Shown here: piece by piece, positions 1 to 64,000 of the stretch
Layout: every line of letters begins with the position of its first letter
Position numbering within the stretch: the first letter of the stretch is position 1
Source of the DNA: Mycolicibacterium neworleansense
GTDB lineage: Bacteria > Actinomycetota > Actinomycetes > Mycobacteriales > Mycobacteriaceae
Assembly: GCF_001245615.1 (NCBI RefSeq)
Contig: NZ_CWKH01000001.1
Location: 2,604,001-2,668,000 of the forward strand
Direction: 5' to 3'
Length of the DNA: 64,000 nt
Translations under genes and position numbers: made by a program
Notes under the pieces: generated by a model
Databases searched by the model: none
What the model was told of the DNA's origin: nothing
The model's input: only the letters and a program-made list of their open reading frames with translations

Positions 1-633
1 GACATCGCCGAGGGCGCCGGTGTCACCAAGCTTCGCGACATGTTGAAAACCGCTGCCGTCAACGACATCGTCAAGAAATTGCAGGGCATCGACACCGCTA
101 CCGAGCCCGTCGCCGACGACGCGGCCGCCGCCACGACTGACGACATCACTGTGTCCGACAAGGGGGCCGCGGCCACCGAACTCACCCACACCACCGCGAA
201 CAAGCTGGTGGCGGTGACGCTGCCGAATGCGGACACGGCGACCGAGTCCGTATCCGAAAGCGCGGTCAAGGCACCGGCCGCCGATACCGAGGAAGCGTCG
301 ACGGCGGGTGCGGCCGAAAATGCCGGAACCACAACGCCACCGAAGCCCCAGGTGCTCCCGAAGCCGCCGACCAGCCGACCCGACACCTCGTTCGGCAAGA
401 GCCAGCGCAAACTGGCCCAGGGCATCAGGGACGCAGTCAAGAACGCCCGCAGCGGATTCGGCGTCAGTGACCGCGTGACCGGCGAATCCAACTCCGGTTC
501 AACCGATTCGAGCTCAGGCACCTCCAGCTCCGGCACCTCCAGCTCCGACAGCTCGGCCAAGCCGAAGACCAAGGCCAAGGTGAAGGCCAAGGCGACGAAG
601 GACAAGACCACCAAGGACACCAACAAGGACTAA
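1..633 (+). CDS. C-terminal part of an unknown low-complexity protein
   Basis: The reading frame is open from the first base, so the start lies outside the window; 210 residues are visible. I do not recognise the family. The visible part is rich in Ala, Thr and Asp, has a Pro-rich stretch near residue 115, then a short basic region, then a Ser/Gly/Thr run, and ends in a Lys/Thr/Ala tail of repeated K-x-K units. Such a tail could bind nucleic acid or acidic polymer, but that is inference only. A strong hairpin follows the stop. No catalytic motif or membrane segment is visible in this part. Confidence 0.7.
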   Translation, partial: DIAEGAGVTKLRDMLKTAAVNDIVKKLQGIDTATEPVADDAAAATTDDITVSDKGAAATELTHTTANKLVAVTLPNADTATESVSESAVKAPAADTEEASTAGAAENAGTTTPPKPQVLPKPPTSRPDTSFGKSQRKLAQGIRDAVKNARSGFGVSDRVTGESNSGSTDSSSGTSSSGTSSSDSSAKPKTKAKVKAKATKDKTTKDTNKD

Positions 634-650
634 CCGAGCCAGTGGCACGC

Positions 651-680
651 CGGTGGGCCGCTCCGCGGAGGGGCCCACCG
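651..680. terminator. Bidirectional hairpin terminator
   Basis: The 9-base arms cggtgggcc and ggcccaccg close over an inner near-palindrome (ctccgcggag), giving an almost perfect hairpin with one mismatch. It sits between two convergent genes and probably ends both transcripts. Confidence 0.7.
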
Positions 681-701
681 CGTTTCGGTTCTGCCGGTGC
701 G

Positions 702-2006
702 CTAGAACTCGCCGCAGTTGGGCGTGGTCGGTAATCCGTTGAAGCGGTCGGCAATCCATTGCATGCCGCGCTCCCCGTCGACGAGCATCGGCAGTGCGTG
801 GTTGATCACCAACTTGTTCAGGAACGGCGGCTCCTCGTTCGTCCAGAACTGGACATCGGCGCCCTTGTCACACCAGTCCCGGCCGAGCTGGTTGGCCGCC
901 GTCCACGGCACCAGCGGGTCGTACCGGTTGCTGAGGACCAGCACCGGCGCGTTCGGTTTGTAGCGACCGATCTTCTGCATGTCGAACAGCGTGCTGAACG
1001 GCTCCTCATTCACCGCCTGATGGATGTCGACGGTGAAGTAGGGCTGCAGGTGGCGAAACATGAACTTGGTGATCGTCTCTGCGACGCACTGGTCTTGAAC
1101 CTTCTGCAGCAGGTCCGCTCCGCGCGGCGTGAGCTTCGAGCGGATGACGTCCTCGAATTCCGGATATGTGGTGATCACGGAGTTCAACGCGTAACCCACC
1201 ACCCCGACCAGTGCGCTGCCGTCGGCGTAGGGGAACAGTTCTTTGAGATCGGCCGGCGGCGCACCCGCGTACGTGCCCACCACGTGTAGGTCCGGTGCGT
1301 ACGACGGGGCCAGCTCGGCAGCGGACGCCGCGGCGCCGCCGCCTTGCGAATAGCCCCAAAATGCCACCGGCCCTTGGGGATCCAGCGAGGTGCCGGGTAG
1401 TTTCATCGCCGCCCGGCCGGCGTCCAGCATGGCGTTACCCTCGGCGATCCGGTTCACATACGTGTGCAGACCGGGTGTACCGAGCCCCTGATAGTCGGTC
1501 ATCACGATGGCGAATCCGCGGGCCACCATGGTCGCGACGAACAGCTCTTCGTAGTTGAACGCGACGTCCAGCCACGGCGACCAGTGGATGCCCTGATTGA
1601 ACTGCCGGGACGGAGCGCACTGGTCCCCCTGGCCCTGGGTGCCCGGGCCGTAGACGATCAACGGTCGCGGGCCCTTGCCCGGCCAGGCATTGTGCGGCTC
1701 GAAGTACGTGCCGGTCACCGCCATCGGGTTGCCGCGAGCATCGGTGCTGCGGTACATGATTCGCGTTCCGTCCGCGACGATGGCGCCGAGCTCACCGGAC
1801 GGTTCGAGCACGAGCCTTGAGGGCTCGGACTTGATCAGATCCCCCGGAGCCCCGGGCAGCAGGTCCGGCGGCGTGTAGAACTCGATGTACTCGTCTTCGT
1901 TGAAGATCGGGTCATGCCCGTCATTCGACGGATCGGCCTGTGCCGGCACCACGCCGACACTTCCGAGCAGCAACAAGACACACAGAACCCCCCAGACCCG
2001 ACCCAC
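702..2006 (-). CDS. Secreted lipase (secretory lipase family)
   Basis: About 434 residues. An N-terminal signal peptide (hydrophobic run, then AQA before DPSND) indicates export. The nucleophile elbow GYSQGG near residue 210 and the overall order match the secretory lipase (LIP) branch of alpha/beta-hydrolases, so it probably hydrolyses acylglycerols or other esters outside the membrane. I chose the GTG at 2006 because TATTGT stands 8 bases upstream, as in leaderless mycobacterial genes; a TTG four codons earlier is the alternative. No Shine-Dalgarno site is visible. Convergent with the upstream partial gene, and separated from sahH by a terminator. Confidence 0.8.
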   Translation of the reverse strand: MGRVWGVLCVLLLLGSVGVVPAQADPSNDGHDPIFNEDEYIEFYTPPDLLPGAPGDLIKSEPSRLVLEPSGELGAIVADGTRIMYRSTDARGNPMAVTGTYFEPHNAWPGKGPRPLIVYGPGTQGQGDQCAPSRQFNQGIHWSPWLDVAFNYEELFVATMVARGFAIVMTDYQGLGTPGLHTYVNRIAEGNAMLDAGRAAMKLPGTSLDPQGPVAFWGYSQGGGAAASAAELAPSYAPDLHVVGTYAGAPPADLKELFPYADGSALVGVVGYALNSVITTYPEFEDVIRSKLTPRGADLLQKVQDQCVAETITKFMFRHLQPYFTVDIHQAVNEEPFSTLFDMQKIGRYKPNAPVLVLSNRYDPLVPWTAANQLGRDWCDKGADVQFWTNEEPPFLNKLVINHALPMLVDGERGMQWIADRFNGLPTTPNCGEF

Positions 2007-2027
2007 GAGGCGGAACAATAACAGTCA

Positions 2028-2049
2028 GTGTCTGACAATTGTCGGATAC
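2028..2049. promoter_or_regulatory. Imperfect 22-base palindrome before the lipase gene
   Basis: The two 11-base halves match at 9 positions, around a perfect core GACAATTGTC (2034-2043). It lies just upstream of the putative -10 element TATTGT (2015-2020, minus strand), about where a repressor would cover the -35 region. The binding protein is unknown. Confidence 0.4.
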
Positions 2050-2089
2050 CGACATGAGCACTTCGCTTAGTACTGCCGACCAGACACAA

Positions 2090-2121
2090 AATCCCCCAAT
2101 TCCATAGGGAAAAGGGGGATT
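2090..2121 (-). terminator. Terminator of sahH
   Basis: Arms AATCCCCC and GGGGGATT enclose a 16-base loop. On the minus strand the stem is followed by TTTTG, so it reads as an intrinsic terminator just after the sahH stop codon. Confidence 0.65.
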
Positions 2122-2149
2122 CTGCGACTGCTCGCGCAGAAGAGGAGAC

Positions 2150-3610
<1,461 letters not shown>

Positions 3611-3748
3611 GTAGAGCCCTCTTTCAGTCGTGATTGCTTGCCGTCGCACGGGTGCGCCGTACGGCGACGCCACATGCAGATACCTCTAGCCTGCGGGCTC
3701 GCGGGACAGGCGCTCATGCGTTTTGTGACAGCGGCGGCGCTCTGACAG

Positions 3749-4429
3749 CTAGGGGGTATCTATGACACCGTAGCGCTCGGCGAAGGGCGTCATGAGTCGG
3801 GCCAGGTCACCGGCCACATCATGGTCCGCTTCAGGTGGCATCGACACGTAGCTCATCGCCAGCCGCACGATCGCCCGGGCCAGCACCCCCGCATCCTCAT
3901 CGCTGGCTTTCATCCAGCTGTTCTGGAAGGTTCCGGTGAGCCGGGCCGAACACCGAGTGATGATCGGCCCGCTACCGGTGGTGATGATCTGCAGCAGATC
4001 CGGCTTGGAGGCGCCGGTGAGCAATGAGATCACCAGCGGATCGGCGGCGGATTCGAGGAAGAACGCCCGGAAGCCTTCCAAGAACGCCGCGTGCACTTCG
4101 CCCACGTTGTTGTTGATGGCCTCGTCGACCGCGTCGACGAGGCGGTCCGCCAGGCGCATGGCGTATCCCTCGGCCAGGCCCTGGCGCGAACCGAACTCGT
4201 TGTAGATCGTCTGGCGGCTGATACCCGCGACCTGCGCCACGTGCGACAGCGTGATGGCGGACCAGTCGCGGGTGAGCAGCAGCTCGCGCATTCCGTCGAG
4301 AATCGAATCGCGCAGCAGCACTCGCGACGCCTCCGCATACGGGATGCGTTGCTTTTCTCGCGGCCGACTCACACGGGCGACAATATCGCTTTCCGGTCCG
4401 CTTTCGAGCGCGTCGCACGAAGCCGTCAA
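3749..4429 (-). CDS. TetR-family regulator of the alkB-rubredoxin operon (Rv3249c homologue)
   Basis: 226 residues with the TTG start used here. A TetR helix-turn-helix lies near residues 40-85 ([24 protein letters not shown]), followed by an all-helical ligand domain. The TTG start overlaps the rubB stop (TTGA), so translation is probably coupled; internal GTG codons at about residues 17 and 20 are alternatives. As the last gene of alkB-rubA-rubB it likely controls its own operon. The M. tuberculosis homologue Rv3249c has been described as a fatty-acid-binding TetR protein linked to mmpL genes; whether that role holds here is unknown. A palindrome over the alkB promoter is the obvious local operator candidate. 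Confidence 0.88.
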
Positions 4430-4611
4430 GGCCGCACGACCTCAACCATGTCGAAATCGGCCTTCGCCGCGCCGCAGTCCGGGCAGCTCCAGTCCTCGGG
4501 GATGTCGTCCCAGCGCGTGCCCGGGGCGATGCCGTCCTCGGGCCAGCCTTTGGCCTCGTCGTACTCAAAACCGCACTGCACGCAGACGAACAACTTGAAC
4601 TCGTCGGTCAT
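4426..4611 (-). CDS. rubB: Rubredoxin B
   Basis: 61 residues. Two CxxC pairs (C10/C13 and C43/C46) bind one iron. Rubredoxins pass electrons from rubredoxin reductase to the AlkB hydroxylase. The start at 4611 (MTDEFKLF) overlaps the rubA stop by four bases (ATGA), typical of coupled translation. The spacing of the cysteine pairs and the SCPDCGA motif fit the AlkG2-type, electron-carrying rubredoxins. It is the second of two rubredoxins in the operon, as in M. tuberculosis Rv3250c. Confidence 0.93.
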
Positions 4612-4781
4612 GTCGTTACTCCTATCGAATCGAAATCGACCTTCTCCCGCACCGCACAGTCGGGGCAGCACCAGTCGTCAGGTACGTCGTCCCAGCAGGT
4701 TCCGGCCGGAAACCCTTCGCGCGGAGCACCTTTGATCTCGTCGTAGATGTAGCCGCACCCGGGACACCGGTAGGCGCTCAT
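4608..4781 (-). CDS. rubA: Rubredoxin A
   Basis: 57 residues, with the iron-binding pairs CPGCG (C6/C9) and CPDC (C39/C42). An extra cysteine directly precedes the second pair (DWCCPDC). It lies between alkB and rubB with ATGA overlaps on both sides, so the four genes form one tight operon. In related operons one rubredoxin can supply AlkB and the other often cannot replace it; which does so here cannot be told from sequence alone. Homologue of Rv3251c. Confidence 0.92.
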
Positions 4782-6022
4782 GCCAAGCCCTCCGCCTGCT
4801 CCGAAGCCCCGTACCGGGCCAAGACCTTCGCCCGCAGCCGCGGCTGGATGTTGACCTTGGTGATGTCGCCGTCGTAGTGCTCCAGCACCCGGTGGTCCAT
4901 CACCTTGCGCCACAACGGCGGCAGGTACGTGAGCCCGATCAGCGACGCATACCCGCTGGGCAGGTTGGGCGCACCGTCGATGCTGCGCAGCGTCTGATAC
5001 CGGCGTGTCGGATTGGCGTGGTGATCGCTGTGACGCTGCAGGTGATAGAGGAACAGGTTGGTCACGATGTGGTCGGAGTTCCAGCTGTGCACCGGCGCGC
5101 AGCGCTCGTAGCGGCCGCTGGACATCTTCTGCCGGAGCAGACCGTAGTGCTCGAGGTAGTTCACCGACTCCAGGAGGCTGAACCCGTACACCGCCTGGAT
5201 CAGCATGAACGGGATCACACCGGCGCCGAAGATCGCGATCAGTGCGCCCCAGAACACCACCGACATCGCCCACGCGTTGAGCACGTCGTTGGACCAGTGC
5301 CACGGCGAGCGGTCCTGCCGGCGCAACCGCTGGGCTTCCAACTCCCACGACGAGCGCAGGCTGCCGAACACGCTGCGCGGCAAGAACTCCCAGAAGGTTT
5401 CGCCGAAGCGGGCCGACGCGGGATCCTCGGGGGTGGCCACCCGCACGTGGTGCCCACGGTTGTGCTCGATATAGAAGTGGCCGTACCAGGTCTGAGCCAG
5501 CGTGATCTTGGACAGCCAGCGCTCCAGCGAGTCACGCTTGTGCCCCATCTCATGTGCGGTGTTAATGCCCACCCCTCCGAGCACACCCACCGACAGTGCG
5601 ATGCCGATCTTCGCCGGCCAGCCCAACCCACCGTCGAACCCGAGCCAGCTCAGGTCCGATGCGGTGAACAGATATGCACCCATCACGACACTCGCGTACT
5701 GGAACGGAATGTAGAGGTAGGTGCAGTACCGGTAGTACTTGTCGTTCTCCAGCCGCTCCATCACCTCGTCGGGCGGATTCTGCCCGTCGGGGCCGAACCG
5801 CAGGTCCAGCAGTGGCAACAGAACATAGAGCAGGATCGGGCCGATCCACAGCGGCACCTGCGCCGCGACATGCCAGCCCGCCTGGTTCAGCGCCCACACC
5901 AGCGGCAGCATCGCGAAGATCGCCGTCGGGGCGATCAGCCCCATGAGCCACAGGTGCCGCTTCTTGTCCCGCCATTGCCCGACGTCTGCCACGTCCGGTC
6001 CGTTCGAGAGTTCCGCCACCAC
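4778..6022 (-). CDS. alkB: Membrane alkane 1-monooxygenase
   Basis: 414 residues. It hydroxylates the terminal methyl of medium-chain alkanes using O2 and electrons from rubredoxin, in the cytoplasmic membrane. The diiron histidine boxes are visible: HEMGH (157-161), EHNRGHH (186-192) and HSDHH (331-335), plus the AlkB signature NYLEHYG (288-294). About six hydrophobic segments are present. The GTG start has a perfect AAGGAGG site eight bases upstream. First gene of alkB-rubA-rubB-tetR. Confidence 0.96.
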   Translation of the reverse strand: MVAELSNGPDVADVGQWRDKKRHLWLMGLIAPTAIFAMLPLVWALNQAGWHVAAQVPLWIGPILLYVLLPLLDLRFGPDGQNPPDEVMERLENDKYYRYCTYLYIPFQYASVVMGAYLFTASDLSWLGFDGGLGWPAKIGIALSVGVLGGVGINTAHEMGHKRDSLERWLSKITLAQTWYGHFYIEHNRGHHVRVATPEDPASARFGETFWEFLPRSVFGSLRSSWELEAQRLRRQDRSPWHWSNDVLNAWAMSVVFWGALIAIFGAGVIPFMLIQAVYGFSLLESVNYLEHYGLLRQKMSSGRYERCAPVHSWNSDHIVTNLFLYHLQRHSDHHANPTRRYQTLRSIDGAPNLPSGYASLIGLTYLPPLWRKVMDHRVLEHYDGDITKVNIQPRLRAKVLARYGASEQAEGLA

Positions 6023-6063
6023 GATGTGCCTCCTTCTGTGAGTGCTGTCACTGCAATGACTTG

Positions 6064-6096
6064 ACTATAGGCAGGCGCATGTCGCTTGTCTAGACA
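6064..6096 (-). promoter_or_regulatory. alkB promoter with palindromic operator over the -35 box
   Basis: On the minus strand TAGACA (6087-6092) and TATAGT (6064-6069) are separated by exactly 17 bases, a near-consensus housekeeping promoter about 40 bases before the alkB start. The -35 box is half of a perfect palindrome TGTCTAGACA (6087-6096), well placed for repression by the operon's TetR protein. The binding itself is inferred. Confidence 0.6.
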
Positions 6097-6193
6097 CAGA
6101 GTGATGTTTTGTAAAGCACAACAGGTGTGCGGCGTCACAATGCGGACGGGCGAGGAAAAATTTGAGCCGAGATCGAGAGACGCCGAGGGCGCC

Positions 6194-7663
6194 TCAGACC
6201 GTGGCGACGTCTCGGTTGGCCAGGACCGAATGCCGACGGCCGTAGAGCATGTACACGACCACGCCGATCGCCATCCACATCAGGAACCGGATCCAGGTCA
6301 ACCCGGTCAGGTTCAGCATCAACCACAGGCACGCCAGGATCGCGGCGATCGGCAACACCGGAACCCACGGCACGCGAAATCCGCGCGGCAGGTCGGGACG
6401 AGTCCGCCGCAGCGCGATGACGCCGGCCGAGACCAGCACGAAGGCGAACAGCGTGCCGATGTTGACCATCTCCTCGAGCCGGCCCATCGGAAACACCGAG
6501 GCGGCGATGGCCACCAGCACACCGACGATCACGGTGATGCGCACCGGCGTGCCGTGGCCTCCGGTGACGGCCAGCTGGCGCGGTAACAAACCATCGCGCG
6601 ACATCGCGAACAGCACGCGGGTCTGCCCGAGCATCAGCACGATCACCACCGTGGTCAGGCCCGCGAGCGCCCCGATCGAGATGACCTTCGCTGCCCAGTG
6701 CACCCCGTTGGCCTCGAATGCCGTGGCCAGGTTGGCGTGACCGTCGGGCGCGTCCCGCAGCACGGTGTAGGACACCATGCCCGAGAGCACCACCGACACC
6801 GCGACATAGAGAACAGTGACGATGCCCAGGGAGGCCAGGATGCCGCGCGGCACATCGCGCTGCGGATCGCGGGTCTCCTCGGCGGTGGTCGCGACGACGT
6901 CGAACCCGATGAACGCGAAGAACACGATCGAGGCGCCGGCCAGCACGCCGTACCAGCCGTAGTGGCTGCCCGCGGCCCCGGTCAACAACGAGAACAACGA
7001 CTGGTCGGCCCCGCTGGCGCCCTCACCGGCCTCGTTCGGCGGGATGAACGGGGTGTAGTTCGCCGCCTTGATGTAGAACGCGCCGACGATCACCACCAAC
7101 AGCACGACCGACACCTTGATGATCGTGATCGCCAGGCTGAAGTGCGCCGAGAGCTTGGTTCCGATCACCAGCAGGACCGTCACCAGCGCGATGATCAGCA
7201 ACGCACCCCAGTCGACGGCCAGACCGCCGACGTCCGCTATTCCACCGCCGAAGCCGAACACCGTCCCCAGGTAGCTCGACCATCCCTTGGCGACCACCGC
7301 GGACGCCACGGCGAACTCCAGGATCAGATCCCACCCGATGATCCACGCCGCGAATTCACCGAAGGTGGCATAGGAAAAGGTGTAAGCGCTACCGGCGACC
7401 GGCACGGTCGAGGCGAACTCGGCGTAGCACAGGGCGGCCAGACCACACGCCACGGCGGCGATCACGAAGGCGATCGAGATGGCAGGTCCGGTCAGGTTGC
7501 CGGCGGTGGAAGCGGTGATGGTGAAGATGCCCGCGCCGATCACGACCGACACCCCGAATACCGTCAGGTCCCACCACGTGAGGTCCTTGCGGAGCCGCGT
7601 GGACGGTTCATCGGTGTCGGCAATCGACTGCTCGACAGATTTGATTCGCCGAAGGGCAGACAT
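6194..7663 (-). CDS. APC-family amino acid permease (Rv3253c homologue)
   Basis: 489 residues with about 12-14 hydrophobic segments. The first helix carries GVSVVIGAGIF, the substrate-binding glycine loop of the amino acid-polyamine-organocation family, and the layout resembles the cationic amino acid transporter group. It would import an amino acid or related amine; the substrate cannot be assigned. It is in the same orientation as alkB, with about 170 bases between holding the alkB promoter, so it is a separate unit. Divergent from the methyltransferase gene. Confidence 0.9.
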   Translation of the reverse strand: MSALRRIKSVEQSIADTDEPSTRLRKDLTWWDLTVFGVSVVIGAGIFTITASTAGNLTGPAISIAFVIAAVACGLAALCYAEFASTVPVAGSAYTFSYATFGEFAAWIIGWDLILEFAVASAVVAKGWSSYLGTVFGFGGGIADVGGLAVDWGALLIIALVTVLLVIGTKLSAHFSLAITIIKVSVVLLVVIVGAFYIKAANYTPFIPPNEAGEGASGADQSLFSLLTGAAGSHYGWYGVLAGASIVFFAFIGFDVVATTAEETRDPQRDVPRGILASLGIVTVLYVAVSVVLSGMVSYTVLRDAPDGHANLATAFEANGVHWAAKVISIGALAGLTTVVIVLMLGQTRVLFAMSRDGLLPRQLAVTGGHGTPVRITVIVGVLVAIAASVFPMGRLEEMVNIGTLFAFVLVSAGVIALRRTRPDLPRGFRVPWVPVLPIAAILACLWLMLNLTGLTWIRFLMWMAIGVVVYMLYGRRHSVLANRDVATV

Positions 7664-7818
7664 ATGTGGTGACGCCTCTCATCGGGGCCGGGGTCACGCC
7701 ATGTTCCCACCACCGTGGCGGAGAGGCGGGTAGGACTCTCAAACTGCCGCTCAACCGTGCCATCCGGCGCGAGTGGGGCGTACGTCACACTTGGCTTTGA
7801 TCGTGATACGGTTCGCGC

Positions 7819-8652
7819 GTGGCTGAGCTCCCCTACTTTGACCTGCTGATCGATGAACGGCAGGACGGTGGTGAAACCGGCCAGCTGTGGGAAAACCAGG
7901 TGCACTGGGGCTACTGGGAGGACCCCAAGACCGCCCAGGGCACCCGGGCCGATTACATCGCCGCGATGGAGCAGATGGACCATGTGCTTTTCGCGGCCGG
8001 ACAGGTTGCCGACGGGCAGAAGGTGCTCGACGCCGGCTGCGGGTTCGGCGGAACCATCCAGCAGATCAACGCCACGTACTCGGACATGGACCTCACCGGT
8101 CTGAATATCGACCCACGCCAGCTCGCGGCCGCCGAGGCCCAGACCAAGCCGGTCAACGGCAACAAGATCGGCTGGATCGAGGCCGACGCGTGCCAGCTGC
8201 CGTTCGAGGACAACTCCTTCGACCGCGTGCTCGCCGTCGAGTGCATCTTCCACTTCCCCTCGCGCGAGAAGTTCCTGGCGGAAGCCGCCCGGGTGCTCAA
8301 GCCGGGCGGGTACCTGGCGGTGTCCGACTTCGTGCCGACCCTCATGTTCTTCGGCAAGACCCCGATCTGGATGGCGATCCGTCCCCGGATCGCGAAGTCC
8401 TACGGAACGCTGGGGAATGTGCCCCTGCGGGGCTACAAGTCCATGGGCAAGCGCGCGGGGCTTGAGCTCTCGGCAAAGCGCAACATCCGTAAGAACACGT
8501 TGCCGACGTACCCGTTCCTGCTCAAGTTCTTTCGCGAGCAGGGGTCGGCCGATGCCCAGAAGACGATGATCGTGGGCACCCGCTGGATGAAGTGGCTGTC
8601 CAAGCTCGGTCTGATTCAGTACCGGGTTTACACGTTCCACAAGCCCGCCTGA
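7819..8652 (+). CDS. Class I SAM-dependent methyltransferase
   Basis: 277 residues. The Rossmann fold shows motif I VLDAGCGFGGT (about residues 70-80), an acidic NIDPRQLAAA after strand 2, and PFEDNSFDRVLAVECIFHFPS for motif II. It looks like the small-molecule (sterol, quinone or lipid) methyltransferases common in mycobacteria; the acceptor is unknown. The GTG start has TACGGT six bases upstream, so the mRNA is probably leaderless. This gene is not in the equivalent M. tuberculosis interval. Convergent with the diiron oxygenase gene. Confidence 0.85.
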   Translation: MAELPYFDLLIDERQDGGETGQLWENQVHWGYWEDPKTAQGTRADYIAAMEQMDHVLFAAGQVADGQKVLDAGCGFGGTIQQINATYSDMDLTGLNIDPRQLAAAEAQTKPVNGNKIGWIEADACQLPFEDNSFDRVLAVECIFHFPSREKFLAEAARVLKPGGYLAVSDFVPTLMFFGKTPIWMAIRPRIAKSYGTLGNVPLRGYKSMGKRAGLELSAKRNIRKNTLPTYPFLLKFFREQGSADAQKTMIVGTRWMKWLSKLGLIQYRVYTFHKPA

Positions 8653-8712
8653 CGGTCGGACCGCAAAGGCGACGACGGCGCGCCGGACCTGGTCGGGTTC
8701 AGCGGTTCCTGA

Positions 8713-10020
8713 TCAGAGGGTGGGCATGAATTCGGCGAGCGCCAGGATCATGAACACCACCAGGGCGAGGCCGATCAGCCCACCTGCGGGAATCATGGCC
8801 ACGCACACCACAACCCACACGAGAAGCCTCGGCCACTCGAACGGCTGGTTCCCCACCACACCGCCGCGGCGTTCCCGGAAGGTGTGATACGCGGCCCACA
8901 CCCCCGCGCCCGCGGCCGCACACGCGATGATCCGCACTCCGTCCGGCGTCGCCAGCAGCGCGACGCCCGCCATGATCGCCACACCCATCAGGCGCGCCGT
9001 CAACGCCAGCGGCAGCTTGGCCACGCGTCCGATCGCCGGGCTCCGGTCAGGCTCACCGCGGTACCGCGGCAGCCGGCCTTCGATACCCAGCATTCGCCAG
9101 ATCCACCGCGACCATGCCGTGCGCAGACCCAGATCCTCGGCCACTCTTCGGACATCGGCGGCCGATTCGGCCATCATCTGACGCGACCGGGCGCTTCTCC
9201 AGAACGCAGACTTGAAGACTCGCCGTGGCACCCCGAACTCGCGCGCGAAAGTGCGTGGCGGCCCGATCATCTCGCCGATCAACCACCGCAGGAAAAACGG
9301 GAAGAGAATTGCGTACCACGCTCGCTTACGCCGGCTGACGCTTTTCATCCGTTCGGCCAGAAGGTCGTCGGCAAACGAAATGTGGCGGGCCTCCTCCGCC
9401 AGATGGATATAGGTGATCTTGTTCAGCAGCGGCGGCACATGGGCCGCGCCGCGGTGCTGCAGGGTCTGCTGGAAGTGCAGCGGCTGTTCACCGCACAGCA
9501 CTCCGATGAAGTGAATGATGTTGGCATAACCGCCGATAAAGCCCAGTATCGGCCCGATGAACCGGGAGCCTCGCCGCATTCCTGGCACATCCTCGCCGGT
9601 ACGGTTGACGAACTCCTGGAACATCTGGATGTGATTGCACTCGTCGATCAGTTCGTGGAGCAGATACTGGAATACCGGCGAACCATTCGGCAATTTCCCG
9701 GCGTAATGCACCACTCCGCGAATCAGCATCATTTCGAATTGAAGCGTGACCTTGAGGGTGTTCGCGGTTATCCAGCGCCCCATGTCGATACGGCGCTGCA
9801 AAGGCTGTTGGGCATACCATTCCGTCGCCGCCAGCGGGGCGCTTTCGGGATCGAGCTGCCATCGCGGATCGTCGTCCGCCAACGCGTTTTCGGGTGCGTC
9901 CCAGTCGATGTCAACGTGGGGATCGAAGCGTCGACGGACCGTCGCACGAGAGAGGGCCTCCACCCTGTCGAAGTAGAGGTCCCCCGTTGCCGTGCCGTCC
10001 GCGTCGCTGACCGTTGTCAT
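8713..10020 (-). CDS. AurF-family diiron oxygenase
   Basis: 435 residues. The N-terminal 300 resemble AurF, the p-aminobenzoate N-oxygenase family: iron ligands are likely in LIDECNHIQMFQEF (about 127-140) and in HLAEEARHISF (about 207-217). The last 110 residues hold two or three hydrophobic segments (starting near LPLALTARLMGVAIMAG), so the enzyme is probably membrane-attached, which soluble AurF is not. Substrate unknown; it need not be an amine. It is absent from the matching M. tuberculosis locus. It is divergent from the FAD oxidoreductase with about 300 bases between them. Confidence 0.82.
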   Translation of the reverse strand: MTTVSDADGTATGDLYFDRVEALSRATVRRRFDPHVDIDWDAPENALADDDPRWQLDPESAPLAATEWYAQQPLQRRIDMGRWITANTLKVTLQFEMMLIRGVVHYAGKLPNGSPVFQYLLHELIDECNHIQMFQEFVNRTGEDVPGMRRGSRFIGPILGFIGGYANIIHFIGVLCGEQPLHFQQTLQHRGAAHVPPLLNKITYIHLAEEARHISFADDLLAERMKSVSRRKRAWYAILFPFFLRWLIGEMIGPPRTFAREFGVPRRVFKSAFWRSARSRQMMAESAADVRRVAEDLGLRTAWSRWIWRMLGIEGRLPRYRGEPDRSPAIGRVAKLPLALTARLMGVAIMAGVALLATPDGVRIIACAAAGAGVWAAYHTFRERRGGVVGNQPFEWPRLLVWVVVCVAMIPAGGLIGLALVVFMILALAEFMPTL

Positions 10021-10326
10021 TGCCCCATCCGTTGACGTGTGAGTTTCCTTGCAGAGGGTATCAACCTGAGAGCTGTATCACGCCTCCAGCCACGGGATTG
10101 TGCCATGAGTTGTTGCAACTTCGTTAGGCAGGCCGTGTCGGGCAATGTCCCGCGTCGCCGCCTGGCCGGGATCACCGCGTCGCCACCCGGCACGAGCAAA
10201 CGTCGAACGCCCGGTCACGCAGTAGCCCACGCACACCAATCGGGGCGGTGTCGCCTACCGTTACAATTGACGTTCCTTCTTATTCTGACCCGGTGCATGC
10301 TGCGTTCGCAGTACCGTGGCGGCCAT
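10021..10326. other. Divergent intergenic region between diiron oxygenase and FAD oxidoreductase
   Basis: No convincing gene is seen; the frame upstream of the FAD gene stays open here but its codons are not mycobacterial in use. It must hold both promoters. A TTGACG at 10269 is a possible -35 box for the plus strand, without a clear -10 partner. Confidence 0.5.
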
Positions 10327-11715
10327 ATGCTCAGCACATCCACACGCCCCACCAACCATGCCGTCGTCGTCGGAGGGAGCATCGCCGGGCTATGCGCCGC
10401 GCGGGTGCTCGCCGATCATTTCGCCGACGTGACCCTCTACGAACGTGACGAGCTGCCCGATCAGCCGGTCAACCGCAGTGCGATCCCGCAGGGCCAGCAT
10501 GTGCACCTCCTGATGGCTCGCGGGGCCGACGAGCTGGAGGCGCTTTTCCCGGGTTTGCTCGACGATATGGTGGCCGCGAACGTGCCGGTGGTGGAGAACC
10601 GACCTTCCTCCATCCACTTCGAGGCAGGCGGCCACCTGCTCGGTACCGGACAGACCCGCGAGTCCAACTTCACCGCCTACGTCCCCAGCCGCGGACAGCT
10701 CGAATGGCAGATTCGCCGGCGGGTGTCGGCCTTGCCCAACGTGCAGATCCTCCGACGAGGAGTGAGCGAACCGCAGTTCGATCCCGCGACCCAACGGGTC
10801 ACCGGGCTCTTGCTCGACGACGGTGAAGAGATTGCGGCCGACATGGTGGTCGACGCCTCGGGACGCGGCAGTCGCTTACCGGTGTGGTTGGAACAGTGGG
10901 GCTACGAGCGACCGCCCGAGGAATCGATCAAAATCGGGGTCACCTACGCGTCACAGCGCGTCCATATCCCCGCAGAGCTCATCAGCGAGAAGATGGTCGT
11001 CGTCAGTGCGGCGCACGACAGCGGCCTCGGTATGGGCATGTTGTTCCACGAGGACGGTATCTGGACAGTAACCGCGTTCGGTGTCGCCAAGGCCGAGCCG
11101 CCCAGCGATTTCGCCGGCATCAAAGAACTGGGCGGCACCGCCCTGCCACCGCACCTTGCCGCCGCGCTGCGTGCCGGTGAAGCGGTGGGCGAGATGAACT
11201 TTCACCGCTACCCGGTCAGCAAGTGGCGGCGCTACGACAAGCTGGACCGGTTCCCGGACGGGATTTTCCCGTTCGGCGATGCGGTGGTGAGCCTGAATCC
11301 GACGTACGGACAGGGCGTGACCATGTCGACCGTCCAGGCGGCCAACCTGCGTCAGGTGCTCTCCGAAGGAACCCAGGACCTGATCCCCCGGCTGGCACGG
11401 CGAACCGCCAGAACCACCTACCCGGTGTGGACGATGAATTCGGTTGCCGATCAGGTGAAGCACGGGGCGGAGGGCGACAAAGCCTTCTGGTTCGGCCCGC
11501 TCTTCGGTCTCTTCGACCAATTCTTGGGGGCAGCCGAGACAGATCCCGTTCTGGCCGAGTGGTTTCTGCGGCGAACGAGCATGCTCGACAGCCTGTGGCT
11601 GACTCCACCGCCCCGGATCGTCGGACGAGCGATCCGCCACAACATCAAGGCTTGGCTGGCCGAACGCCGCCGGCGTCCCAACCGCTCCGAGGCGTCGGTC
11701 ACCGCCCGAAGCTGA
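10327..11715 (+). CDS. FAD-dependent oxidoreductase (Rv3254 homologue)
   Basis: 462 residues from the ATG at 10327, the length I recall for Rv3254. An FAD-binding dinucleotide fold opens the protein (VVVGGSIAGLCAARVLADHF, residues about 13-32) and a GDAV motif with an FxxGDAvvslNP layout sits near residue 317, as in squalene-epoxidase or geranylgeranyl-reductase-like flavoproteins. The frame is open further upstream with other ATGs (for example 10297), but the fold begins only here. Substrate unknown. It precedes manA convergently, as in M. tuberculosis. Confidence 0.85.
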   Translation: MLSTSTRPTNHAVVVGGSIAGLCAARVLADHFADVTLYERDELPDQPVNRSAIPQGQHVHLLMARGADELEALFPGLLDDMVAANVPVVENRPSSIHFEAGGHLLGTGQTRESNFTAYVPSRGQLEWQIRRRVSALPNVQILRRGVSEPQFDPATQRVTGLLLDDGEEIAADMVVDASGRGSRLPVWLEQWGYERPPEESIKIGVTYASQRVHIPAELISEKMVVVSAAHDSGLGMGMLFHEDGIWTVTAFGVAKAEPPSDFAGIKELGGTALPPHLAAALRAGEAVGEMNFHRYPVSKWRRYDKLDRFPDGIFPFGDAVVSLNPTYGQGVTMSTVQAANLRQVLSEGTQDLIPRLARRTARTTYPVWTMNSVADQVKHGAEGDKAFWFGPLFGLFDQFLGAAETDPVLAEWFLRRTSMLDSLWLTPPPRIVGRAIRHNIKAWLAERRRRPNRSEASVTARS

Positions 11716-11723
11716 TCAGCCGG

Positions 11724-12950
11724 TCAGATCCCGATGGTCACCCGGAACAGTTTCGTCGGCTCGGCGGCGGTCAGCCGGATCGGGCCGTCCGCGGCCGCCA
11801 CCCACGCCGCCGCACCACGCTCCAAGGTCAGCTTGTCGTCGTCGGCATAGATCACCGCCGCACCTTCCGTGCACAGCAGCAGCTGCGGACCATCGTGATG
11901 GGAGTGCACGTCGATCTCGTCGCCGATGTGTTCACCGTCGACCGTCAGCACCGAAACGGCGAACTCCTGCGCCGGCGTCTGATAGATGGTTTCGGTTCCA
12001 TCCGTGACGGTTTCCGGCCGCAGCCGATCCTCCGGGGTCGGGGTGAAGTCCAGCACGCGCAGAAGCTCGGGCACATCGACGTGCTTCGGGGTCAGCCCGC
12101 CGCGCAGCACGTTGTCGGAGTTGGCCATCACCTCGACACCGACACCGTGCAGATACGCGTGCAGGTTTCCGGCCGGAAGGTAGAGCCCTTCCCCCGCCTG
12201 CAGGCTGATGCGGTTGAGCAGCAAGGAGGCCAGCACACCGGCGTCACCGGGATAACGCTCGCCGAGCTCCAGCACGGTCTTGACCTCTGCGGCGAATTTC
12301 TTTGCCCCGGAACGGATGTAATGGACCGCGCCGTCGAGCACCGCCGGCACCAGCACGTCCAGGTCAGGCTGCGGCGCGGTGATCCAGGTGGTGAACAGGG
12401 CCCGCAATCCGTCGGCGTCGGACTGATCGGAGAGCAGGTTGATGAACGGGTCCAGGTCCGAGACGGCCAGCGCGCGCATCAACTCGACCGTGCGGTCGAC
12501 CGGGCGGAATCCGGCCAGGGCATCGAATTGCCCTAGCGCAACCAATAATTCGGGTTTGTGGCTCCGGTCGCGGTAATTGCGGACGGGTGAGGACACCGGG
12601 ATCTCGAGCCGGTCCTCGCGATCGAAACCCTCACGGGCCTGCGCGGCGCTCGGATGGGCCTGCAACGACAACGGTTCATCGGCGGCCAGCACCTTGACCA
12701 GGAACGGCAGTGCGTCGCCGAATCGGCCGATCGCCACGCTGCCCAGTTGCCCTTCGGGATCATCGTGGACCGCCTGCAGCAGCGACTCTTCGCCGTGCTC
12801 GGTCTGCAGCCACGCCGGATCGCCCGGATGCGCGCCGAGCCACAGTTCGGCCTCCGGATGGATTGTCGGACTGGGCCTTCCGGTGAAATCGGCGATTGCT
12901 GTGCGCGAACCCCAGGCATAGGTCCGCACCGCTCCCCGTAGCAGATGCAC
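11724..12950 (-). CDS. manA: Mannose-6-phosphate isomerase (type I)
   Basis: 408 residues. It interconverts fructose 6-phosphate and mannose 6-phosphate, the entry to GDP-mannose and polyprenyl-mannose for lipoarabinomannan and glycolipids. Type I zinc-site motifs are visible: QAHPS (about residue 98), GLYLPAGNLHAYL (about 246-258) and SDNVLRGGLTPKHVD (about 268-282). Translation starts at GTG 12950, three bases after the upstream SIS gene's stop, so the three mannose genes manB-SIS-manA form one operon on the minus strand. Confidence 0.95.
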   Translation of the reverse strand: MHLLRGAVRTYAWGSRTAIADFTGRPSPTIHPEAELWLGAHPGDPAWLQTEHGEESLLQAVHDDPEGQLGSVAIGRFGDALPFLVKVLAADEPLSLQAHPSAAQAREGFDREDRLEIPVSSPVRNYRDRSHKPELLVALGQFDALAGFRPVDRTVELMRALAVSDLDPFINLLSDQSDADGLRALFTTWITAPQPDLDVLVPAVLDGAVHYIRSGAKKFAAEVKTVLELGERYPGDAGVLASLLLNRISLQAGEGLYLPAGNLHAYLHGVGVEVMANSDNVLRGGLTPKHVDVPELLRVLDFTPTPEDRLRPETVTDGTETIYQTPAQEFAVSVLTVDGEHIGDEIDVHSHHDGPQLLLCTEGAAVIYADDDKLTLERGAAAWVAAADGPIRLTAAEPTKLFRVTIGI

Positions 12951-12953
12951 TTC

Positions 12954-14012
12954 TTATCCTCGAACCAGTTTCAAATATACGGCCGTCATCTCCATGCGGA
13001 CAGCCAAAATCGCCAGTTGTTGTTCCGGGCGTCCCACCGGCAGGATTGCTCCGGCCGGCTCCGGCACGTCCTCGGCACCGATCACGGCGATGTCGTCGAA
13101 TCCACTGACCCGGGCCCCCACCGCTTGTCGTTCGGTTTCGGCGATCAACACGAAGGTACGCATGCGCTGCGGCAGCGGTCCGTCGATCTCGTCGTCATGG
13201 AACAGCGATCGGGCCGCGGGCAACCCCACCGCCCCGCTGCCGATCGCCGCGAGTACGTCACCGAGTTCGGCTGCGGCCACCACCTCACCGGCCAGGCGCA
13301 ACATCGCAGCCGCCCCGTGCCGGGCCAGAGCCAGGGTGGCCGGATTGTCGCCGGCCAGCACGACGGCGCTGTCCGACATCCGCGCGACCAGTGTCTTGGC
13401 GGGGTTGGTGAACAGTTCTCGTGCGGCGCTGTTGCGCAAGGCCTCGGCATCCAGTTCGTCTGCCAGGCCGGCCAGATCCACCCGCATACCCGGATCCACC
13501 ACGTGCAGCGCGGCCAGACCAGCGGCCAGGAAGCGGGTCAACCCGAAGTCGTCGGGCACCCACAGCCGGACCGCGCGGCCGGCCGCGACGTCGCGCAACG
13601 GCCCCTCGTTGGGTGCCACGATCAGCACCCGCGCACCACGGCGCACACCGGTGGCTGCCGCGTTCACCAGTGCCGGGTCACCCGGGTCGTCACCGGCCAC
13701 AATCATCACGTCCAGCGCGCCCAGCCACGGTGGGGCCTCGGCGGCCACCACGATCGGCGCCGAGATCGACGCGCTGAGCGCGGCGGCCAGCATGGCGCCC
13801 GCATTCTGGGCGGTGCCGCGGCCGGCAACCCAAATCACCGTGCGCGGTGGGTGATCCGCGCGCAGGGGGTCGAGCAGGCCCTCGGCCAACGCCGCAGCGG
13901 TGGCCCGAACCTGGGCACCCGCCATGGCCGCGGCCCGCAGCAGACCGTTGCGATCGGCGGCGAGAAGACCGTCACCGTCGTCCAGGTCGACCGTGGCGTC
14001 CACGGCGTTCAC
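12954..14012 (-). CDS. SIS-like (TobH-type) protein of the mannose operon (Rv3256c homologue)
   Basis: 352 residues. It resembles phosphosugar isomerase/SIS-domain proteins annotated in actinomycetes as TobH; the second half has repeated Rossmann-like alternation (ARVLIVAPNEG, AVVLAGDNPATLAL). No clear catalytic residues are visible, so it may be a sensor or accessory rather than an isomerase. The GTG start overlaps the manB stop (GTGA). Its fixed place between phosphomannomutase and phosphomannose isomerase points to mannose-phosphate metabolism; the exact role is unknown. Confidence 0.85.
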   Translation of the reverse strand: MNAVDATVDLDDGDGLLAADRNGLLRAAAMAGAQVRATAAALAEGLLDPLRADHPPRTVIWVAGRGTAQNAGAMLAAALSASISAPIVVAAEAPPWLGALDVMIVAGDDPGDPALVNAAATGVRRGARVLIVAPNEGPLRDVAAGRAVRLWVPDDFGLTRFLAAGLAALHVVDPGMRVDLAGLADELDAEALRNSAARELFTNPAKTLVARMSDSAVVLAGDNPATLALARHGAAAMLRLAGEVVAAAELGDVLAAIGSGAVGLPAARSLFHDDEIDGPLPQRMRTFVLIAETERQAVGARVSGFDDIAVIGAEDVPEPAGAILPVGRPEQQLAILAVRMEMTAVYLKLVRG

Positions 14013-15397
14013 GGCACCGGCTCGCTCACCCCACGGATCTGCGCCGAAACTCTGTCGACGAGCGCGGCGACGTCCTCGGCGGTGCGCGCCTCGACGTTCA
14101 GCCGCAGCAGCGGTTCGGTGTTCGACGTGCGCAGGTTGAACCAACTGCCGTCGCCGAGATCGACCGTGACACCGTCGAGGTGATCGATGGACTGGATCGA
14201 GCTGCCAAAGGATTTGAGCACGGCCTCGACGCATGCCGGGGCATCGCTCACGGTGAAGTTGATCTCGCCGGATGCCTCGTACCGCTGATAGTCGGCCATG
14301 AACTCCGAGAGCGGGCGGTCCTGCTCCCCCAGTGCGGCGAGCACGTGCAGCGCCGCGAGCATGCCCGAGTCGGCACCCCAGAAGTCACGGAAGTAGTAGT
14401 GCGCCGAGTGTTCCCCGCCGAAGATCGCGCCGGTCTCGGCCATCAGGCCCTTGATGTAGGAGTGCCCGACCCGGGACCGCACGGGGGTGCCGCCACGTTC
14501 GATCACCAGCTCGGGAACGGCGCGCGAGGTGATCAGGTTGTGGATCACCGTGGCACCGATCTCGCGCTTGAGCTCGCGGGCGGCCACCAATGCGGTGACC
14601 GCGGAAGGTGACACCGGGCGTCCGAGTTCGTCGACGACGAAACAGCGGTCAGCGTCGCCGTCGAAGGCCAGGCCGATGTCGGCGCCGGTGGCCAGGACAT
14701 GGGCCTGCAGGTCGACGAGGTTCGCCGGATTCAGCGGATTGGCCTCGTGATTGGGGAAGCTGCCGTCGAGTTCGAAGAACAGCGGGAGCACCGTGACACC
14801 GGGGATCGGTCCGAGCACCGCAGGCGTGGTGTGGCCGGCCATACCGTTGCCCGCATCGACCGCGATGCGCAGCGGCCGCAGCGTGCTGAGGTCGACCAGA
14901 GACCGGAGGAAGCTGCCGTAGTCGGCCAGCACATCGCGGTCGGACAGCGCACCGGCCGGGCCGTCGTAGGCCGGCACCCCGGCGATCACCTCGTCGGAGA
15001 TGACCGACAGCCCGGTGTCCTTACCGACCGGCTTGGCCCCGGCGCGGCACAGTTTGATCCCGTTGTAGGCGGCGGGATTGTGGCTCGCGGTGAACATCGC
15101 CCCCGGGCAGTCCAACAGGCCCGAGGCGAAATACAGCTGATCGGTGGAGGCCAGTCCGATGCGGACCACGTCGAGGCCCTGGGCGGTGACACCATCGGCG
15201 AATGCGGACGCCAGCGTCGGCGAACTGGCACGCATGTCGTAGCCGATCACGACCTGTGCGGCACCCTCGCCGCGGACCAGTCGAGCGAAGGCACCGCCGA
15301 CCTCGGCCACGAACGCCTCGTCGATCTGACTGCCGACCAGTCCCCGGACGTCATAGGCCTTGATGACATCGTGAACAGCCGCCGCTGGCCTAGACAT
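14009..15397 (-). CDS. manB: Phosphomannomutase
   Basis: 462 residues. It converts mannose 6-phosphate to mannose 1-phosphate. The phosphoserine loop TASHNP (about residue 104), the metal loop DGDADR (about 245) and the sugar-binding GEHSAHYYF (about 327) are all present. It is the first gene of the manB-SIS-manA operon, with a GTGA overlap to the next gene. The M. tuberculosis homologue is Rv3257c (pmmA/manB). Confidence 0.95.
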   Translation of the reverse strand: MSRPAAAVHDVIKAYDVRGLVGSQIDEAFVAEVGGAFARLVRGEGAAQVVIGYDMRASSPTLASAFADGVTAQGLDVVRIGLASTDQLYFASGLLDCPGAMFTASHNPAAYNGIKLCRAGAKPVGKDTGLSVISDEVIAGVPAYDGPAGALSDRDVLADYGSFLRSLVDLSTLRPLRIAVDAGNGMAGHTTPAVLGPIPGVTVLPLFFELDGSFPNHEANPLNPANLVDLQAHVLATGADIGLAFDGDADRCFVVDELGRPVSPSAVTALVAARELKREIGATVIHNLITSRAVPELVIERGGTPVRSRVGHSYIKGLMAETGAIFGGEHSAHYYFRDFWGADSGMLAALHVLAALGEQDRPLSEFMADYQRYEASGEINFTVSDAPACVEAVLKSFGSSIQSIDHLDGVTVDLGDGSWFNLRTSNTEPLLRLNVEARTAEDVAALVDRVSAQIRGVSEPVP

Positions 15398-15503
15398 ATA
15401 GCTCCTTGTGAAACGGAATCGTTGGCGCCAGCCTAACCGTCGGGCGGCGTCGACACGTTCACTACTCTTGGGCCGGTCGTCGTCTGGCCGGGCCCAGTCC
15501 GTG

Positions 15504-15923
15504 CTAGTTGTCGGGGTCCGGCAACACCCGAAGGTGCCCGCGACGACGGCCGTTGGGCTCGGCCGGGCGCGCCGGCGGTGCCATCACCGCGCTGGTGCCC
15601 GCACCGGTCGAGGGATCGGAGAACCCGGCCACCACGCCGCCACGGGGAACCGCGCCGGGTTGGCCTTCGCGGACCGCATCGGCCAACGCCACCAGGTCGT
15701 CCTCATCGGGATGGGTGGGCAGCGGCCCGGCGTGGCGGACCAGCTCCCAGCCTCGCGGCGCCGTGATGCGGCCGGCATGGCCGACACACAAATCCCAGGA
15801 GTGGGGCTCAGACACCGTGGCCAGTGGTCCGACTACCGCCGTGGAGTCGGAGTAGACAAAAGTCAGCGTCGCCACGGCATAGTGCGGGCACCCGGGCCGG
15901 CAGCAGCGACGGGGAATATTCAC
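15504..15923 (-). CDS. DUF3499 family protein (Rv3258c homologue)
   Basis: 139 residues. The N-terminal half carries cysteines and histidines (CCRPGCPHYAVATL and SWDLCVGHAGR) that could form a small zinc-binding site; the C-terminal half is Pro/Gly/Ala-rich and looks disordered. Conserved in actinobacteria beside manB and whiB2; function unknown. Divergent from the Rv3259 homologue with 89 bases between start codons. Confidence 0.85.
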   Translation of the reverse strand: MNIPRRCCRPGCPHYAVATLTFVYSDSTAVVGPLATVSEPHSWDLCVGHAGRITAPRGWELVRHAGPLPTHPDEDDLVALADAVREGQPGAVPRGGVVAGFSDPSTGAGTSAVMAPPARPAEPNGRRRGHLRVLPDPDN

Positions 15924-16012
15924 GCTCCAGAGATTACTTTGGACGATCGCTGTGTGCCGCCGGACACGCGCAGCCGTCGGGCCCCCGATCCCGAACCGTT
16001 ACGATCATCGCC

Positions 16013-16477
16013 GTGGCCCAGCGCAACCCATGGCGATCGCGTCGCGGCCGCGATATGCGCGGTCCGCTGCTTCCGCGTTCGGTTCCGGGCTGGCGCAGCC
16101 GCTCGGAACGGTTCGACATGGCGGTGCTGGAGGCTTACGAGCCGATCGAACGGCGGTGGGCGTCGCGGCTGCGTGAACTCGACGTCGCAGTCGATGAGAT
16201 TCCGCGGATGTCCCCGAAAGATCCGGACAGTGTGCAATGGCCACCCGAGGTCATCGCCGATGGGCCGATCGCGTTGGCGCGGCTGATACCTGCTGGGGTC
16301 GACGTCCGAGGAAATGCGACCCGGGCTCGAATTGTCTTGTTCCGCAAGCCGATCGAGCGCCGGGTCAAAGGATCCGACGAGCTTGCGGACCTGCTGCATG
16401 AAATCCTGGTGGCCCAGGTGGCCACCTATCTGGGAGTTGAACCGTCAGTCATCGACCCGACAATCGACGACGACTGA
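16013..16477 (+). CDS. Zincin-like metallopeptidase-family protein (Rv3259 homologue)
   Basis: 154 residues from GTG 16013. I chose this start because TACGAT stands seven bases before it (leaderless pattern) and the basic stretch before MRGPLLP is typical of the family; an ATG at 16055 would give 140 residues. The family is named for an HExxH zinc motif, but the matching place here reads HEILVAQ, so the second histidine is missing and peptidase activity is doubtful. Conserved beside whiB2. Confidence 0.8.
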   Translation: MAQRNPWRSRRGRDMRGPLLPRSVPGWRSRSERFDMAVLEAYEPIERRWASRLRELDVAVDEIPRMSPKDPDSVQWPPEVIADGPIALARLIPAGVDVRGNATRARIVLFRKPIERRVKGSDELADLLHEILVAQVATYLGVEPSVIDPTIDDD

Positions 16478-16523
16478 CGCCGAGTGCCACACCTTGCGAT
16501 GAAGCGCTCTGCCGAACAGCGCG

Positions 16524-16913
16524 TCAGATGATGCCGCGCTTGAGCCGGCGACGCTCCCGTTCGGACAGCCCGCCCCAGATACCGAAGCGCTCATCGTGCG
16601 CGAGCGCGTATTCCAGGCAGGCGTCCTTCACCTCGCATCCTTGGCAGATGCGCTTGGCCTCGCGGGTAGACCCGCCCTTCTCCGGGAAGAACGCCTCCGG
16701 GTCGGTCTGTGCGCACAGCGCACGTTCCTGCCATTGGTCGTCTTCGGCTTCCGGATCAACATCAATGTGCTCGGGTACCAAACTCAGCTGAGGACGTCCG
16801 GCCGTCCCCATCGGTGTCTGCCCGGCGTCGATGTGCGGTGCGTTGTCTACCGAGCCGAGTAGCCGGCCGTCGAACCGGACCACACGATCGAAATCGCCGC
16901 TCTCATAAGACAT
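16524..16913 (-). CDS. whiB2: WhiB2 (WhmD) iron-sulfur regulator of septation
   Basis: 129 residues, the length of M. smegmatis WhmD. Four cysteines (C67, C90, C93, C99) bind a 4Fe-4S cluster; the GIWGG turn (111-115) and the basic tail ERERRRLKRG contact the sigma factor and DNA. WhmD is essential for septum formation and cell division in M. smegmatis. The start MSYESGDF at 16913 fits the family better than an ATG six codons upstream. A long upstream region (about 290 bases to fbiA) fits the known long leader of this gene. Confidence 0.95.
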   Translation of the reverse strand: MSYESGDFDRVVRFDGRLLGSVDNAPHIDAGQTPMGTAGRPQLSLVPEHIDVDPEAEDDQWQERALCAQTDPEAFFPEKGGSTREAKRICQGCEVKDACLEYALAHDERFGIWGGLSERERRRLKRGII

Positions 16914-17193
16914 TATCCCCCGCCTCCTCACTCGGTCTCGTAGATCCTAAGTGGAGCCCCACTATTGCGATGTGCGGTCACCCCATTCGAACATTTGATC
17001 GAATCTCGGTCCGCGACACCGGAATCGGTCACCAACCGGGAAATGACACATCTGTGATTACACACGTGTTAGCTGCCGGGGTCAAGCGCCAGGACGCGAA
17101 TTCATACCATCTCGTAATGTCAAATCGGCGCGTCGCGACATCGGCGTGTCCTGGTCGTGACGACGTCGTTTCCATCCGCGCGCCCTCAACGCC

Positions 17194-17210
17194 TAGGGTC
17201 GGACGTTGTG
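17194..17210 (+). promoter_or_regulatory. Leaderless promoter of fbiA
   Basis: TAGGGT (17194-17199) lies eight bases before the GTG start at 17208, so transcription probably begins at or next to the start codon. No Shine-Dalgarno site is present, which supports this start. Confidence 0.5.
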
Positions 17211-18191
17211 AAGATCACCGTTCTGGTCGGCGGCGTCGGAGGCGCCCGGTTTTTGCTGGGGGTACAGCACCTGTTGGGCCTCGGCCAGTTCGCCGGGAGC
17301 GACAGCAAGCACGAACTCACAGCGATCGTGAACGTTGGCGACGATGCGTGGATGCACGGCGTCCGGATCTGCCCGGACCTCGACACCTGCATGTACACCC
17401 TGGGCGGCGGTATCGATCCCGAGCGCGGCTGGGGCCACCGGAACGAGACCTGGCACGCCAAGGAGGAGCTCGCCGCCTACGGCGTGCAACCGGACTGGTT
17501 CGGCCTGGGCGACCGGGACCTGGCCACCCACCTGGTGCGCACCCAGATGCTGCGGGCGGGCTACCCGCTGTCGCAGGTCACCGAGGCGCTGTGTAAACGC
17601 TGGTCACCGGGGGCGCGGCTGTTGCCGGTCACCGATGACCGCAGCGAGACCCACGTGGTGATCACCGACCCCGAGGATGGGGCACGGCGGGCGATCCACT
17701 TCCAGGAGTGGTGGGTGCGCTATCGCGCCCAGGTGCCCTCACACAGCTTTGCGTTCGTGGGTGCCGAGCAGGCAACTGCCGCACCCGGGGTCACCGAGGC
17801 CATCGCCGAAGCCGACGTGGTGTTGCTGGCACCGTCGAATCCCGTCGTGAGCATCGGGCCGATCCTGCAGATCCCCGGTATCCGGGGCGCGCTGCGTTCG
17901 ACCAAGGCGCCGGTGGTCGGCTACTCTCCCATCATCGACGGAAAACCGTTGCGCGGCATGGCAGATGAGTGCCTGTCGATCATCGGTGTGGAATCCACCT
18001 CACAGGCCGTCGGTCAACACTTCGGAGCCCGGTCGGGCACCGGAATTCTGGACGGCTGGCTGGTGCACGAGGGCGATGACGCCGAGATCGAGGGCGTGCA
18101 GGTGCGTGCGGTGCCACTGTTGATGACGGATCCCGCGACCACCGCCGAGATGGTGCGGGCAGGTCTGGACCTGGCAGGCGTCGGGCTGTGA
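17208..18191 (+). CDS. fbiA: Phosphoenolpyruvate/lactyl transferase of F420 synthesis (FbiA)
   Basis: 327 residues. FbiA joins the phospho-three-carbon unit to the deazaflavin Fo, giving dehydro-F420-0 or F420-0. The N-terminal loop [12 protein letters not shown] and the conserved NVGDD (about residue 43) are the CofD-family marks. The GTG start overlaps no other gene and has a TAGGGT box upstream. Its stop overlaps the fbiB start (GTGA), so the two genes are co-translated. Confidence 0.95.
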
Positions 18192-19543
18192 CCGCCGCGG
18201 TGAACACCGAGCACGGGTCTGCCGATCGGATCGAGATCCTGCCCGTGCCAGGGCTTCCCGAGTTCCGGCCCGGCGATGATCTGGCCGCCGCCCTCGCCCA
18301 GGCGACACCGTGGCTGTGTGACGGGGATGTGCTGGTCATCACCAGTAAGATCGTGTCCAAGTGCGAAGGCCGCATCGTCACCGCCCCTTCCGATCCGGAG
18401 GAGCGGGATACCCTGCGGCGCAAGCTCATCGACAGCGAGGCCGTCCGCGTTCTGGCGCGCAAGGGCCGGACCCTGATCACCGAGAACGCCATCGGGCTGG
18501 TCCAGGCCGCCGCCGGCGTCGACGGCTCGAACGTCGACTCGAACGAATTGGCCCTGCTGCCCGTCGATCCCGACGGCAGCGCACAGGCGCTGCGCGCGGG
18601 CCTGCGTGAGCGGCTCGGCGTCACCGTCGCCGTCGTGATCACCGACACCATGGGCCGCGCCTGGCGCAACGGCCAAGCTGATTTCGCCATCGGCGCATCC
18701 GGGCTCACCGTGCTGCACGGTTACGCCGGCGCCCGCGACCGGCACGGTAACGAACTGCTCGTCACCGAGGTGGCCGTGGCCGACGAGATCGCCGCGGCAG
18801 CCGATCTGGTGAAGGGCAAGCTCACCGCAATCCCGGTCGCGGTGGTGCGGGGCCTGGATCTGGCCGACGACGGGTCGAACGCACGCACGCTGCTCCGGTC
18901 CGGTGAGGATGATCTGTTCTGGCTCGGCACGGCCGAGGCAATCCAATTGGGACGCAATCAAGCTCAGCTGCTGCGTCGCTCGGTGCGCGCATTCTCCGCT
19001 GAACCGGTCGATCACGCCCTCATCGAAGCCGCCGTCGGCGAGGCACTCACCGCGCCCGCCCCGCACCACACCCGCCCGGTGCGCTTCGTCTGGGTGCAGG
19101 ACGCCGCTACCCGTACCCGCCTGCTCGACCGGATGAAGGACAAGTGGCGGGCTGATCTCACCTCCGACGGCCGTGACCCGGAATCCGTCGAGCGACGCCT
19201 CAGCCGCGGCCAGATTCTCTACGACGCACCAGAACTCGTGATTCCGTTCCTGGTCCCCGACGGTGCTCACAGCTATCCCGACGAAGCCCGGACCCAGGCC
19301 GAGCACACCATGTTCACCGTGGCGGTGGGCGCTGCGGTGCAGGCCCTGCTGGTGGCATTGGCGGTTCGCGAGGTGGGCAGCTGCTGGATCGGCTCGACGA
19401 TCTTCGCCGGTGATCTGGTGCGCGCCGAGCTCGATCTCCCCGCGGACTGGGAACCTCTGGGCGCCATCGCAATCGGACACCCCGCAGAACCGCAGCCGCC
19501 ACGCGACCCGGTCCCCACCGACGGCCTGCTGGTCGTGAAGTGA
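18188..19543 (+). CDS. fbiB: F420-0:gamma-glutamyl ligase with FMN-binding C-terminal domain (FbiB)
   Basis: 451 residues, two domains. The N-terminal CofE-like ligase (about 1-245) adds glutamates to F420-0; marks include [12 protein letters not shown] and [17 protein letters not shown]. The C-terminal domain (about 255-451) is nitroreductase-like, binds FMN and reduces dehydro-F420-0. It overlaps fbiA upstream and the Nudix gene downstream by four bases each, so all three lie in one operon. Confidence 0.95.
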
Positions 19544-20088
19544 GCGCCGAGAGCCTGCACGCCTCGGCAGTCGAGGTACTGACGCATTGGCAGACACCCG
19601 ATCCCGGCCAGGACACCTTGCGCCATGCAGTGCTGTCGTTTCTGGCCGCCCGTCCCGATGCCTGTCTGCGGGCGTGCGTGCCCGGCCACATCACCGCCTC
19701 GGCACTGGTTGTCGACCACACCGGAACTCAGACGTTGCTCACCCTGCATCCCCGCTTCGGCCGCTGGCTGCAGCTCGGCGGGCACTGTGAGGAAACGGAT
19801 TCCGACATCCGGGCCGCCGCACTGCGCGAGGCCACCGAGGAGTCCGGCATCACCGGGCTGGCCGCCGACCCGCAACTGGCGGCGCTGCACGTGCATCCGG
19901 TGACCTGCTCGTTGGGCGTACCGACCCGCCACCTCGACATGCAGTTCGTGGTGCGGGCCCCGGCCGGCGCCGAGATTGCCTGTAGCGACGAATCTTTGGA
20001 CCTGCGCTGGTGGCCGCTGGATGCGCTGCCCGAGGGCACCGACTTCGGCCTTCAACAACTCGCCGACTCGGCGGCGCGAACCGTCTAG
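19540..20088 (+). CDS. Nudix hydrolase
   Basis: 182 residues. A Nudix box begins at [16 protein letters not shown] and continues REATEESGI (about residues 86-110). Compared with the classical Gx5Ex7REUxEE pattern, Asp stands where the first Glu is expected and there is one extra residue before REA; the metal-binding REATEE part is intact. It probably hydrolyses a nucleoside-diphosphate derivative. Its start overlaps the fbiB stop (GTGA), so it is tied to F420 synthesis by position; no substrate link is proven. Confidence 0.88.
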
Positions 20089-20097
20089 TCTGGGCCG

Positions 20098-20229
20098 GTG
20101 AACCGCGGCGACAATATCGTGGTGGTGGGCCGGTCGCCCAGCAAGGCCGAGGCGGTGGACAGTGCCGCAGGAGATCCTGTTCTGGCACAACAACTCTGGG
20201 ACCGCAGCCTGGAAATGGTCGGAGCCTAG
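20098..20229 (+). pseudogene. 43-codon remnant resembling a short-chain dehydrogenase
   Basis: A short frame, GTG to TAG. The N-terminal part (IVVVGRSPSKAEAV) resembles the second strand of a short-chain dehydrogenase and the tail (LAQQLWDRSLEMVGA) resembles the C-terminus of the retinol-dehydrogenase-like branch, with everything between them missing. I infer an old internal deletion. TAGTCT stands six bases before the GTG, so it could still be expressed as a leaderless micro-protein. Its stop overlaps the DUF732 gene's stop. Confidence 0.4.
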
Positions 20230-20573
20230 CCCGGAGCCTGCGTGCAGTACGCGCGGCGGGCCGCCCGCAGTGCGACCGCGGACTGCTGCGGCGTGGCCGC
20301 GTACTGGCCGGCCATCTGATCGATCACCGCCTGCGCGGGTGTCCCGGTGTAGAGCAGCCGGCACATCTCGCGGCCCACCAGCAACAGCTGGTCGTCGTCA
20401 CCGGGAAAGACCCCGCGCGTGGCTTTGAGATAGGCGGTGTCTTCCGCGGTCAGCGGTATCGGCCAGGCCGCCGCCTGCGGGGCAGTGGTCCCGAGAAGCG
20501 TCCCGAGCACCAGTGCCGCCGCGATCGGCGCCGCCGCACTGCGCCGCAATCCGTTGAACAGTCCGTCGAACAT
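20226..20573 (-). CDS. Secreted DUF732 family protein
   Basis: 115 residues. A signal peptide (basic start, hydrophobic run, cleavage near AQAAA-WP) precedes a mature part of about 75 residues with two cysteines (REMCRLL and RAYCTQ) that can form one disulfide. This layout matches the mycobacterial DUF732 secreted proteins of unknown function. The start MFDGLFNG at 20573 gives a normal signal peptide; the open frame upstream does not look coding. Convergent with the remnant gene, whose stop codon it shares bases with. Confidence 0.85.
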   Translation of the reverse strand: MFDGLFNGLRRSAAAPIAAALVLGTLLGTTAPQAAAWPIPLTAEDTAYLKATRGVFPGDDDQLLLVGREMCRLLYTGTPAQAVIDQMAGQYAATPQQSAVALRAARRAYCTQAPG

Positions 20574-20664
20574 GACCCTCCCCTTCGCCGATAACGGCGT
20601 AAGGCGCAGTGGGGGCCGGCAAACACACTTCTTTCGACGCCGCTGCCGCGCTGGTGGCGCAACC

Positions 20665-21744
20665 TCAGACGTCGGTGGAGTACCGGATACCGCCGTCGGG
20701 GATGGCGACCCCGGGCCACACCCTGGCGCCGCGCAACAGTTCGCAGCGGGCACCGATGTCGGCCCCGTCGCCGATCACACCGTCGCGGATCAGCGCCCGC
20801 GGGCCGATGCGGGCTCCGAAGCCGATGATCGAACGTTCAATCACCGCACCGGCTTCCACGCGTACGCCGTCGAAGATCACCGCGCCGTCCAGGCGTGCGC
20901 CTGCGCCGATCTCGGCTCCGCGGCCCACCACGGTGCCGCCGATCAACAGGGCGCCCGGCGCCACCGCCGCACCCTCGTGAACCAGGGACTCACCGCGCTG
21001 GCCGTTGAGCGCCGGCGACGGTGCGATGCCACGGACCAGATCGGCCGATCCACGCACGAAATCGTCCGGTGTGCCCATGTCGCGCCAGTACGAGGCGTCG
21101 ACGTACCCGCACATCTTCAGTCCACGGGAGAGCACCTCGGGGAAGATCTCGCGCTCTACGGACAGGGCGCGACCGCGCGGGATCTGGTCGATGACGTTGC
21201 GGTTGAACACATAACAGCCGGCGTTGATCTGGTCGGTCGGCGGATCCTGGGTCTTCTCCAGGAACGCGGTCACGAAGCCGTCGGCATCGGTTGGCACACA
21301 GCCGAACGCACGAGGATCACTGACGCGCACCAGGTGCAGCGTGACGTCTGCCTGGTGGGCGTCATGTGACTCCAGCACCGCGCCCAGGTCTGCCGCCGAC
21401 AGCACGTCACCGTTGAACACCATGGCAGTGTCGTAGCGCAGCTTGTCCGCCACGTTGGCGATCGCGCCACCGGTGCCCAGTGCCTCGGTCTCGGTGACGT
21501 ATTCGATCTCGAGCCCGAGGTCGGAGCCGTTACCGAACGCCTCCTCGAAAACCTCGGCCTTGTACGAGGTGCCCATCACCACGTGCTTGATACCGGCCAC
21601 GGAGATGCGCGCCAGCAGGTGAGTGAGGAACGGGACGCCTGCCGTCGGCAGCATCGGCTTGGGTGCTGAGAGCGTCAACGGCCGGAGCCGGGTACCACGG
21701 CCGCCGACGAGTACGACAGCGTCCACTTCCGCGGGATTGATCAC
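20665..21744 (-). CDS. Sugar-1-phosphate nucleotidyltransferase (GDP-mannose pyrophosphorylase-like, Rv3264c homologue)
   Basis: 359 residues, the length of the M. tuberculosis protein called ManB/RmlA2/MpgA in different sources. The nucleotidyl-transfer domain opens with VVLVGGRGTRLRPLTLSAPKPM; the metal-binding NGD is near residue 109. From about residue 255 hexapeptide repeats (GTVVGRGAEIGAGARL and onward) form a left-handed beta-helix. It likely makes GDP-mannose from mannose 1-phosphate. GTG start at 21744, one base after the wbbL stop. Confidence 0.92.
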   Translation of the reverse strand: MINPAEVDAVVLVGGRGTRLRPLTLSAPKPMLPTAGVPFLTHLLARISVAGIKHVVMGTSYKAEVFEEAFGNGSDLGLEIEYVTETEALGTGGAIANVADKLRYDTAMVFNGDVLSAADLGAVLESHDAHQADVTLHLVRVSDPRAFGCVPTDADGFVTAFLEKTQDPPTDQINAGCYVFNRNVIDQIPRGRALSVEREIFPEVLSRGLKMCGYVDASYWRDMGTPDDFVRGSADLVRGIAPSPALNGQRGESLVHEGAAVAPGALLIGGTVVGRGAEIGAGARLDGAVIFDGVRVEAGAVIERSIIGFGARIGPRALIRDGVIGDGADIGARCELLRGARVWPGVAIPDGGIRYSTDV

Positions 21745-21745
21745 G

Positions 21746-22636
21746 TCAGCGCCCTTTCGCGTGCTTACGTCGAGAACTACCGACCACCAGGCCCGCTCGT
21801 GCCGCCAGCGCGCCCCGAATTGTCCACCGTAACGGCGCCTGCCAGGGCGCCGGGTATCGATCAGCCAGAAAAGTGTAGGTACTGCGGTGATGGGCGGCCA
21901 AGTTGCGCGCCGGATCGCGGCCGGTGGAGTGCCCCTTGTGGTGGAGCACCTCAGCCGACGGCACGTAGACGTTCTGCCACCCGGCCCGAGCGATGCGGTC
22001 ACCGAGGTCGACGTCCTCCATATACATGAAGTAGCGCTCGTCAAACCCGCCGACGGCGTCGAAGGCCTCCCGGCGCATCAGCAAGCACGAGCCGGACAGC
22101 CAGCCGACCTCGCGCTCACTGGGTTCCTGACGGTCTTGGCGGTAGGCGGCCGTCCACGGATTGGATTTCCAGAACGGGCCGACGACGGCATGCATGCCGC
22201 CCCGCACCAGGCTGGGCTGATGGCGCGCCGACGGGTACACCGATCCGTCGGGATCGCGGACCAACGGCCCGAGTGCCCCGGCCCGGGGCCAGCGCTGGGC
22301 CGCTTCGAGCAACAGGTCGATCGACCCTGGCCCCCACTGCACGTCGGGGTTGGCGACGATGAAAAACTCCGAGCACTCCGCATCCGATATCTGCTCGGCT
22401 CCGCGGTTGACCGCGCTGCCGTAACCCAGATTGCTGCCGGTACGGAGGAGGTGCACGTTCGGGTAGCGCTTTTCGGCCTGCTCGGGTGCGCCGTCGGTGG
22501 AGCCGTTGTCGGCCATGACGACCGTCACCGGCCGGTCGGTGGCCAGGGCGAGCGAGGCCAGGAAACGGTCCAGGTGTGGGCCCGGCGAATACGTCACCGT
22601 CACCACGACGAGCGGGCGGGCCGCATCCTCAGTCAC
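21746..22636 (-). CDS. wbbL: Rhamnosyltransferase WbbL
   Basis: 296 residues. A family 2 glycosyltransferase: VVVTVTYSPG opens the fold, a DNGSTDG motif binds the nucleotide, and ANPDVQ supplies the DxD-type metal site. In mycobacteria WbbL adds rhamnose from dTDP-rhamnose to GlcNAc-PP-decaprenol, the linker between peptidoglycan and arabinogalactan, and is essential. The GTG start at 22636 overlaps the rmlD stop (GTGA). Confidence 0.93.
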   Translation of the reverse strand: MTEDAARPLVVVTVTYSPGPHLDRFLASLALATDRPVTVVMADNGSTDGAPEQAEKRYPNVHLLRTGSNLGYGSAVNRGAEQISDAECSEFFIVANPDVQWGPGSIDLLLEAAQRWPRAGALGPLVRDPDGSVYPSARHQPSLVRGGMHAVVGPFWKSNPWTAAYRQDRQEPSEREVGWLSGSCLLMRREAFDAVGGFDERYFMYMEDVDLGDRIARAGWQNVYVPSAEVLHHKGHSTGRDPARNLAAHHRSTYTFLADRYPAPWQAPLRWTIRGALAARAGLVVGSSRRKHAKGR

Positions 22637-23517
22637 GGCGTAGAGGGTAGCGGGCCGGAGGGGTGCTCTTCTCCAACCGCTGCCACCAGCGCTTCCCGCC
22701 AATCTCGCAGCGGGGACAGGCCGGCCTCGGCGGACCGTAGCGCGGACAGGACGGTGTACGCCGGGCGGGGCGCGGGCCGCGGGTGGCGGTCGCTACCGAC
22801 GGGGCGGACCCGCTCCGGATCGGCACCGACGGCCGCGAAGGTCTCCCGCGCCTGATCGAACCGGCTGGCCGACCCGGCGTTGGCGGCATGCAGCAGCCCG
22901 GGCCGCACGCCGCCGTCGGCGATCTGCAGTAGGGCGGCGACCAGGTCGCCGGTGTAGGTCGGCGATCCGATCTGATCGGCGACCACGTCGACCGGACCGT
23001 CCCCGGCCGCCAGCCTGCGCATGGTCGCCACGAAGTCGGTTCCGTCCCCGCCCCGGTACACCCAGGCGGTACGGACGACGTAGGCGTCGGGTTTGGCGGC
23101 CAGCACCGCCTGCTCCCCGGCCAGCTTGGTCTGGCCGTAGATGTTGACCGGCCCGGTCTCGTCGTCGACCTCGTACGGAGTGCTGCGCTGCGTGGCCGCG
23201 CCGAACACGTAGTCGGTGGAGATGTGCACCAGGTCGGCACCGACCCGTACGCACGCCTCGGCGAGGTTGCCAGGACCGACGGCGTTGACGGCGTAGGCCC
23301 TGTCCCGGTCGGTCTCGGCGGCATCCACCTGCGTGTATGCGGCACAGTTGATCACCACGTCGCCGGGCTCGACGAATTGCCGGACGGCCCCGGCGTTGGT
23401 GATATCACAATCCGCGGAGGTCAGGGCGAGCACGTCACGCCCCTCGCCACGTCCCTGATCAGCCAATACCCGGCCAACCATGCCGCCGGCTCCGGTGATC
23501 ACAATCCGTTGCGCCAT
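22633..23517 (-). CDS. rmlD: dTDP-4-dehydrorhamnose reductase
   Basis: 294 residues. It performs the last step of dTDP-rhamnose synthesis, supplying WbbL. The Rossmann loop TGAGGMVGRVL opens the protein, STDYVF precedes the active site, and YGQTK (about residue 127) carries the catalytic Tyr and Lys. It is the first gene of rmlD-wbbL-nucleotidyltransferase on the minus strand, divergent from the LCP gene with 66 bases between them. CAGACT lies six bases before the ATG, which again suggests a leaderless start. Confidence 0.95.
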   Translation of the reverse strand: MAQRIVITGAGGMVGRVLADQGRGEGRDVLALTSADCDITNAGAVRQFVEPGDVVINCAAYTQVDAAETDRDRAYAVNAVGPGNLAEACVRVGADLVHISTDYVFGAATQRSTPYEVDDETGPVNIYGQTKLAGEQAVLAAKPDAYVVRTAWVYRGGDGTDFVATMRRLAAGDGPVDVVADQIGSPTYTGDLVAALLQIADGGVRPGLLHAANAGSASRFDQARETFAAVGADPERVRPVGSDRHPRPAPRPAYTVLSALRSAEAGLSPLRDWREALVAAVGEEHPSGPLPSTP

Positions 23518-23571
23518 GCGCCGAGTCTGGCACGCCGGTCGGCGTTACCGGGCTCACGTCCTGGCCGCAAG

Positions 23572-23586
23572 TAGCCTGGGCAGGTG
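23572..23586 (+). promoter_or_regulatory. Leaderless promoter of the LCP gene
   Basis: TAGCCT (23572-23577), six bases, then the GTG start at 23584. The same arrangement, with the same hexamer, occurs before the SDR gene at 48643. Confidence 0.45.
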
Positions 23587-25071
23587 CCTATCCCCCTGCT
23601 TCGCTCCGTCGCCGTCGCCACGGCGTCGGCAGTGGTGCTCGGAACAGGGCTGGCCTGGTCCCAGATCCGCTCCTTCGAATCCGGCATCAACCACATCAGC
23701 TCCGCGGCGCTCGGCGGCGGCGGTGAGGACGGGGCCATCGACATCCTGCTGGTCGGTATGGACAGTCGTACCGACGCCCACGGCAACCCGTTGTCGGCGG
23801 AGGAGCTGGAGACCTTGCGGGCCGGCGACGACGTCTCGACCAATACCGACACCATCATCCTGGTGCGTATCCCCAACAACGGGAAGTCGGCCACCGCCAT
23901 CTCCATCCCCCGCGATTCGTACGTCGAAGCGCCCGGCTGGGGAAAGATGAAGATCAACGGCGTGTTCGGCGACGTCAAGCTCGACCGGATGAAGCAGCTC
24001 GTCGAGGTCGAGGGTGAAGATCCCGCCGTCGCCGAGCCCAAGGCCACCGAGGCCGCCCGCGAGGAGCTGATCCAGACGGTTGCCGGGTTGACCGGCGTCA
24101 CGGTCGATCATTACGCCGAGATCGGACTGCTGGGCTTCGCGTTGATCACCGATGCGCTCGGTGGCGTCAATGTCTGCCTCAAAGATGCTGTCTACGAACC
24201 GCTTTCGGGTGCCGATTTCCCGGCCGGCTGGCAGAAACTCAACGGCCCGCAAGCGCTGAGCTTCGTTCGGCAACGTCATGACCTGCCGCGCGGTGACCTC
24301 GACCGGGTGACCCGCCAGCAGTCCGTGATGGCCTCACTGGCCCATGAGGTGATCTCCAGCAAGACGCTGTCCAGCCCGGGAACACTGGGGCGGTTGCAGG
24401 ATGCGGTGCAGCGTTCGGTGGTGATCTCCGACGGCTGGGACATCATGAACTTCGTCGAGCAGCTGCAGAAGCTGGCCGCCGGCAGCGTCGCGTTCGCCAC
24501 CATCCCGATCCTGCGGGAGGACGGCTGGAGCGACGACGGGATGCAGAGCGTGGTCCGGGTGGATCCCGACGAGGTCCACCAATGGGTGTCGAGCCTGCTG
24601 CAGGACCAGGACGCGGGCAAGACCGAGCAGCTCAGCTATTCACCGGAGAACACCACCGTCGAGGTGGTCAACGGCACCGACATCAACGGCCTGGCCGCCG
24701 CGGTGTCACAGGTGTTGAGCAACAAGGGATTCTTGCCCGGGGCCACCGGCAACCACGAGGGTGCCCCGCCGGCGTCCAGCCAGGTGCTGGCAGCCAAGAG
24801 CGACGACCTCGGTGCCCAGGCCGTGTCGAAGGATCTCGGCGGATTGCCGGTGAACGAGGATTCGTCGCTGCCTCCGGGCGCGGTGCGGGTGGTGCTGGCC
24901 GCGGATTACACCGGGCCCGGCTCCGACGGCATGGATCCGACCGCGGGTGCGGGCATCGTGGATCCGGCGGCGGCAGGCGACACCTACAGCGATACCGGGG
25001 AACAGAGTCCGCCACCACCGCCGTCGCCGATCCTCAACGCGGGTTCCGACGATCCCAAGTGTGTGAACTGA
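23584..25071 (+). CDS. lcp1: LytR-CpsA-Psr ligase of arabinogalactan to peptidoglycan (Rv3267/Lcp1 homologue)
   Basis: 495 residues. One N-terminal membrane helix is followed by the extracytoplasmic LCP domain (about 45-310) with conserved ILLVGMDSR, SIPRDSYV and RQRHDLPRGDLDRVTRQQ, whose arginines and aspartates bind the polyprenyl pyrophosphate. A C-terminal LytR_C domain (about 360-440) and a Pro/Ser-rich tail end the protein. Lcp1 of M. tuberculosis attaches arabinogalactan to peptidoglycan; the neighbouring rmlD and wbbL genes make the linker it transfers. Confidence 0.92.
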   Translation: MPIPLLRSVAVATASAVVLGTGLAWSQIRSFESGINHISSAALGGGGEDGAIDILLVGMDSRTDAHGNPLSAEELETLRAGDDVSTNTDTIILVRIPNNGKSATAISIPRDSYVEAPGWGKMKINGVFGDVKLDRMKQLVEVEGEDPAVAEPKATEAAREELIQTVAGLTGVTVDHYAEIGLLGFALITDALGGVNVCLKDAVYEPLSGADFPAGWQKLNGPQALSFVRQRHDLPRGDLDRVTRQQSVMASLAHEVISSKTLSSPGTLGRLQDAVQRSVVISDGWDIMNFVEQLQKLAAGSVAFATIPILREDGWSDDGMQSVVRVDPDEVHQWVSSLLQDQDAGKTEQLSYSPENTTVEVVNGTDINGLAAAVSQVLSNKGFLPGATGNHEGAPPASSQVLAAKSDDLGAQAVSKDLGGLPVNEDSSLPPGAVRVVLAADYTGPGSDGMDPTAGAGIVDPAAAGDTYSDTGEQSPPPPPSPILNAGSDDPKCVN

Positions 25072-25096
25072 TCGTCCTCGAGTAAAACCAGAAGCT

Positions 25097-25801
25097 ATGA
25101 CCACAGTCAGCGCCGCGGTGCTGGATCCGTTGTTGGCAGCGGATCCGGCGGGGCCGCGGATCACCTATTACGACGACGCCACCGGTGAGCGGATCGAGCT
25201 TTCGACGGTGACCATGGCCAACTGGGCCGCCAAGACCGCCAACCTGTTGCGCGACGAGATGGGCGCCGGCCCGGGCACGAGGGTGGCGGTACTCCTGCCC
25301 GCGCATTGGCAGACCGCCGCGGTGCTGTTCGGGATCTGGTGGATCGGAAGTGAAGTCGTCCTCGACGGGGAGGCCGACGTGGCCCTGTGCACCCGGGACC
25401 GGCTGGACGAGGCCGACGACGCGGTCTCCGGCGGCGAGGTCGCGGTGCTGTCGCTCGACCCGTTCGGCAAGCCCGCCGCGGATCTGCCCATCGGGGTCAC
25501 CGACTACGCCACCGCGGTGCGGGTGCACGGCGACCAGATCGTGCCCGAACGCGTTGCGGGTCCGGCGCTGGCCGGACGATCGGTCGCCGAGGTGCTGGAA
25601 GCCGCCCGGAATGCCGGGGCCGCAGCGGGTTTCACCGGTTCCGACCGGGTGCTCTCCACCGCGTCGTGGGGCACCCCGGAGGAGCTGATCGCGAATCTCG
25701 TCGCGGTGTTCGCCGCCGGGGCATCGCTCGTGCAGGTGGCCAATCCCGATCCCGGCGCCCAGGAACGGCGGCGCACGACCGAGAAGGTCACCCGCGGTTA
25801 G
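25097..25801 (+). CDS. TIGR03089 family protein (Rv3268 homologue)
   Basis: 234 residues. It resembles the N-terminal half of an acyl-CoA synthetase-type adenylating enzyme (RVAVLLPAHWQTAAVLFGIWWIGSEVV) but lacks the ATP-binding loop and the C-terminal domain, so it is not expected to form acyl-adenylates. This actinobacterial family is of unknown function and usually lies next to the LCP gene, as here, with 25 bases between them. A strong terminator follows. Confidence 0.85.
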   Translation: MTTVSAAVLDPLLAADPAGPRITYYDDATGERIELSTVTMANWAAKTANLLRDEMGAGPGTRVAVLLPAHWQTAAVLFGIWWIGSEVVLDGEADVALCTRDRLDEADDAVSGGEVAVLSLDPFGKPAADLPIGVTDYATAVRVHGDQIVPERVAGPALAGRSVAEVLEAARNAGAAAGFTGSDRVLSTASWGTPEELIANLVAVFAAGASLVQVANPDPGAQERRRTTEKVTRG

Positions 25802-25814
25802 CTGCGGCAGACGA

Positions 25815-25850
25815 AAAGGCACCCCGGACGAAGCCGTCCGGGGTGCCTTT
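25815..25850. terminator. Perfect 16-base-pair bidirectional terminator
   Basis: Arms 25815-25830 and 25835-25850 are exact inverted copies around the loop AAGC; the stem begins with AAA and ends with TTT, so it works for both convergent genes (TIGR03089 and fadE25). Confidence 0.9.
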
Positions 25851-25860
25851 CGCGAAGTGA

Positions 25861-27030
25861 TTACTTGAGCAGGGCGCGGCTCATCACCACGCGCTGAATC
25901 TGGTTGGTGCCCTCGTAGATCTGGGTGATCTTGGCATCGCGCATCATCCGCTCCACCGGGAAGTCCACGGTGTAGCCCGCGCCGCCGAACAGCTGCACGG
26001 CATCGGTGGTGACTTCCATGGCCACGTCGGAGGCGAAGCACTTCGATGCCGCCGAGATGAACCCGAGGTTGGTCTCGCCACGCTCGGCGCGCGCCGCAGC
26101 GTGGTAAACCATCAGCCGCGCGGCCTCCAGCTTCATCGCCATGTCGGCCAGCATGAATTGCACGGCCTGGAAATCGGCGATGGCGGTACCGAACTGCTTG
26201 CGGTCCTTGGTGTAGGCGATTGCCGCGTCGAGTGCACCCTGGGCGATACCCACGGCCTGTGCCCCGATCGTCGGGCGGGTGTGATCCAGGGTTGCCAGCG
26301 CGGTCTTGAAACCGGTGCCGGGCTCGCCGATGATCCGGTCGCCCGGAATGCGGCAGTTCTCGAAGTACAGCTCGGTGGTCGGGCTGCCCTTGATGCCGAG
26401 CTTGCGCTCCTTGGGGCCGACGCTGAAGCCTTCGTCGTCCTTGTGCACGACGAACGCCGAGATGCCGTTGGCGCCCTTGTCCGGGTCGGTCACCGCCATC
26501 ACGGTGTACCAGGTCGACTTGCCGCCGTTGGTGATCCAGCACTTGGTGCCGTTGAGGATCCAGTCGTCGCCGTCGGCCTTGGCGCGGGTGCGCATGCCGG
26601 CGGCATCGCTGCCCGCCTCGCGCTCGCTCAACGCGTAGGAGGCCATCGCCTCACCGGAGGCCAGCGACGGCAGCACCTGCTTCTTGAGCTCATCGGAGCC
26701 GCGCAGGATCAGGCCCATGGTGCCCAGCTTGTTGACCGCCGGGATCAGCGAGGCCGAGCAGTCCACCCGGGCCACTTCCTCGATCACGATGCAGGCCGCG
26801 ACCGAGTCCGCGCCCTGACCGCCGTACTCCTCCGGCACGTGAATCGCGTTGAAACCCGAGGCATTCAGGGCCTGCAGAGCTTCCTCCGGGAAGCGGGCAT
26901 TCTCGTCGACGTCGGCGGCGTGCGGGGCGATCTCCTTTTCCGCCAGCGCCCGGATCGCCGCCCGGAGCTCCTGATGCTCCTCCGGCAGCTGAAACAGATC
27001 GAATGATGGGTTACCGCCCCAGCCGGCCAT
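25861..27030 (-). CDS. fadE25: Acyl-CoA dehydrogenase FadE25
   Basis: 389 residues, the family length. It oxidises acyl-CoA to enoyl-CoA with FAD. Visible marks are YALSEREAGSDAAGM (FAD contact), WITNGG, the arginine of DRKQFGTAIADFQAVQF, and the catalytic base in QIYEGTNQIQR near residue 367. The start MAGWGGNPSFD at 27030 has GAGAAG upstream. It is divergent from a TetR gene with two operator-like repeats between them, so that regulator probably controls it. Confidence 0.94.
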   Translation of the reverse strand: MAGWGGNPSFDLFQLPEEHQELRAAIRALAEKEIAPHAADVDENARFPEEALQALNASGFNAIHVPEEYGGQGADSVAACIVIEEVARVDCSASLIPAVNKLGTMGLILRGSDELKKQVLPSLASGEAMASYALSEREAGSDAAGMRTRAKADGDDWILNGTKCWITNGGKSTWYTVMAVTDPDKGANGISAFVVHKDDEGFSVGPKERKLGIKGSPTTELYFENCRIPGDRIIGEPGTGFKTALATLDHTRPTIGAQAVGIAQGALDAAIAYTKDRKQFGTAIADFQAVQFMLADMAMKLEAARLMVYHAAARAERGETNLGFISAASKCFASDVAMEVTTDAVQLFGGAGYTVDFPVERMMRDAKITQIYEGTNQIQRVVMSRALLK

Positions 27031-27116
27031 GATCTTCTCCTTACGCTTTTTAGCTCGTGGCTCTTGGATCCATCGTTGCGCGGACTGCACGTCGCGTGCA
27101 TCGCCCTGCTACTTTT

Positions 27117-27150
27117 GGTACCCAGTACCATATCATCGGCACTCAGTACC
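27117..27150. promoter_or_regulatory. Tandem TetR-type operators between fadE25 and tetR
   Basis: Two copies of GGYACY-C-AGTACC lie 21 bases (two helical turns) apart: 27117-27129 (GGTACC C AGTACC) and 27138-27150 (GGCACT C AGTACC). The first sits in the perfect inverted repeat TGGTAC-CCA-GTACCA (27116-27130). The spacing suits two TetR dimers bound on one face of the DNA. Confidence 0.6.
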
Positions 27151-27165
27151 ACGAAAGGTGCACTC

Positions 27166-27822
27166 ATGACCGCCCTGCCAAGTACCCGGGAGCGCCTGGT
27201 GAGCGCGGCATTCGAGCTGTTCGAGGAGCGTGGGTACGAGGCCACCAGCGTCGATGACATCGCGACACGAGCGGGGGTAGGACGCACCACCGCGTTTCGT
27301 CAGTTCCGATCGAAAGAGGCGTTGATCTTTCCCGATCACGAGACGCTGCTGCTCCGCGCCGACGAGAGGTTGTCAGCGGCGCCGGCCGAAATGCTCCCCG
27401 CCGAGGTCATCGCGGTGGCAACCACATCGGTATTCGAGAACTATCTCGCCGAAGGCGAGCGCGCCCGGACGCGGTACCGGCTCACCCGCTCGGTACCTGC
27501 CCTACGTGACTTCGAAACGGCCGTGGTGTCGCGGTATGTCCGGCTGTTCACCAAACACCTGCGGGCCGCACAGACCGAGGATTGGACAGCGGACCTGCGC
27601 GCCGAACTGTTCGCCAACGCCGTGGTGGCCGCACACAACCATGTGCTGCGCCGGTGGCTGCGCGGCGACTCGACCAACCCGCGGTCTGACCTGGCCGAGG
27701 CGCTGGCCGCGACCTGGCCGATCTACCGGGGCGGTGGCGGCCGCACCGCAGTGGTGGTGATGTCGACCGATGAACCGATCGAGTCCCTGACCCCGCGCAT
27801 TCGCGAGCTGATCGGGGATTGA
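27166..27822 (+). CDS. TetR-family transcriptional regulator
   Basis: 218 residues from ATG 27166, which has AAAGG eight bases upstream. The HTH occupies about residues 10-55 (SVDDIATRAGVGRTTAFRQFRSKEAL). The rest is helical with no assignable ligand pocket. Divergent from fadE25, with the tandem repeats described between them, it is likely an autoregulated repressor that also controls fadE25; an acyl-CoA ligand is a reasonable guess but only that. Its stop is one base from the purE stop (convergent). Confidence 0.88.
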   Translation: MTALPSTRERLVSAAFELFEERGYEATSVDDIATRAGVGRTTAFRQFRSKEALIFPDHETLLLRADERLSAAPAEMLPAEVIAVATTSVFENYLAEGERARTRYRLTRSVPALRDFETAVVSRYVRLFTKHLRAAQTEDWTADLRAELFANAVVAAHNHVLRRWLRGDSTNPRSDLAEALAATWPIYRGGGGRTAVVVMSTDEPIESLTPRIRELIGD

Positions 27823-27823
27823 G

Positions 27824-28336
27824 TCAGCTGTCGCCCAGCAGGCGATCGCGCAGGGCGGCGTCCTTGGCCAGCACCATGGCTTCCAGGTCGGCCTGGAATT
27901 TCACCATTCGGGCCCTCAGCTCGGTGTCGGCGGAGCCCAGGATTCGCACGGCCAGCAAGCCCGCATTGCGTGCCCCGCCAATGGAAACCGTCGCCACCGG
28001 CACCCCGGCGGGCATCTGCACGATGGAAAGCAAGGAGTCCATTCCGTCGAGGCGGGCCAGCGGTACCGGGACCCCGATCACCGGAAGCGCTGTGGCAGAC
28101 GCGACCATGCCGGGCAGGTGGGCGGCTCCGCCCGCCCCGGCGATGATCACCTCGACGCCCCGGTCCGCGGCGGTCTTGGCGTAGTCGAGCATGCGCTGCG
28201 GGGTGCGGTGCGCGGAGACGACACCGACCTCGAACGGCACCTCGAACTCCGCGAGCGCCTCGGCCGCGTCGGACATCACCGACCAGTCGCTGTCGCTGCC
28301 CATGATGAGCCCGACCCGTGCACTACTTCCCGGCAT
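27824..28336 (-). CDS. purE: N5-carboxyaminoimidazole ribonucleotide mutase
   Basis: 170 residues. It moves the carboxyl group of N5-CAIR to make CAIR in purine synthesis. The class I PurE marks are the loop [16 protein letters not shown] (about residue 44) and [11 protein letters not shown]. It overlaps the end of purK by about 14 bases; an alternative ATG two codons upstream exists. Transcribed after purK in one operon. Confidence 0.95.
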
Positions 28337-29546
28337 GTTCATCCCATCCGTCGGTCCACTCGCCGTGTGACAACCAGTGCGCTGCCCGTACCGCACGCTC
28401 GCGAAGTTCATCCATATCAGCGCCGATGATGTTGACGTGGCCGAGCTTGCGTCCCGGCCGTTCACCCTTGCCGTACAGGTGCACCTTCGCGTCGGGGATC
28501 CGCGCGAAGAGGTGGTGCAGCCGCTCGTCCATCGACATCGTCGGGGTCTGCGGCGCCCCGAGCACGTTGGCCATCACCGCGGCCGGCGCGATCGCCGAGG
28601 TGTCGCCCAGCGGATAGTCCAGGACCGCCCGCAGGTGCTGCTCGAACTGGCTGGTGACCGCGCCGTCCATGGTCCAGTGCCCGGAATTGTGTGGGCGCAT
28701 TGCCAGCTCGTTGACCAGCAGCCTGCCGTCGACGGTCTCGAACAGCTCAACTGCCAACACCCCGACCACGCCCAGCTCGTTCGCCAGCCGCAGGCCGAGT
28801 TCCTGTGCGGCCGAACCCAACTCGTCGGACAGGCCGGGCGCCGGCGCGTACGCCTCGACGCAGATGCCGTCGCGCTGCACGGTTTCGACGACGGGCCAGG
28901 CCGCGCCCTGCCCGAACGGCGAGCGCGCCACCAGCGCCGCGAGTTCCCGGCGCATCGCGACGCGTTCCTCGGCAAGGACCGGTACCCCGTCGGCCAGGTA
29001 ACCGGCCACAACCTCACGGGCGGCGGCCAGGTCGTCGGCCATCACCACGCCCTTGCCGTCATAGCCGCCGCGCACGGTCTTGATCACCACCGGACCGTCG
29101 ATCTGCCGCACGAACTCCTCGACGTCGGCGACCGAGGTGACCTCGGCGAAACGCGGCACCGGGGCACCCAGGCCGTGCAACTTGCGGCGCATGAGGAGCT
29201 TGTCCTGGGCGTGTATCAGCGCCTGGGGAGGCGGGTTCACCGTGACCCCTTCGGCCACGAGCTTCTCCAGGTGCTCGGTCGGCACGTGCTCGTGGTCGAA
29301 CGTCAACGCCGACGCCCCGGCCGCGGCCTGGCGCAGCGCGTCCAGGTCGGTGTGGGAGCCGATGACGACGTCGGGGGTGACCTGGGCGGCGGATTCGTCC
29401 GGCCCGGAGGCCAGCACCCGCAGGGTCTGCCCGAGCGCGATGGCTGCCTGGTGAGTCATCCTGGCGAGCTGGCCGCCGCCGATCATCGCCACCACAGGAG
29501 ATGCACCGCTCGCGGGGGACGGCGGATTTTGGGGAGTTGTCGGCAC
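28323..29546 (-). CDS. purK: N5-carboxyaminoimidazole ribonucleotide synthase
   Basis: 407 residues from GTG 29546. An ATP-grasp enzyme that carboxylates AIR with bicarbonate and ATP. The N-terminal [10 protein letters not shown] loop, [11 protein letters not shown] (ATP loop) and [16 protein letters not shown] are typical. The start is uncertain: TAGAGT ends only two bases before this GTG and no ribosome site is seen; the MIGGG methionine lies about 24 residues further in. Divergent from the GtrA gene. Confidence 0.92.
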
Positions 29547-29668
29547 GCACTCTATGGTGTCATGCGCGGATTGGTGTCCTCGCCATGACCGGCTCATTGA
29601 CCTGCGGTTAAGGTCGGGCTTCACAGCGATTCGGCATCGAACGGCGCATTTCCGTACACTGCCTACCT

Positions 29669-30328
29669 GTGTCCTTCGCCGATGCGACAATCGCTCGATT
29701 GCCGCGATTCGTCCGTCCCTATGCCGAGCGGCATCACGAACTGATCAAGTTCGCGATCGTCGGCGCGACGACATTCGTCATTGATTCGGCGATCTTCTAC
29801 ACCCTCAAGCTCACGGTGCTGGAACCCAAACCGGTCACCGCGAAGATCATCGCAGGCATCGTCGCGGTGATCGCCTCCTACATTCTCAACCGGGAATGGA
29901 GCTTCCAGAACCGCGGCGGCCGCGAACGCCACCACGAGGCCCTGCTGTTCTTCGCGTTCAGCGGCGTGGGCGTGCTGCTGTCGATGCTGCCGCTGTATTT
30001 CTCCAGCTACGTGCTGGGCCTGCGGGTTCCCGAGGTGTCGCTGACGGTCGAGAACATCGCCGACTTCATCTCGGCCTACATCCTGGGCAACCTGCTGCAG
30101 ATGGCGTTCCGGTTCTGGGCGTTCCGCCGCTGGGTGTTCCCCGACGAGTTCGTCGACAAGCCCGATCTGGCGCTGGAGTCAACCCTGACCGGCGGCGGGT
30201 TCATCGAAGCGTTCGAGGATCACGCCGAGCGCAAGTCCGCGACCGTCACGCCGTTGCGACGGCCCAGCCGACGCGCGAAAGCCCGTCAGCTGGGCGATGA
30301 TTCGGACCCGGTGTCCAAGAGTTCCTGA
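29669..30328 (+). CDS. GtrA-family membrane protein (Rv3277 homologue)
   Basis: 219 residues with four transmembrane helices between about 25 and 155, and a basic cytoplasmic tail. GtrA proteins are thought to flip or aid transfer of polyprenyl-linked sugars, or to partner glycosyltransferases; the substrate here is unknown but a cell-wall glycan role fits. The GTG start has TACACT eight bases upstream (leaderless pattern). The C-terminal tail (about 60 residues, Arg/Lys-rich) is longer than in minimal GtrA proteins. Confidence 0.87.
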   Translation: MSFADATIARLPRFVRPYAERHHELIKFAIVGATTFVIDSAIFYTLKLTVLEPKPVTAKIIAGIVAVIASYILNREWSFQNRGGRERHHEALLFFAFSGVGVLLSMLPLYFSSYVLGLRVPEVSLTVENIADFISAYILGNLLQMAFRFWAFRRWVFPDEFVDKPDLALESTLTGGGFIEAFEDHAERKSATVTPLRRPSRRAKARQLGDDSDPVSKSS

Positions 30329-30358
30329 CACCGCACCAGTATCAGGATTGCGGCGGCA

Positions 30359-30532
30359 CTACTTCTTGAAGGCGTCCTTCACCTTCTCGCCGGCCTGCTT
30401 CAGGTTGCCCTTGGCCTGATCTGTGTGTCCCTCGGCTTCGGTGTCGGTATCCCCGGTCGCCTGACCGACCTTCTCTTTGGCCTTGCCGGCCAACTCTTCG
30501 GCCTTGTTCTTCGCCTTGTCGACGCCGCTCAT
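30359..30532 (-). CDS. CsbD-family general stress protein
   Basis: 57 residues: a short, highly charged helical protein made of repeating K-A-K-x-K-A-E-E and Q-A-K-G-N-L-K-Q-A-G-E-K units, the CsbD pattern. CsbD of Bacillus is a general stress protein under sigma-B; its molecular job is unknown. A strong AAGGAGGAG ribosome site lies six bases before the ATG. A SigF-type promoter is present upstream, which fits the Bacillus parallel, since mycobacterial SigF is the sigma-B relative. Confidence 0.88.
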   Translation of the reverse strand: MSGVDKAKNKAEELAGKAKEKVGQATGDTDTEAEGHTDQAKGNLKQAGEKVKDAFKK

Positions 30533-30573
30533 GTTCTCCTCCTTGGCAGTGCCATGCTGCGATCAAGGTGAGA

Positions 30574-30600
30574 TTGCCCGGACGCGGTGCGCACCAAACC
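30574..30600 (-). promoter_or_regulatory. SigF-type promoter of csbD
   Basis: On the minus strand GGTTT (30596-30600), exactly 16 bases, then GGGCAA (30574-30579): one mismatch from the mycobacterial SigF pattern GGTTT-N16-GGGTA. It ends about 40 bases before the csbD ATG. Confidence 0.65.
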
Positions 30601-30614
30601 GGCAACAAGGCGCG

Positions 30615-31133
30615 TCAGCTCGGTGACTCTTCGGTGCCCAGCGTGTCGAAGACTTCGTGGTACAGCAGTGAGTGCACCTGTTCCACGCGCGGAATGTCGT
30701 GGAATTCCAGAGGATCCTGCGATGCCGATTCGATGATCAGGGTGCCGGTGCGCAGCAGCCGGTCGGTCAGCCCGTGACGGAACTCGACACTGTTGATCCG
30801 CGCCAGCGGGATGTCGATTCCTGAGCGGGTCAGCAGGCCGTGGCGGAACATCACCCGCCGGTCGGTGATGACGAAGTGCGTCGTCCACCAGTTCAGGAAC
30901 GGCCAGACCGTCAGCCACCCGACCACGATCAGCCAGATCGCCCCGATCACGATGAACAGCACGTTCTTGGCGGTGGCCTGCCAGTCCATGGTGTTGACCA
31001 CGGCGGCGACGAATGCCGCTGCCGCGGTGATCAGCAGCAGGACCAGGACCGCGCCAATCAGACGCTTCCAGTGCGGGTGCCGATGCAGCACCACCTGCTC
31101 GTCGTTGGCCAGCACATTCTCCGGGTAGCCCAC
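30615..31133 (-). CDS. Membrane protein with bacterial PH domain (Rv3278c homologue)
   Basis: 172 residues. Two transmembrane helices (about 25-48 and 58-80) are followed by a bPH2/DUF304 domain (WWTTHFVITDRRVMFRHGLLTRSGIDIPLARINSVEF onward). Function unknown; such proteins sit at the inner membrane. GTG start at 31133 with TAGAGT six bases upstream, inside the birA 3' end, so it can be transcribed on its own as well as from birA. Confidence 0.88.
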   Translation of the reverse strand: MGYPENVLANDEQVVLHRHPHWKRLIGAVLVLLLITAAAAFVAAVVNTMDWQATAKNVLFIVIGAIWLIVVGWLTVWPFLNWWTTHFVITDRRVMFRHGLLTRSGIDIPLARINSVEFRHGLTDRLLRTGTLIIESASQDPLEFHDIPRVEQVHSLLYHEVFDTLGTEESPS

Positions 31134-31142
31134 GGCAGCACT

Positions 31143-31952
31143 CTACGACGCGTCGGGGCGTAGATGGGTGATGTCGCCCGCCGAGACGGTGACCCGTTCG
31201 GCGCCGGTGTCGATGATCAACCGTCCGAGCTCGTCGACGTCGACGGCCGTGCCCACCAACATGTTGTCCCCCGGCAGGATCGCGCGGACCCGGCTGCCGA
31301 TGGTGACGCTGCGCTCGCGATAGTCGGCGGCCAGTTTCGGGTCGGCGTTACGCCAGTCGGTGAAACGGGCAGCCAGGTGCCGAAGCAGTGCCTGGGCGAG
31401 CGGGTTGCGGTCCACGGTGCCCGCACCGAGCTGGGTCAGCGACGTGGCCCGCGGGTCCGGGGCTTCCTCGGCGGTCATCGTGACGTTCAGGCCGAGCCCC
31501 ACGACGACGACCGGAGTCGGCGACGCCACCTCGGCAAGGATGCCTGCCAGCTTTCCCCCGCCCGCGCCGACCAGTACGTCGTTGGGCCATTTCAAGCCGA
31601 CGCGCACGCCGGTGACCTCCGCGACGGCGTCGACGACGGCGACGCCGGTGGCAAGCGGCAGCCATCCCCAGGCGTCCGTGAGCACCCCGGCCGCGTCGAC
31701 CCCGACCGACAACGCCAACTGCGACCGCGGCGGCGCCGACCATTGCCGGCCATGCCGGCCACGTCCGGCGCTCTGGTACTCGGCCAGCAGGACCGCGCCC
31801 GCGATGTCGTCGCCGACGGCCGCCCGCGCAAGCAGGTCGGCGTTGGTGGATCCGGTTTCCTCGACGACGTCGAGCCGACGCCAGGGCGCGCTCAACGATT
31901 CCCGCAAGGTCGTGACATCGAGTGGTGGGCGGGTCAGCCGGCGATCATCCAT
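31143..31952 (-). CDS. birA: Biotin-protein ligase
   Basis: 269 residues, group I (no DNA-binding domain). It attaches biotin to carrier proteins, in this window AccA3. The motifs ETGSTNADLL, GRGRHGRQWSAP (biotinyl-AMP loop) and KWPNDVLV are present, with the C-terminal SH3-like domain from about residue 215. In M. tuberculosis birA and accD5 are adjacent; here a 6.5-kb cassette lies between them. Confidence 0.95.
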   Translation of the reverse strand: MDDRRLTRPPLDVTTLRESLSAPWRRLDVVEETGSTNADLLARAAVGDDIAGAVLLAEYQSAGRGRHGRQWSAPPRSQLALSVGVDAAGVLTDAWGWLPLATGVAVVDAVAEVTGVRVGLKWPNDVLVGAGGGKLAGILAEVASPTPVVVVGLGLNVTMTAEEAPDPRATSLTQLGAGTVDRNPLAQALLRHLAARFTDWRNADPKLAADYRERSVTIGSRVRAILPGDNMLVGTAVDVDELGRLIIDTGAERVTVSAGDITHLRPDAS

Positions 31953-31983
31953 GGGCCGTCAGCTTATTCGCCCCGGCGGTGGG

Positions 31984-33093
31984 CTACCGATTGGCCAGGT
32001 TGGCCGCGACCTCTTCATGCCAGAGTTCGTTGGCGTGCGTCGTGTCGACCTCTTGCTCGAACCGCGCCGTCATATCCGGGGCGACATCGGCGGCGTCGAC
32101 GTAGAACTGCTCGTACCACCGGCGATGGTGGTAGACCGGGCCGTCCTCCTCGGTCAGCAAGGGGTTGTCGATGCGCGTCTTGTTCTTCCAGATCTCGACG
32201 TCCTCCATGAAGCCGTCGCCGAACGTCCGGCTCATCGTCGCCGCGAGCTTCTCGGCCTTGTCCGCGGGCAGTGCCGGGTTGCGCTGGACGGCGACTCCCC
32301 ACTGCAGCACGAACGAGTTGTGCGTCACCGGGTAGTGGCAGTTGATCAGGGCGATCTCGACGGTGAAGTTCGGGGCCAGATCGTTGTGCAACCAGTTGAT
32401 CATGTATGCCGGCCCGAAATACGTTGCCTCCGAACGCAGATAGGTGCCATCCCAGAGTTCTCGGGTGGCATAGTCCGGACGCGGCTTGGATTCCATGAAC
32501 TGGCTCGCGGTGTGGCCTTCGATGACGTTCTTGAAGTACGTCGGATAGGCGTGGTGGATGTAGAAGAAGTGCGCCATGTCGACGTTGTTGTCGACGATCT
32601 CGCGGCAGTGCGACCCTTCGATCAGGATCGAATTCCATTGCCACGGTGACCAGATGCCGTCGTCGTAGCCTTCGATGGTGGGCGGGGTCAGCTCGGCCGG
32701 CGGGGTCGAGCCTTCCGGGTCGTGCCAGACCAGCAGCTGACCGTTGACCTCGGTGGTCTCCCATTTGCGGGTGCGCGCCAGCCGCGGGGTGCGCTTGGCG
32801 TACGGCACGAGCTTGCACTTTCCGTCGCCGCCCCAGCGCCAGTCGTGGAACGGGCAGGCGAGGTTGTCGTCCTTGACCGTGCCCATCGACAGGTCGCCGC
32901 CCATGTGCCGGCAATAGGAATCGAGCACGTGCAGGTCGCCCGCGGAGTCGGAATAGACGACGAGTTTGGTGCCGAAGGCTTCGATGCCGTGCGGCTGTCC
33001 GTCCCGGAACGTCTCGGCCAGCCCGAGACAGTGCCAGCCGCGCGCGAACCGCGTCATCGCCGCGCCGGCGTCGATTTCCCGGATATCACTCAT
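31984..33093 (-). CDS. Rieske oxygenase, KshA (3-ketosteroid 9alpha-hydroxylase)-like
   Basis: 369 residues. The Rieske site is C61-x-H63 and C80-x2-H83; the mononuclear iron site shows DMAHFFYIHH (172-181). Overall sequence follows KshA, the oxygenase part of 3-ketosteroid 9alpha-hydroxylase, which opens ring B of steroids together with KstD. No reductase (KshB) gene is present in the cassette, so electrons would come from elsewhere. The start overlaps the KstD-like stop by eight bases. It is a paralogue outside the usual cholesterol locus, so its substrate may differ. Confidence 0.85.
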   Translation of the reverse strand: MSDIREIDAGAAMTRFARGWHCLGLAETFRDGQPHGIEAFGTKLVVYSDSAGDLHVLDSYCRHMGGDLSMGTVKDDNLACPFHDWRWGGDGKCKLVPYAKRTPRLARTRKWETTEVNGQLLVWHDPEGSTPPAELTPPTIEGYDDGIWSPWQWNSILIEGSHCREIVDNNVDMAHFFYIHHAYPTYFKNVIEGHTASQFMESKPRPDYATRELWDGTYLRSEATYFGPAYMINWLHNDLAPNFTVEIALINCHYPVTHNSFVLQWGVAVQRNPALPADKAEKLAATMSRTFGDGFMEDVEIWKNKTRIDNPLLTEEDGPVYHHRRWYEQFYVDAADVAPDMTARFEQEVDTTHANELWHEEVAANLANR

Positions 33094-34645
33094 GAGCGCC
33101 TCCCACTTCCCTGCCTAGCATGTCTTTGACCGCCAGGTGGCTGAACAGCATGCTGGTTCCGATCGGATTTCCGCCGCCCGGATATGCGGTGCCGCTCGGG
33201 GCGGCCATCGTGTTGCCCGCGGCGTACAGGCCGGCGATGACCCGACCGTCGGTGTCGAGTACCCGGGCCGCGGTGTCGGTACGCAGCCCGCCCTTGGTGC
33301 CGAGGTCGGAGATGCCGAATGCGGCTGCGTGGAAGGGGCCCTTCTCGATCGCGACGAGCGGGGACGCGCCGCCGGAGAAGGCCCGGTCGTACGCCTCGTC
33401 GCCGCGACCGAAATCCTCGTCCGATCCGGAGGCGACGAAGGTGTTGAACCGGGTGACGGTCGCGCTCAGGTTTTCGGCGGGGACACCGATCTTGGCGGCC
33501 AGCTCTTCCAGGGTGTCGGCGGTGTGCCACAGCCCGGCCTCGACGTAGCGCGCAGTGTCGACCATCGAGACGTTCGTGGCCTTGACGGGTGGCACCTCCC
33601 CTTCGCGGTCGTCGTAGATCATCCAGTACGGCAACGTCATCGAACCGTCGGCGAGCCGCGGCAGGATCGCGCGGCCGATGCGGTCGTAGGCGGCCGATTC
33701 GTTGACGAACCGCTGCCCGTTCTGGTCGACGAAGATGCCGCCGGTGAACCACAGCGCGAACGCCGAGCGTCCGTCGGGATGCGTCAGGCCGGGCGACCAC
33801 CAGGCCTGGTCCATCAGGTCGACATCGGCACCGACGGCGATCGCGGCCTGATGCGCCTGGCCCAGGTTCGCCGGCGGTCCCATTGTGTCGCGGGCGAGGC
33901 CCGGCACGCCGTGCTCGCGGCGCAGCTCGTCGTTGCCTTCGAAGCCGCCCGCCGCGAGCAGCACGCCGCGGCGCGCACGGATGGCCCGTCGTTCACCGTC
34001 GGTTTCGACGATCGCGCCGGTCACCGTCCCGTCCTCGACGACCAAGTCCACCAACGGTGTATTGAGCCGCAGCGACGCATCCGGGTACTGCTCAATGGCT
34101 TTGAGGAACCGGGCGATCAAGGCTCGGCCGCCGATGAAGTAGTCATCGGGCTGCTCGGCCCCGAGCCGGTCGGCATCCAGCGGGCCGCGCACCAGCTCAC
34201 GCAGATGCGGGGCCTTCTCCACCTTCAGCGGCCGGGCCGCGATGTGGCGCTGCCCGTCGGTCCTGGCCTTGGGCGCCTTGCCGAAGTAGTCGGGCCACGG
34301 CATCGGCGCGAACTTCAGATTGTCGTCGGCTTCGAGATACTCGATCAGGCCGGCGCCGCCGCGGACGTAGGTGTCCTGCAGTTCGCGCGGGGTCCGGTCA
34401 CCGACGACGGCGTGGTAGTACTCCAGCGCGTCCTCGATGGTGTCGTCGGTGCCGGCCCGCTTGAGCACCGGGTTGCACGGGAACCACACCCCGCCCCCAC
34501 CGGAATACGCTGTGGTGCCGCCGAATTTGTCGCTGGCCTCCACCAGGATCACCGAGAGACCCTCGCGGGCCGCGGTGTAGGCACCGGCCACTCCGCCACC
34601 GCCGGACCCGGCGACCAGGACGTCACATTCGTCGGCCCATTTCAT
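33086..34645 (-). CDS. 3-ketosteroid delta1-dehydrogenase (KstD)-like flavoprotein
   Basis: 519 residues. An FAD fold opens the protein (VLVAGSGGGGVAGAYTAARE, then FGGTTAYSGGGGVWFP), and the C-terminal YPGGGNPIGTSMLFSHLA closes the FAD site as in KstD. It would add a double bond in ring A of 3-ketosteroids. Together with the KshA-like enzyme it would open the ring system. ATGA overlap with the upstream FadD gene and an eight-base overlap downstream, so translation is coupled. Other KstD-like flavoproteins act on other cyclic ketones, so the exact substrate is open. Confidence 0.83.
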   Translation of the reverse strand: MKWADECDVLVAGSGGGGVAGAYTAAREGLSVILVEASDKFGGTTAYSGGGGVWFPCNPVLKRAGTDDTIEDALEYYHAVVGDRTPRELQDTYVRGGAGLIEYLEADDNLKFAPMPWPDYFGKAPKARTDGQRHIAARPLKVEKAPHLRELVRGPLDADRLGAEQPDDYFIGGRALIARFLKAIEQYPDASLRLNTPLVDLVVEDGTVTGAIVETDGERRAIRARRGVLLAAGGFEGNDELRREHGVPGLARDTMGPPANLGQAHQAAIAVGADVDLMDQAWWSPGLTHPDGRSAFALWFTGGIFVDQNGQRFVNESAAYDRIGRAILPRLADGSMTLPYWMIYDDREGEVPPVKATNVSMVDTARYVEAGLWHTADTLEELAAKIGVPAENLSATVTRFNTFVASGSDEDFGRGDEAYDRAFSGGASPLVAIEKGPFHAAAFGISDLGTKGGLRTDTAARVLDTDGRVIAGLYAAGNTMAAPSGTAYPGGGNPIGTSMLFSHLAVKDMLGREVGGAHE

Positions 34646-36312
34646 AGATAACGCTGCCTCCCATACTGCGTGAACTCGGCGTCCAGCGACTGTTTGTCAT
34701 CGTCGTTCATGGCCTGATACGCCGGCGCACCGCGTCCCGCCCACCGGTACACCACCTCGCCGGTGTGCCAGCGGTCCTGCTGCAGTTCACGTTTGAGCAC
34801 CTTGTTGGATCCGGTGACCGGCAGGTTCTTCGATACCCGCAGGAACCGCGGAATCCCCTTGGTTCCCAGGTCGTCCTGCCCGGCCAGGTAAGCGATGAAT
34901 TCCGCGGCGTCGAAGCCGTCGGGATCGGCTACCTCGATCGCGGCCATCACCTGGTCACCCGAACGCGGATCGGGAACCGCATACGCACCGGCGGCCACCA
35001 CCTCGGGGTGACGGCGCAGGACCCGTTCGATGTTCAGCGCCGAGGTGTTCTCACCATCGACGCGGATCCAGTCACCGCGACGGCCGGCGAAGTAGATGAA
35101 TCCCTGCTCGTCGAGATAGCCGAGATCACCCGTCCAGTACCAGCCGTTTCGGATGCGTTCGGCGTTGGCTTCGTCGTTCTTGTAGTAGCCCTCGAACGTG
35201 CGGGTGCCGAACTTGTCGACGATCTCCCCCACTGCTTCGTCGGGGTTGAGCACCCGGCCGTGTTCATCGAAAACCGCCGGCACACAGTCTTTCAGCGATT
35301 CGGGGTCGACGATCGCGACTCCCTGGTGCGCGGGGCGGCCCAGCGCGCCCGGTGGCATGTCGGGGGCCAGTGCCACTGCGCCGCCGCCCTCGCTGGAGCC
35401 GTAACCCTCGAACAGTTCGGCGTCGAAGCGGCGCCGGAACTCGTTCTGGTCATCGGGCGAGGCTTCCGTGCCGAAGCCGCGGACCAACGGGTTGTCGGCA
35501 TCGCCGGGTTGTTCGGCGGTGGCCATCAGGTAGCCGAGCGCCTTGCCGACATAGGTGAAGAACGTCGCACCGAAATACCGGACGTCCGGCAGGAATCCGG
35601 ACGCCGAGAATGTTCGCGTCAGGCACACGGTCGCACCGACCGACAGCGCCGGCGCCCACAGCGCCATGATGGCGTTGCCGTGGAACAGCGGCATGCAGCA
35701 ATACTCCACGTCCTCGCGCACATGGCCGAACTTCTCCGCGGCCGCGTAGGCGATCCGGGCCAGCCGGCCCTGGCTGCAGATGACCGCCTTGGAGGCTCCC
35801 GTCGTACCCGAGGTGAACAACAGCAGCATCAAAGAGTCTTCGCCGACGCCTGGCGCGGCCTCGGGGACGACGCGGTGTGCGTCGAGTCGTGCCGGGTAGT
35901 CCGCCGCGTCGACGATCACGAACCGCTCGGGCCCGAGCCCGAGATCGAGGTCACGAAGACGCTGCGCGCCCGCGGTGTCGGTGACGATCAATTGACAATC
36001 GGCAAGCCGGATTTCGGCTGCCAGCTCGGCGGCGCCGCGGGTCGGGTTGATCCCCACGACGGTGGCCCCGACCAGGGCGGCACCGCCCAGCCAGAACAGG
36101 AAGTCCGGCACGTTGTCGAGCAGCACGCCGATGTGGAAGGGGCCTTCAATCGGGCACGAGCCGCGGAGCTCCGTTGCGTATGCCCCGCGCGCGGCGGATT
36201 CGGCGACCACCTCGTCCCAGGTCCAGTCCCGGTCGCGGGTGCGCAGGCCGAGGTGTTGGTCGCCGACCCGGTCGAGCAGCAGCGACGCGATGTCGGTCCG
36301 AGCGTCAGGCAT
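34642..36312 (-). CDS. Acyl-CoA synthetase, FadD17/FadD19-like
   Basis: 556 residues. The ATP loop LLLFTSGTTGASKAV (about 184-198), the YGSSEGG motif, TGDLGYLDEQG and the C-terminal catalytic lysine region GSNKVLKREL are all present. The closest group I recognise is FadD17/FadD19, which activate steroid side-chain acids in M. tuberculosis. The start MPDARTDIAS at 36312 overlaps the SnoaL stop by eight bases; an upstream frame is open but lies in the other gene. Expected to make a CoA thioester of the pathway's acid. Confidence 0.85.
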   Translation of the reverse strand: MPDARTDIASLLLDRVGDQHLGLRTRDRDWTWDEVVAESAARGAYATELRGSCPIEGPFHIGVLLDNVPDFLFWLGGAALVGATVVGINPTRGAAELAAEIRLADCQLIVTDTAGAQRLRDLDLGLGPERFVIVDAADYPARLDAHRVVPEAAPGVGEDSLMLLLFTSGTTGASKAVICSQGRLARIAYAAAEKFGHVREDVEYCCMPLFHGNAIMALWAPALSVGATVCLTRTFSASGFLPDVRYFGATFFTYVGKALGYLMATAEQPGDADNPLVRGFGTEASPDDQNEFRRRFDAELFEGYGSSEGGGAVALAPDMPPGALGRPAHQGVAIVDPESLKDCVPAVFDEHGRVLNPDEAVGEIVDKFGTRTFEGYYKNDEANAERIRNGWYWTGDLGYLDEQGFIYFAGRRGDWIRVDGENTSALNIERVLRRHPEVVAAGAYAVPDPRSGDQVMAAIEVADPDGFDAAEFIAYLAGQDDLGTKGIPRFLRVSKNLPVTGSNKVLKRELQQDRWHTGEVVYRWAGRGAPAYQAMNDDDKQSLDAEFTQYGRQRYL

Positions 36313-36868
36313 TGGCCTGGGCGGCGGCGCGCTTCTGGTCGATGTAGGCCTGCGGCAGGTCATCCTGACTCAACTTGGTCACGCTGACCGGGCCGGTCTG
36401 GTAGGCGTCCTCACCGATGATCAGACCGTCAGCGTCGATCGGCCAGTTGATGAGCTGGCGGAACAGCAGCAGGTAGTCGCCGTCCGGATCGTCGACCTCG
36501 ACGCCGATCGCCTGGGCGGCCGCACCCGGATAGATCATCTTCATCCAGCCTTCGGTCATCACCAGATCATCGTCGACGGCAAGCCGATCGATCTCGAAAA
36601 CGAGGTGGTTGGCGCCGCTGGCGACGAATGCCTCGTAGTAGGCGCGCACACCCTCGGTGGTCTTGGGGCCCATATCGGCGTTGGCGTACCAGAAGTGGTA
36701 GTCGGGGTTCGGGGCCAGGGTGGCCATCAGGCGCTCCATGTCGGGCTCAGCCTCGGCCTTCATGTGCTCGAGAACGACGCCGAGTACCTGACGGTGCCGC
36801 TCGTTCGTGGTCGCGGCGAGACGCTCTTCCACGGGGACCCAGGTCTTGGTCGGGTCGATGATGGCCAT
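36305..36868 (-). CDS. SnoaL/NTF2-like protein
   Basis: 187 residues with a cone-shaped SnoaL-type fold expected from HMKAEAEPDMERLMATLAPNPDYHFW, a hydrophobic core and FRQLINWPIDADGLIIGEDAY. SnoaL-like proteins act as isomerases, hydrolases or cyclases on polyketides and steroids; delta5-3-ketosteroid isomerase has this fold. AAGGAGG stands six bases before the ATG. First gene of the five-member minus-strand cassette after the regulator. Confidence 0.8.
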   Translation of the reverse strand: MAIIDPTKTWVPVEERLAATTNERHRQVLGVVLEHMKAEAEPDMERLMATLAPNPDYHFWYANADMGPKTTEGVRAYYEAFVASGANHLVFEIDRLAVDDDLVMTEGWMKMIYPGAAAQAIGVEVDDPDGDYLLLFRQLINWPIDADGLIIGEDAYQTGPVSVTKLSQDDLPQAYIDQKRAAAQANA

Positions 36869-37233
36869 ACCGGCCTCCTTGTGTCGTGTTCTGGGCTGCA
36901 CCGCAATCTTGGCCAAAAGGGTGACCGGCGTCACCCGACGCGCGTCGGTCGATCCCGGCAATCTCCCCGACAGTCGTCGCCCGCGCCGGTTCGGGCGCCG
37001 AAAGCAACACTGCGGCTGCTTTTCGCTGGCGCGCTCGACGTCCGCGTGCAGCGGGTTTTGCACCGACTGGGCTGGCACGTCATCCGCGTCATCAAAGAAG
37101 GCTCCGGCACTGAGATCGTCGCGCAGGCGCGCGCCGCGCTGCTGTCTCGGGGCTGGCGACCCGGTCGACGAAAGCGACGCAGTGGTTGCCCCTGCGCGCA
37201 GTGAGCGACCACAGCGTTGATCTCGCGAAAGCC
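36869..37233. other. Intergenic region between PucR-type regulator and SnoaL operon
   Basis: 365 bases with no credible gene. The part next to the SnoaL gene holds two palindromes, TTGGCCAA (36909-36916) and an 18-base inverted repeat (listed separately). I see nothing else distinctive in the rest. Confidence 0.6.
36919..36936. promoter_or_regulatory. Candidate operator of the steroid-like operon
   Basis: Perfect inverted repeat GGGTGAC-CGGC-GTCACCC, 51 bases upstream of the SnoaL start. It is the only strong dyad in the intergenic region downstream of the PucR-type gene, so it may bind that regulator; binding is not shown. Confidence 0.5.
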
Positions 37234-38373
37234 CTACAACAAGTCGGCGTCGGCCAGCTCCGCCGACGACATGGCGATCCGCCGGACCATGAGGACCAAT
37301 GTGCCCAGAAAGCGGTCCACCGGATCCTCGAAATCCCATCCCATCGCGGCCTGCACGCGCGCCAGCCGAGCCGCGACCGTGCTGTGGTGCACATGCAGTT
37401 CGGCCGCCGTGCGCCGCAGCGAGCCGTACACGAAGAACGCCTCGGTGGTCCGCACATCGAGGTCACCGGCCGCCGTTGACGCAATCTCGTTGATACGGGC
37501 CACATCTCGATTACGACGTACCCGGTCGATCGGCAGGTCGGCCAGCAGCTCCAGTGAGCTCAACCGCTCATAGGCCACCACGCGTCTGCCGAATCCGGTC
37601 GACGACGCGAAGCGCAGCGCGCGGACGGCTTCGTGCCATGAGGTCGAAGCGCTGAAGGCGTTGCCCACCGATCCGATTCCGATCCACGGTCCCGATGCGG
37701 TCCCGGTGTTGACCACGGCCGGAAACTCTTCGACGATGCGGCGTTCCAGACGATCCGAGAGCTCGCGCATGTCGAACGATCCCTGGCACACGATGGCGGT
37801 CGCGTTGCCGATCACCGCCGACCGCACCGTCGGCGCGGCCAGTTCCCCGGTGATGAGGCGCACCGTCTCCCGTGGCGAATGCCCCGATGCCGCCAGCACG
37901 CACGTTGGCCTGGTCTCGTCGAGGCCCAGCAGCCGGATGGCCCGGGCGCGGTCTTCCCGATGTTCCTTGGCCGACAGCACGACCTCGAGCAGTGCGGGGT
38001 CACCCAGGTGCGGAGTCCCGCTCACCCCGGTCCGCGCGGCCACCCGGCCGATCAGCCGTTGCAGCCGGTCGAGCAGGACATCGTCCAGCGGGTGCCCGGG
38101 TCCGTCGCGTTCCACCCAGACGACAATCTCGTGACCGGATGCCGGAGCGGCCCCTTCGTCGACCGGATCGAGGCGTCCCGACGCGTCGTAGCGGACGACG
38201 GTGCCTCCCGGCCAGCGGACACCCACCGGGCACCCGGCGGTCAGCGCGGCAAACCGTACGGCCGCGTCGGCATTGACCTCCTGCTCCTCCAAGGCGTCGA
38301 ACTGGGCGACGAGCCGCAGCACCGATCCGGGGTCGGTGCCCAGTTCGGACAGCTGAAGCGGCCCGGTGGTCAT
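37234..38373 (-). CDS. PucR-type transcriptional regulator
   Basis: 379 residues from ATG 38373. The C-terminal PucR helix-turn-helix (about 305-370) reads GSLRRTAAELHVHHSTVAARLARVQAAMG. A GGDEF-like regulatory middle domain is likely, and the N-terminus lacks recognisable sensing domains. In actinobacteria such regulators often sit next to catabolic genes and activate them in response to a substrate. It lies upstream of and in the same direction as the SnoaL-FadD-KstD-KshA genes. Confidence 0.85.
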   Translation of the reverse strand: MTTGPLQLSELGTDPGSVLRLVAQFDALEEQEVNADAAVRFAALTAGCPVGVRWPGGTVVRYDASGRLDPVDEGAAPASGHEIVVWVERDGPGHPLDDVLLDRLQRLIGRVAARTGVSGTPHLGDPALLEVVLSAKEHREDRARAIRLLGLDETRPTCVLAASGHSPRETVRLITGELAAPTVRSAVIGNATAIVCQGSFDMRELSDRLERRIVEEFPAVVNTGTASGPWIGIGSVGNAFSASTSWHEAVRALRFASSTGFGRRVVAYERLSSLELLADLPIDRVRRNRDVARINEIASTAAGDLDVRTTEAFFVYGSLRRTAAELHVHHSTVAARLARVQAAMGWDFEDPVDRFLGTLVLMVRRIAMSSAELADADLL

Positions 38374-38460
38374 GGTCGAGAGCGTAGGCCCAGGGCCGGT
38401 CGCACCGGCAGGCCACAGCACACAACGACCACCACAGTGACGCGCGCCACGTCCACCTCT

Positions 38461-38491
38461 CTTAGACCAGTCTTAGGGTTACCGATAACAT
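38461..38491 (+). promoter_or_regulatory. Promoter region of accD5
   Basis: TAACAT (38486-38491) lies eight bases before the ATG, suggesting a leaderless mRNA. Upstream are two CTTAG copies 11 bases apart (38461, 38472) and a GTTA-CCGA-TAAC dyad overlapping the -10. CTTAA/CTTAG repeats also occur before accA3. Confidence 0.4.
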
Positions 38492-38496
38492 CGTGA

Positions 38497-40424
<1,928 letters not shown>

Positions 40425-41063
40425 ATGACCCGGGTCGTTCTGGGTTCGGCATCGACAGGCCGGCTTGGCGTTCTGCGCCAGGCCGGCCTCGATCCGTTGG
40501 TGGTGGTATCCGGTGTCGACGAGGACGCGGTGACGGCGTCGCTGGCCGGGGCGCCGCCCGAGCGGGTGGTGAGCGGACTGGCCGCGGCCAAGGCCGACGA
40601 GGTCCTCACCCACCTACCCGCGGCCATCGCCGCGGACTGTGTGGTGATCGGCTGCGACTCGATGCTGTTTCTCGACGGGCAACTGTGCGGCAAGCCCGGT
40701 GACGTCGATACGGCGCGGAAGCAGTGGCAGGCGATGTCGGGCCGGACCGCGCAGCTGTTTTCGGGCCATGCCGTCCTTGTTGTGCGTGACGGTGCCGTCA
40801 CCCATCGCCTCGCCGATACCGGCGTCACCGCAGTGCATTTCGGCTCACCGACCGAAGGTGATCTCAACGCGTATCTCTACAGTGGTGAACCCCTCGGTGT
40901 CGCAGGCGGATTCACGCTCGACGGGCTGGGCGGCTGGTTCGTCGAGGGCATCGAGGGTGACCCGTCGAACGTGATCGGGCTGAGCCTGCCCTTGCTGCGC
41001 CGGATGCTCGCCGCGGCCGGGATTTCCGTTGCCGATCTGTGGGAATCTCGCCCGATCGGCTGA
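40425..41063 (+). CDS. maf: Maf-family nucleotide pyrophosphatase
   Basis: 212 residues. Maf proteins hydrolyse non-canonical or modified nucleoside triphosphates to monophosphates. The opening [16 protein letters not shown] and the [16 protein letters not shown] segment carry the phosphate-binding and catalytic residues. It starts directly after the accE5 stop (TAG-ATG), so it belongs to the accD5 operon. A hairpin terminator follows. Confidence 0.94.
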
Positions 41064-41066
41064 CCA

Positions 41067-41092
41067 CCCGCCGCGCCGGCTATCGCGGCGGG
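41067..41092. terminator. Bidirectional terminator after maf
   Basis: Perfect 9-base arms CCCGCCGCG and CGCGGCGGG with an 8-base loop, placed between the convergent maf and phosphatase-like genes; it overlaps the end of the latter. Confidence 0.7.
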
Positions 41093-41757
41093 GCGATGAT
41101 GTTTGGCGATTCGGTATGGATGCGGTCCACTGTCGTGGACAGCTTCATGCCGGGTGGGAAACCTGACTTGGCCGGGTAGATCGTCACCCGCCAGATGCTG
41201 TTCAGATCGTTCGCGGTGAAACAGGTCTTGTCCAGGCACGGCACGCATTGCTGGTTTGGACTGCACCCGTCGACAACGGGAATTCCCAACTTGTTGATGA
41301 TCCGGTAGATGTTCTCGGTATTGCCGCCGACCAAGGCAGTGCTGCCGGCGGGGAGGTTCGTCACGGCTTGGACGATCGGCTCTGCCGCGGCTTCGGCCGG
41401 GGTGCTGGGATCGCCATTGGGCAGCTGCACCACAGGCAGCCCGAGAGGGGCTGCGGTGTAGGACACAGTCTGCTTCGAGCGCAGCGCGCTGGATGAGTAG
41501 ACGTTCGTGAACTTCACGTCATGCAGTACGGCCGCCACTGCCTTCCCGTGGTGTATCCCGTTGGCGGACAAGGGCAGAGCCGGGTCACTGAATACGGGTT
41601 CGCCGTGCTCGACGATGTACACCACCGTGGGGCCTCGATCCGGTGCCGCGCGCCCGATACCGGCTCCGGCGGTCAAGGACAGAGCACATGCGAGCGTGGC
41701 CGCTGCCGCGAGCCAGGGGACAGCGGCGGGCATCGTTCGATTCGTCCGTCCGGCCAT
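41080..41757 (-). CDS. Secreted histidine-phosphatase-fold protein, probably inactive
   Basis: 225 residues. A signal peptide (helix near 13-35, cleavage near GRAA-P) precedes a histidine-phosphatase-like domain. The catalytic RHG box reads EHGE (50-53): the histidine is kept but the arginine is Glu. The second histidine region reads VGGNTEN where VGHxxT is expected. With both changes catalysis is unlikely; it could bind a phosphorylated ligand. Four cysteines (CSPNQQCVPCLDKTC) may form two disulfides. The start has GGGAGG upstream. Confidence 0.75.
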   Translation of the reverse strand: MAGRTNRTMPAAVPWLAAAATLACALSLTAGAGIGRAAPDRGPTVVYIVEHGEPVFSDPALPLSANGIHHGKAVAAVLHDVKFTNVYSSSALRSKQTVSYTAAPLGLPVVQLPNGDPSTPAEAAAEPIVQAVTNLPAGSTALVGGNTENIYRIINKLGIPVVDGCSPNQQCVPCLDKTCFTANDLNSIWRVTIYPAKSGFPPGMKLSTTVDRIHTESPNIIAPPR

Positions 41758-41991
41758 GAATGGGCCTCCCTTGTCATCGTTCTCACGAAATCCGGTCGCC
41801 GCCTTGCCTTTTGGCCCGGCCTCGAATGAGCAAGCTATCGACACGCCAGCCGTCGCCCGATACAAAATCCCGGTGATCGAGACCACGATTTGTGACCAGT
41901 GAGACTGCAGTGACCAAATTGCAACCTTTTGAGTGGCGGCGCGCCGGGCCGATGTCCCGAATAGTCTCAACCAGGGGTTGACACTGGGCCG

Positions 41992-42219
41992 ATGCCGATC
42001 GAAGAAACAATGTGGGATGTTCGCGTGGCACGCGACTTCGAGACTTGCGACCTGGAGCGGCTGCGCGCCGCATTCGCCGACATCATCACCAAGCGGCTGT
42101 CGCCGGGCAAGCGACTGCTCCGGGTGGTGACGTGGTCTCAGAACGGCGGCTCACTGTTCCGGGCCAACAACGGCGTCCGACGCTACGCCGTGGCCTACGA
42201 GGTGGCGTTCACCGCGTAA
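41992..42219 (+). CDS. Hypothetical protein, 75 residues
   Basis: A short gene with strongly mycobacterial third-base use, starting at ATG 41992. No family is recognised. It is probably a compact alpha/beta protein with a basic middle (TKRLSPGKRLLRVVTW), no membrane segment and one cysteine. It ends 12 bases before the convergent membrane protein gene. Function unknown. Confidence 0.6.
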   Translation: MPIEETMWDVRVARDFETCDLERLRAAFADIITKRLSPGKRLLRVVTWSQNGGSLFRANNGVRRYAVAYEVAFTA

Positions 42220-42231
42220 CCGCCGGCCAGC

Positions 42232-42972
42232 TCACCGCCGCGGCGCCCCGTCGAGCTTCGGAACCATGTTTCCGGGTTTGGCCGGCGCGAGAACCTTTCC
42301 GTGCGCGTCGACGATCGGCGAGTCGGTGACCAACTGCACCCCCGGATTCAGGAAATAGGGCTGTGACTTGATCTCGTTGGACTGCCCGATATCGCGAGTG
42401 GTGCACGCGTCGGAAGCGGCGTTGTCGACTTGCGGGACATCGGGTTCCCAGCTCAGATTGGCCGTTATCGGTGCCGGATTGACACCTGCGGGTGCGTATC
42501 GGCTGACATGAGTTACGCACTGGTAGCGGCCCTTTGGGTTGTGCATGAACTCTTTGAAGCCACTCTCGACCACGTTCGGCGGCTGCAGGTAATACACCTC
42601 AAGACTGACCCGTGGTGACGACCCTTGCGACTTCTCTACGTATCCGATGATCGGAAGCGCACCGCGGTCCTCGGGCTTCGGCGGCTGGTACGCCGCCACC
42701 GCCGCGTTCCAATCGTCTTTCTTCTTCTGCTCGGCTTCGGAAGCCTCCTTGTCGCGTTCCGTCGACCAGGCCAGCCAGGCCAAGATGAATGCGGCGACGA
42801 TGACGAACAGGCCGCCGAGGGCCTGCATGCCGTAGGCGGCCTCACTCGGTTCGTTGGCTTCGGGGTTCTTGTACTTCCAGGACTCGGTGGCCCACCAGAT
42901 CTTCCGGGGCCGCAGCAGCATGAACAGTCCGAGCGGTACGCCGATGACGATGCAGAGGATCGCAACTCCCAC
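42232..42972 (-). CDS. Membrane protein of unknown function (paralogue A, DUF6199-like N-terminus)
   Basis: 246 residues. Two transmembrane helices (about 2-22 and 50-70) flank a cytoplasmic PRKIWWATESWKYKNPEANEPSEAAYG motif; the remaining 170 residues are outside and carry a few cysteines. The C-terminal half shares order with the gene at 44387-45115 (VIGY, then EVYYLxP, then PKL), so these are paralogues on both sides of sseA-sufE. The GTG start has TAGGCT six bases upstream (leaderless pattern). Function unknown. Confidence 0.75.
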   Translation of the reverse strand: MGVAILCIVIGVPLGLFMLLRPRKIWWATESWKYKNPEANEPSEAAYGMQALGGLFVIVAAFILAWLAWSTERDKEASEAEQKKKDDWNAAVAAYQPPKPEDRGALPIIGYVEKSQGSSPRVSLEVYYLQPPNVVESGFKEFMHNPKGRYQCVTHVSRYAPAGVNPAPITANLSWEPDVPQVDNAASDACTTRDIGQSNEIKSQPYFLNPGVQLVTDSPIVDAHGKVLAPAKPGNMVPKLDGAPRR

Positions 42973-42978
42973 GAGAGC

Positions 42979-42984
42979 AGCCTA
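42979..42984 (-). promoter_or_regulatory. Leaderless -10 box of paralogue A
   Basis: TAGGCT on the minus strand, six bases before the GTG start at 42972. Confidence 0.4.
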
Positions 42985-43063
42985 AGTCCGCCCTACGGGC
43001 CCAGAATGCACGAATATGTGCCGGTCGCGGACACTGCCACGCCGCGGATATCCGGACCGACGG

Positions 43064-43075
43064 TACGCTCTTGGT

Positions 43076-43078
<3 letters not shown>
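43064..43078 (+). promoter_or_regulatory. Leaderless promoter of sseA
   Basis: TACGCT (43064-43069), six bases, GTG at 43076. This fixes the sseA start in an otherwise open upstream frame. Confidence 0.45.
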
Positions 43079-43959
<881 letters not shown>

Positions 43960-43963
<4 letters not shown>

Positions 43964-44376
43964 CATTGCCGGACGCCCTGGCCGAAGTCGTCTCCGACTT
44001 CCAGGAGGTGGCCGGCCAGGACAAGTTGCAGCTGCTCCTGGAGTTCGCCAACGAGTTGCCGCCGTTGCCGGCACACCTCGAAGAGGCGGCGATGGAGCCG
44101 GTTCCGGAGTGCCAGTCGCCGCTGTTTCTGGACGTCGACGCGTCCGACCGGGGCAAGGTCCGGCTGTACTTCAGCGCTCCCCCGGAGGCTCCGACGACGC
44201 GCGGCTTCGCCGCGATCCTGGCCACCGGCCTGGACGGCCAGTCCGCCGATGACATCTTGGCGGTGCCCGACGACTTCTACACCGCGCTGGGCCTGGCCGC
44301 GCTGATCAGCCCGCTGCGACTGCGCGGCATGTCGGCAATGCTGACCCGGATCAAGCGGCGGCTGCGCGCGGCCTGA
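43960..44376 (+). CDS. SufE-family sulfur-transfer protein (Rv3284 homologue)
   Basis: 138 residues. SufE accepts sulfur on a loop cysteine, here C51 in [12 protein letters not shown], and passes it to iron-sulfur assembly. The [19 protein letters not shown] tail is conserved in the family. It is co-translated with sseA (GTG start overlapping the TGA), so SseA may be the donor instead of the usual cysteine desulfurase; that is inference from position. Confidence 0.92.
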
Positions 44377-44386
44377 GGCCGACCTG

Positions 44387-45115
44387 TTACGGGTCCGGGT
44401 ACATCTTCTCGGGGAGTTTCGGGACGACGTTGCCCGAGGCCGCGGGCAGGATCTCGGCTCCGTACCGATCCACGATGGCCGAGTCGGTGGCGACCGGCGG
44501 TGGCACCGAGCCGTCGATGAACCGTGACGTTTCGTGAACCTTGCGGCCAACGCCCCGATGGCAGCGGTCAGACTTGGCCATGTCACCGAGTCCCTTGGGC
44601 GCCCAAAACAATTCCGGGTTCACGAGCAGTGAGGCGTCCTTGGCCCGGCCTTCCCCGGCGGAGGTGTAGCACGGGAAGTTCGACTTGTACGGCCGGTGGC
44701 TTGCCGAGTCGCGCACCGCCTCACGCACCGATTCACCAGGCGCCAGGTAGTACACGGTGACCTCGAGGCTTTTGGGAAACTTCTGGGTGAAGTAGCCGAT
44801 CACCGGCAGCGGCCCGCGCTTCTCGGGCGGTGGAGCCACGAAGGCAGCCTCGGCGGCTTGACGCTGTTCCTGCGCTTCGCGGCGGCTCTTCCGCTGGAAG
44901 TCGCTGTGAATGATCGACGCGCCCACGAACAGCGCCAGCAGGATCACGAAAACCCCGCCCGCCCGGGTCATCCCGTAGGCCGCGTCGCTCGGCTCGTTGG
45001 CCTCCGGATCGCGGAACTTCCAGGACTGTGTCGCCCACCAGATGCGCCTCGGTGAAGCCACCAACACCGCGCCCACCAACACGCCCACGAGAATGACCAA
45101 TATCGCCGCACCCAC
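44387..45115 (-). CDS. Membrane protein of unknown function (paralogue B)
   Basis: 242 residues from GTG 45115. The layout is as in the paralogue at 42232-42972: helix, PRRIWWATQSWKFRDPEANEPSDAAYG, second helix, then a long outer domain with GPLPVIGYFTQKF and EVTVYYLAPGESV. TACTGT stands six bases before the start. The two copies share the cytoplasmic motif strongly and the outer part weakly, so they probably do related but not identical jobs. Convergent with sufE. Confidence 0.75.
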   Translation of the reverse strand: MGAAILVILVGVLVGAVLVASPRRIWWATQSWKFRDPEANEPSDAAYGMTRAGGVFVILLALFVGASIIHSDFQRKSRREAQEQRQAAEAAFVAPPPEKRGPLPVIGYFTQKFPKSLEVTVYYLAPGESVREAVRDSASHRPYKSNFPCYTSAGEGRAKDASLLVNPELFWAPKGLGDMAKSDRCHRGVGRKVHETSRFIDGSVPPPVATDSAIVDRYGAEILPAASGNVVPKLPEKMYPDP

Positions 45116-45272
45116 GGGCCAACAGTAATAGCGTAGGGTCCTCCGTCGTGACGGCAATTTCGCACGTCAACAGGACCGATGTGGCGATCGACGGATTTCG
45201 GCCAAAACCTACTCACCGGTAACCGATACCGGATTGGGAAGCCTCAAGGTGCGGCGCATAAACTGCCCGCGA

Positions 45273-47116
<1,844 letters not shown>

Positions 47117-47130
47117 CGCCCAGTCGTTTT

Positions 47131-47174
47131 CCGCGAGGCTGTAGTCACCGCAACCGGTGGCTGCAGCCTCGCGG
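47131..47174 (+). terminator. Terminator of accA3
   Basis: Long hairpin: CCGCGAGGCTGTAG pairs with CTGCAGCCTCGCGG (one G-U), with an inner TCACC/GGTGG stem. It begins 15 bases after the accA3 stop. Confidence 0.75.
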
Positions 47175-47209
47175 TGTTTCCGGCGGGGAGCTGTGGAACG
47201 CTGGGTCCT

Positions 47210-47542
47210 GTGGAACCTGTGGAGATCAACAACGGCCAGTGGTATCTGCGCGGATTGCGTGCCGATGACCGCGTCGACGACCGGCCCGCGCTCACCGATC
47301 TGGGCGAGGACGACCTGGACTACGTTCACGACGCGGCGGACGGCTGGGCCGACGACACCCGTTACACCTGGGCGGTATGCGAACCGACCACCGGGGAGCT
47401 GCTCGCCGAGGTCATCCTCGATCCCGTCACCGGATTCCTGAGCAGTCGCGGCCGCCCCGGCTTCGAGGACGCCGCCGCCATATCGGAGGACACCGTCCGG
47501 CGATACGCGACGCAGGTGCTCGGGCTGGAGGTGCACACGTGA
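47210..47542 (+). CDS. Small hypothetical protein with GNAT-like N-terminus
   Basis: 110 residues from GTG 47210. The stretch [20 protein letters not shown] followed by [24 protein letters not shown] resembles the first strands of a Gcn5-type acetyltransferase, but the acetyl-CoA loop and the rest are missing, so it is short for an active enzyme. It overlaps the mdh start (GTGA) and may be co-translated with it. Function unknown. Confidence 0.6.
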
Positions 47543-48534
47543 GCACGCCCGCGAACCCCAAGGTAGTCACGGTCACCGGCGCGGCCGGCCAGATCGGTTA
47601 TGCCGCCCTGTTCCGCATCGGGGCCGGCGCCCTGCTGGGACGCGACGTACCCGTGAAGCTGCGCCTGCTGGAGCTGCCTTCGGCGATCCGCGCGGCCGAA
47701 GGCGTCGTCATGGAGCTCGTCGACAGTGCCTTCGATCTGCTGGTCGACATCGAGATCCACGACGACCCGGTGCGCGCGTTCGACGGCGTCGACGTCGCGC
47801 TGCTGGTCGGGGCCAGGCCCCGCAGTAAAGGCATGGAGCGTGCCGACCTGCTGGCGGCCAACGCCGCGATCTTCGCCGAGTCCGGCAAGGCCCTCAATTC
47901 CGGCGCGGCCAGGGATGTACGCGTCGTCGTGGTCGGCAACCCGGCGAACACCAACGCGCTGGTGGCCGCGGCCCATGCGCCCGACATCCCGGCTGAGCGA
48001 TTCACCGCGCTGACCCGGCTCGACCACAACCGAGCCGTCGCGGCGCTGGCCACCCACGCCGGTGTGCACGTCACCGATGTGTCGCGGGTGACGGTCTGGG
48101 GCAACCACTCGCCGACCATGTACCCCGATATCTTCCACGCGGTCGTAGACGGGCGGCCGGGATCCGACTATGCGGCCGACACCAATTGGCTGACCGATGA
48201 TTTCATTCCGACCGTGGCCACCCGCGGTACCGCGATCATCGAGGCCCGCGGCACCTCATCGGCGGCATCGGCCGCCAACGCCGCCATCGATCATGTCCGG
48301 GACTGGGTGGACGGCACCGACCCCGACGACTGGACCTCGGTGGCGCTGCCCTCCCCCGGTGTCTACGGAGTGCCCGAGGGTGTGGTGGCCTCGTTGCCGG
48401 TGCGGGCCATTGACGGTGCGTGGAAGATCGTGGAGGGGCTGGAGATCAACGAGTTCTCCCGGGCCCGTATCGATGCCTCGGTGGCCGAGCTGCTCGACGA
48501 GCGCCACGCGGTCGAACGGTTGGGCCTGCTGTAG
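47539..48534 (+). CDS. mdh: Malate dehydrogenase
   Basis: 331 residues. NAD-linked oxidation of malate to oxaloacetate in the citric acid cycle. The [15 protein letters not shown] loop, [10 protein letters not shown], the LDHNRA segment with catalytic Asp and the [11 protein letters not shown] loop with catalytic His are present. GTG start overlaps the preceding small gene by four bases. M. tuberculosis has mdh (Rv1240) elsewhere, so this position differs. Confidence 0.95.
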
Positions 48535-48630
48535 TCCGTCGGCGGCTTTCACCCACCGTGAATCGTGCGGAATAGGCAGGCCGGCACCCCGGACTGTATG
48601 GTGTGGCGGCTCGGCCGCACTGTGATCTTC

Positions 48631-48645
48631 TAGCCTCTGCGCATG
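48631..48645 (+). promoter_or_regulatory. Leaderless promoter of the SDR gene
   Basis: TAGCCT (48631-48636), six bases, ATG at 48643; same hexamer and spacing as before the LCP gene. Confidence 0.45.
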
Positions 48646-49392
48646 CCATCTCATCCTTCGGCACACCCGTTCGCAGGCCGGACCATCGTCCTCATCGGCG
48701 GTGGTTCAGGCATCGGTCTGGCTACCGCCCGCCTGGTCACTGCGGGGAAGGGCACGGTCGTGTTGGGTGGGCGCACGCCCGAACGACTGGCCGCCGCCGC
48801 GGCAACCCTCGGCCCGCAAGCCGGTTGGCATCAGGTCGATACCGCTGACCAGGATTCGATCGACGCGTTCTTCGATTTCGTCGGTACCAGATTCGGCTCC
48901 GTCCACGGCCTGTTCACCACCGCCGCCGACTACCTGACCGGTCCGATGGCCCGGCTCAGTGTGGACCAGGCCGCCACAGCGTTCGACTCCAAGTTCTGGG
49001 GGCAGTACCGCGTGGTCAAGTCGGCGATTCCGATGCTGAGCCCTGACGCCGCGATCGTGTTGATGTCGGGCGCCGCCAGTGCCCGCCCGGCCGCGGTCGC
49101 TCCTGCGTACAGCGCGGCGAACGCTGCGATCGAAGGCCTGGCCCGCGGTTTGGCTGTGGAATTGGCGCCGGTGACCGTCAACGCGATCGCCCCTGGCACG
49201 GTCGAGGGCAATCTGTGGAGCCAACGCGATCCCGCGATCCGGGAACAGGCGTTCGCCGCCTATCGCGACGCCTCCACCATCGGACGGTTGGCCGACGAGG
49301 ATGAGATCGCGCAGTCGGTGGGCTACCTGCTGAGCAGCCGGATCACCACCGGTTCCACCCTTTTCCCAGACGGCGGTTACGCCTTCCGCTGA
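48643..49392 (+). CDS. Short-chain dehydrogenase/reductase with altered active site
   Basis: 249 residues. The cofactor loop IGGGSGIGLA is intact and the NADPH-type second strand (GGRTPERL) is present. At the catalytic site the tyrosine is kept but the lysine is replaced: YxxxK reads YSAAN (about residue 150). Asn can be tolerated but activity may be weak or different. Substrate unknown. Leaderless promoter upstream; convergent with the MobA-like gene. Confidence 0.85.
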   Translation: MPSHPSAHPFAGRTIVLIGGGSGIGLATARLVTAGKGTVVLGGRTPERLAAAAATLGPQAGWHQVDTADQDSIDAFFDFVGTRFGSVHGLFTTAADYLTGPMARLSVDQAATAFDSKFWGQYRVVKSAIPMLSPDAAIVLMSGAASARPAAVAPAYSAANAAIEGLARGLAVELAPVTVNAIAPGTVEGNLWSQRDPAIREQAFAAYRDASTIGRLADEDEIAQSVGYLLSSRITTGSTLFPDGGYAFR

Positions 49393-49400
49393 TGGGCCCG

Positions 49401-49946
49401 TCAGCGTTCGTCGATGTCCAGGCCGGTGGCCAGGTCACCGCATTCCACGGCAACGACGTCGGCACGGCCGCGCAGGAACGCCCGGGCCCCCTGGTCGCCG
49501 CGCATCGCGGCGGACAACGCCGCCACGTGCCTGTGCGCCACGACGACGGGGTGACCGGGGCGGCCGTCGTAGGTGGCGCGGGCCAGGCCGGATTCGGCGC
49601 CGCGCGCCGCGCGCAGCACCCGGGTCACGACGCGGGCGCCGACATCCGGGGTGTCGACGGTGTGCAGGACGACCCATGCGGCCGGACCGGCGGCATGCAG
49701 CCCTTCGCGAACCGAAGCGCTCATGCCCTCGGCCCAGCGGGTGGCCACCACCGCGCGAGCCGGCGCGGGTACCTCGACCATCGCGGCACCCAGCACCACG
49801 ATCACGTCGTCACAACCGCCCTCATCGAGCGCGCTCACCGCCCGCGCAAGCCAATCGCCTTCATCGGCAAGAACTTTCGGCATCCCGAAGCGGCTGCCGG
49901 CGCCGGCGGCCAGCACCACCCCGGCAACTGCGTCGGCGTTCGGCAT
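49401..49946 (-). CDS. MobA-like nucleotidyltransferase
   Basis: 181 residues. The first strand and loop AGVVLAAGAGSRFGMPKVLAD carry the nucleotide-binding pattern of MobA/MocA-type molybdenum cofactor transferases; a THxVDTPDV-like segment (VLHTVDTPDVGA) would bind the metal. Many such genes accompany molybdoenzymes, but none is seen in this window, so the substrate is open. ATG at 49946 with CAGACT six bases upstream. Divergent from the STAS gene. Confidence 0.8.
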   Translation of the reverse strand: MPNADAVAGVVLAAGAGSRFGMPKVLADEGDWLARAVSALDEGGCDDVIVVLGAAMVEVPAPARAVVATRWAEGMSASVREGLHAAGPAAWVVLHTVDTPDVGARVVTRVLRAARGAESGLARATYDGRPGHPVVVAHRHVAALSAAMRGDQGARAFLRGRADVVAVECGDLATGLDIDER

Positions 49947-49989
49947 GCGAACAGTCTGACCTCGGAGTCTAAGAATCCACTCAGACAAA

Positions 49990-50043
49990 TTGTCCGGTGA
50001 CCTTGATCGCGGTAGGGTCCGTTACAGGTTGAGTTCACAGCCG
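49990..50043 (+). promoter_or_regulatory. Promoter and conserved leader of STAS gene 1
   Basis: TTGTCC (49990-49995), 17 bases, TAGGGT (50013-50018), then a 20-base leader block (50024-50043) identical to 60229-60248. Homologous promoter bases (TTGTYC, CCTTGAT in the spacer, TAGRGTCC) are shared with STAS gene 2. A perfect 12-base palindrome AATACATGTATT lies at 50112-50123 in the leader. Confidence 0.65.
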
Positions 50044-50142
50044 TAGCGAGCGTCATCGACATACGCGCGGAGAACTCGCATCTTGTCGACTGACGCCGCA
50101 CCAACAGTACGAATACATGTATTACGACTGATGGAGCCGTCC

Positions 50143-50565
50143 ATGACCGTCTTCTCGACGAACGCACTGATCGATCGGACCGACGAATCGCCTGCGACGT
50201 TTGCTACGTGCTGGCTGCCGCCGTCAACGGCGGTGATCAGCGCCCACGGCGAGATCGATGCCGTCAACGCTGCCGAATTCGCGGACTACGCGTTGCAGCA
50301 CACCGGCAAGGCCAAGCAGGTCGCGGTCGACCTCACCGATATCGAGTTCTTCGGTACCGCAGGGTTTTCCGCCCTCAGAGCGATGGACACCCACTGCTCG
50401 ACCACGTCGGTCGACTGGGTGTTGGTGCCCAGCAAGGCGGTGAGCCGGCTACTGCGTATCTGCGACCCGAATTCAGAGTTGCACACGTGCTACAGCGTGG
50501 CGGCGGCACTGTCCACGCTGAACGGCAAGACCCCGCTACTGCAGCTGGTCACGAAGTCGCGCTAG
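50143..50565 (+). CDS. STAS-domain anti-sigma-factor antagonist 1
   Basis: 140 residues. A STAS domain (about 25-125) binds an anti-sigma factor and frees its sigma factor; STAVISAHGEIDAVNAAEF and AVDLTDIEFFGTAGF are the family cores. The residue at the usual phosphorylation site is Thr72 (FFGTAG), so kinase control is possible. I chose ATG 50143 because it gives the same length as the paralogue at 60359 and has TGGAG upstream. It runs convergently into sigF, sharing 30 bases with its 3' end, and shares a leader block with the paralogue. Confidence 0.88.
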   Translation: MTVFSTNALIDRTDESPATFATCWLPPSTAVISAHGEIDAVNAAEFADYALQHTGKAKQVAVDLTDIEFFGTAGFSALRAMDTHCSTTSVDWVLVPSKAVSRLLRICDPNSELHTCYSVAAALSTLNGKTPLLQLVTKSR

Positions 50566-51288
50566 CGATTTCGCCAACAGCCGCGATACGTGCATCTGCG
50601 AGACACCGACACGCTCGGCGATCTGCGTCTGCGTCATGGATTCGAAGAACCGCAGCAACAGTACCGTTCGTTCCCGCTCGGGTAGCTGAGCGAGCAACGG
50701 CCGCAACGTTTCTCGATTGTCGATCTGATCCAGGCCGGTGTCCACGTCGCCGAGCGTGTCAACTATCGCCGGTGCGTCCTCGTCGCCCCCGCCGCCGCCG
50801 TCGATCGACAGGGTGTTGTACGAACTGCCCGCGACGAGCCCTTCGATCACCTCTTCGCGGTCCATGCCGAGCTCGTCGGCAAGCTCGGAGGCGGTCGGGG
50901 CGCGGCCCAGCCGCTGCGACAGCTCGGCAGTCGCCGCGCCGAGCCGCAGGTGCAGTTCCTTGAGCCGCCGCGGCACCTTCACCGACCAGCTGTTGTCCCG
51001 GAAGTGGCGCCGGACCTCCCCCATGATCGTCGGCACCGCGAACGAAACGAAGTCCGATCCGGCCTCCACGTCAAATCGGTTGACCGCGTTGACCAGGCCG
51101 ACCCGCGCCACCTGGGTCAAGTCTTCCCGAGGCTCGCCTCGGCCGTCGAACCGCCGCGCGATGTGGTCGGCGAGCGGCAGGCACCGCTCGACGATCCGCT
51201 CACGTTGGCGTTCGTAGGCCGACGAGTCCTCGGACAGTTCGCTGAGTTCGCGAAACATGTCGCGAACGTCCGCATATTCCGACGTCAC
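50536..51288 (-). CDS. sigF: RNA polymerase sigma factor SigF
   Basis: 250 residues. Regions 2-4 of a stress sigma factor: DLTQVARVGLVNAVNRFD and SFAVPTIMGEVRRHFRDN (region 2), LGMDREEVIEGL (region 3), ESMTQTQIAERVGVSQMHVSRLL (region 4). It is the mycobacterial relative of Bacillus sigma-B and directs stationary-phase and stress genes. The GTG start overlaps the rsbW stop by four bases. Its 3' end overlaps the STAS gene's 3' end on the other strand. Confidence 0.97.
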   Translation of the reverse strand: MTSEYADVRDMFRELSELSEDSSAYERQRERIVERCLPLADHIARRFDGRGEPREDLTQVARVGLVNAVNRFDVEAGSDFVSFAVPTIMGEVRRHFRDNSWSVKVPRRLKELHLRLGAATAELSQRLGRAPTASELADELGMDREEVIEGLVAGSSYNTLSIDGGGGGDEDAPAIVDTLGDVDTGLDQIDNRETLRPLLAQLPERERTVLLLRFFESMTQTQIAERVGVSQMHVSRLLAKSLARLRDQLQ

Positions 51289-51719
51289 CTCAGCAGGCTC
51301 GCTCGTCTCGTCGTCAGGGTGATGCCGAATACCTGGCCGGCGTCGGGCCCGTCACCGTCGGTGAAGGTGGTGACGGCGTCGGTCAGCGAGCTCAACACAT
51401 GCCAGCTGAAGCTGCCCGGTTCCACCACCGCGGCGCCCGTGCAGGTGGCGGAAGCGGTGATCACCACCGATTCGTCGCCCGGGTCAACGGTCAAATGCAG
51501 GCCCGAATCCGGGACGGCGGCCCGGATCAGAGCCGTGCAAGCCTCGTCCACGGCCAGCCGCAGATCAGCGACGACGTCGAAGTCAAGGTCTTCAAAGGCT
51601 GCCACCGCAGCTACAAGGGTGCGCACTACGGCCAGGTTCTCCAGCCTCGCAGCGACCCGAATCTCCACCGACCGCTCCGCGCGCTTCGGCGGCTTGGGTT
51701 GGCCCTGTTCGTCGGCCAT
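51285..51719 (-). CDS. rsbW: Anti-sigma-F factor RsbW/UsfX
   Basis: 144 residues. A GHKL ATPase that binds and inhibits SigF; the N-box DLRLAVDEACTALI (about 66-79) is present, but the classical G1 box is poorly conserved. Start MADEQGQPKPP at 51719 with GGGAGGTGAG upstream. First gene of rsbW-sigF. In M. tuberculosis usfX (Rv3287c) likewise precedes sigF. A 14-base palindrome ATCCCAGCTGGGAT lies at 51749-51762 upstream. Confidence 0.93.
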   Translation of the reverse strand: MADEQGQPKPPKRAERSVEIRVAARLENLAVVRTLVAAVAAFEDLDFDVVADLRLAVDEACTALIRAAVPDSGLHLTVDPGDESVVITASATCTGAAVVEPGSFSWHVLSSLTDAVTTFTDGDGPDAGQVFGITLTTRRASLLR

Positions 51720-51748
51720 CTCACCTCCCGGCATCTCGGACCGACAGT

Positions 51749-51762
51749 ATCCCAGCTGGGAT
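51749..51762. promoter_or_regulatory. Perfect palindrome before rsbW-sigF
   Basis: ATCCCAGCTGGGAT, 14 bases, 30 bases upstream of the rsbW start. On the minus strand GGGATACT overlaps one half and could be a -10 box, but no GTTT lies 15-17 bases further upstream, so I do not call it a SigF promoter. Confidence 0.35.
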
Positions 51763-51927
51763 CCTTGCCTCACGGGACCGCCCTGCCCCGGCGACTCGAT
51801 GTCGGTCTCGACTTCGACACTGCCGTTCCTTTCTGCGCCCTGATGCGGCCCCGCCTGGGACCTCCGGCCAGGGATGCCCATCGCGGCGCAACCCGAAACC
51901 TGTGACGAACGTGGGATTATCGACAGT

Positions 51928-52473
51928 ATGGATCCGGACCGCCCCGAGCTGGATCAGCCCTGGGACCAGAGCGCCCGCCACGAAACGGAAGCCGAACGGC
52001 TGGACCGCAACTGGAGCAGCCTGCTGCAGGAACTGCGCGTCGTGCAGACCGGCGTTCAATTGCTCACCGGCCTGTTGTTGACTCTGCCGTTCCAGGAACG
52101 GTTCTCGATGCTCGACGAGCCCATGCGGATCCTCTATCTGGTGACGGTGGCGTGTTCGGCCGCGGCCACCGCGCTGCTGGTCGCCCCGGTCGGCATGCAC
52201 CGCATCCTGTTCCGCAGGCACCGGTTGAACCTGCTGGTCTCCGCGGCGCACCGGTGCGCATTCTTCGGGCTGGTATTGCTGGGCCTGGCGATGGCCGGGG
52301 TGACGGAGTTGATCTTCGACACGGTGGCCGGGCGCGAGGCCGGGGTGATCGCCGGGGCCGTCGCGCTGCTGACGTTCGTCGGCATCTGGCTGGTGCTGCC
52401 GTTCGCGATGCGATTGGGTCATCCGATGTCGATCGGTTCCTCAGTCGAACTCGGCGCGCAGCGCAGCCAGTAG
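51928..52473 (+). CDS. DUF6328 family membrane protein
   Basis: 181 residues. A charged N-terminus with ETEAERLDRNWSSLLQELRVVQTGVQLL, then four hydrophobic helices (about 45-65, 72-92, 108-130, 140-165). Such actinobacterial proteins are of unknown function and often lie near stress genes. ATG at 51928. Its 3' end overlaps the F420 oxidoreductase gene by 33 bases on the opposite strand. Confidence 0.8.
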   Translation: MDPDRPELDQPWDQSARHETEAERLDRNWSSLLQELRVVQTGVQLLTGLLLTLPFQERFSMLDEPMRILYLVTVACSAAATALLVAPVGMHRILFRRHRLNLLVSAAHRCAFFGLVLLGLAMAGVTELIFDTVAGREAGVIAGAVALLTFVGIWLVLPFAMRLGHPMSIGSSVELGAQRSQ

Positions 52474-53427
52474 CGGTTTCGCCGCTTGGTCGAGAAAACG
52501 TTGTTGGCCCTCGTCACCGATCTGCACCAGGGCGACATCGGTGAATCCTGAATCGAGGTACGGCTTCACCGCCGCGACGATCGCATCCAGGTCGGGTCCA
52601 CAGGGGATCGCTTCCGCCACGTCCTCTGGGCGCACAAACCGGGTTGCCGCGGCGAATCCGGCAGGCGTCGGCAGGTCTGCGTTGACGGCCCAACCACCCC
52701 CGAACCAGCGGAACTGGTCGTGCGCCCGCTCGACGGCGGCGTCACGGTCGGGATCCCAGCACACCGGCACCTGCCCGATGACCCGTCCCTCGGGGAGCAC
52801 ACCGGTGGCGTGCCTGCGCTCTTGCCAGCCCTCGACGATGTCCCGGTCGGGTGCGACGTTGATCAGATGATCGGCGGCCACGGCCAGCTTTTCGACGGAT
52901 TTCTGGCCGGTCATCGAGACTGCGATCGTCACCGGGACTTCCGGTACATCCCAGATGCGCGCGGAGTCCGCCTCGTAGAACTCGCCCCTGAAATCGATCA
53001 GCTCCCCGCTGAGCAGTTCACGGATCAGCTTGATCGCCTCGGCGAGCATGTCGAGACGGCGTTCGACGGTGGGCCAGCCCTGTCCCACGACGTGTTCGTT
53101 GAGATTCTCACCGCTGCCGAGGCCGAGGGTGAACCGGCCGTCGGCCAGGATCTGCACGGTGGCCGCCTGCTGGGCGATGATCGCCGGGTGATACCTGATC
53201 GTCGGACAGGTCACGTACGAGTAGAGCTGCACGGTCTGGGTGGCGTGGGCTACCGCACCCAGCACTGGCCAGGCGTTGGGAGCGTGCCCCTGGCTGGCCA
53301 GCCACGGGCTGTAGTGGTCACTGCTCACTTCGAAGTCGAAACCCGCCTGCTCTGCTGCCACCGCGTAGTCAACGAGCTGTCGTGGGCCGCTCTGCTCGGT
53401 CATCAAGGTGTATCCGAATCTGGCCAT
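52441..53427 (-). CDS. F420-dependent oxidoreductase (LLM family)
   Basis: 328 residues. A TIM-barrel luciferase-like protein: FEVSSDHYSPWLASQG, LYSYVTCPTIRYHPAIIAQQAATVQIL and FTLGLGSGENLNEHVVG match the F420-dependent glucose-6-phosphate dehydrogenase type. The substrate is not certain. A SigF-type promoter (GTTT-N15-GGGTAT) lies nine bases before the ATG. fbiA and fbiB, which make its cofactor, are at 17.2-19.5 kb. 3' end overlaps the DUF6328 gene. Confidence 0.88.
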   Translation of the reverse strand: MARFGYTLMTEQSGPRQLVDYAVAAEQAGFDFEVSSDHYSPWLASQGHAPNAWPVLGAVAHATQTVQLYSYVTCPTIRYHPAIIAQQAATVQILADGRFTLGLGSGENLNEHVVGQGWPTVERRLDMLAEAIKLIRELLSGELIDFRGEFYEADSARIWDVPEVPVTIAVSMTGQKSVEKLAVAADHLINVAPDRDIVEGWQERRHATGVLPEGRVIGQVPVCWDPDRDAAVERAHDQFRWFGGGWAVNADLPTPAGFAAATRFVRPEDVAEAIPCGPDLDAIVAAVKPYLDSGFTDVALVQIGDEGQQRFLDQAAKPLLAALRAEFD

Positions 53428-53436
53428 GTCGCTGGA

Positions 53437-53468
53437 ATACCCGTGCAGAACACCGCGAAACTGGGTAT
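53437..53468. promoter_or_regulatory. Back-to-back SigF-type promoters
   Basis: Minus strand: GTTT (53458-53461), 15 bases, GGGTAT (53437-53442), for the F420 oxidoreductase. Plus strand: GGGTAT (53463-53468) with a weak GTGC -35 16 bases upstream, for the gene at 53478. Each GGGTAT is nine bases from its start codon. Confidence 0.6.
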
Positions 53469-53477
53469 GCGGACGCC

Positions 53478-53822
53478 ATGACCGAATCACAGACTCTGCA
53501 GACACAGCACAACGGCGAGCGGCGGATGCGGATCTCGATGACCTGGGTGCTGGTCGTGTTGACCGTCCCCGCGGCTATCGCGGTGTTTCTGTATGGCATG
53601 GGTGCGGTGATGAGCATGGCCGGATGCACCGGCGAGGTGTGCGCGGACGAAGGCCCGGGCGAATTCTGGTTCGGGATCCTGTTCTACGGCGCGCTCGTGG
53701 TACCGGTGGTCACGATCGCCGTGTCGATCTTCACCGCGCGGCTGCGGTATGGGGTACTGGTCCCGCTGATCGGATTGGCCCTGTTGGCAATCGATTTCGC
53801 GGTACTGGCACTGACCTTCTGA
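53478..53822 (+). CDS. Small membrane protein, unknown
   Basis: 114 residues with three hydrophobic helices (about 22-48, 63-85 and 90-113). Between the first and second, the loop CTGEVCADEGPGEF has two cysteines that could form a disulfide outside the membrane. No family is recognised. It has a GGGTAT box upstream that pairs with the F420 oxidoreductase promoter, so a stress role is plausible but unproven. A hairpin terminator follows. Confidence 0.75.
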   Translation: MTESQTLQTQHNGERRMRISMTWVLVVLTVPAAIAVFLYGMGAVMSMAGCTGEVCADEGPGEFWFGILFYGALVVPVVTIAVSIFTARLRYGVLVPLIGLALLAIDFAVLALTF

Positions 53823-53848
53823 ATCCGGGCCGCACAGCAGGACGACAG

Positions 53849-53869
53849 CCCGGCCGCTCGGCGGCCGGG
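53849..53869. terminator. Terminator between convergent genes
   Basis: Arms CCCGGCCGC and GCGGCCGGG, nine base pairs, three-base loop; between the 53478 gene and usfY. Confidence 0.65.
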
Positions 53870-53885
53870 TCGCCGGACGCGGGCC

Positions 53886-54194
53886 TCAGCTGCTCGGCCG
53901 TTGCCTCATCACGCCGGGATGGTCTGTGTACCAGCGATCTTCGATGCGTCGCACCCGCAGGTGCTCGATCGCCAACCACATCGATCCGACGATGAACCCG
54001 GCCGCGGACAACGTGCCTACGGTCAGACCGACGTCGGGATGCCCGGTGGCGAACGCCGCCAAGGTGCCGACGAACAACACCAATCCCACGAAGATCAGTA
54101 TCAGCGCGGGCATGATGACGTTGTCCTTCATCGACTCGCCGGCATGTGGCCGGGTTGTCCGGGCGTGGTCAACTGGGTCTTTGGGACCGTGCAT
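53886..54194 (-). CDS. usfY: UsfY protein
   Basis: 102 residues. A short N-terminal region with DPVDHARTTRPHAGES, two transmembrane helices (about 27-47 and 58-80) and a basic end EHLRVRRIEDRWYTDHPGVMRQR, all matching UsfY, a small protein of unknown function next to sigF in M. tuberculosis (Rv3288c). Here it is 2.2 kb from rsbW with other genes between. GAAGGAG seven bases before the ATG. Confidence 0.85.
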   Translation of the reverse strand: MHGPKDPVDHARTTRPHAGESMKDNVIMPALILIFVGLVLFVGTLAAFATGHPDVGLTVGTLSAAGFIVGSMWLAIEHLRVRRIEDRWYTDHPGVMRQRPSS

Positions 54195-54337
54195 GGCTGC
54201 TCCTTCCCGCCACTTCTCGCCCCACCTGCCGTGCATGGGCTGTCTCCACGGTAGAACTCCTGGGCAGCTCTGGCGAGCAAAACGGCACGATCATCGCGAC
54301 TGAGGGCAGATGCCCTGCTCAGGCCACAATCCCGACG

Positions 54338-54370
54338 CCACGGCCCCGCTACGGTGTTGCGGGGCCGTGG
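54338..54370 (-). terminator. Terminator of the small stress operon
   Basis: Perfect 12-base arms CCACGGCCCCGC and GCGGGGCCGTGG around a nine-base loop, 24 bases after the 54395 gene. Confidence 0.8.
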
Positions 54371-54394
54371 GTGGGCCTCCCCTGGGCCAGGCGG

Positions 54395-54652
54395 TCAATG
54401 GTTCCGGAGCATCCCGATCAGCTCGCGCTTGTTCTTGCCGGAATACCCTTTGAGTCCAAGTTTTTTCGCCCGGCCACGCAGATCATCGACCGTCCAGTCG
54501 TCGTAGGAACCCGACTTGCCGCCCGCGCGGCCGACGCTCGAACGACCCCTGGCGGCCGCGGCGTTGGAGATCCGGGCTGCTTTTTCCTTCGAGTTGCCCT
54601 CGTCGCGCAACTCCTCGTAGAGCTTTTCGTCCTTGATAGACGGATTCGGCAT
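54395..54652 (-). CDS. DUF7218/Rho-N-type small stress protein
   Basis: 85 residues. The N-terminal half (KLYEELRDEGNSKEKAARISNAAAARGRSSVG) matches the DUF7218 group; the C-terminal half (DWTVDDLRGRAKKLGLKGYSGKNKRELIGMLR) is a Rho-N/SAP-like helical domain that may bind nucleic acid. AAGGAGG seven bases before the ATG. Third gene of a minus-strand set that starts at a SigF promoter near 55.1 kb. Confidence 0.82.
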   Translation of the reverse strand: MPNPSIKDEKLYEELRDEGNSKEKAARISNAAAARGRSSVGRAGGKSGSYDDWTVDDLRGRAKKLGLKGYSGKNKRELIGMLRNH

Positions 54653-54689
54653 CAGACACCTCCTTGTCGTTGATGACGTCTTCGATGCG

Positions 54690-54845
54690 TCAGTACCAGC
54701 TGCGCCGTCCGGCGACCGGCCGCCCGATGGCTCCGAGCAGCCAGAACACCGCACCGATGACCAGCAGGATCACGCCGGCCACCCACAGCAGGTAGATGTC
54801 GAAGACCAGGCCGAGGATGAGCAGAATTGCACCGAGCAGAATCAT
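54690..54845 (-). CDS. DUF6131 family small membrane protein
   Basis: 51 residues. Two hydrophobic helices (1-20 and 22-40) joined by a short turn, then a basic end GRPVAGRRSWY. This is the DUF6131 pattern, a small membrane protein of unknown function common in mycobacteria. The start at 54845 has TTGAGG upstream. It lies between the 77-residue membrane protein and the DUF7218 gene. Confidence 0.78.
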   Translation of the reverse strand: MILLGAILLILGLVFDIYLLWVAGVILLVIGAVFWLLGAIGRPVAGRRSWY

Positions 54846-54852
54846 GGCGACC

Positions 54853-55086
54853 TCAATTCACCGCTGCGATGGATGGCATCGCGCTGGGTTGTGGCAAACG
54901 ACATTCGTCCACCTTCGGATTGACGCCCGCGTAGTTGAGCGGGCCGGCCAGGACCGTGAGCGCGATGGCGCCCGCGGTCGCGCAGTTCGTTGAGCCACCA
55001 TGGAAATAGTCGCGCTGCCAGGCCGCCACCACACCGATGATCAACCAGATGAGCACGAGTGTTCCGAACAATCCACCAAGTCTCAT
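54853..55086 (-). CDS. Small membrane protein (mycobacterial conserved)
   Basis: 77 residues. Two hydrophobic segments (LFGTLVLIWLIIGVVAAW at 6-23 and AIALTVLAGPLNYAGV at 40-55) with cysteines outside (TNC and DEC) in the pattern of a conserved mycobacterial protein of unknown function. A full SigF-type promoter lies directly upstream, so this gene and the two after it are likely stress genes. Confidence 0.8.
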   Translation of the reverse strand: MRLGGLFGTLVLIWLIIGVVAAWQRDYFHGGSTNCATAGAIALTVLAGPLNYAGVNPKVDECRLPQPSAMPSIAAVN

Positions 55087-55097
55087 GGCATGCGATG

Positions 55098-55122
55098 TAC
55101 CCCGCTGACGCGCGGGTCAAAC
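55098..55122 (-). promoter_or_regulatory. SigF-type promoter of the small stress operon
   Basis: GTTT (55119-55122), exactly 16 bases, GGGTA (55098-55102) on the minus strand, ending 11 bases before the ATG at 55086. It overlaps the last bases of the MFS gene. Confidence 0.7.
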
Positions 55123-56433
55123 ATGCAGGCAAACCGTGCGGCAAGCCCGGGTTTCATGCTTGCAAGACAGCCGCGCGCGGTGTATCGGCAGGTCGGTGAT
55201 CCAGCGAGCGGCCAGCAGTCCGGAGCCGGCCGTGAGCACGGCTGCCGCCATGACGGTGGCGTTCAGATTGAGGGCATCGGCGAGCACACCCGCGACCAAC
55301 GCCCCGATTGCGTAGCCGATGTCACGCCAGAACCTGTATGCACCCAGCGCGTTGGCGCGCCAGTTCGGGTGGGCGCGATCCGAGATCGACGCGATCAGCG
55401 CGGGATAGACCATCGCGGTGCCGATTCCGAGTGCGATAGCCGATGTGATGCCGGCCAGCAACGGCCAGTTCAGCAAAACGAGCGCGAGCACGAACCCGAT
55501 GGATTGCGTGAGCATGCCCCAGACGATCAGTGGTTTGCGTCCGATGCGATCGGCGAAGTGGCCGGTCGGGATCTGCCCCAGCCCCCACAGCAGGGGGTAC
55601 ACGCCTTTGATGAGCCCGACCGCGGCCAGGCCGAGGCCGTGATCGATGAACAGCAACGGGAACACACCCCAGGTGAGGCCGTCGTTGAGGTTGTTGACCA
55701 ACCCCGCCTGACTGACCCCGCGGAGCCGCCGATCAGTCCACGACGTCCTGGCGAAGGTTTCCCAGAAGCGTTGCGAATCAACATGTTCAGCGAGTGGGTG
55801 AGTAGCCAGCTCGACAGCGACATGGTCCGCTGTGTCGCGCACGATCAGCGACAATCCCAGCCCGGCGGCAACGAACACCACCCCGATCAGCTCGGGTGCC
55901 GGACGTAAGCCGTAGACCGTCGCCAGGTAACCGGTGAGTAGGGCGGTGGCACCCACCGCGGCGTAGCCGGCCGCCTCATTGAGACCGGTGGCCAGTCCAC
56001 GTTGCCGCGGGCCGACCAGATCGATCTTCATGTTGACCGTCATCGACCAGGCCAGCCCCTGATTGAGCCCCAGAAGCACGTTTGCGCCGATGACCCACCA
56101 CCACGACGAGCCCCAGGCGAGCATGAACGGCACCGGGACGCCCAACGCCCATCCGGCCAGCAACAGCTGCTTGCGGGTGAAGCGCGCCGTCAACGCTCCA
56201 GCAGCGAGGTTGGTCAACGCCTTGGTGATTCCGAACGCGATGATGAACGCGAAGACAGCGAGATCGTTGGTCAGGCCGAACACTTCAGTACCGATGACGG
56301 GCACCGTGGTCCGCTCCAGGCCCACCAGACCGCCCACGCAGGCGTTGACGATGACCAAAAAGGTGAATTGCAGCCAGTTTTCCCGCAGCCCGAGCCGTAT
56401 CTGCCGACCATCGGAATGGATGCCGCCGGTCAT
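55117..56433 (-). CDS. MFS transporter of the sulfur module
   Basis: 438 residues, 12 transmembrane helices. The MFS loop signature GHFADRIGRKPLIV is between helices 8 and 9; the first loop reads AGALTARFTRKQLLL. Its start overlaps the stop of the metallo-beta-lactamase-rhodanese gene (ATGA), so it probably exports or imports a sulfur compound handled by that enzyme. Substrate unknown. The gene is not part of the M. tuberculosis order here. Confidence 0.87.
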   Translation of the reverse strand: MTGGIHSDGRQIRLGLRENWLQFTFLVIVNACVGGLVGLERTTVPVIGTEVFGLTNDLAVFAFIIAFGITKALTNLAAGALTARFTRKQLLLAGWALGVPVPFMLAWGSSWWWVIGANVLLGLNQGLAWSMTVNMKIDLVGPRQRGLATGLNEAAGYAAVGATALLTGYLATVYGLRPAPELIGVVFVAAGLGLSLIVRDTADHVAVELATHPLAEHVDSQRFWETFARTSWTDRRLRGVSQAGLVNNLNDGLTWGVFPLLFIDHGLGLAAVGLIKGVYPLLWGLGQIPTGHFADRIGRKPLIVWGMLTQSIGFVLALVLLNWPLLAGITSAIALGIGTAMVYPALIASISDRAHPNWRANALGAYRFWRDIGYAIGALVAGVLADALNLNATVMAAAVLTAGSGLLAARWITDLPIHRARLSCKHETRACRTVCLHV

Positions 56434-57809
56434 CGGGCCGGGTGTTCCCTTCCACTGACCAACTCCCGGCCGTCGGCAGCGGAGTAGTCGCCGGGGCCAC
56501 CGTTGAGGACGGCCAGATCGTCGCGGCCGTAGCGGCGCAGAAGACTCGCCGCCGTCATCGCGCGTTCACCGTGTCCGCAGGCGACGACGGCACCATCTGG
56601 AACGTCGGAAAAGCGGTGGCGCAACACCCCGAGTTCGATGTGCACGGCACCGCCCACATGGCCTGAGCGGAATTCGGCATCTTGGCGGACATCGAGGAAA
56701 GGCCGGTCTAGCAGCTTGTCGGCGGCGGCGAAAGTCAGTTCACGCTGCGGCCTGCCGTCTGCGCGCCAGGTGTCCATGCCACTCGCCAGGATGCCGGCGA
56801 GCCGTTCATACCCGATTTTGTAGGCCTGCCAACCGATTTCAGCCGGGTCTTGACCTGCCTCGGTGACGAACACGACGGGCTTGTCGTCGTCGACGAGCCA
56901 GCCCAGCCAGGTGGCGAACTGATCCCGCAGTGAGACCGACAGCGCCCCGGGAATATGTCCCGCGGCGAACGCGGCAGGCGAGCGGACATCGACGACAACG
57001 GCGCCGGCATCCAGGACCGCGTCGAATTGGTTGATTCCGAGGTTTTTGAGCGCGGGGGCGCCGGGCATGATCGACGGGCCACGACGGTTGTGCTCGGTCA
57101 ATCGCCGAAAGTAGTCGGGGTAGCTACCCAAGCTGGTCAGCAGATCGGCGACAAAGCGGTCCTCGTCATTGGCAGTCAGCAGCGAGTTGCTGCGTTTCTG
57201 TTCACCGATGGTGCTGATGCGCTCAGCGCCGGGCGGGGCGGAGCAGAATGATCCGGCACCGTGGGTGGGCCACACGGCGACATCGTCGGACAGGGTGGCA
57301 AGCCGCTGCAGGGACCGGTACTGGGCGCGGGTCAATTCCTCGACACGATCAGGTCCGAGTAGGTCGGTCCGTGCCGCGGATCCCACGATCAACGATCCGC
57401 CGGTGAACATCCCCACCTCCCGATCGCCGTCGAGAAGCAGGAACGCCACGTGCTCGTCGGTGTGGCCGGGGGTAGCCCACGCCCGCAAACGCAATCCCCC
57501 CAAGTCGATTTCATCGCCGTCGCGCACTCCAATGTGATCGAAGCTGCGATGCCCGGCGGCCGACGCCACGATCTGCGCCCCGGTGTCGTGGTGCAGCTGC
57601 ACCGCCCCGGACAGGAAGTCGGCATGGAGATGGGTGTCGGCGGCGAAGGCGATGGTGAGCCCCCGGCGCGTCGCCGCTTGCCGCAGGGCCCGCAGATCAC
57701 GGCTGGCGTCGACCGCCAATGCCCGGCCGTCGCCGAGGTTGACGAGGTATGAGCTGTTTCCGAGTCCCCCGTCGACCAACGGGATCAGATGCTCGTCGCT
57801 GAAAGCCAT
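56430..57809 (-). CDS. Metallo-beta-lactamase/rhodanese fusion (persulfide dioxygenase type)
   Basis: 459 residues. An N-terminal metallo-beta-lactamase domain with THLHADF (59-65) and GHTDEH carries the mononuclear iron site of persulfide dioxygenases. Two rhodanese domains follow (about 255-355 and 360-455); the second has the active cysteine in VVACGHGERA, the first has no cysteine there. It would oxidise persulfides such as mycothiol or CoA persulfide to sulfite. Divergent from the ArsR-rhodanese regulator. Confidence 0.88.
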   Translation of the reverse strand: MAFSDEHLIPLVDGGLGNSSYLVNLGDGRALAVDASRDLRALRQAATRRGLTIAFAADTHLHADFLSGAVQLHHDTGAQIVASAAGHRSFDHIGVRDGDEIDLGGLRLRAWATPGHTDEHVAFLLLDGDREVGMFTGGSLIVGSAARTDLLGPDRVEELTRAQYRSLQRLATLSDDVAVWPTHGAGSFCSAPPGAERISTIGEQKRSNSLLTANDEDRFVADLLTSLGSYPDYFRRLTEHNRRGPSIMPGAPALKNLGINQFDAVLDAGAVVVDVRSPAAFAAGHIPGALSVSLRDQFATWLGWLVDDDKPVVFVTEAGQDPAEIGWQAYKIGYERLAGILASGMDTWRADGRPQRELTFAAADKLLDRPFLDVRQDAEFRSGHVGGAVHIELGVLRHRFSDVPDGAVVACGHGERAMTAASLLRRYGRDDLAVLNGGPGDYSAADGRELVSGREHPAR

Positions 57810-57832
57810 GCCCGTTCTCCCGGCCCAGTGCC

Positions 57833-57849
57833 GCGCCACGAGATGGCGC
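57833..57849. promoter_or_regulatory. Candidate operator between the MBL-rhodanese and ArsR-rhodanese genes
   Basis: Perfect inverted repeat GCGCCA-CGAGA-TGGCGC in an 83-base divergent region. It is the clearest dyad there and a likely site for the ArsR-type protein. Confidence 0.5.
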
Positions 57850-57892
57850 AACCTTGACACACAGGCTACATTAATCCATGGAAAGGTGGAAT

Positions 57893-58582
57893 ATGCTGCT
57901 TGGAGAAAAGTCCCCAGCGAAGCTACGGCTCTACGAAGCGTTCGCCGTATCGGGGAAAGCCCTGTCGAACGCTTCGCGATTGGAGTTGCTCGACCTGCTG
58001 AGCCAAGGTGAGCGCACCGTCGATTCGCTAGCCAAGGCCGCCGGCCTGAACCTGACGACGGCATCAGCCCATCTGCAGACGCTCAAACAGGCCGGGTTCG
58101 TCGCCACCCAGCGCAGCGGCGTGAGGATCTACTACCGACTGGCCGGCGATGACGTGGCGCAGCTGTTCGCACTGTTGCGCAACGTCGCAGCGGCACATCA
58201 AGCCGAAGTACCCGCAGCCCGCGACAATTACCTGCTGTCCGGACAGTCGGATACCGCGGCAATCGGGACGATCGATCGAGAACAGCTTCCCGAGCGCGCC
58301 GCCGAGGGCGCAATGATTCTCGATGTCCGCCCGGCCGAGGAATACCGGGCCGGGCATATCCCCGGCGCCGTATCGATTCCGGTCGATGAACTCGAGGAAC
58401 GGATCGGCGAGTTACCCACCGACGCCGACATCGTCGTGTATTGCCGCGGAGAATATTGCGCCTTCGCCTACGACGCGGTAAGGCTCCTCGCCCAGCATGG
58501 CCTCCGACCGGTCCGACTCAATGACGGCATGCTCGAGTGGCGCCTTGCGCAGCTGCCCGTGGCCGCAGCGCCCAGCCAATAG
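57893..58582 (+). CDS. ArsR-family regulator with C-terminal rhodanese domain
   Basis: 229 residues. A winged helix (about 18-100, ALSNASRLELLDLLSQGERTVDSLAKAAGLNLTTASAHLQTL) is fused to a rhodanese domain (about 125-220). Its only two cysteines, C184 and C189, form the rhodanese loop CRGEYC; the DNA-binding domain has none. It resembles M. tuberculosis Rv0324. It likely senses reactive sulfur and controls the divergent MBL-rhodanese-MFS genes. AAAGGTGG four bases before ATG 57893; an ATG five codons earlier is possible. Confidence 0.87.
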   Translation: MLLGEKSPAKLRLYEAFAVSGKALSNASRLELLDLLSQGERTVDSLAKAAGLNLTTASAHLQTLKQAGFVATQRSGVRIYYRLAGDDVAQLFALLRNVAAAHQAEVPAARDNYLLSGQSDTAAIGTIDREQLPERAAEGAMILDVRPAEEYRAGHIPGAVSIPVDELEERIGELPTDADIVVYCRGEYCAFAYDAVRLLAQHGLRPVRLNDGMLEWRLAQLPVAAAPSQ

Positions 58583-58611
58583 CAGCTTCTCGACGCCCAG
58601 TATCGGTAAGC

Positions 58612-58632
58612 GTAGACTAACCGTTCGTGGTG
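58612..58632 (+). promoter_or_regulatory. Leaderless promoter of the ArsR-SRPBCC operon
   Basis: TAGACT (58612-58617) eight bases before GTG 58627. Confidence 0.4.
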
Positions 58633-58947
58633 ACTTACCCTTTGACCGATCCATGGGCCGCCCTGGCCGATCGCAGCCGGCGGGCCATCGTCAGGCGATT
58701 GGCAGCGGGACCGATGGCGGTGGGCGAGCTCGCCCGCGACCTACCGATCAGCCGGCCGGCGGTCTCACAGCATCTCAAGGTGCTGAAAAGCGCTGGGCTG
58801 GTATGTGATCGGGCCGTCGGGACACGTCGCGTCTACCACGTCGACCCCGACGGTGTCGCGGCGCTACGCGCCGAGTTGGACACCTTCTGGGGCCAGGCGC
58901 TGGACGCCTACAAGAACATCGTCGAGCAGGAGGAACAGCCGAAGTGA
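58627..58947 (+). CDS. ArsR-family transcriptional regulator
   Basis: 106 residues. A compact winged helix (PMAVGELARDLPISRPAVSQHLKVLKSAGLV). No metal-binding cysteines are evident. It belongs to the ArsR-SRPBCC group, where the regulator and the following lipid- or ligand-binding protein form one operon. GTG 58627 or the next codon could be the start. The stop overlaps the SRPBCC start (GTGA). Confidence 0.88.
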   Translation: MVTYPLTDPWAALADRSRRAIVRRLAAGPMAVGELARDLPISRPAVSQHLKVLKSAGLVCDRAVGTRRVYHVDPDGVAALRAELDTFWGQALDAYKNIVEQEEQPK

Positions 58948-59426
58948 CACACCCCGAACCCATCCGGAAGAGCGTTGTCGTCCATGCAGCGGTGGCCCGG
59001 GCGTTCACAGTGTTCATCGATCGGTTCGACACGATCAAACCGCGCGAACACAACCTGCTGCCGGTACCGATCGAGCGGACCGTCTTCGAGCCCTACGTCG
59101 GCGGCCACATCTACGACGTCGGGACCGACGGCAGCCGTTGCGCTTGGGCGCGGGTCCTGAACTACGAACCGCCCAACCGCGTCGTCTTCTCCTGGGACAT
59201 CGGACCGACGTGGCAGATCGAATCCGATCCGAATCGCACCAGCGAGGTGGAAATCCGGTTCATCCCGGAAAGCGCCGATCGCACCCGGGTCGAGTTGGAG
59301 CATCGACACCTCGAGCGCCACGGTGAGGGCTGGCGGTCGGTGGCCGACGGGGTCGGCGGCGATGCCGGATGGCCGCTCTACCTTGACCGTTACGTCGAGG
59401 TGATCACCCAGGAAGCATCGCGATGA
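58944..59426 (+). CDS. SRPBCC-domain protein (AHSA1-like)
   Basis: 160 residues. A START-like hydrophobic pocket protein; HIYDVGTDGSRCAWARVLNYEPPNRVVFSWDIGPTWQ is characteristic of the AHSA1/SRPBCC type that follows ArsR genes. The ligand is unknown. Start and stop overlap its neighbours by four bases each, so all three genes are co-translated. Confidence 0.86.
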   Translation: MTHPEPIRKSVVVHAAVARAFTVFIDRFDTIKPREHNLLPVPIERTVFEPYVGGHIYDVGTDGSRCAWARVLNYEPPNRVVFSWDIGPTWQIESDPNRTSEVEIRFIPESADRTRVELEHRHLERHGEGWRSVADGVGGDAGWPLYLDRYVEVITQEASR

Positions 59427-60058
59427 ACGCCGAGCCGCCCCTGATGGATCTGGCCCGTGACGAGCGGGCCGACCTTGCCGAATTCCTGGCGACCTTGACC
59501 CCCGAGGAATGGCAGACAGAGTCGTTGTGCTCCGGTTGGACCGTGAAAGATGTTGTGGCGCACGTCATCAGCTACGAGGATCTCAATCTTGCGGGGTTGT
59601 TCAAGCGCTTCGCGAAGGGACTGGTGGTGCGAGCCAACGAAGTCGGCGTCGCCGAATACTCGACCATGTCGACCGATGAGCTGCTCGCGTTTCTCAACCA
59701 GCACTTACGGCCGCGCGGCCTGACCGCCGGATTCGGCGGCATGATCGGCCTGGTCGACGGAACCGTCCACCATCAGGACATCCGCCGCGCACTCGGGCGC
59801 CCCCGCGCGGTGCCCATGCAGCGACTGCAACGCATCCTGCCGCTGGTGCCCGGCAACCCGCGGCTCGGTGCGGGCCGGCGCATTCGCGGCCTGCATCTGC
59901 GGGCCACCGACATCGGCTGGGAGCACGGCACCGGGCCCGAGGTCACCGGCACCGGCGAGGCCCTGCTGCTTGCCATGACCGGTCGCCGACAAGCCGCCGC
60001 GGAACTGACCGGCCCGGGCGCAGCCACCCTCCTCGGCCGACTCGGATCAACGAAATAA
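59423..60058 (+). CDS. Mycothiol-dependent maleylpyruvate isomerase-like (DinB-fold) protein
   Basis: 211 residues. The first helix bundle (LARDERADLAEFLATLTPEEWQTESLCSGWTVKDVVAHVISYE) has the W-x-V-x-D-V-x-A-H-x-x pattern of the DinB/MDMPI fold; His in DVVAHV and another in VDGTVHHQDI are likely zinc ligands. It probably uses mycothiol or a metal cofactor on an unknown substrate. Last gene of the ArsR-SRPBCC operon. Confidence 0.85.
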   Translation: MNAEPPLMDLARDERADLAEFLATLTPEEWQTESLCSGWTVKDVVAHVISYEDLNLAGLFKRFAKGLVVRANEVGVAEYSTMSTDELLAFLNQHLRPRGLTAGFGGMIGLVDGTVHHQDIRRALGRPRAVPMQRLQRILPLVPGNPRLGAGRRIRGLHLRATDIGWEHGTGPEVTGTGEALLLAMTGRRQAAAELTGPGAATLLGRLGSTK

Positions 60059-60194
60059 ACTGTGCCCCTAGCAGTTTGACACCGTGCGCGAGGTCTGTCC
60101 TCGGTCCCGCGTACTATGCACTTCAGAATCCGCTCGTCGCGATGTTGCGGGTGTGGCCGGTGGGGTGCACCAAGATCTCGGGACCCCATAATCG

Positions 60195-60248
60195 TTGTTC
60201 GAGCCCTTGATGGGGCGTAGAGTCCAAGACAGGTTGAGTTCACAGCCG
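60195..60248 (+). promoter_or_regulatory. Promoter and conserved leader of STAS gene 2
   Basis: TTGTTC (60195-60200), 17 bases containing CCTTGAT, TAGAGT (60218-60223), then a 20-base block (60229-60248) identical to 50024-50043. CGTCATCG follows the block in both loci. Confidence 0.65.
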
Positions 60249-60282
60249 CCCCGGAACGTCATCGGGTGCAGGGTTGTGATAT

Positions 60283-60302
60283 CCCCTGTGTCCAGGGGTT
60301 TT
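60283..60302 (+). terminator. Terminator-like hairpin in the STAS 2 leader
   Basis: CCCCTG-TGTC-CAGGGG and TTTT, about 35 bases past the conserved leader block and 57 before the ATG. It could act as an attenuator; it is not seen before STAS gene 1. Confidence 0.4.
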
Positions 60303-60358
60303 GAGCCCACAGAGCCTAAAGAGTGACGTGACCACAGTAGTCCTACTGAGGAGTCACA

Positions 60359-60781
60359 ATGTCCACCACAAACGTCGCGAAACAAACCGCGCCCCATGAC
60401 CACGCGCGCGCGCAATTCTGCGCCCAGTGGCTCTCACCGGCCACCGCGGTCATCAGCGTCCATGGCGAGCTGGACGCATCCAATGCCGCTGAACTGACGG
60501 AATGCGGATTCCGGCACTGCAGGCCGAGCAGACAAATCGTCCTCGATCTGAGTGAGGTCGAGTTCTTCGGCGCCGGCTGCTTCGCCTGCCTACACACCCT
60601 CAACGTGCGGTGCGCCGGCGAGAACGTCGACTGGGTACTGATCCCGAGCGCCGCCGTCTCCCGGGTCCTGGGGATCTGCGATCCCGCCCGAGCTCTGCCG
60701 ACTTCCACCGGACTGCCTGCCGCGCTGTCGATGCTGCGCGATCAGCCACGTCAGCTAGAGCTGGTGAACGTGCATCGTTAG
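60359..60781 (+). CDS. STAS-domain anti-sigma-factor antagonist 2
   Basis: 140 residues, the same length as STAS 1, and alignable without gaps over the first 75 residues. The core ATAVISVHGELDASNAAEL and VLDLSEVEFFGAGCF matches. At the usual phosphorylation site it has Ala72 where STAS 1 has Thr72, so it probably cannot be switched off by phosphorylation. GAGGAG lies seven bases before the ATG. It runs convergently into the RsbW-like gene with a four-base overlap. Confidence 0.88.
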   Translation: MSTTNVAKQTAPHDHARAQFCAQWLSPATAVISVHGELDASNAAELTECGFRHCRPSRQIVLDLSEVEFFGAGCFACLHTLNVRCAGENVDWVLIPSAAVSRVLGICDPARALPTSTGLPAALSMLRDQPRQLELVNVHR

Positions 60782-61281
60782 GGGCCTGCCGCGGCCCATC
60801 GCCGCCGGATCGTCAGCGAAATGCCGAGTGCCGGACAGCTCGTGCCGTTGTGCTCGACGTCGGCGACGAAGGTTTCGACCTTCTCGGTCAACGCCTCCAG
60901 TACCCGACGGCTGAAACCGCTCAGGGCCGGTCGGTCGGGGTGGCTACGGGAACCGTCACAGGCCGTCGACACCCGAACGTTGAGTTCGCGTGCCCGAGGG
61001 TCTTCGACCAGCACCAGGGCGGCTCCGGCCGGGGCCATGTCGATCAGTGCGGTGCACGCTTCATCAACCGCCAACTCAAGGTTGGCTGCCGTATCGCCGT
61101 TCAGGTCTTCATAGTTGGCCAGGCACCGCGTCATGGCTCTGACCATGGCCAGTGCATCGGGCCGGGCCGGCACCCGGAGTTCCACAGCGCCCGCTCCGCG
61201 CGTGTAACCAGATCCCCAGTGGGGTATTCGCCGACCGTGCAGCACAGTAAGCGGAGGGCTCGATGCCCGGTCGGTTGACAT
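60778..61281 (-). CDS. RsbW-like GHKL ATPase, orphan anti-sigma factor
   Basis: 167 residues. The N-box NLELAVDEACTALI matches that of RsbW at 51.3 kb. The N-terminal 30 residues are extra and unlike RsbW. No sigma factor gene lies beside it. By analogy it binds a sigma factor or an STAS protein, and STAS 2 is its likely partner. ATG 61281 overlaps a possible start of the divergent topoisomerase gene. Confidence 0.85.
   Translation of the reverse strand: MSTDRASSPPLTVLHGRRIPHWGSGYTRGAGAVELRVPARPDALAMVRAMTRCLANYEDLNGDTAANLELAVDEACTALIDMAPAGAALVLVEDPRARELNVRVSTACDGSRSHPDRPALSGFSRRVLEALTEKVETFVADVEHNGTSCPALGISLTIRRRWAAAGP
61202..61227 (+). promoter_or_regulatory. Possible SigF-type promoter of topoisomerase IB
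   Basis: GTGT (61202-61205), 16 bases, GGGTAT (61222-61227): one mismatch in the -35. It lies within the RsbW-like gene, on the plus strand toward the topoisomerase gene. Confidence 0.35.
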
Positions 61282-61333
61282 GTCTGTCGCGTACCCACGG
61301 TTGCCCAGTAGTCAAACCAGGGGTTCGGACCTG

Positions 61334-62353
61334 ATGAGGCTGCGTCGCAGTATCGTCGGCGGGCCGGGCTTGCGGCGCGTCCGCCGCGGCCGCGGGTTCC
61401 AGTACCGTGACGCCGATGGAGCCCCCGTCACCGATTCCGTGACGCTGCAACGGATCGACGAACTCGTCATCCCACCGGCATGGAAGAAGGTGTGGATCTG
61501 CCCGCACCCCAATGGGCACATCCAGGCCGTCGGTACCGATGTGGCCGGCCGACGCCAGTACATCTATCACTCCCAGTGGCAGGACGAGCGCGCTGAGGAG
61601 AAGTTCGACCGGGTACTCGAGTTGTCGACGACGCTGGTCGATTGGCGCGCTCACATCGCGAGCGATCTGCGACGGCGTGGGCTGGGCCGCGATCGGGTGC
61701 TGGCGCTCGGGCTACGACTGCTGGACCTCGGGTACTTCCGCGCCGGCGGGGACCAGTACGCCGAGGAGAACAACTCCTTCGGCATCGCCACCCTGCTGCG
61801 TGACCACATCACCATCCGCTCGGATGCGGTCGAATTCGACTATCCGGCCAAGAGCGGGGTACGGCGCACACTGCTGGTCGAGGATCCAGCGGTGGTGCGT
61901 GCCGTCCGATCGCTCCAACGGAGCCGGGGAAACGGCGATCGCCTGCTGGCTTATCACCACTCCTCGGAGTGGACAGAGGTCCACGCCCAGGATCTCAATC
62001 TGCGTTTCAAAGAGATGGTCGGTGCTGACTACACCGTGAAAGATCTCCGGACCTGGCATGGCACGGTGTTGGCGGCCGAGGCGTTCGTCGAGGCCGACCC
62101 TCCGGTAGACGACAAGGTGGTCAAACGCGTCGAATCCGCGGTGATGCGCGAAGTTGCCCATTCCCTGGGTAACACCCCCGCCGTCACCCGCAGCGCGTAC
62201 GTCGATCCCCGCGTGGTCGATGCATATCGAGCCGGGGTGACGATCGCGGCCGGCGCGCGCCGCGCTGCCCGCGTCCGGAACAGCGACAAACGTCAGGCGA
62301 TCCTGGAGGGCAGCACGGCCCGGCTGATCAGGAAGATGGGTAGGCGAACATGA
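61334..62353 (+). CDS. DNA topoisomerase IB
   Basis: 339 residues from ATG 61334. A poxvirus-type topoisomerase that relaxes DNA through a 3'-phosphotyrosine. The IPPAWKKVWICPHPNGHIQAVG segment, KDLRTWHGT (catalytic Arg) and the SAYVDPRVV Tyr near the end are present. The frame is open from an ATG at 61280, but the family usually starts with the MRLRRS segment used here. Its stop overlaps the start of the next gene (ATGA). A SigF-type box lies upstream. Confidence 0.9.
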   Translation: MRLRRSIVGGPGLRRVRRGRGFQYRDADGAPVTDSVTLQRIDELVIPPAWKKVWICPHPNGHIQAVGTDVAGRRQYIYHSQWQDERAEEKFDRVLELSTTLVDWRAHIASDLRRRGLGRDRVLALGLRLLDLGYFRAGGDQYAEENNSFGIATLLRDHITIRSDAVEFDYPAKSGVRRTLLVEDPAVVRAVRSLQRSRGNGDRLLAYHHSSEWTEVHAQDLNLRFKEMVGADYTVKDLRTWHGTVLAAEAFVEADPPVDDKVVKRVESAVMREVAHSLGNTPAVTRSAYVDPRVVDAYRAGVTIAAGARRAARVRNSDKRQAILEGSTARLIRKMGRRT

Positions 62354-62736
62354 CCCGAGAACCGAACCAGGCCGGCAAGGCCGAAAGTGCGTCGCAAGCA
62401 GCGACCACTTTGCTGGATGTGTTGAGCCGGTGGGCCGGCGCGCGGTGGACGGCAATGGCGGTGACGGCCAGCATGATCGTCTACCTGATCATCGGGGCTG
62501 CTGTGGGGTTCGACCACTGGTGGCAGGTGTTCGTACACTCGGCAGCCGCCATGGTGACTGTGCCGATGTTGTTTGTCCTGCAGCACACCACAAATCGGGA
62601 AACCTCCGCGGTCCTCATCAAGCTCGACGAGCTGATTCAGGCGACCACCCACGCCAAGGAAGACTTCGTCGACCTCGAGGATCAAGAGGTCTCCGACCAG
62701 GAGCAACTACACGACGAGCTGCACCATCGGACCTGA
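62350..62736 (+). CDS. Low-affinity iron permease family membrane protein
   Basis: 128 residues. Two hydrophobic helices (about 36-55 and 65-83) with HWWQVFVHSAAAMVTVPMLFVLQHTTNRE, the signature of the low-affinity iron permease family, then an acidic helical tail with ATTHAKEDFVDLEDQEV. Whether it carries iron is unproven. Co-translated with topoisomerase IB (ATGA). Confidence 0.85.
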   Translation: MTREPNQAGKAESASQAATTLLDVLSRWAGARWTAMAVTASMIVYLIIGAAVGFDHWWQVFVHSAAAMVTVPMLFVLQHTTNRETSAVLIKLDELIQATTHAKEDFVDLEDQEVSDQEQLHDELHHRT

Positions 62737-62745
62737 ACCGCCACA

Positions 62746-64000
62746 TCAGAAACCGCCGGGGCGCCCGTTGCCCAGGTACCGCAACCCCGCTGCGGTTACG
62801 GCGATCGGGTCGAGAACGTTGCGGGTGTCGACCACCACCGCCGACGGCGCCTGCTCGGCCACCCGTGGCCAGTTCACGTCCCGGAACTCGGGCCATTCCG
62901 TGAACACCACGATCGCGTCGGCCCCCTTGGTGGCCAGGTACGGGTCATCGACCGCCGCGACACCGGAGCGGCGCAACACGCCGTGATCCATCATGCCCAA
63001 TCTCGGGTCATACCCGGCGATCTGGGCCCCCGCTCCGCTGAGATCGCCGCACACCGCCAACGCCGGCGAATCCCGTACGTCACACGTTCCTGCTTTGAAG
63101 GTCAAGCCGAGTGCGGTGATCCGTGCATCGGAAAGCGGTACCGACATCGTCCGGTGCAGCGTGTCCACGATGCGACCGGTTTGCGCGGCATTGGTCTGAC
63201 AGGCCGCCGACACCTCGGCCAGTTCGACCCCGTAGCCGTGGCCGGTGTGCAGCAGTGCGGCGGTGTCCTTGGGCAGACACGAGCCACCCCAGCCCGGGCC
63301 CGGCTGAAGAAAGTGACGTCCGATCCGAATGTCGGCGCCCATGCACCGCGTGACGTCGCCGATGTCCGCTCCGAGCCGCGCGCACAGTTGGGCCAGCGAG
63401 TTGGCGTAGGAAACCTTCACGGCCAGAAAGGCATTGCTGGCATATTTGGCCAACTCCGCGCTCTCGGGGCTCATGCGCAACGCCGCGCCTGCGCCGGCAT
63501 CGTAGAGCTGCTCCACCGTGTCGGCCGCGGCCCCGTCGTCGGCCCCGATCAAGATCCGGTCCGGATTCCGGAAGTCGTAGACCGCATGGCTTTCCCGCAG
63601 GAACTCCGGGTTGGACACTGTCCGCACCTGCCGGCCGCACAGCCGCTCGGTCAACCGGCGCGTGGTGCCGACCGGAACGGTCGACTTCACCGCCAGAACC
63701 GCACCGGGTTCCAGTATTCCGGCAAGTTTCTCCACGGCCGCATCGACCGCACTCAGATCGGCCGAACCGTCGATCGCACTCGGTGTCGGCACACAGACGA
63801 ACACGACGTCCCGGTCCGCCAGTGCGGTGTAGTCGCCGCTGAATCTCAACGTGCCGGAATTCAGTCCGGCCCTCAGCAGCTCCGCCAGGCCCGGTTCGTC
63901 GACAGGAGTGTCGCCCGTTGCCAGCCGCGCCACCCGGTCGCCATCGATATCCACGCACACGGTGTCGTTCCGTCGCTCGGCCAGACACACAGCTGTGGTC
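62746..64000 (-). CDS. UDP-glucose/GDP-mannose dehydrogenase family protein, start outside window
   Basis: 418 residues visible; the frame runs to the last base and its N-terminal TTAVCLAER continues a GYVGLTTAVCLA-type loop, so the true start lies beyond the window. It oxidises a sugar nucleotide to the uronic acid in two NAD steps; the catalytic cysteine is in GGSCLPKD and FKAGTCDVRDSPAL closes the substrate site. It would serve envelope or capsule sugar synthesis. Convergent with the iron-permease gene. Confidence 0.92.
   Translation of the reverse strand, partial: TTAVCLAERRNDTVCVDIDGDRVARLATGDTPVDEPGLAELLRAGLNSGTLRFSGDYTALADRDVVFVCVPTPSAIDGSADLSAVDAAVEKLAGILEPGAVLAVKSTVPVGTTRRLTERLCGRQVRTVSNPEFLRESHAVYDFRNPDRILIGADDGAAADTVEQLYDAGAGAALRMSPESAELAKYASNAFLAVKVSYANSLAQLCARLGADIGDVTRCMGADIRIGRHFLQPGPGWGGSCLPKDTAALLHTGHGYGVELAEVSAACQTNAAQTGRIVDTLHRTMSVPLSDARITALGLTFKAGTCDVRDSPALAVCGDLSGAGAQIAGYDPRLGMMDHGVLRRSGVAAVDDPYLATKGADAIVVFTEWPEFRDVNWPRVAEQAPSAVVVDTRNVLDPIAVTAAGLRYLGNGRPGGF

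Follow-up and report, generated by a model that had tools for sequence, protein, structure and literature searches.

Two STAS genes of Mycolicibacterium neworleansense, referred to here as loci A and B, appear to begin their mRNAs with the same 20 bases, which raises the question of what kind of element this block is, which part of it is conserved, and what it does on these genes. The DNA analysed, called the window in the following, is a stretch of 64,000 nucleotides (RefSeq assembly GCF_001245615.1, contig NZ_CWKH01000001.1, positions 2,604,001 to 2,668,000), and coordinates count from its first letter. A direct read and a search confirmed the main observation of the initial annotation, that the block, ACAGGTTGAGTTCACAGCCG, stands identical at 50024-50043 and 60229-60248 on the forward strand, each time behind a promoter-like box and before a STAS gene (Table 1). 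Allowing up to three mismatches, these are the only two matches in the window (none in 100 dinucleotide shuffles), and also the only two in the whole genome of 6,287,317 bases in 9 contigs, where the reversed pattern used as control gave none. The hairpin formed by the block, P1, starts 8 nt past the −10-like box at both loci and lies 116 nt (A) and 127 nt (B) before the ATG. The box TTGTYC-N17-TAGRGT, read earlier as a shared promoter, is present at both loci but is only a generic box. The proposed common spacer feature CCTTGAT looks like a coincidence: CCTTGA is found upstream in 10 of 11 A-type leaders versus 1 of 8 B-type leaders, counts that include those of the window.

Table 1. Features of loci A and B and of the adjoining frames in the window
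Feature	Position	Strand	Basis
Locus A, promoter-like box TTGTCC-N17-TAGGGT	49990..50018	+	read directly
Locus A, hairpin P1: GGUUG (50027-50031), loop AGUUCA, CAGCC (50038-50042)	50027..50042	+	fold and relatives
Locus A, helix P2	5' strand 50046-50061, 3' strand 50084-50099	+	15 predicted pairs, most with probability near 1
Locus A, hairpin before ATG; outer CCA-UGG pairs reach the Shine-Dalgarno (GGAG 50133-50136)	50101..50134	+	predicted
STAS gene A, 140 aa	50143..50565	+	Pfam STAS 43.4 bits, cut-off 22.6
sigF, convergent with STAS A	50536..51288	-	NCBIfam PRK07122.1 SigF 476.3 bits, cut-off 372
RsbW-like anti-sigma kinase frame adjoining sigF	51285..51881	-	Pfam HATPase_c_2 32.7 bits, cut-off 27.4
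Locus B, promoter-like box TTGTTC-N17-TAGAGT	60195..60223	+	read directly
Locus B, hairpin P1, same 16 bases as A	60232..60247	+	read directly
Locus B, helix P2: CGUCA 60257-60261 with UGACG 60324-60328	60257..60328	+	alignment A2 and pair counts
Locus B, Shine-Dalgarno hairpin: GUGAC 60328-60332/GUCAC 60353-60357, CAGUAG 60335-60340/CUACUG 60343-60348	60328..60357	+	predicted fold
STAS gene B, 140 aa	60359..60781	+	Pfam STAS 29.7 bits (cut-off 22.6), STAS_2 31.8 bits (cut-off 29.2)
HATPase_c_2-like (RsbW3-like) frame, convergent with STAS B	60778..61281	-	Pfam 24.7 bits, below cut-off 27.4 (weak)

The proteins encoded by A and B are 45% identical to each other, and both stay below the NCBIfam ant_ant_sig cut-off (38.5 and 32.8 against 53.45). 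According to the excerpts of PMC7693655 at hand, the RsbW homologue RsbW3 sits in the vicinity of rsfA, and locus B, with its RsbW3-like neighbour, may therefore be the rsfA place of mycobacteria. The 3' end of STAS A overlaps that of sigF by 30 bases (50536-50565), and STAS B overlaps its convergent frame by 4 (60778-60781). Since both STAS genes thus meet sigma or anti-sigma-like frames tail to tail, the transcripts may be mutually antisense. A record under the name Streptomyces sp. DSM 41633 (P0046) contains a STAS fragment with 83% identity to gene B and is perhaps mislabelled or contaminated.

The expectation that the block is not frequent elsewhere in the genome holds for the 20 bases as such, but a third copy appeared when the loop was left free. 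This hairpin, GGTTGAGGACACAGCC at G000:C2:1148540-1148555, has the loop AGGACA and lies 73 nt before the ATG of another STAS gene. The hairpin is thus found on the genes of three of the eleven STAS-domain proteins of this genome, and the pattern GGTTGANNNNACAGCC occurs in the genome at those three STAS places only. A covariance model, R1, scored locus A with 70.1 bits and locus B with 50.1 bits, the next best place in the genome reaching 21.6. Within the window GGTTG-N(5-8)-CAGCC matches once more at 21289-21303 (GGTTG-GCACA-CAGCC), inside a coding frame of the opposite strand; with 0.74 such matches expected per shuffled window this was taken as chance. Several genomes (the L003 and L027 clusters and others such as G020, G021, G049, G124, G128 and G141) have two hairpin sites about 4-10 kb apart, as in the window.

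Searches in relatives tied the block to the same kind of gene. With up to three mismatches the 20-mer was found in 124 of 148 genomes of the genus, the reversed control in 21 of 148, and all of the first 30 loci from relatives, except L013, run into a STAS frame. An exact 18-mer is present in at least 118 stretches of named genomes, and among the 80 listed there are 79 mycobacterial names and one actinomycete metagenome bin. Both sets together comprise 152 sites, 139 of which have a STAS frame within 900 nt; two of these 139 leaders were dropped from later comparisons as no start codon had been assigned. The 13 sites lacking a STAS match are seven typical leaders too near the end of the locus, one typical leader without STAS (L138) and five without leader features (L013, L114, L119, L139, L144). 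Records with A-type leaders include M. houstonense, M. porcinum, M. peregrinum, M. septicum and M. fortunisiensis. One locus, L022 (G002:C1, near 871957-871976, minus strand), has a leader of 236 nt in which a pre-Shine-Dalgarno stretch resembling GAGCCACAGTATTT is repeated in tandem several times.

Family-wide, the promoter-anchored pattern TANNNT-N8-GGTTGANNNNACAGCC was found in 45 of 301 genomes and 6 of 31 genera, with none in the control. A STAS frame follows within 900 nt at all 39 of the sites examined (55 places listed), and at L260, which is among the 39, and at L266 the nearest start is out of frame with the STAS sequence. Covariance model R1 gave matches at E up to 0.1 in 22 of 121 family genomes; for 16 R1 matches in other genera a profile search found a STAS frame in three only (L204, L208 and L209), and L205 has a broken frame. 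Altogether the stem is seen in 11 genera besides that of the window (g6, g11, g13, g16, g21, g22, g23, g24, g25, g27 and g28), the g22 case lacking a −10 box at 6-11 nt. Among 396 genomes of the phylum GGTTGARCANACAGCC had two matches, neither of them before a STAS or SigF-type gene. A phage origin was rejected, an exact 17-mer having no match in viral contigs, as was a plasmid origin, no plasmid matching 49960-50150.

A search that starts from a 20-mer cannot show what may vary in it, and the analysis was therefore restarted from STAS protein similarity. This gave 60 STAS loci, 30 from genomes of the genus that lack the 20-mer (21 of the 24 such genomes, three incomplete ones being left out) and 30 from other genera of the family. 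In the genus part 22 of 30 loci have a hairpin behind the −10 box, against 4 of 1500 shuffled upstream regions. The stem is GGTTG/CAGCC in 20 of them, GGCTG/CAGCC in one and GGCTG/CAGTC in one, while the loops take 20 different forms of 6 or 7 nt. In the full set 32 of 60 loci have a hairpin that departs from the stem at no more than two of its ten bases, and at least 27 of 60 have the exact stem, a lower bound as the scan covered only the first 600 bases of loci below 3000 bases. The script found no hairpin at the other 28 of the 60 loci; in L297 and L325, cut loci that the scan missed, the exact stem does follow a −10 box, and in L322 and L339 it comes without a box at 6-11 nt. The corresponding shuffles (1200) yielded no exact stem, 2 stems with one departure and 62 with two, and the two-departure cases L298 and L327 are accordingly at chance level and unsafe.

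The 32 hairpin loci have 26 loop forms of 6-7 nt, and the hairpin stands 6-11 nt past the −10 box. Their third stem pair is U-G in 29 and C-G in 2, one of the two C-G loci (L298) being at chance level, and L312 and L313 break pair 5. With a stem this nearly constant there is almost no covariation for P1 itself, the whole yield from the 32 loci being those two changes from U-G to C-G and the two loci with a broken pair. Similarly, among 164 leaders one breaks pair 2 (GATTG) and one breaks pair 1 (CAGCG); the distance from the TANNNT box to the hairpin is 7 nt in 38, 8 nt in 110 and 9 nt in 11, other distances making up 6 in all. The exact 16-mer common to A and B is present in 125 of the 164, a set that is biased by the way in which it was found. 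Because the stem is kept and the loop is free in loci found through their proteins, the conserved unit is the 5-bp stem and not the 20-mer. The identity of 20 bases in A and B, which had been taken for the unit, is real, and their common loop AGUUCA is just the commonest one among mycobacterial sites.

The leaders behind P1 support the initial statement that the rest of them differs, as they split into many clusters; the comparison with relatives added that the stem and a second helix, P2, are kept while the loop and the remainder have diverged. P2 is a long-range helix in which the stretch just past P1 pairs with a stretch some 25-60 nt before the start codon. It was tested by permutation: the best helix that a leader forms with itself was set against the best one formed across leaders from different clusters. 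For 159 genus leaders in 41 clusters this gave p values of 2e-4 to 4e-4 over nine window choices. For 178 family-wide leaders in 52 clusters the self score was 16.82 versus a cross score of 14.44, and none of 10000 permutations was as high (p at the floor of 1e-4), whereas the controls gave 0.67 and 0.85. The letters of P2 differ in other genera, examples being GGGAAGCG/CGCUUCCC, GGAGGCG/CGCUUCC and GGAAAGCG/UGCUUUCU. Alignment A2, chosen for visible P2 motifs, shows modest covariation, mainly A-U/G-C at the innermost pair. P2 is thus a helix kept by compensating changes, which is the mark of a structured cis-regulatory RNA. The stretch CGTCATCG that follows the block, and which contains the 5' strand of P2, is present in 30 of 164 leaders, and CGTCA in 88 of 164. 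A second conserved module, GGCUUURAG...AGGGCC, was noted at 60296-60317 (here GGUUUUGAGCCCACAGAGCC) and in many leaders of the same clusters; it is predicted to form a hairpin within the P2 domain of one type of leader.

Folding of the two leaders gave a mixed picture. Both whole leaders fold better than shuffles (z −3.6 for A and −3.0 for B). The predicted fold of leader A contains both P1 and P2, and its P1, folded as 22 nt, reaches −5.6 kcal/mol (z −2.35). In leader B the first 40 nt by themselves are predicted to form P1, but in the full-length prediction the P1 bases pair with nt 44-61 instead, and P2 does not appear in the minimum-energy fold predicted for B on its own. In the predicted folds of A and B, part of the Shine-Dalgarno stretch is paired. 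For A the inner pairs of the hairpin before the ATG have probabilities of about 0.8-0.9 and the CCA-UGG pairs 0.37; for B the pairs of the Shine-Dalgarno hairpin have about 0.5-0.8. Covariation of a Shine-Dalgarno helix was not detected in either set (p 0.24 and 0.13 for the 159 genus leaders, 0.58 for the 178), and with p of 0.13-0.58 it was dropped as a covarying element.

Other pairings and a translated leader fared no better. A kissing loop between the P1 loop (GUUC) and a GAAC in the middle of the leader reached a weak p of 0.011, the loop variants do not match it, L151-L159 keeping other middles, and as the P1 loop is free such a contact was ruled out as a general feature. Pairing of P1 with a downstream anti-P1 stretch was not above shuffles (p 0.17, 41 clusters). 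Still, GAACTC occurs in 30% of 159 leaders and in 1.2% of shuffles, and a pairing of this kind is part of the predicted fold of locus B. An upstream ORF through P1 was also rejected; from the TTG the frame has 2 to 51 codons, and in 28 of 159 leaders there is no stop before the gene.

Comparison between genomes shows P1 as a conserved and rightly placed sequence capable of forming a hairpin, P2 as a covarying helix, and the association of the element with STAS genes. From these comparisons we consider it rather probable that the block is the window's copy of a family-wide RNA element in the 5' leaders of mRNAs for STAS antagonists of SigF partner switching, with a stem that is recognised in trans. 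The mRNA would most likely start one to three bases before P1, which places the hairpin at about +2/+3. P1 itself would consist of GGUUG and CAGCC, pair 3 being a U-G wobble, around a free loop of 6-7 nt. A candidate factor, be it a protein that binds RNA or RNA polymerase itself engaging the nascent transcript, may recognise the stem and thereby set the amount of STAS protein, through translation or mRNA stability. P2 would enclose a variable domain and end shortly before the Shine-Dalgarno stretch; it may compete with the hairpin that blocks this stretch, the balance being set by P1 and its factor, and the switch might in turn affect SigF activity.

Some observations on RsfA are in line with this proposal. 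In the excerpts of PMC7693655 at hand, Western blots failed to show RsfA of M. smegmatis within the range used, even after its induction from a controllable promoter; deletion of rsfA had a mild effect, and induced RsfA acted more strongly than RsfB. A scarce RsfA fits a need for a low antagonist level, the observation concerning the M. smegmatis protein only. Rfam release 15 gave no match in the window at gathering score, and a permissive search of 49950-50200 returned one chance-level match on the opposite strand (E 1.4, below gathering score). The open-access literature searched contains no report of this element among leaders or riboswitches of anti-sigma antagonists, STAS or SigF, nor of its sequence.

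The earlier reading of the block as an RNA or 5'-end element and not a promoter box gains from the placement 6-11 nt past the −10 box, the covarying leader helix, the rarity of the hairpin and an asymmetry that permits pairing in RNA. The main rival is a DNA operator: P1 would be an imperfect inverted repeat at +2 to +18, its half-sites GGTTG and GGCTG set 6 bp apart, to which a dimeric repressor of these promoters binds. Operators typically combine invariant half-sites with a free spacer, and the site overlaps the expected transcription start. The half-sites are not interchangeable, however: the left one has T (29-30 loci) and the right one C, and the flipped site GGCTG-loop-CAACC, which would not pair in RNA, is found in none of the 60 protein-found loci, so that the asymmetry consistently preserves pairing in the transcript (U-G, never C-A). 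Furthermore, the spacer varies between 6 and 7 nt, the site always lies 6-11 nt behind the −10 box, there are no copies at other kinds of genes in this genome, and the leaders go on into a covarying RNA helix. We regard an operator as unlikely, though still to be reckoned with.

Less probable still is an action of P1 on initial transcription, in which the nascent hairpin or the early sequence would alter promoter escape or pausing through RNA polymerase and no separate protein would be needed. This would suit the 5'-end position in all classes of leaders, including the one of 73 nt and the one about 50 nt before a sigma-factor gene (see below), but there is no known counterpart with this stem, the spacing from the −10 box varies from 6 to 11 nt, and P2 is left unexplained. 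A plain 5'-terminal stabiliser against decay that depends on the 5' end would agree with a hairpin so near the expected 5' end (one to three bases); such a role needs no fixed stem sequence, yet here it is the stem that is fixed and the loop that is free, and we think this quite improbable. Leftover ancestry or gene conversion between neighbouring STAS paralogues is barely credible. Most hairpin-bearing STAS proteins do fall in one part of the tree, but the leaders have otherwise split into many clusters around a stem that stayed the same, and this stem persists through 12 genera with protein identity down to 20-38%; the fixed stem with its free loop has largely refuted this explanation already.

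Beyond the family, the class sample of 345 genomes (314 outside the family) contained TANNNT-N8-GGTTGANNNNACAGCC in a single outside genome, G445, about three matches being expected by chance in this sample (an estimate at equal base use). There the hairpin (G445:C12:547763-547778; L282 1515-1530) follows a TAGTAT box and precedes, by about 50 nt, a sigma-factor frame assigned to the SigF/SigB type by inspection of its sequence. Among 22 genomes of the same family as G445, GGTTGARNANACAGCC is present in G445 only, and this single case rests on its gene context. It suggests a wider and rather doubtful idea: P1 might be a 5'-end tag that makes SigF/SigB partner-switching mRNAs an RNA-level regulon, read through its U-G-containing stem by a dedicated trans factor or by RNA polymerase and acquired separately by STAS genes and, in another family of the class, by a sigma-factor gene, which would make it a post-transcriptional layer of the general stress response.

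For the family-wide leader element that we favour, several known systems offer comparison. A fixed stem with a free loop at the 5' end of an mRNA is an unusual, inverse pattern, and the hairpin gives annotators a signature for these STAS genes. Riboswitch-type translational leaders likewise have a structured 5' leader of about 100-140 nt with alternative pairings near the Shine-Dalgarno, but here there is no conserved core resembling a ligand pocket, the near-invariant part is limited to the 5'-terminal stem, and there is no Rfam match. Compared with switches that sequester the Shine-Dalgarno, sequestration here comes without support from covariation. Leaders of the cspA cold-shock type carry a conserved box at their 5' end. 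They are alike in combining a short conserved 5'-end element on paralogous mRNAs with a structured leader, and unlike in sequence, bacteria and genes, as well as in that here the stem is fixed and the loop free. The put RNA of phage HK022 forms nascent hairpins that are read by RNA polymerase; it shares with P1 a sequence-specific hairpin near the 5' end, a candidate polymerase-bound signal, but put is a phage antiterminator. Operators with inverted repeats overlapping the start site have two fixed half-sites and a free spacer, as seen here, whereas in P1 the asymmetry keeps the RNA paired, the place behind the −10 box is fixed, and within its own genome the hairpin stands at STAS genes only.

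The closest system in terms of genes is the mycobacterial SigF partner switching by RsbW1, RsfA, RsfB and RsbW3, which the excerpts of PMC7693655 and PMC10950880 at hand describe as controlled at the protein level, by phosphorylation, redox cysteines and partner binding. The genes are the same, STAS antagonists beside sigF and an RsbW3-like frame, and leader RNA goes unmentioned in those excerpts. If our reading is true, an RNA layer kept through 12 genera would fix the amount of antagonist ahead of any partner switching, which would point to a previously undescribed RNA-level control of a bacterial stress response.
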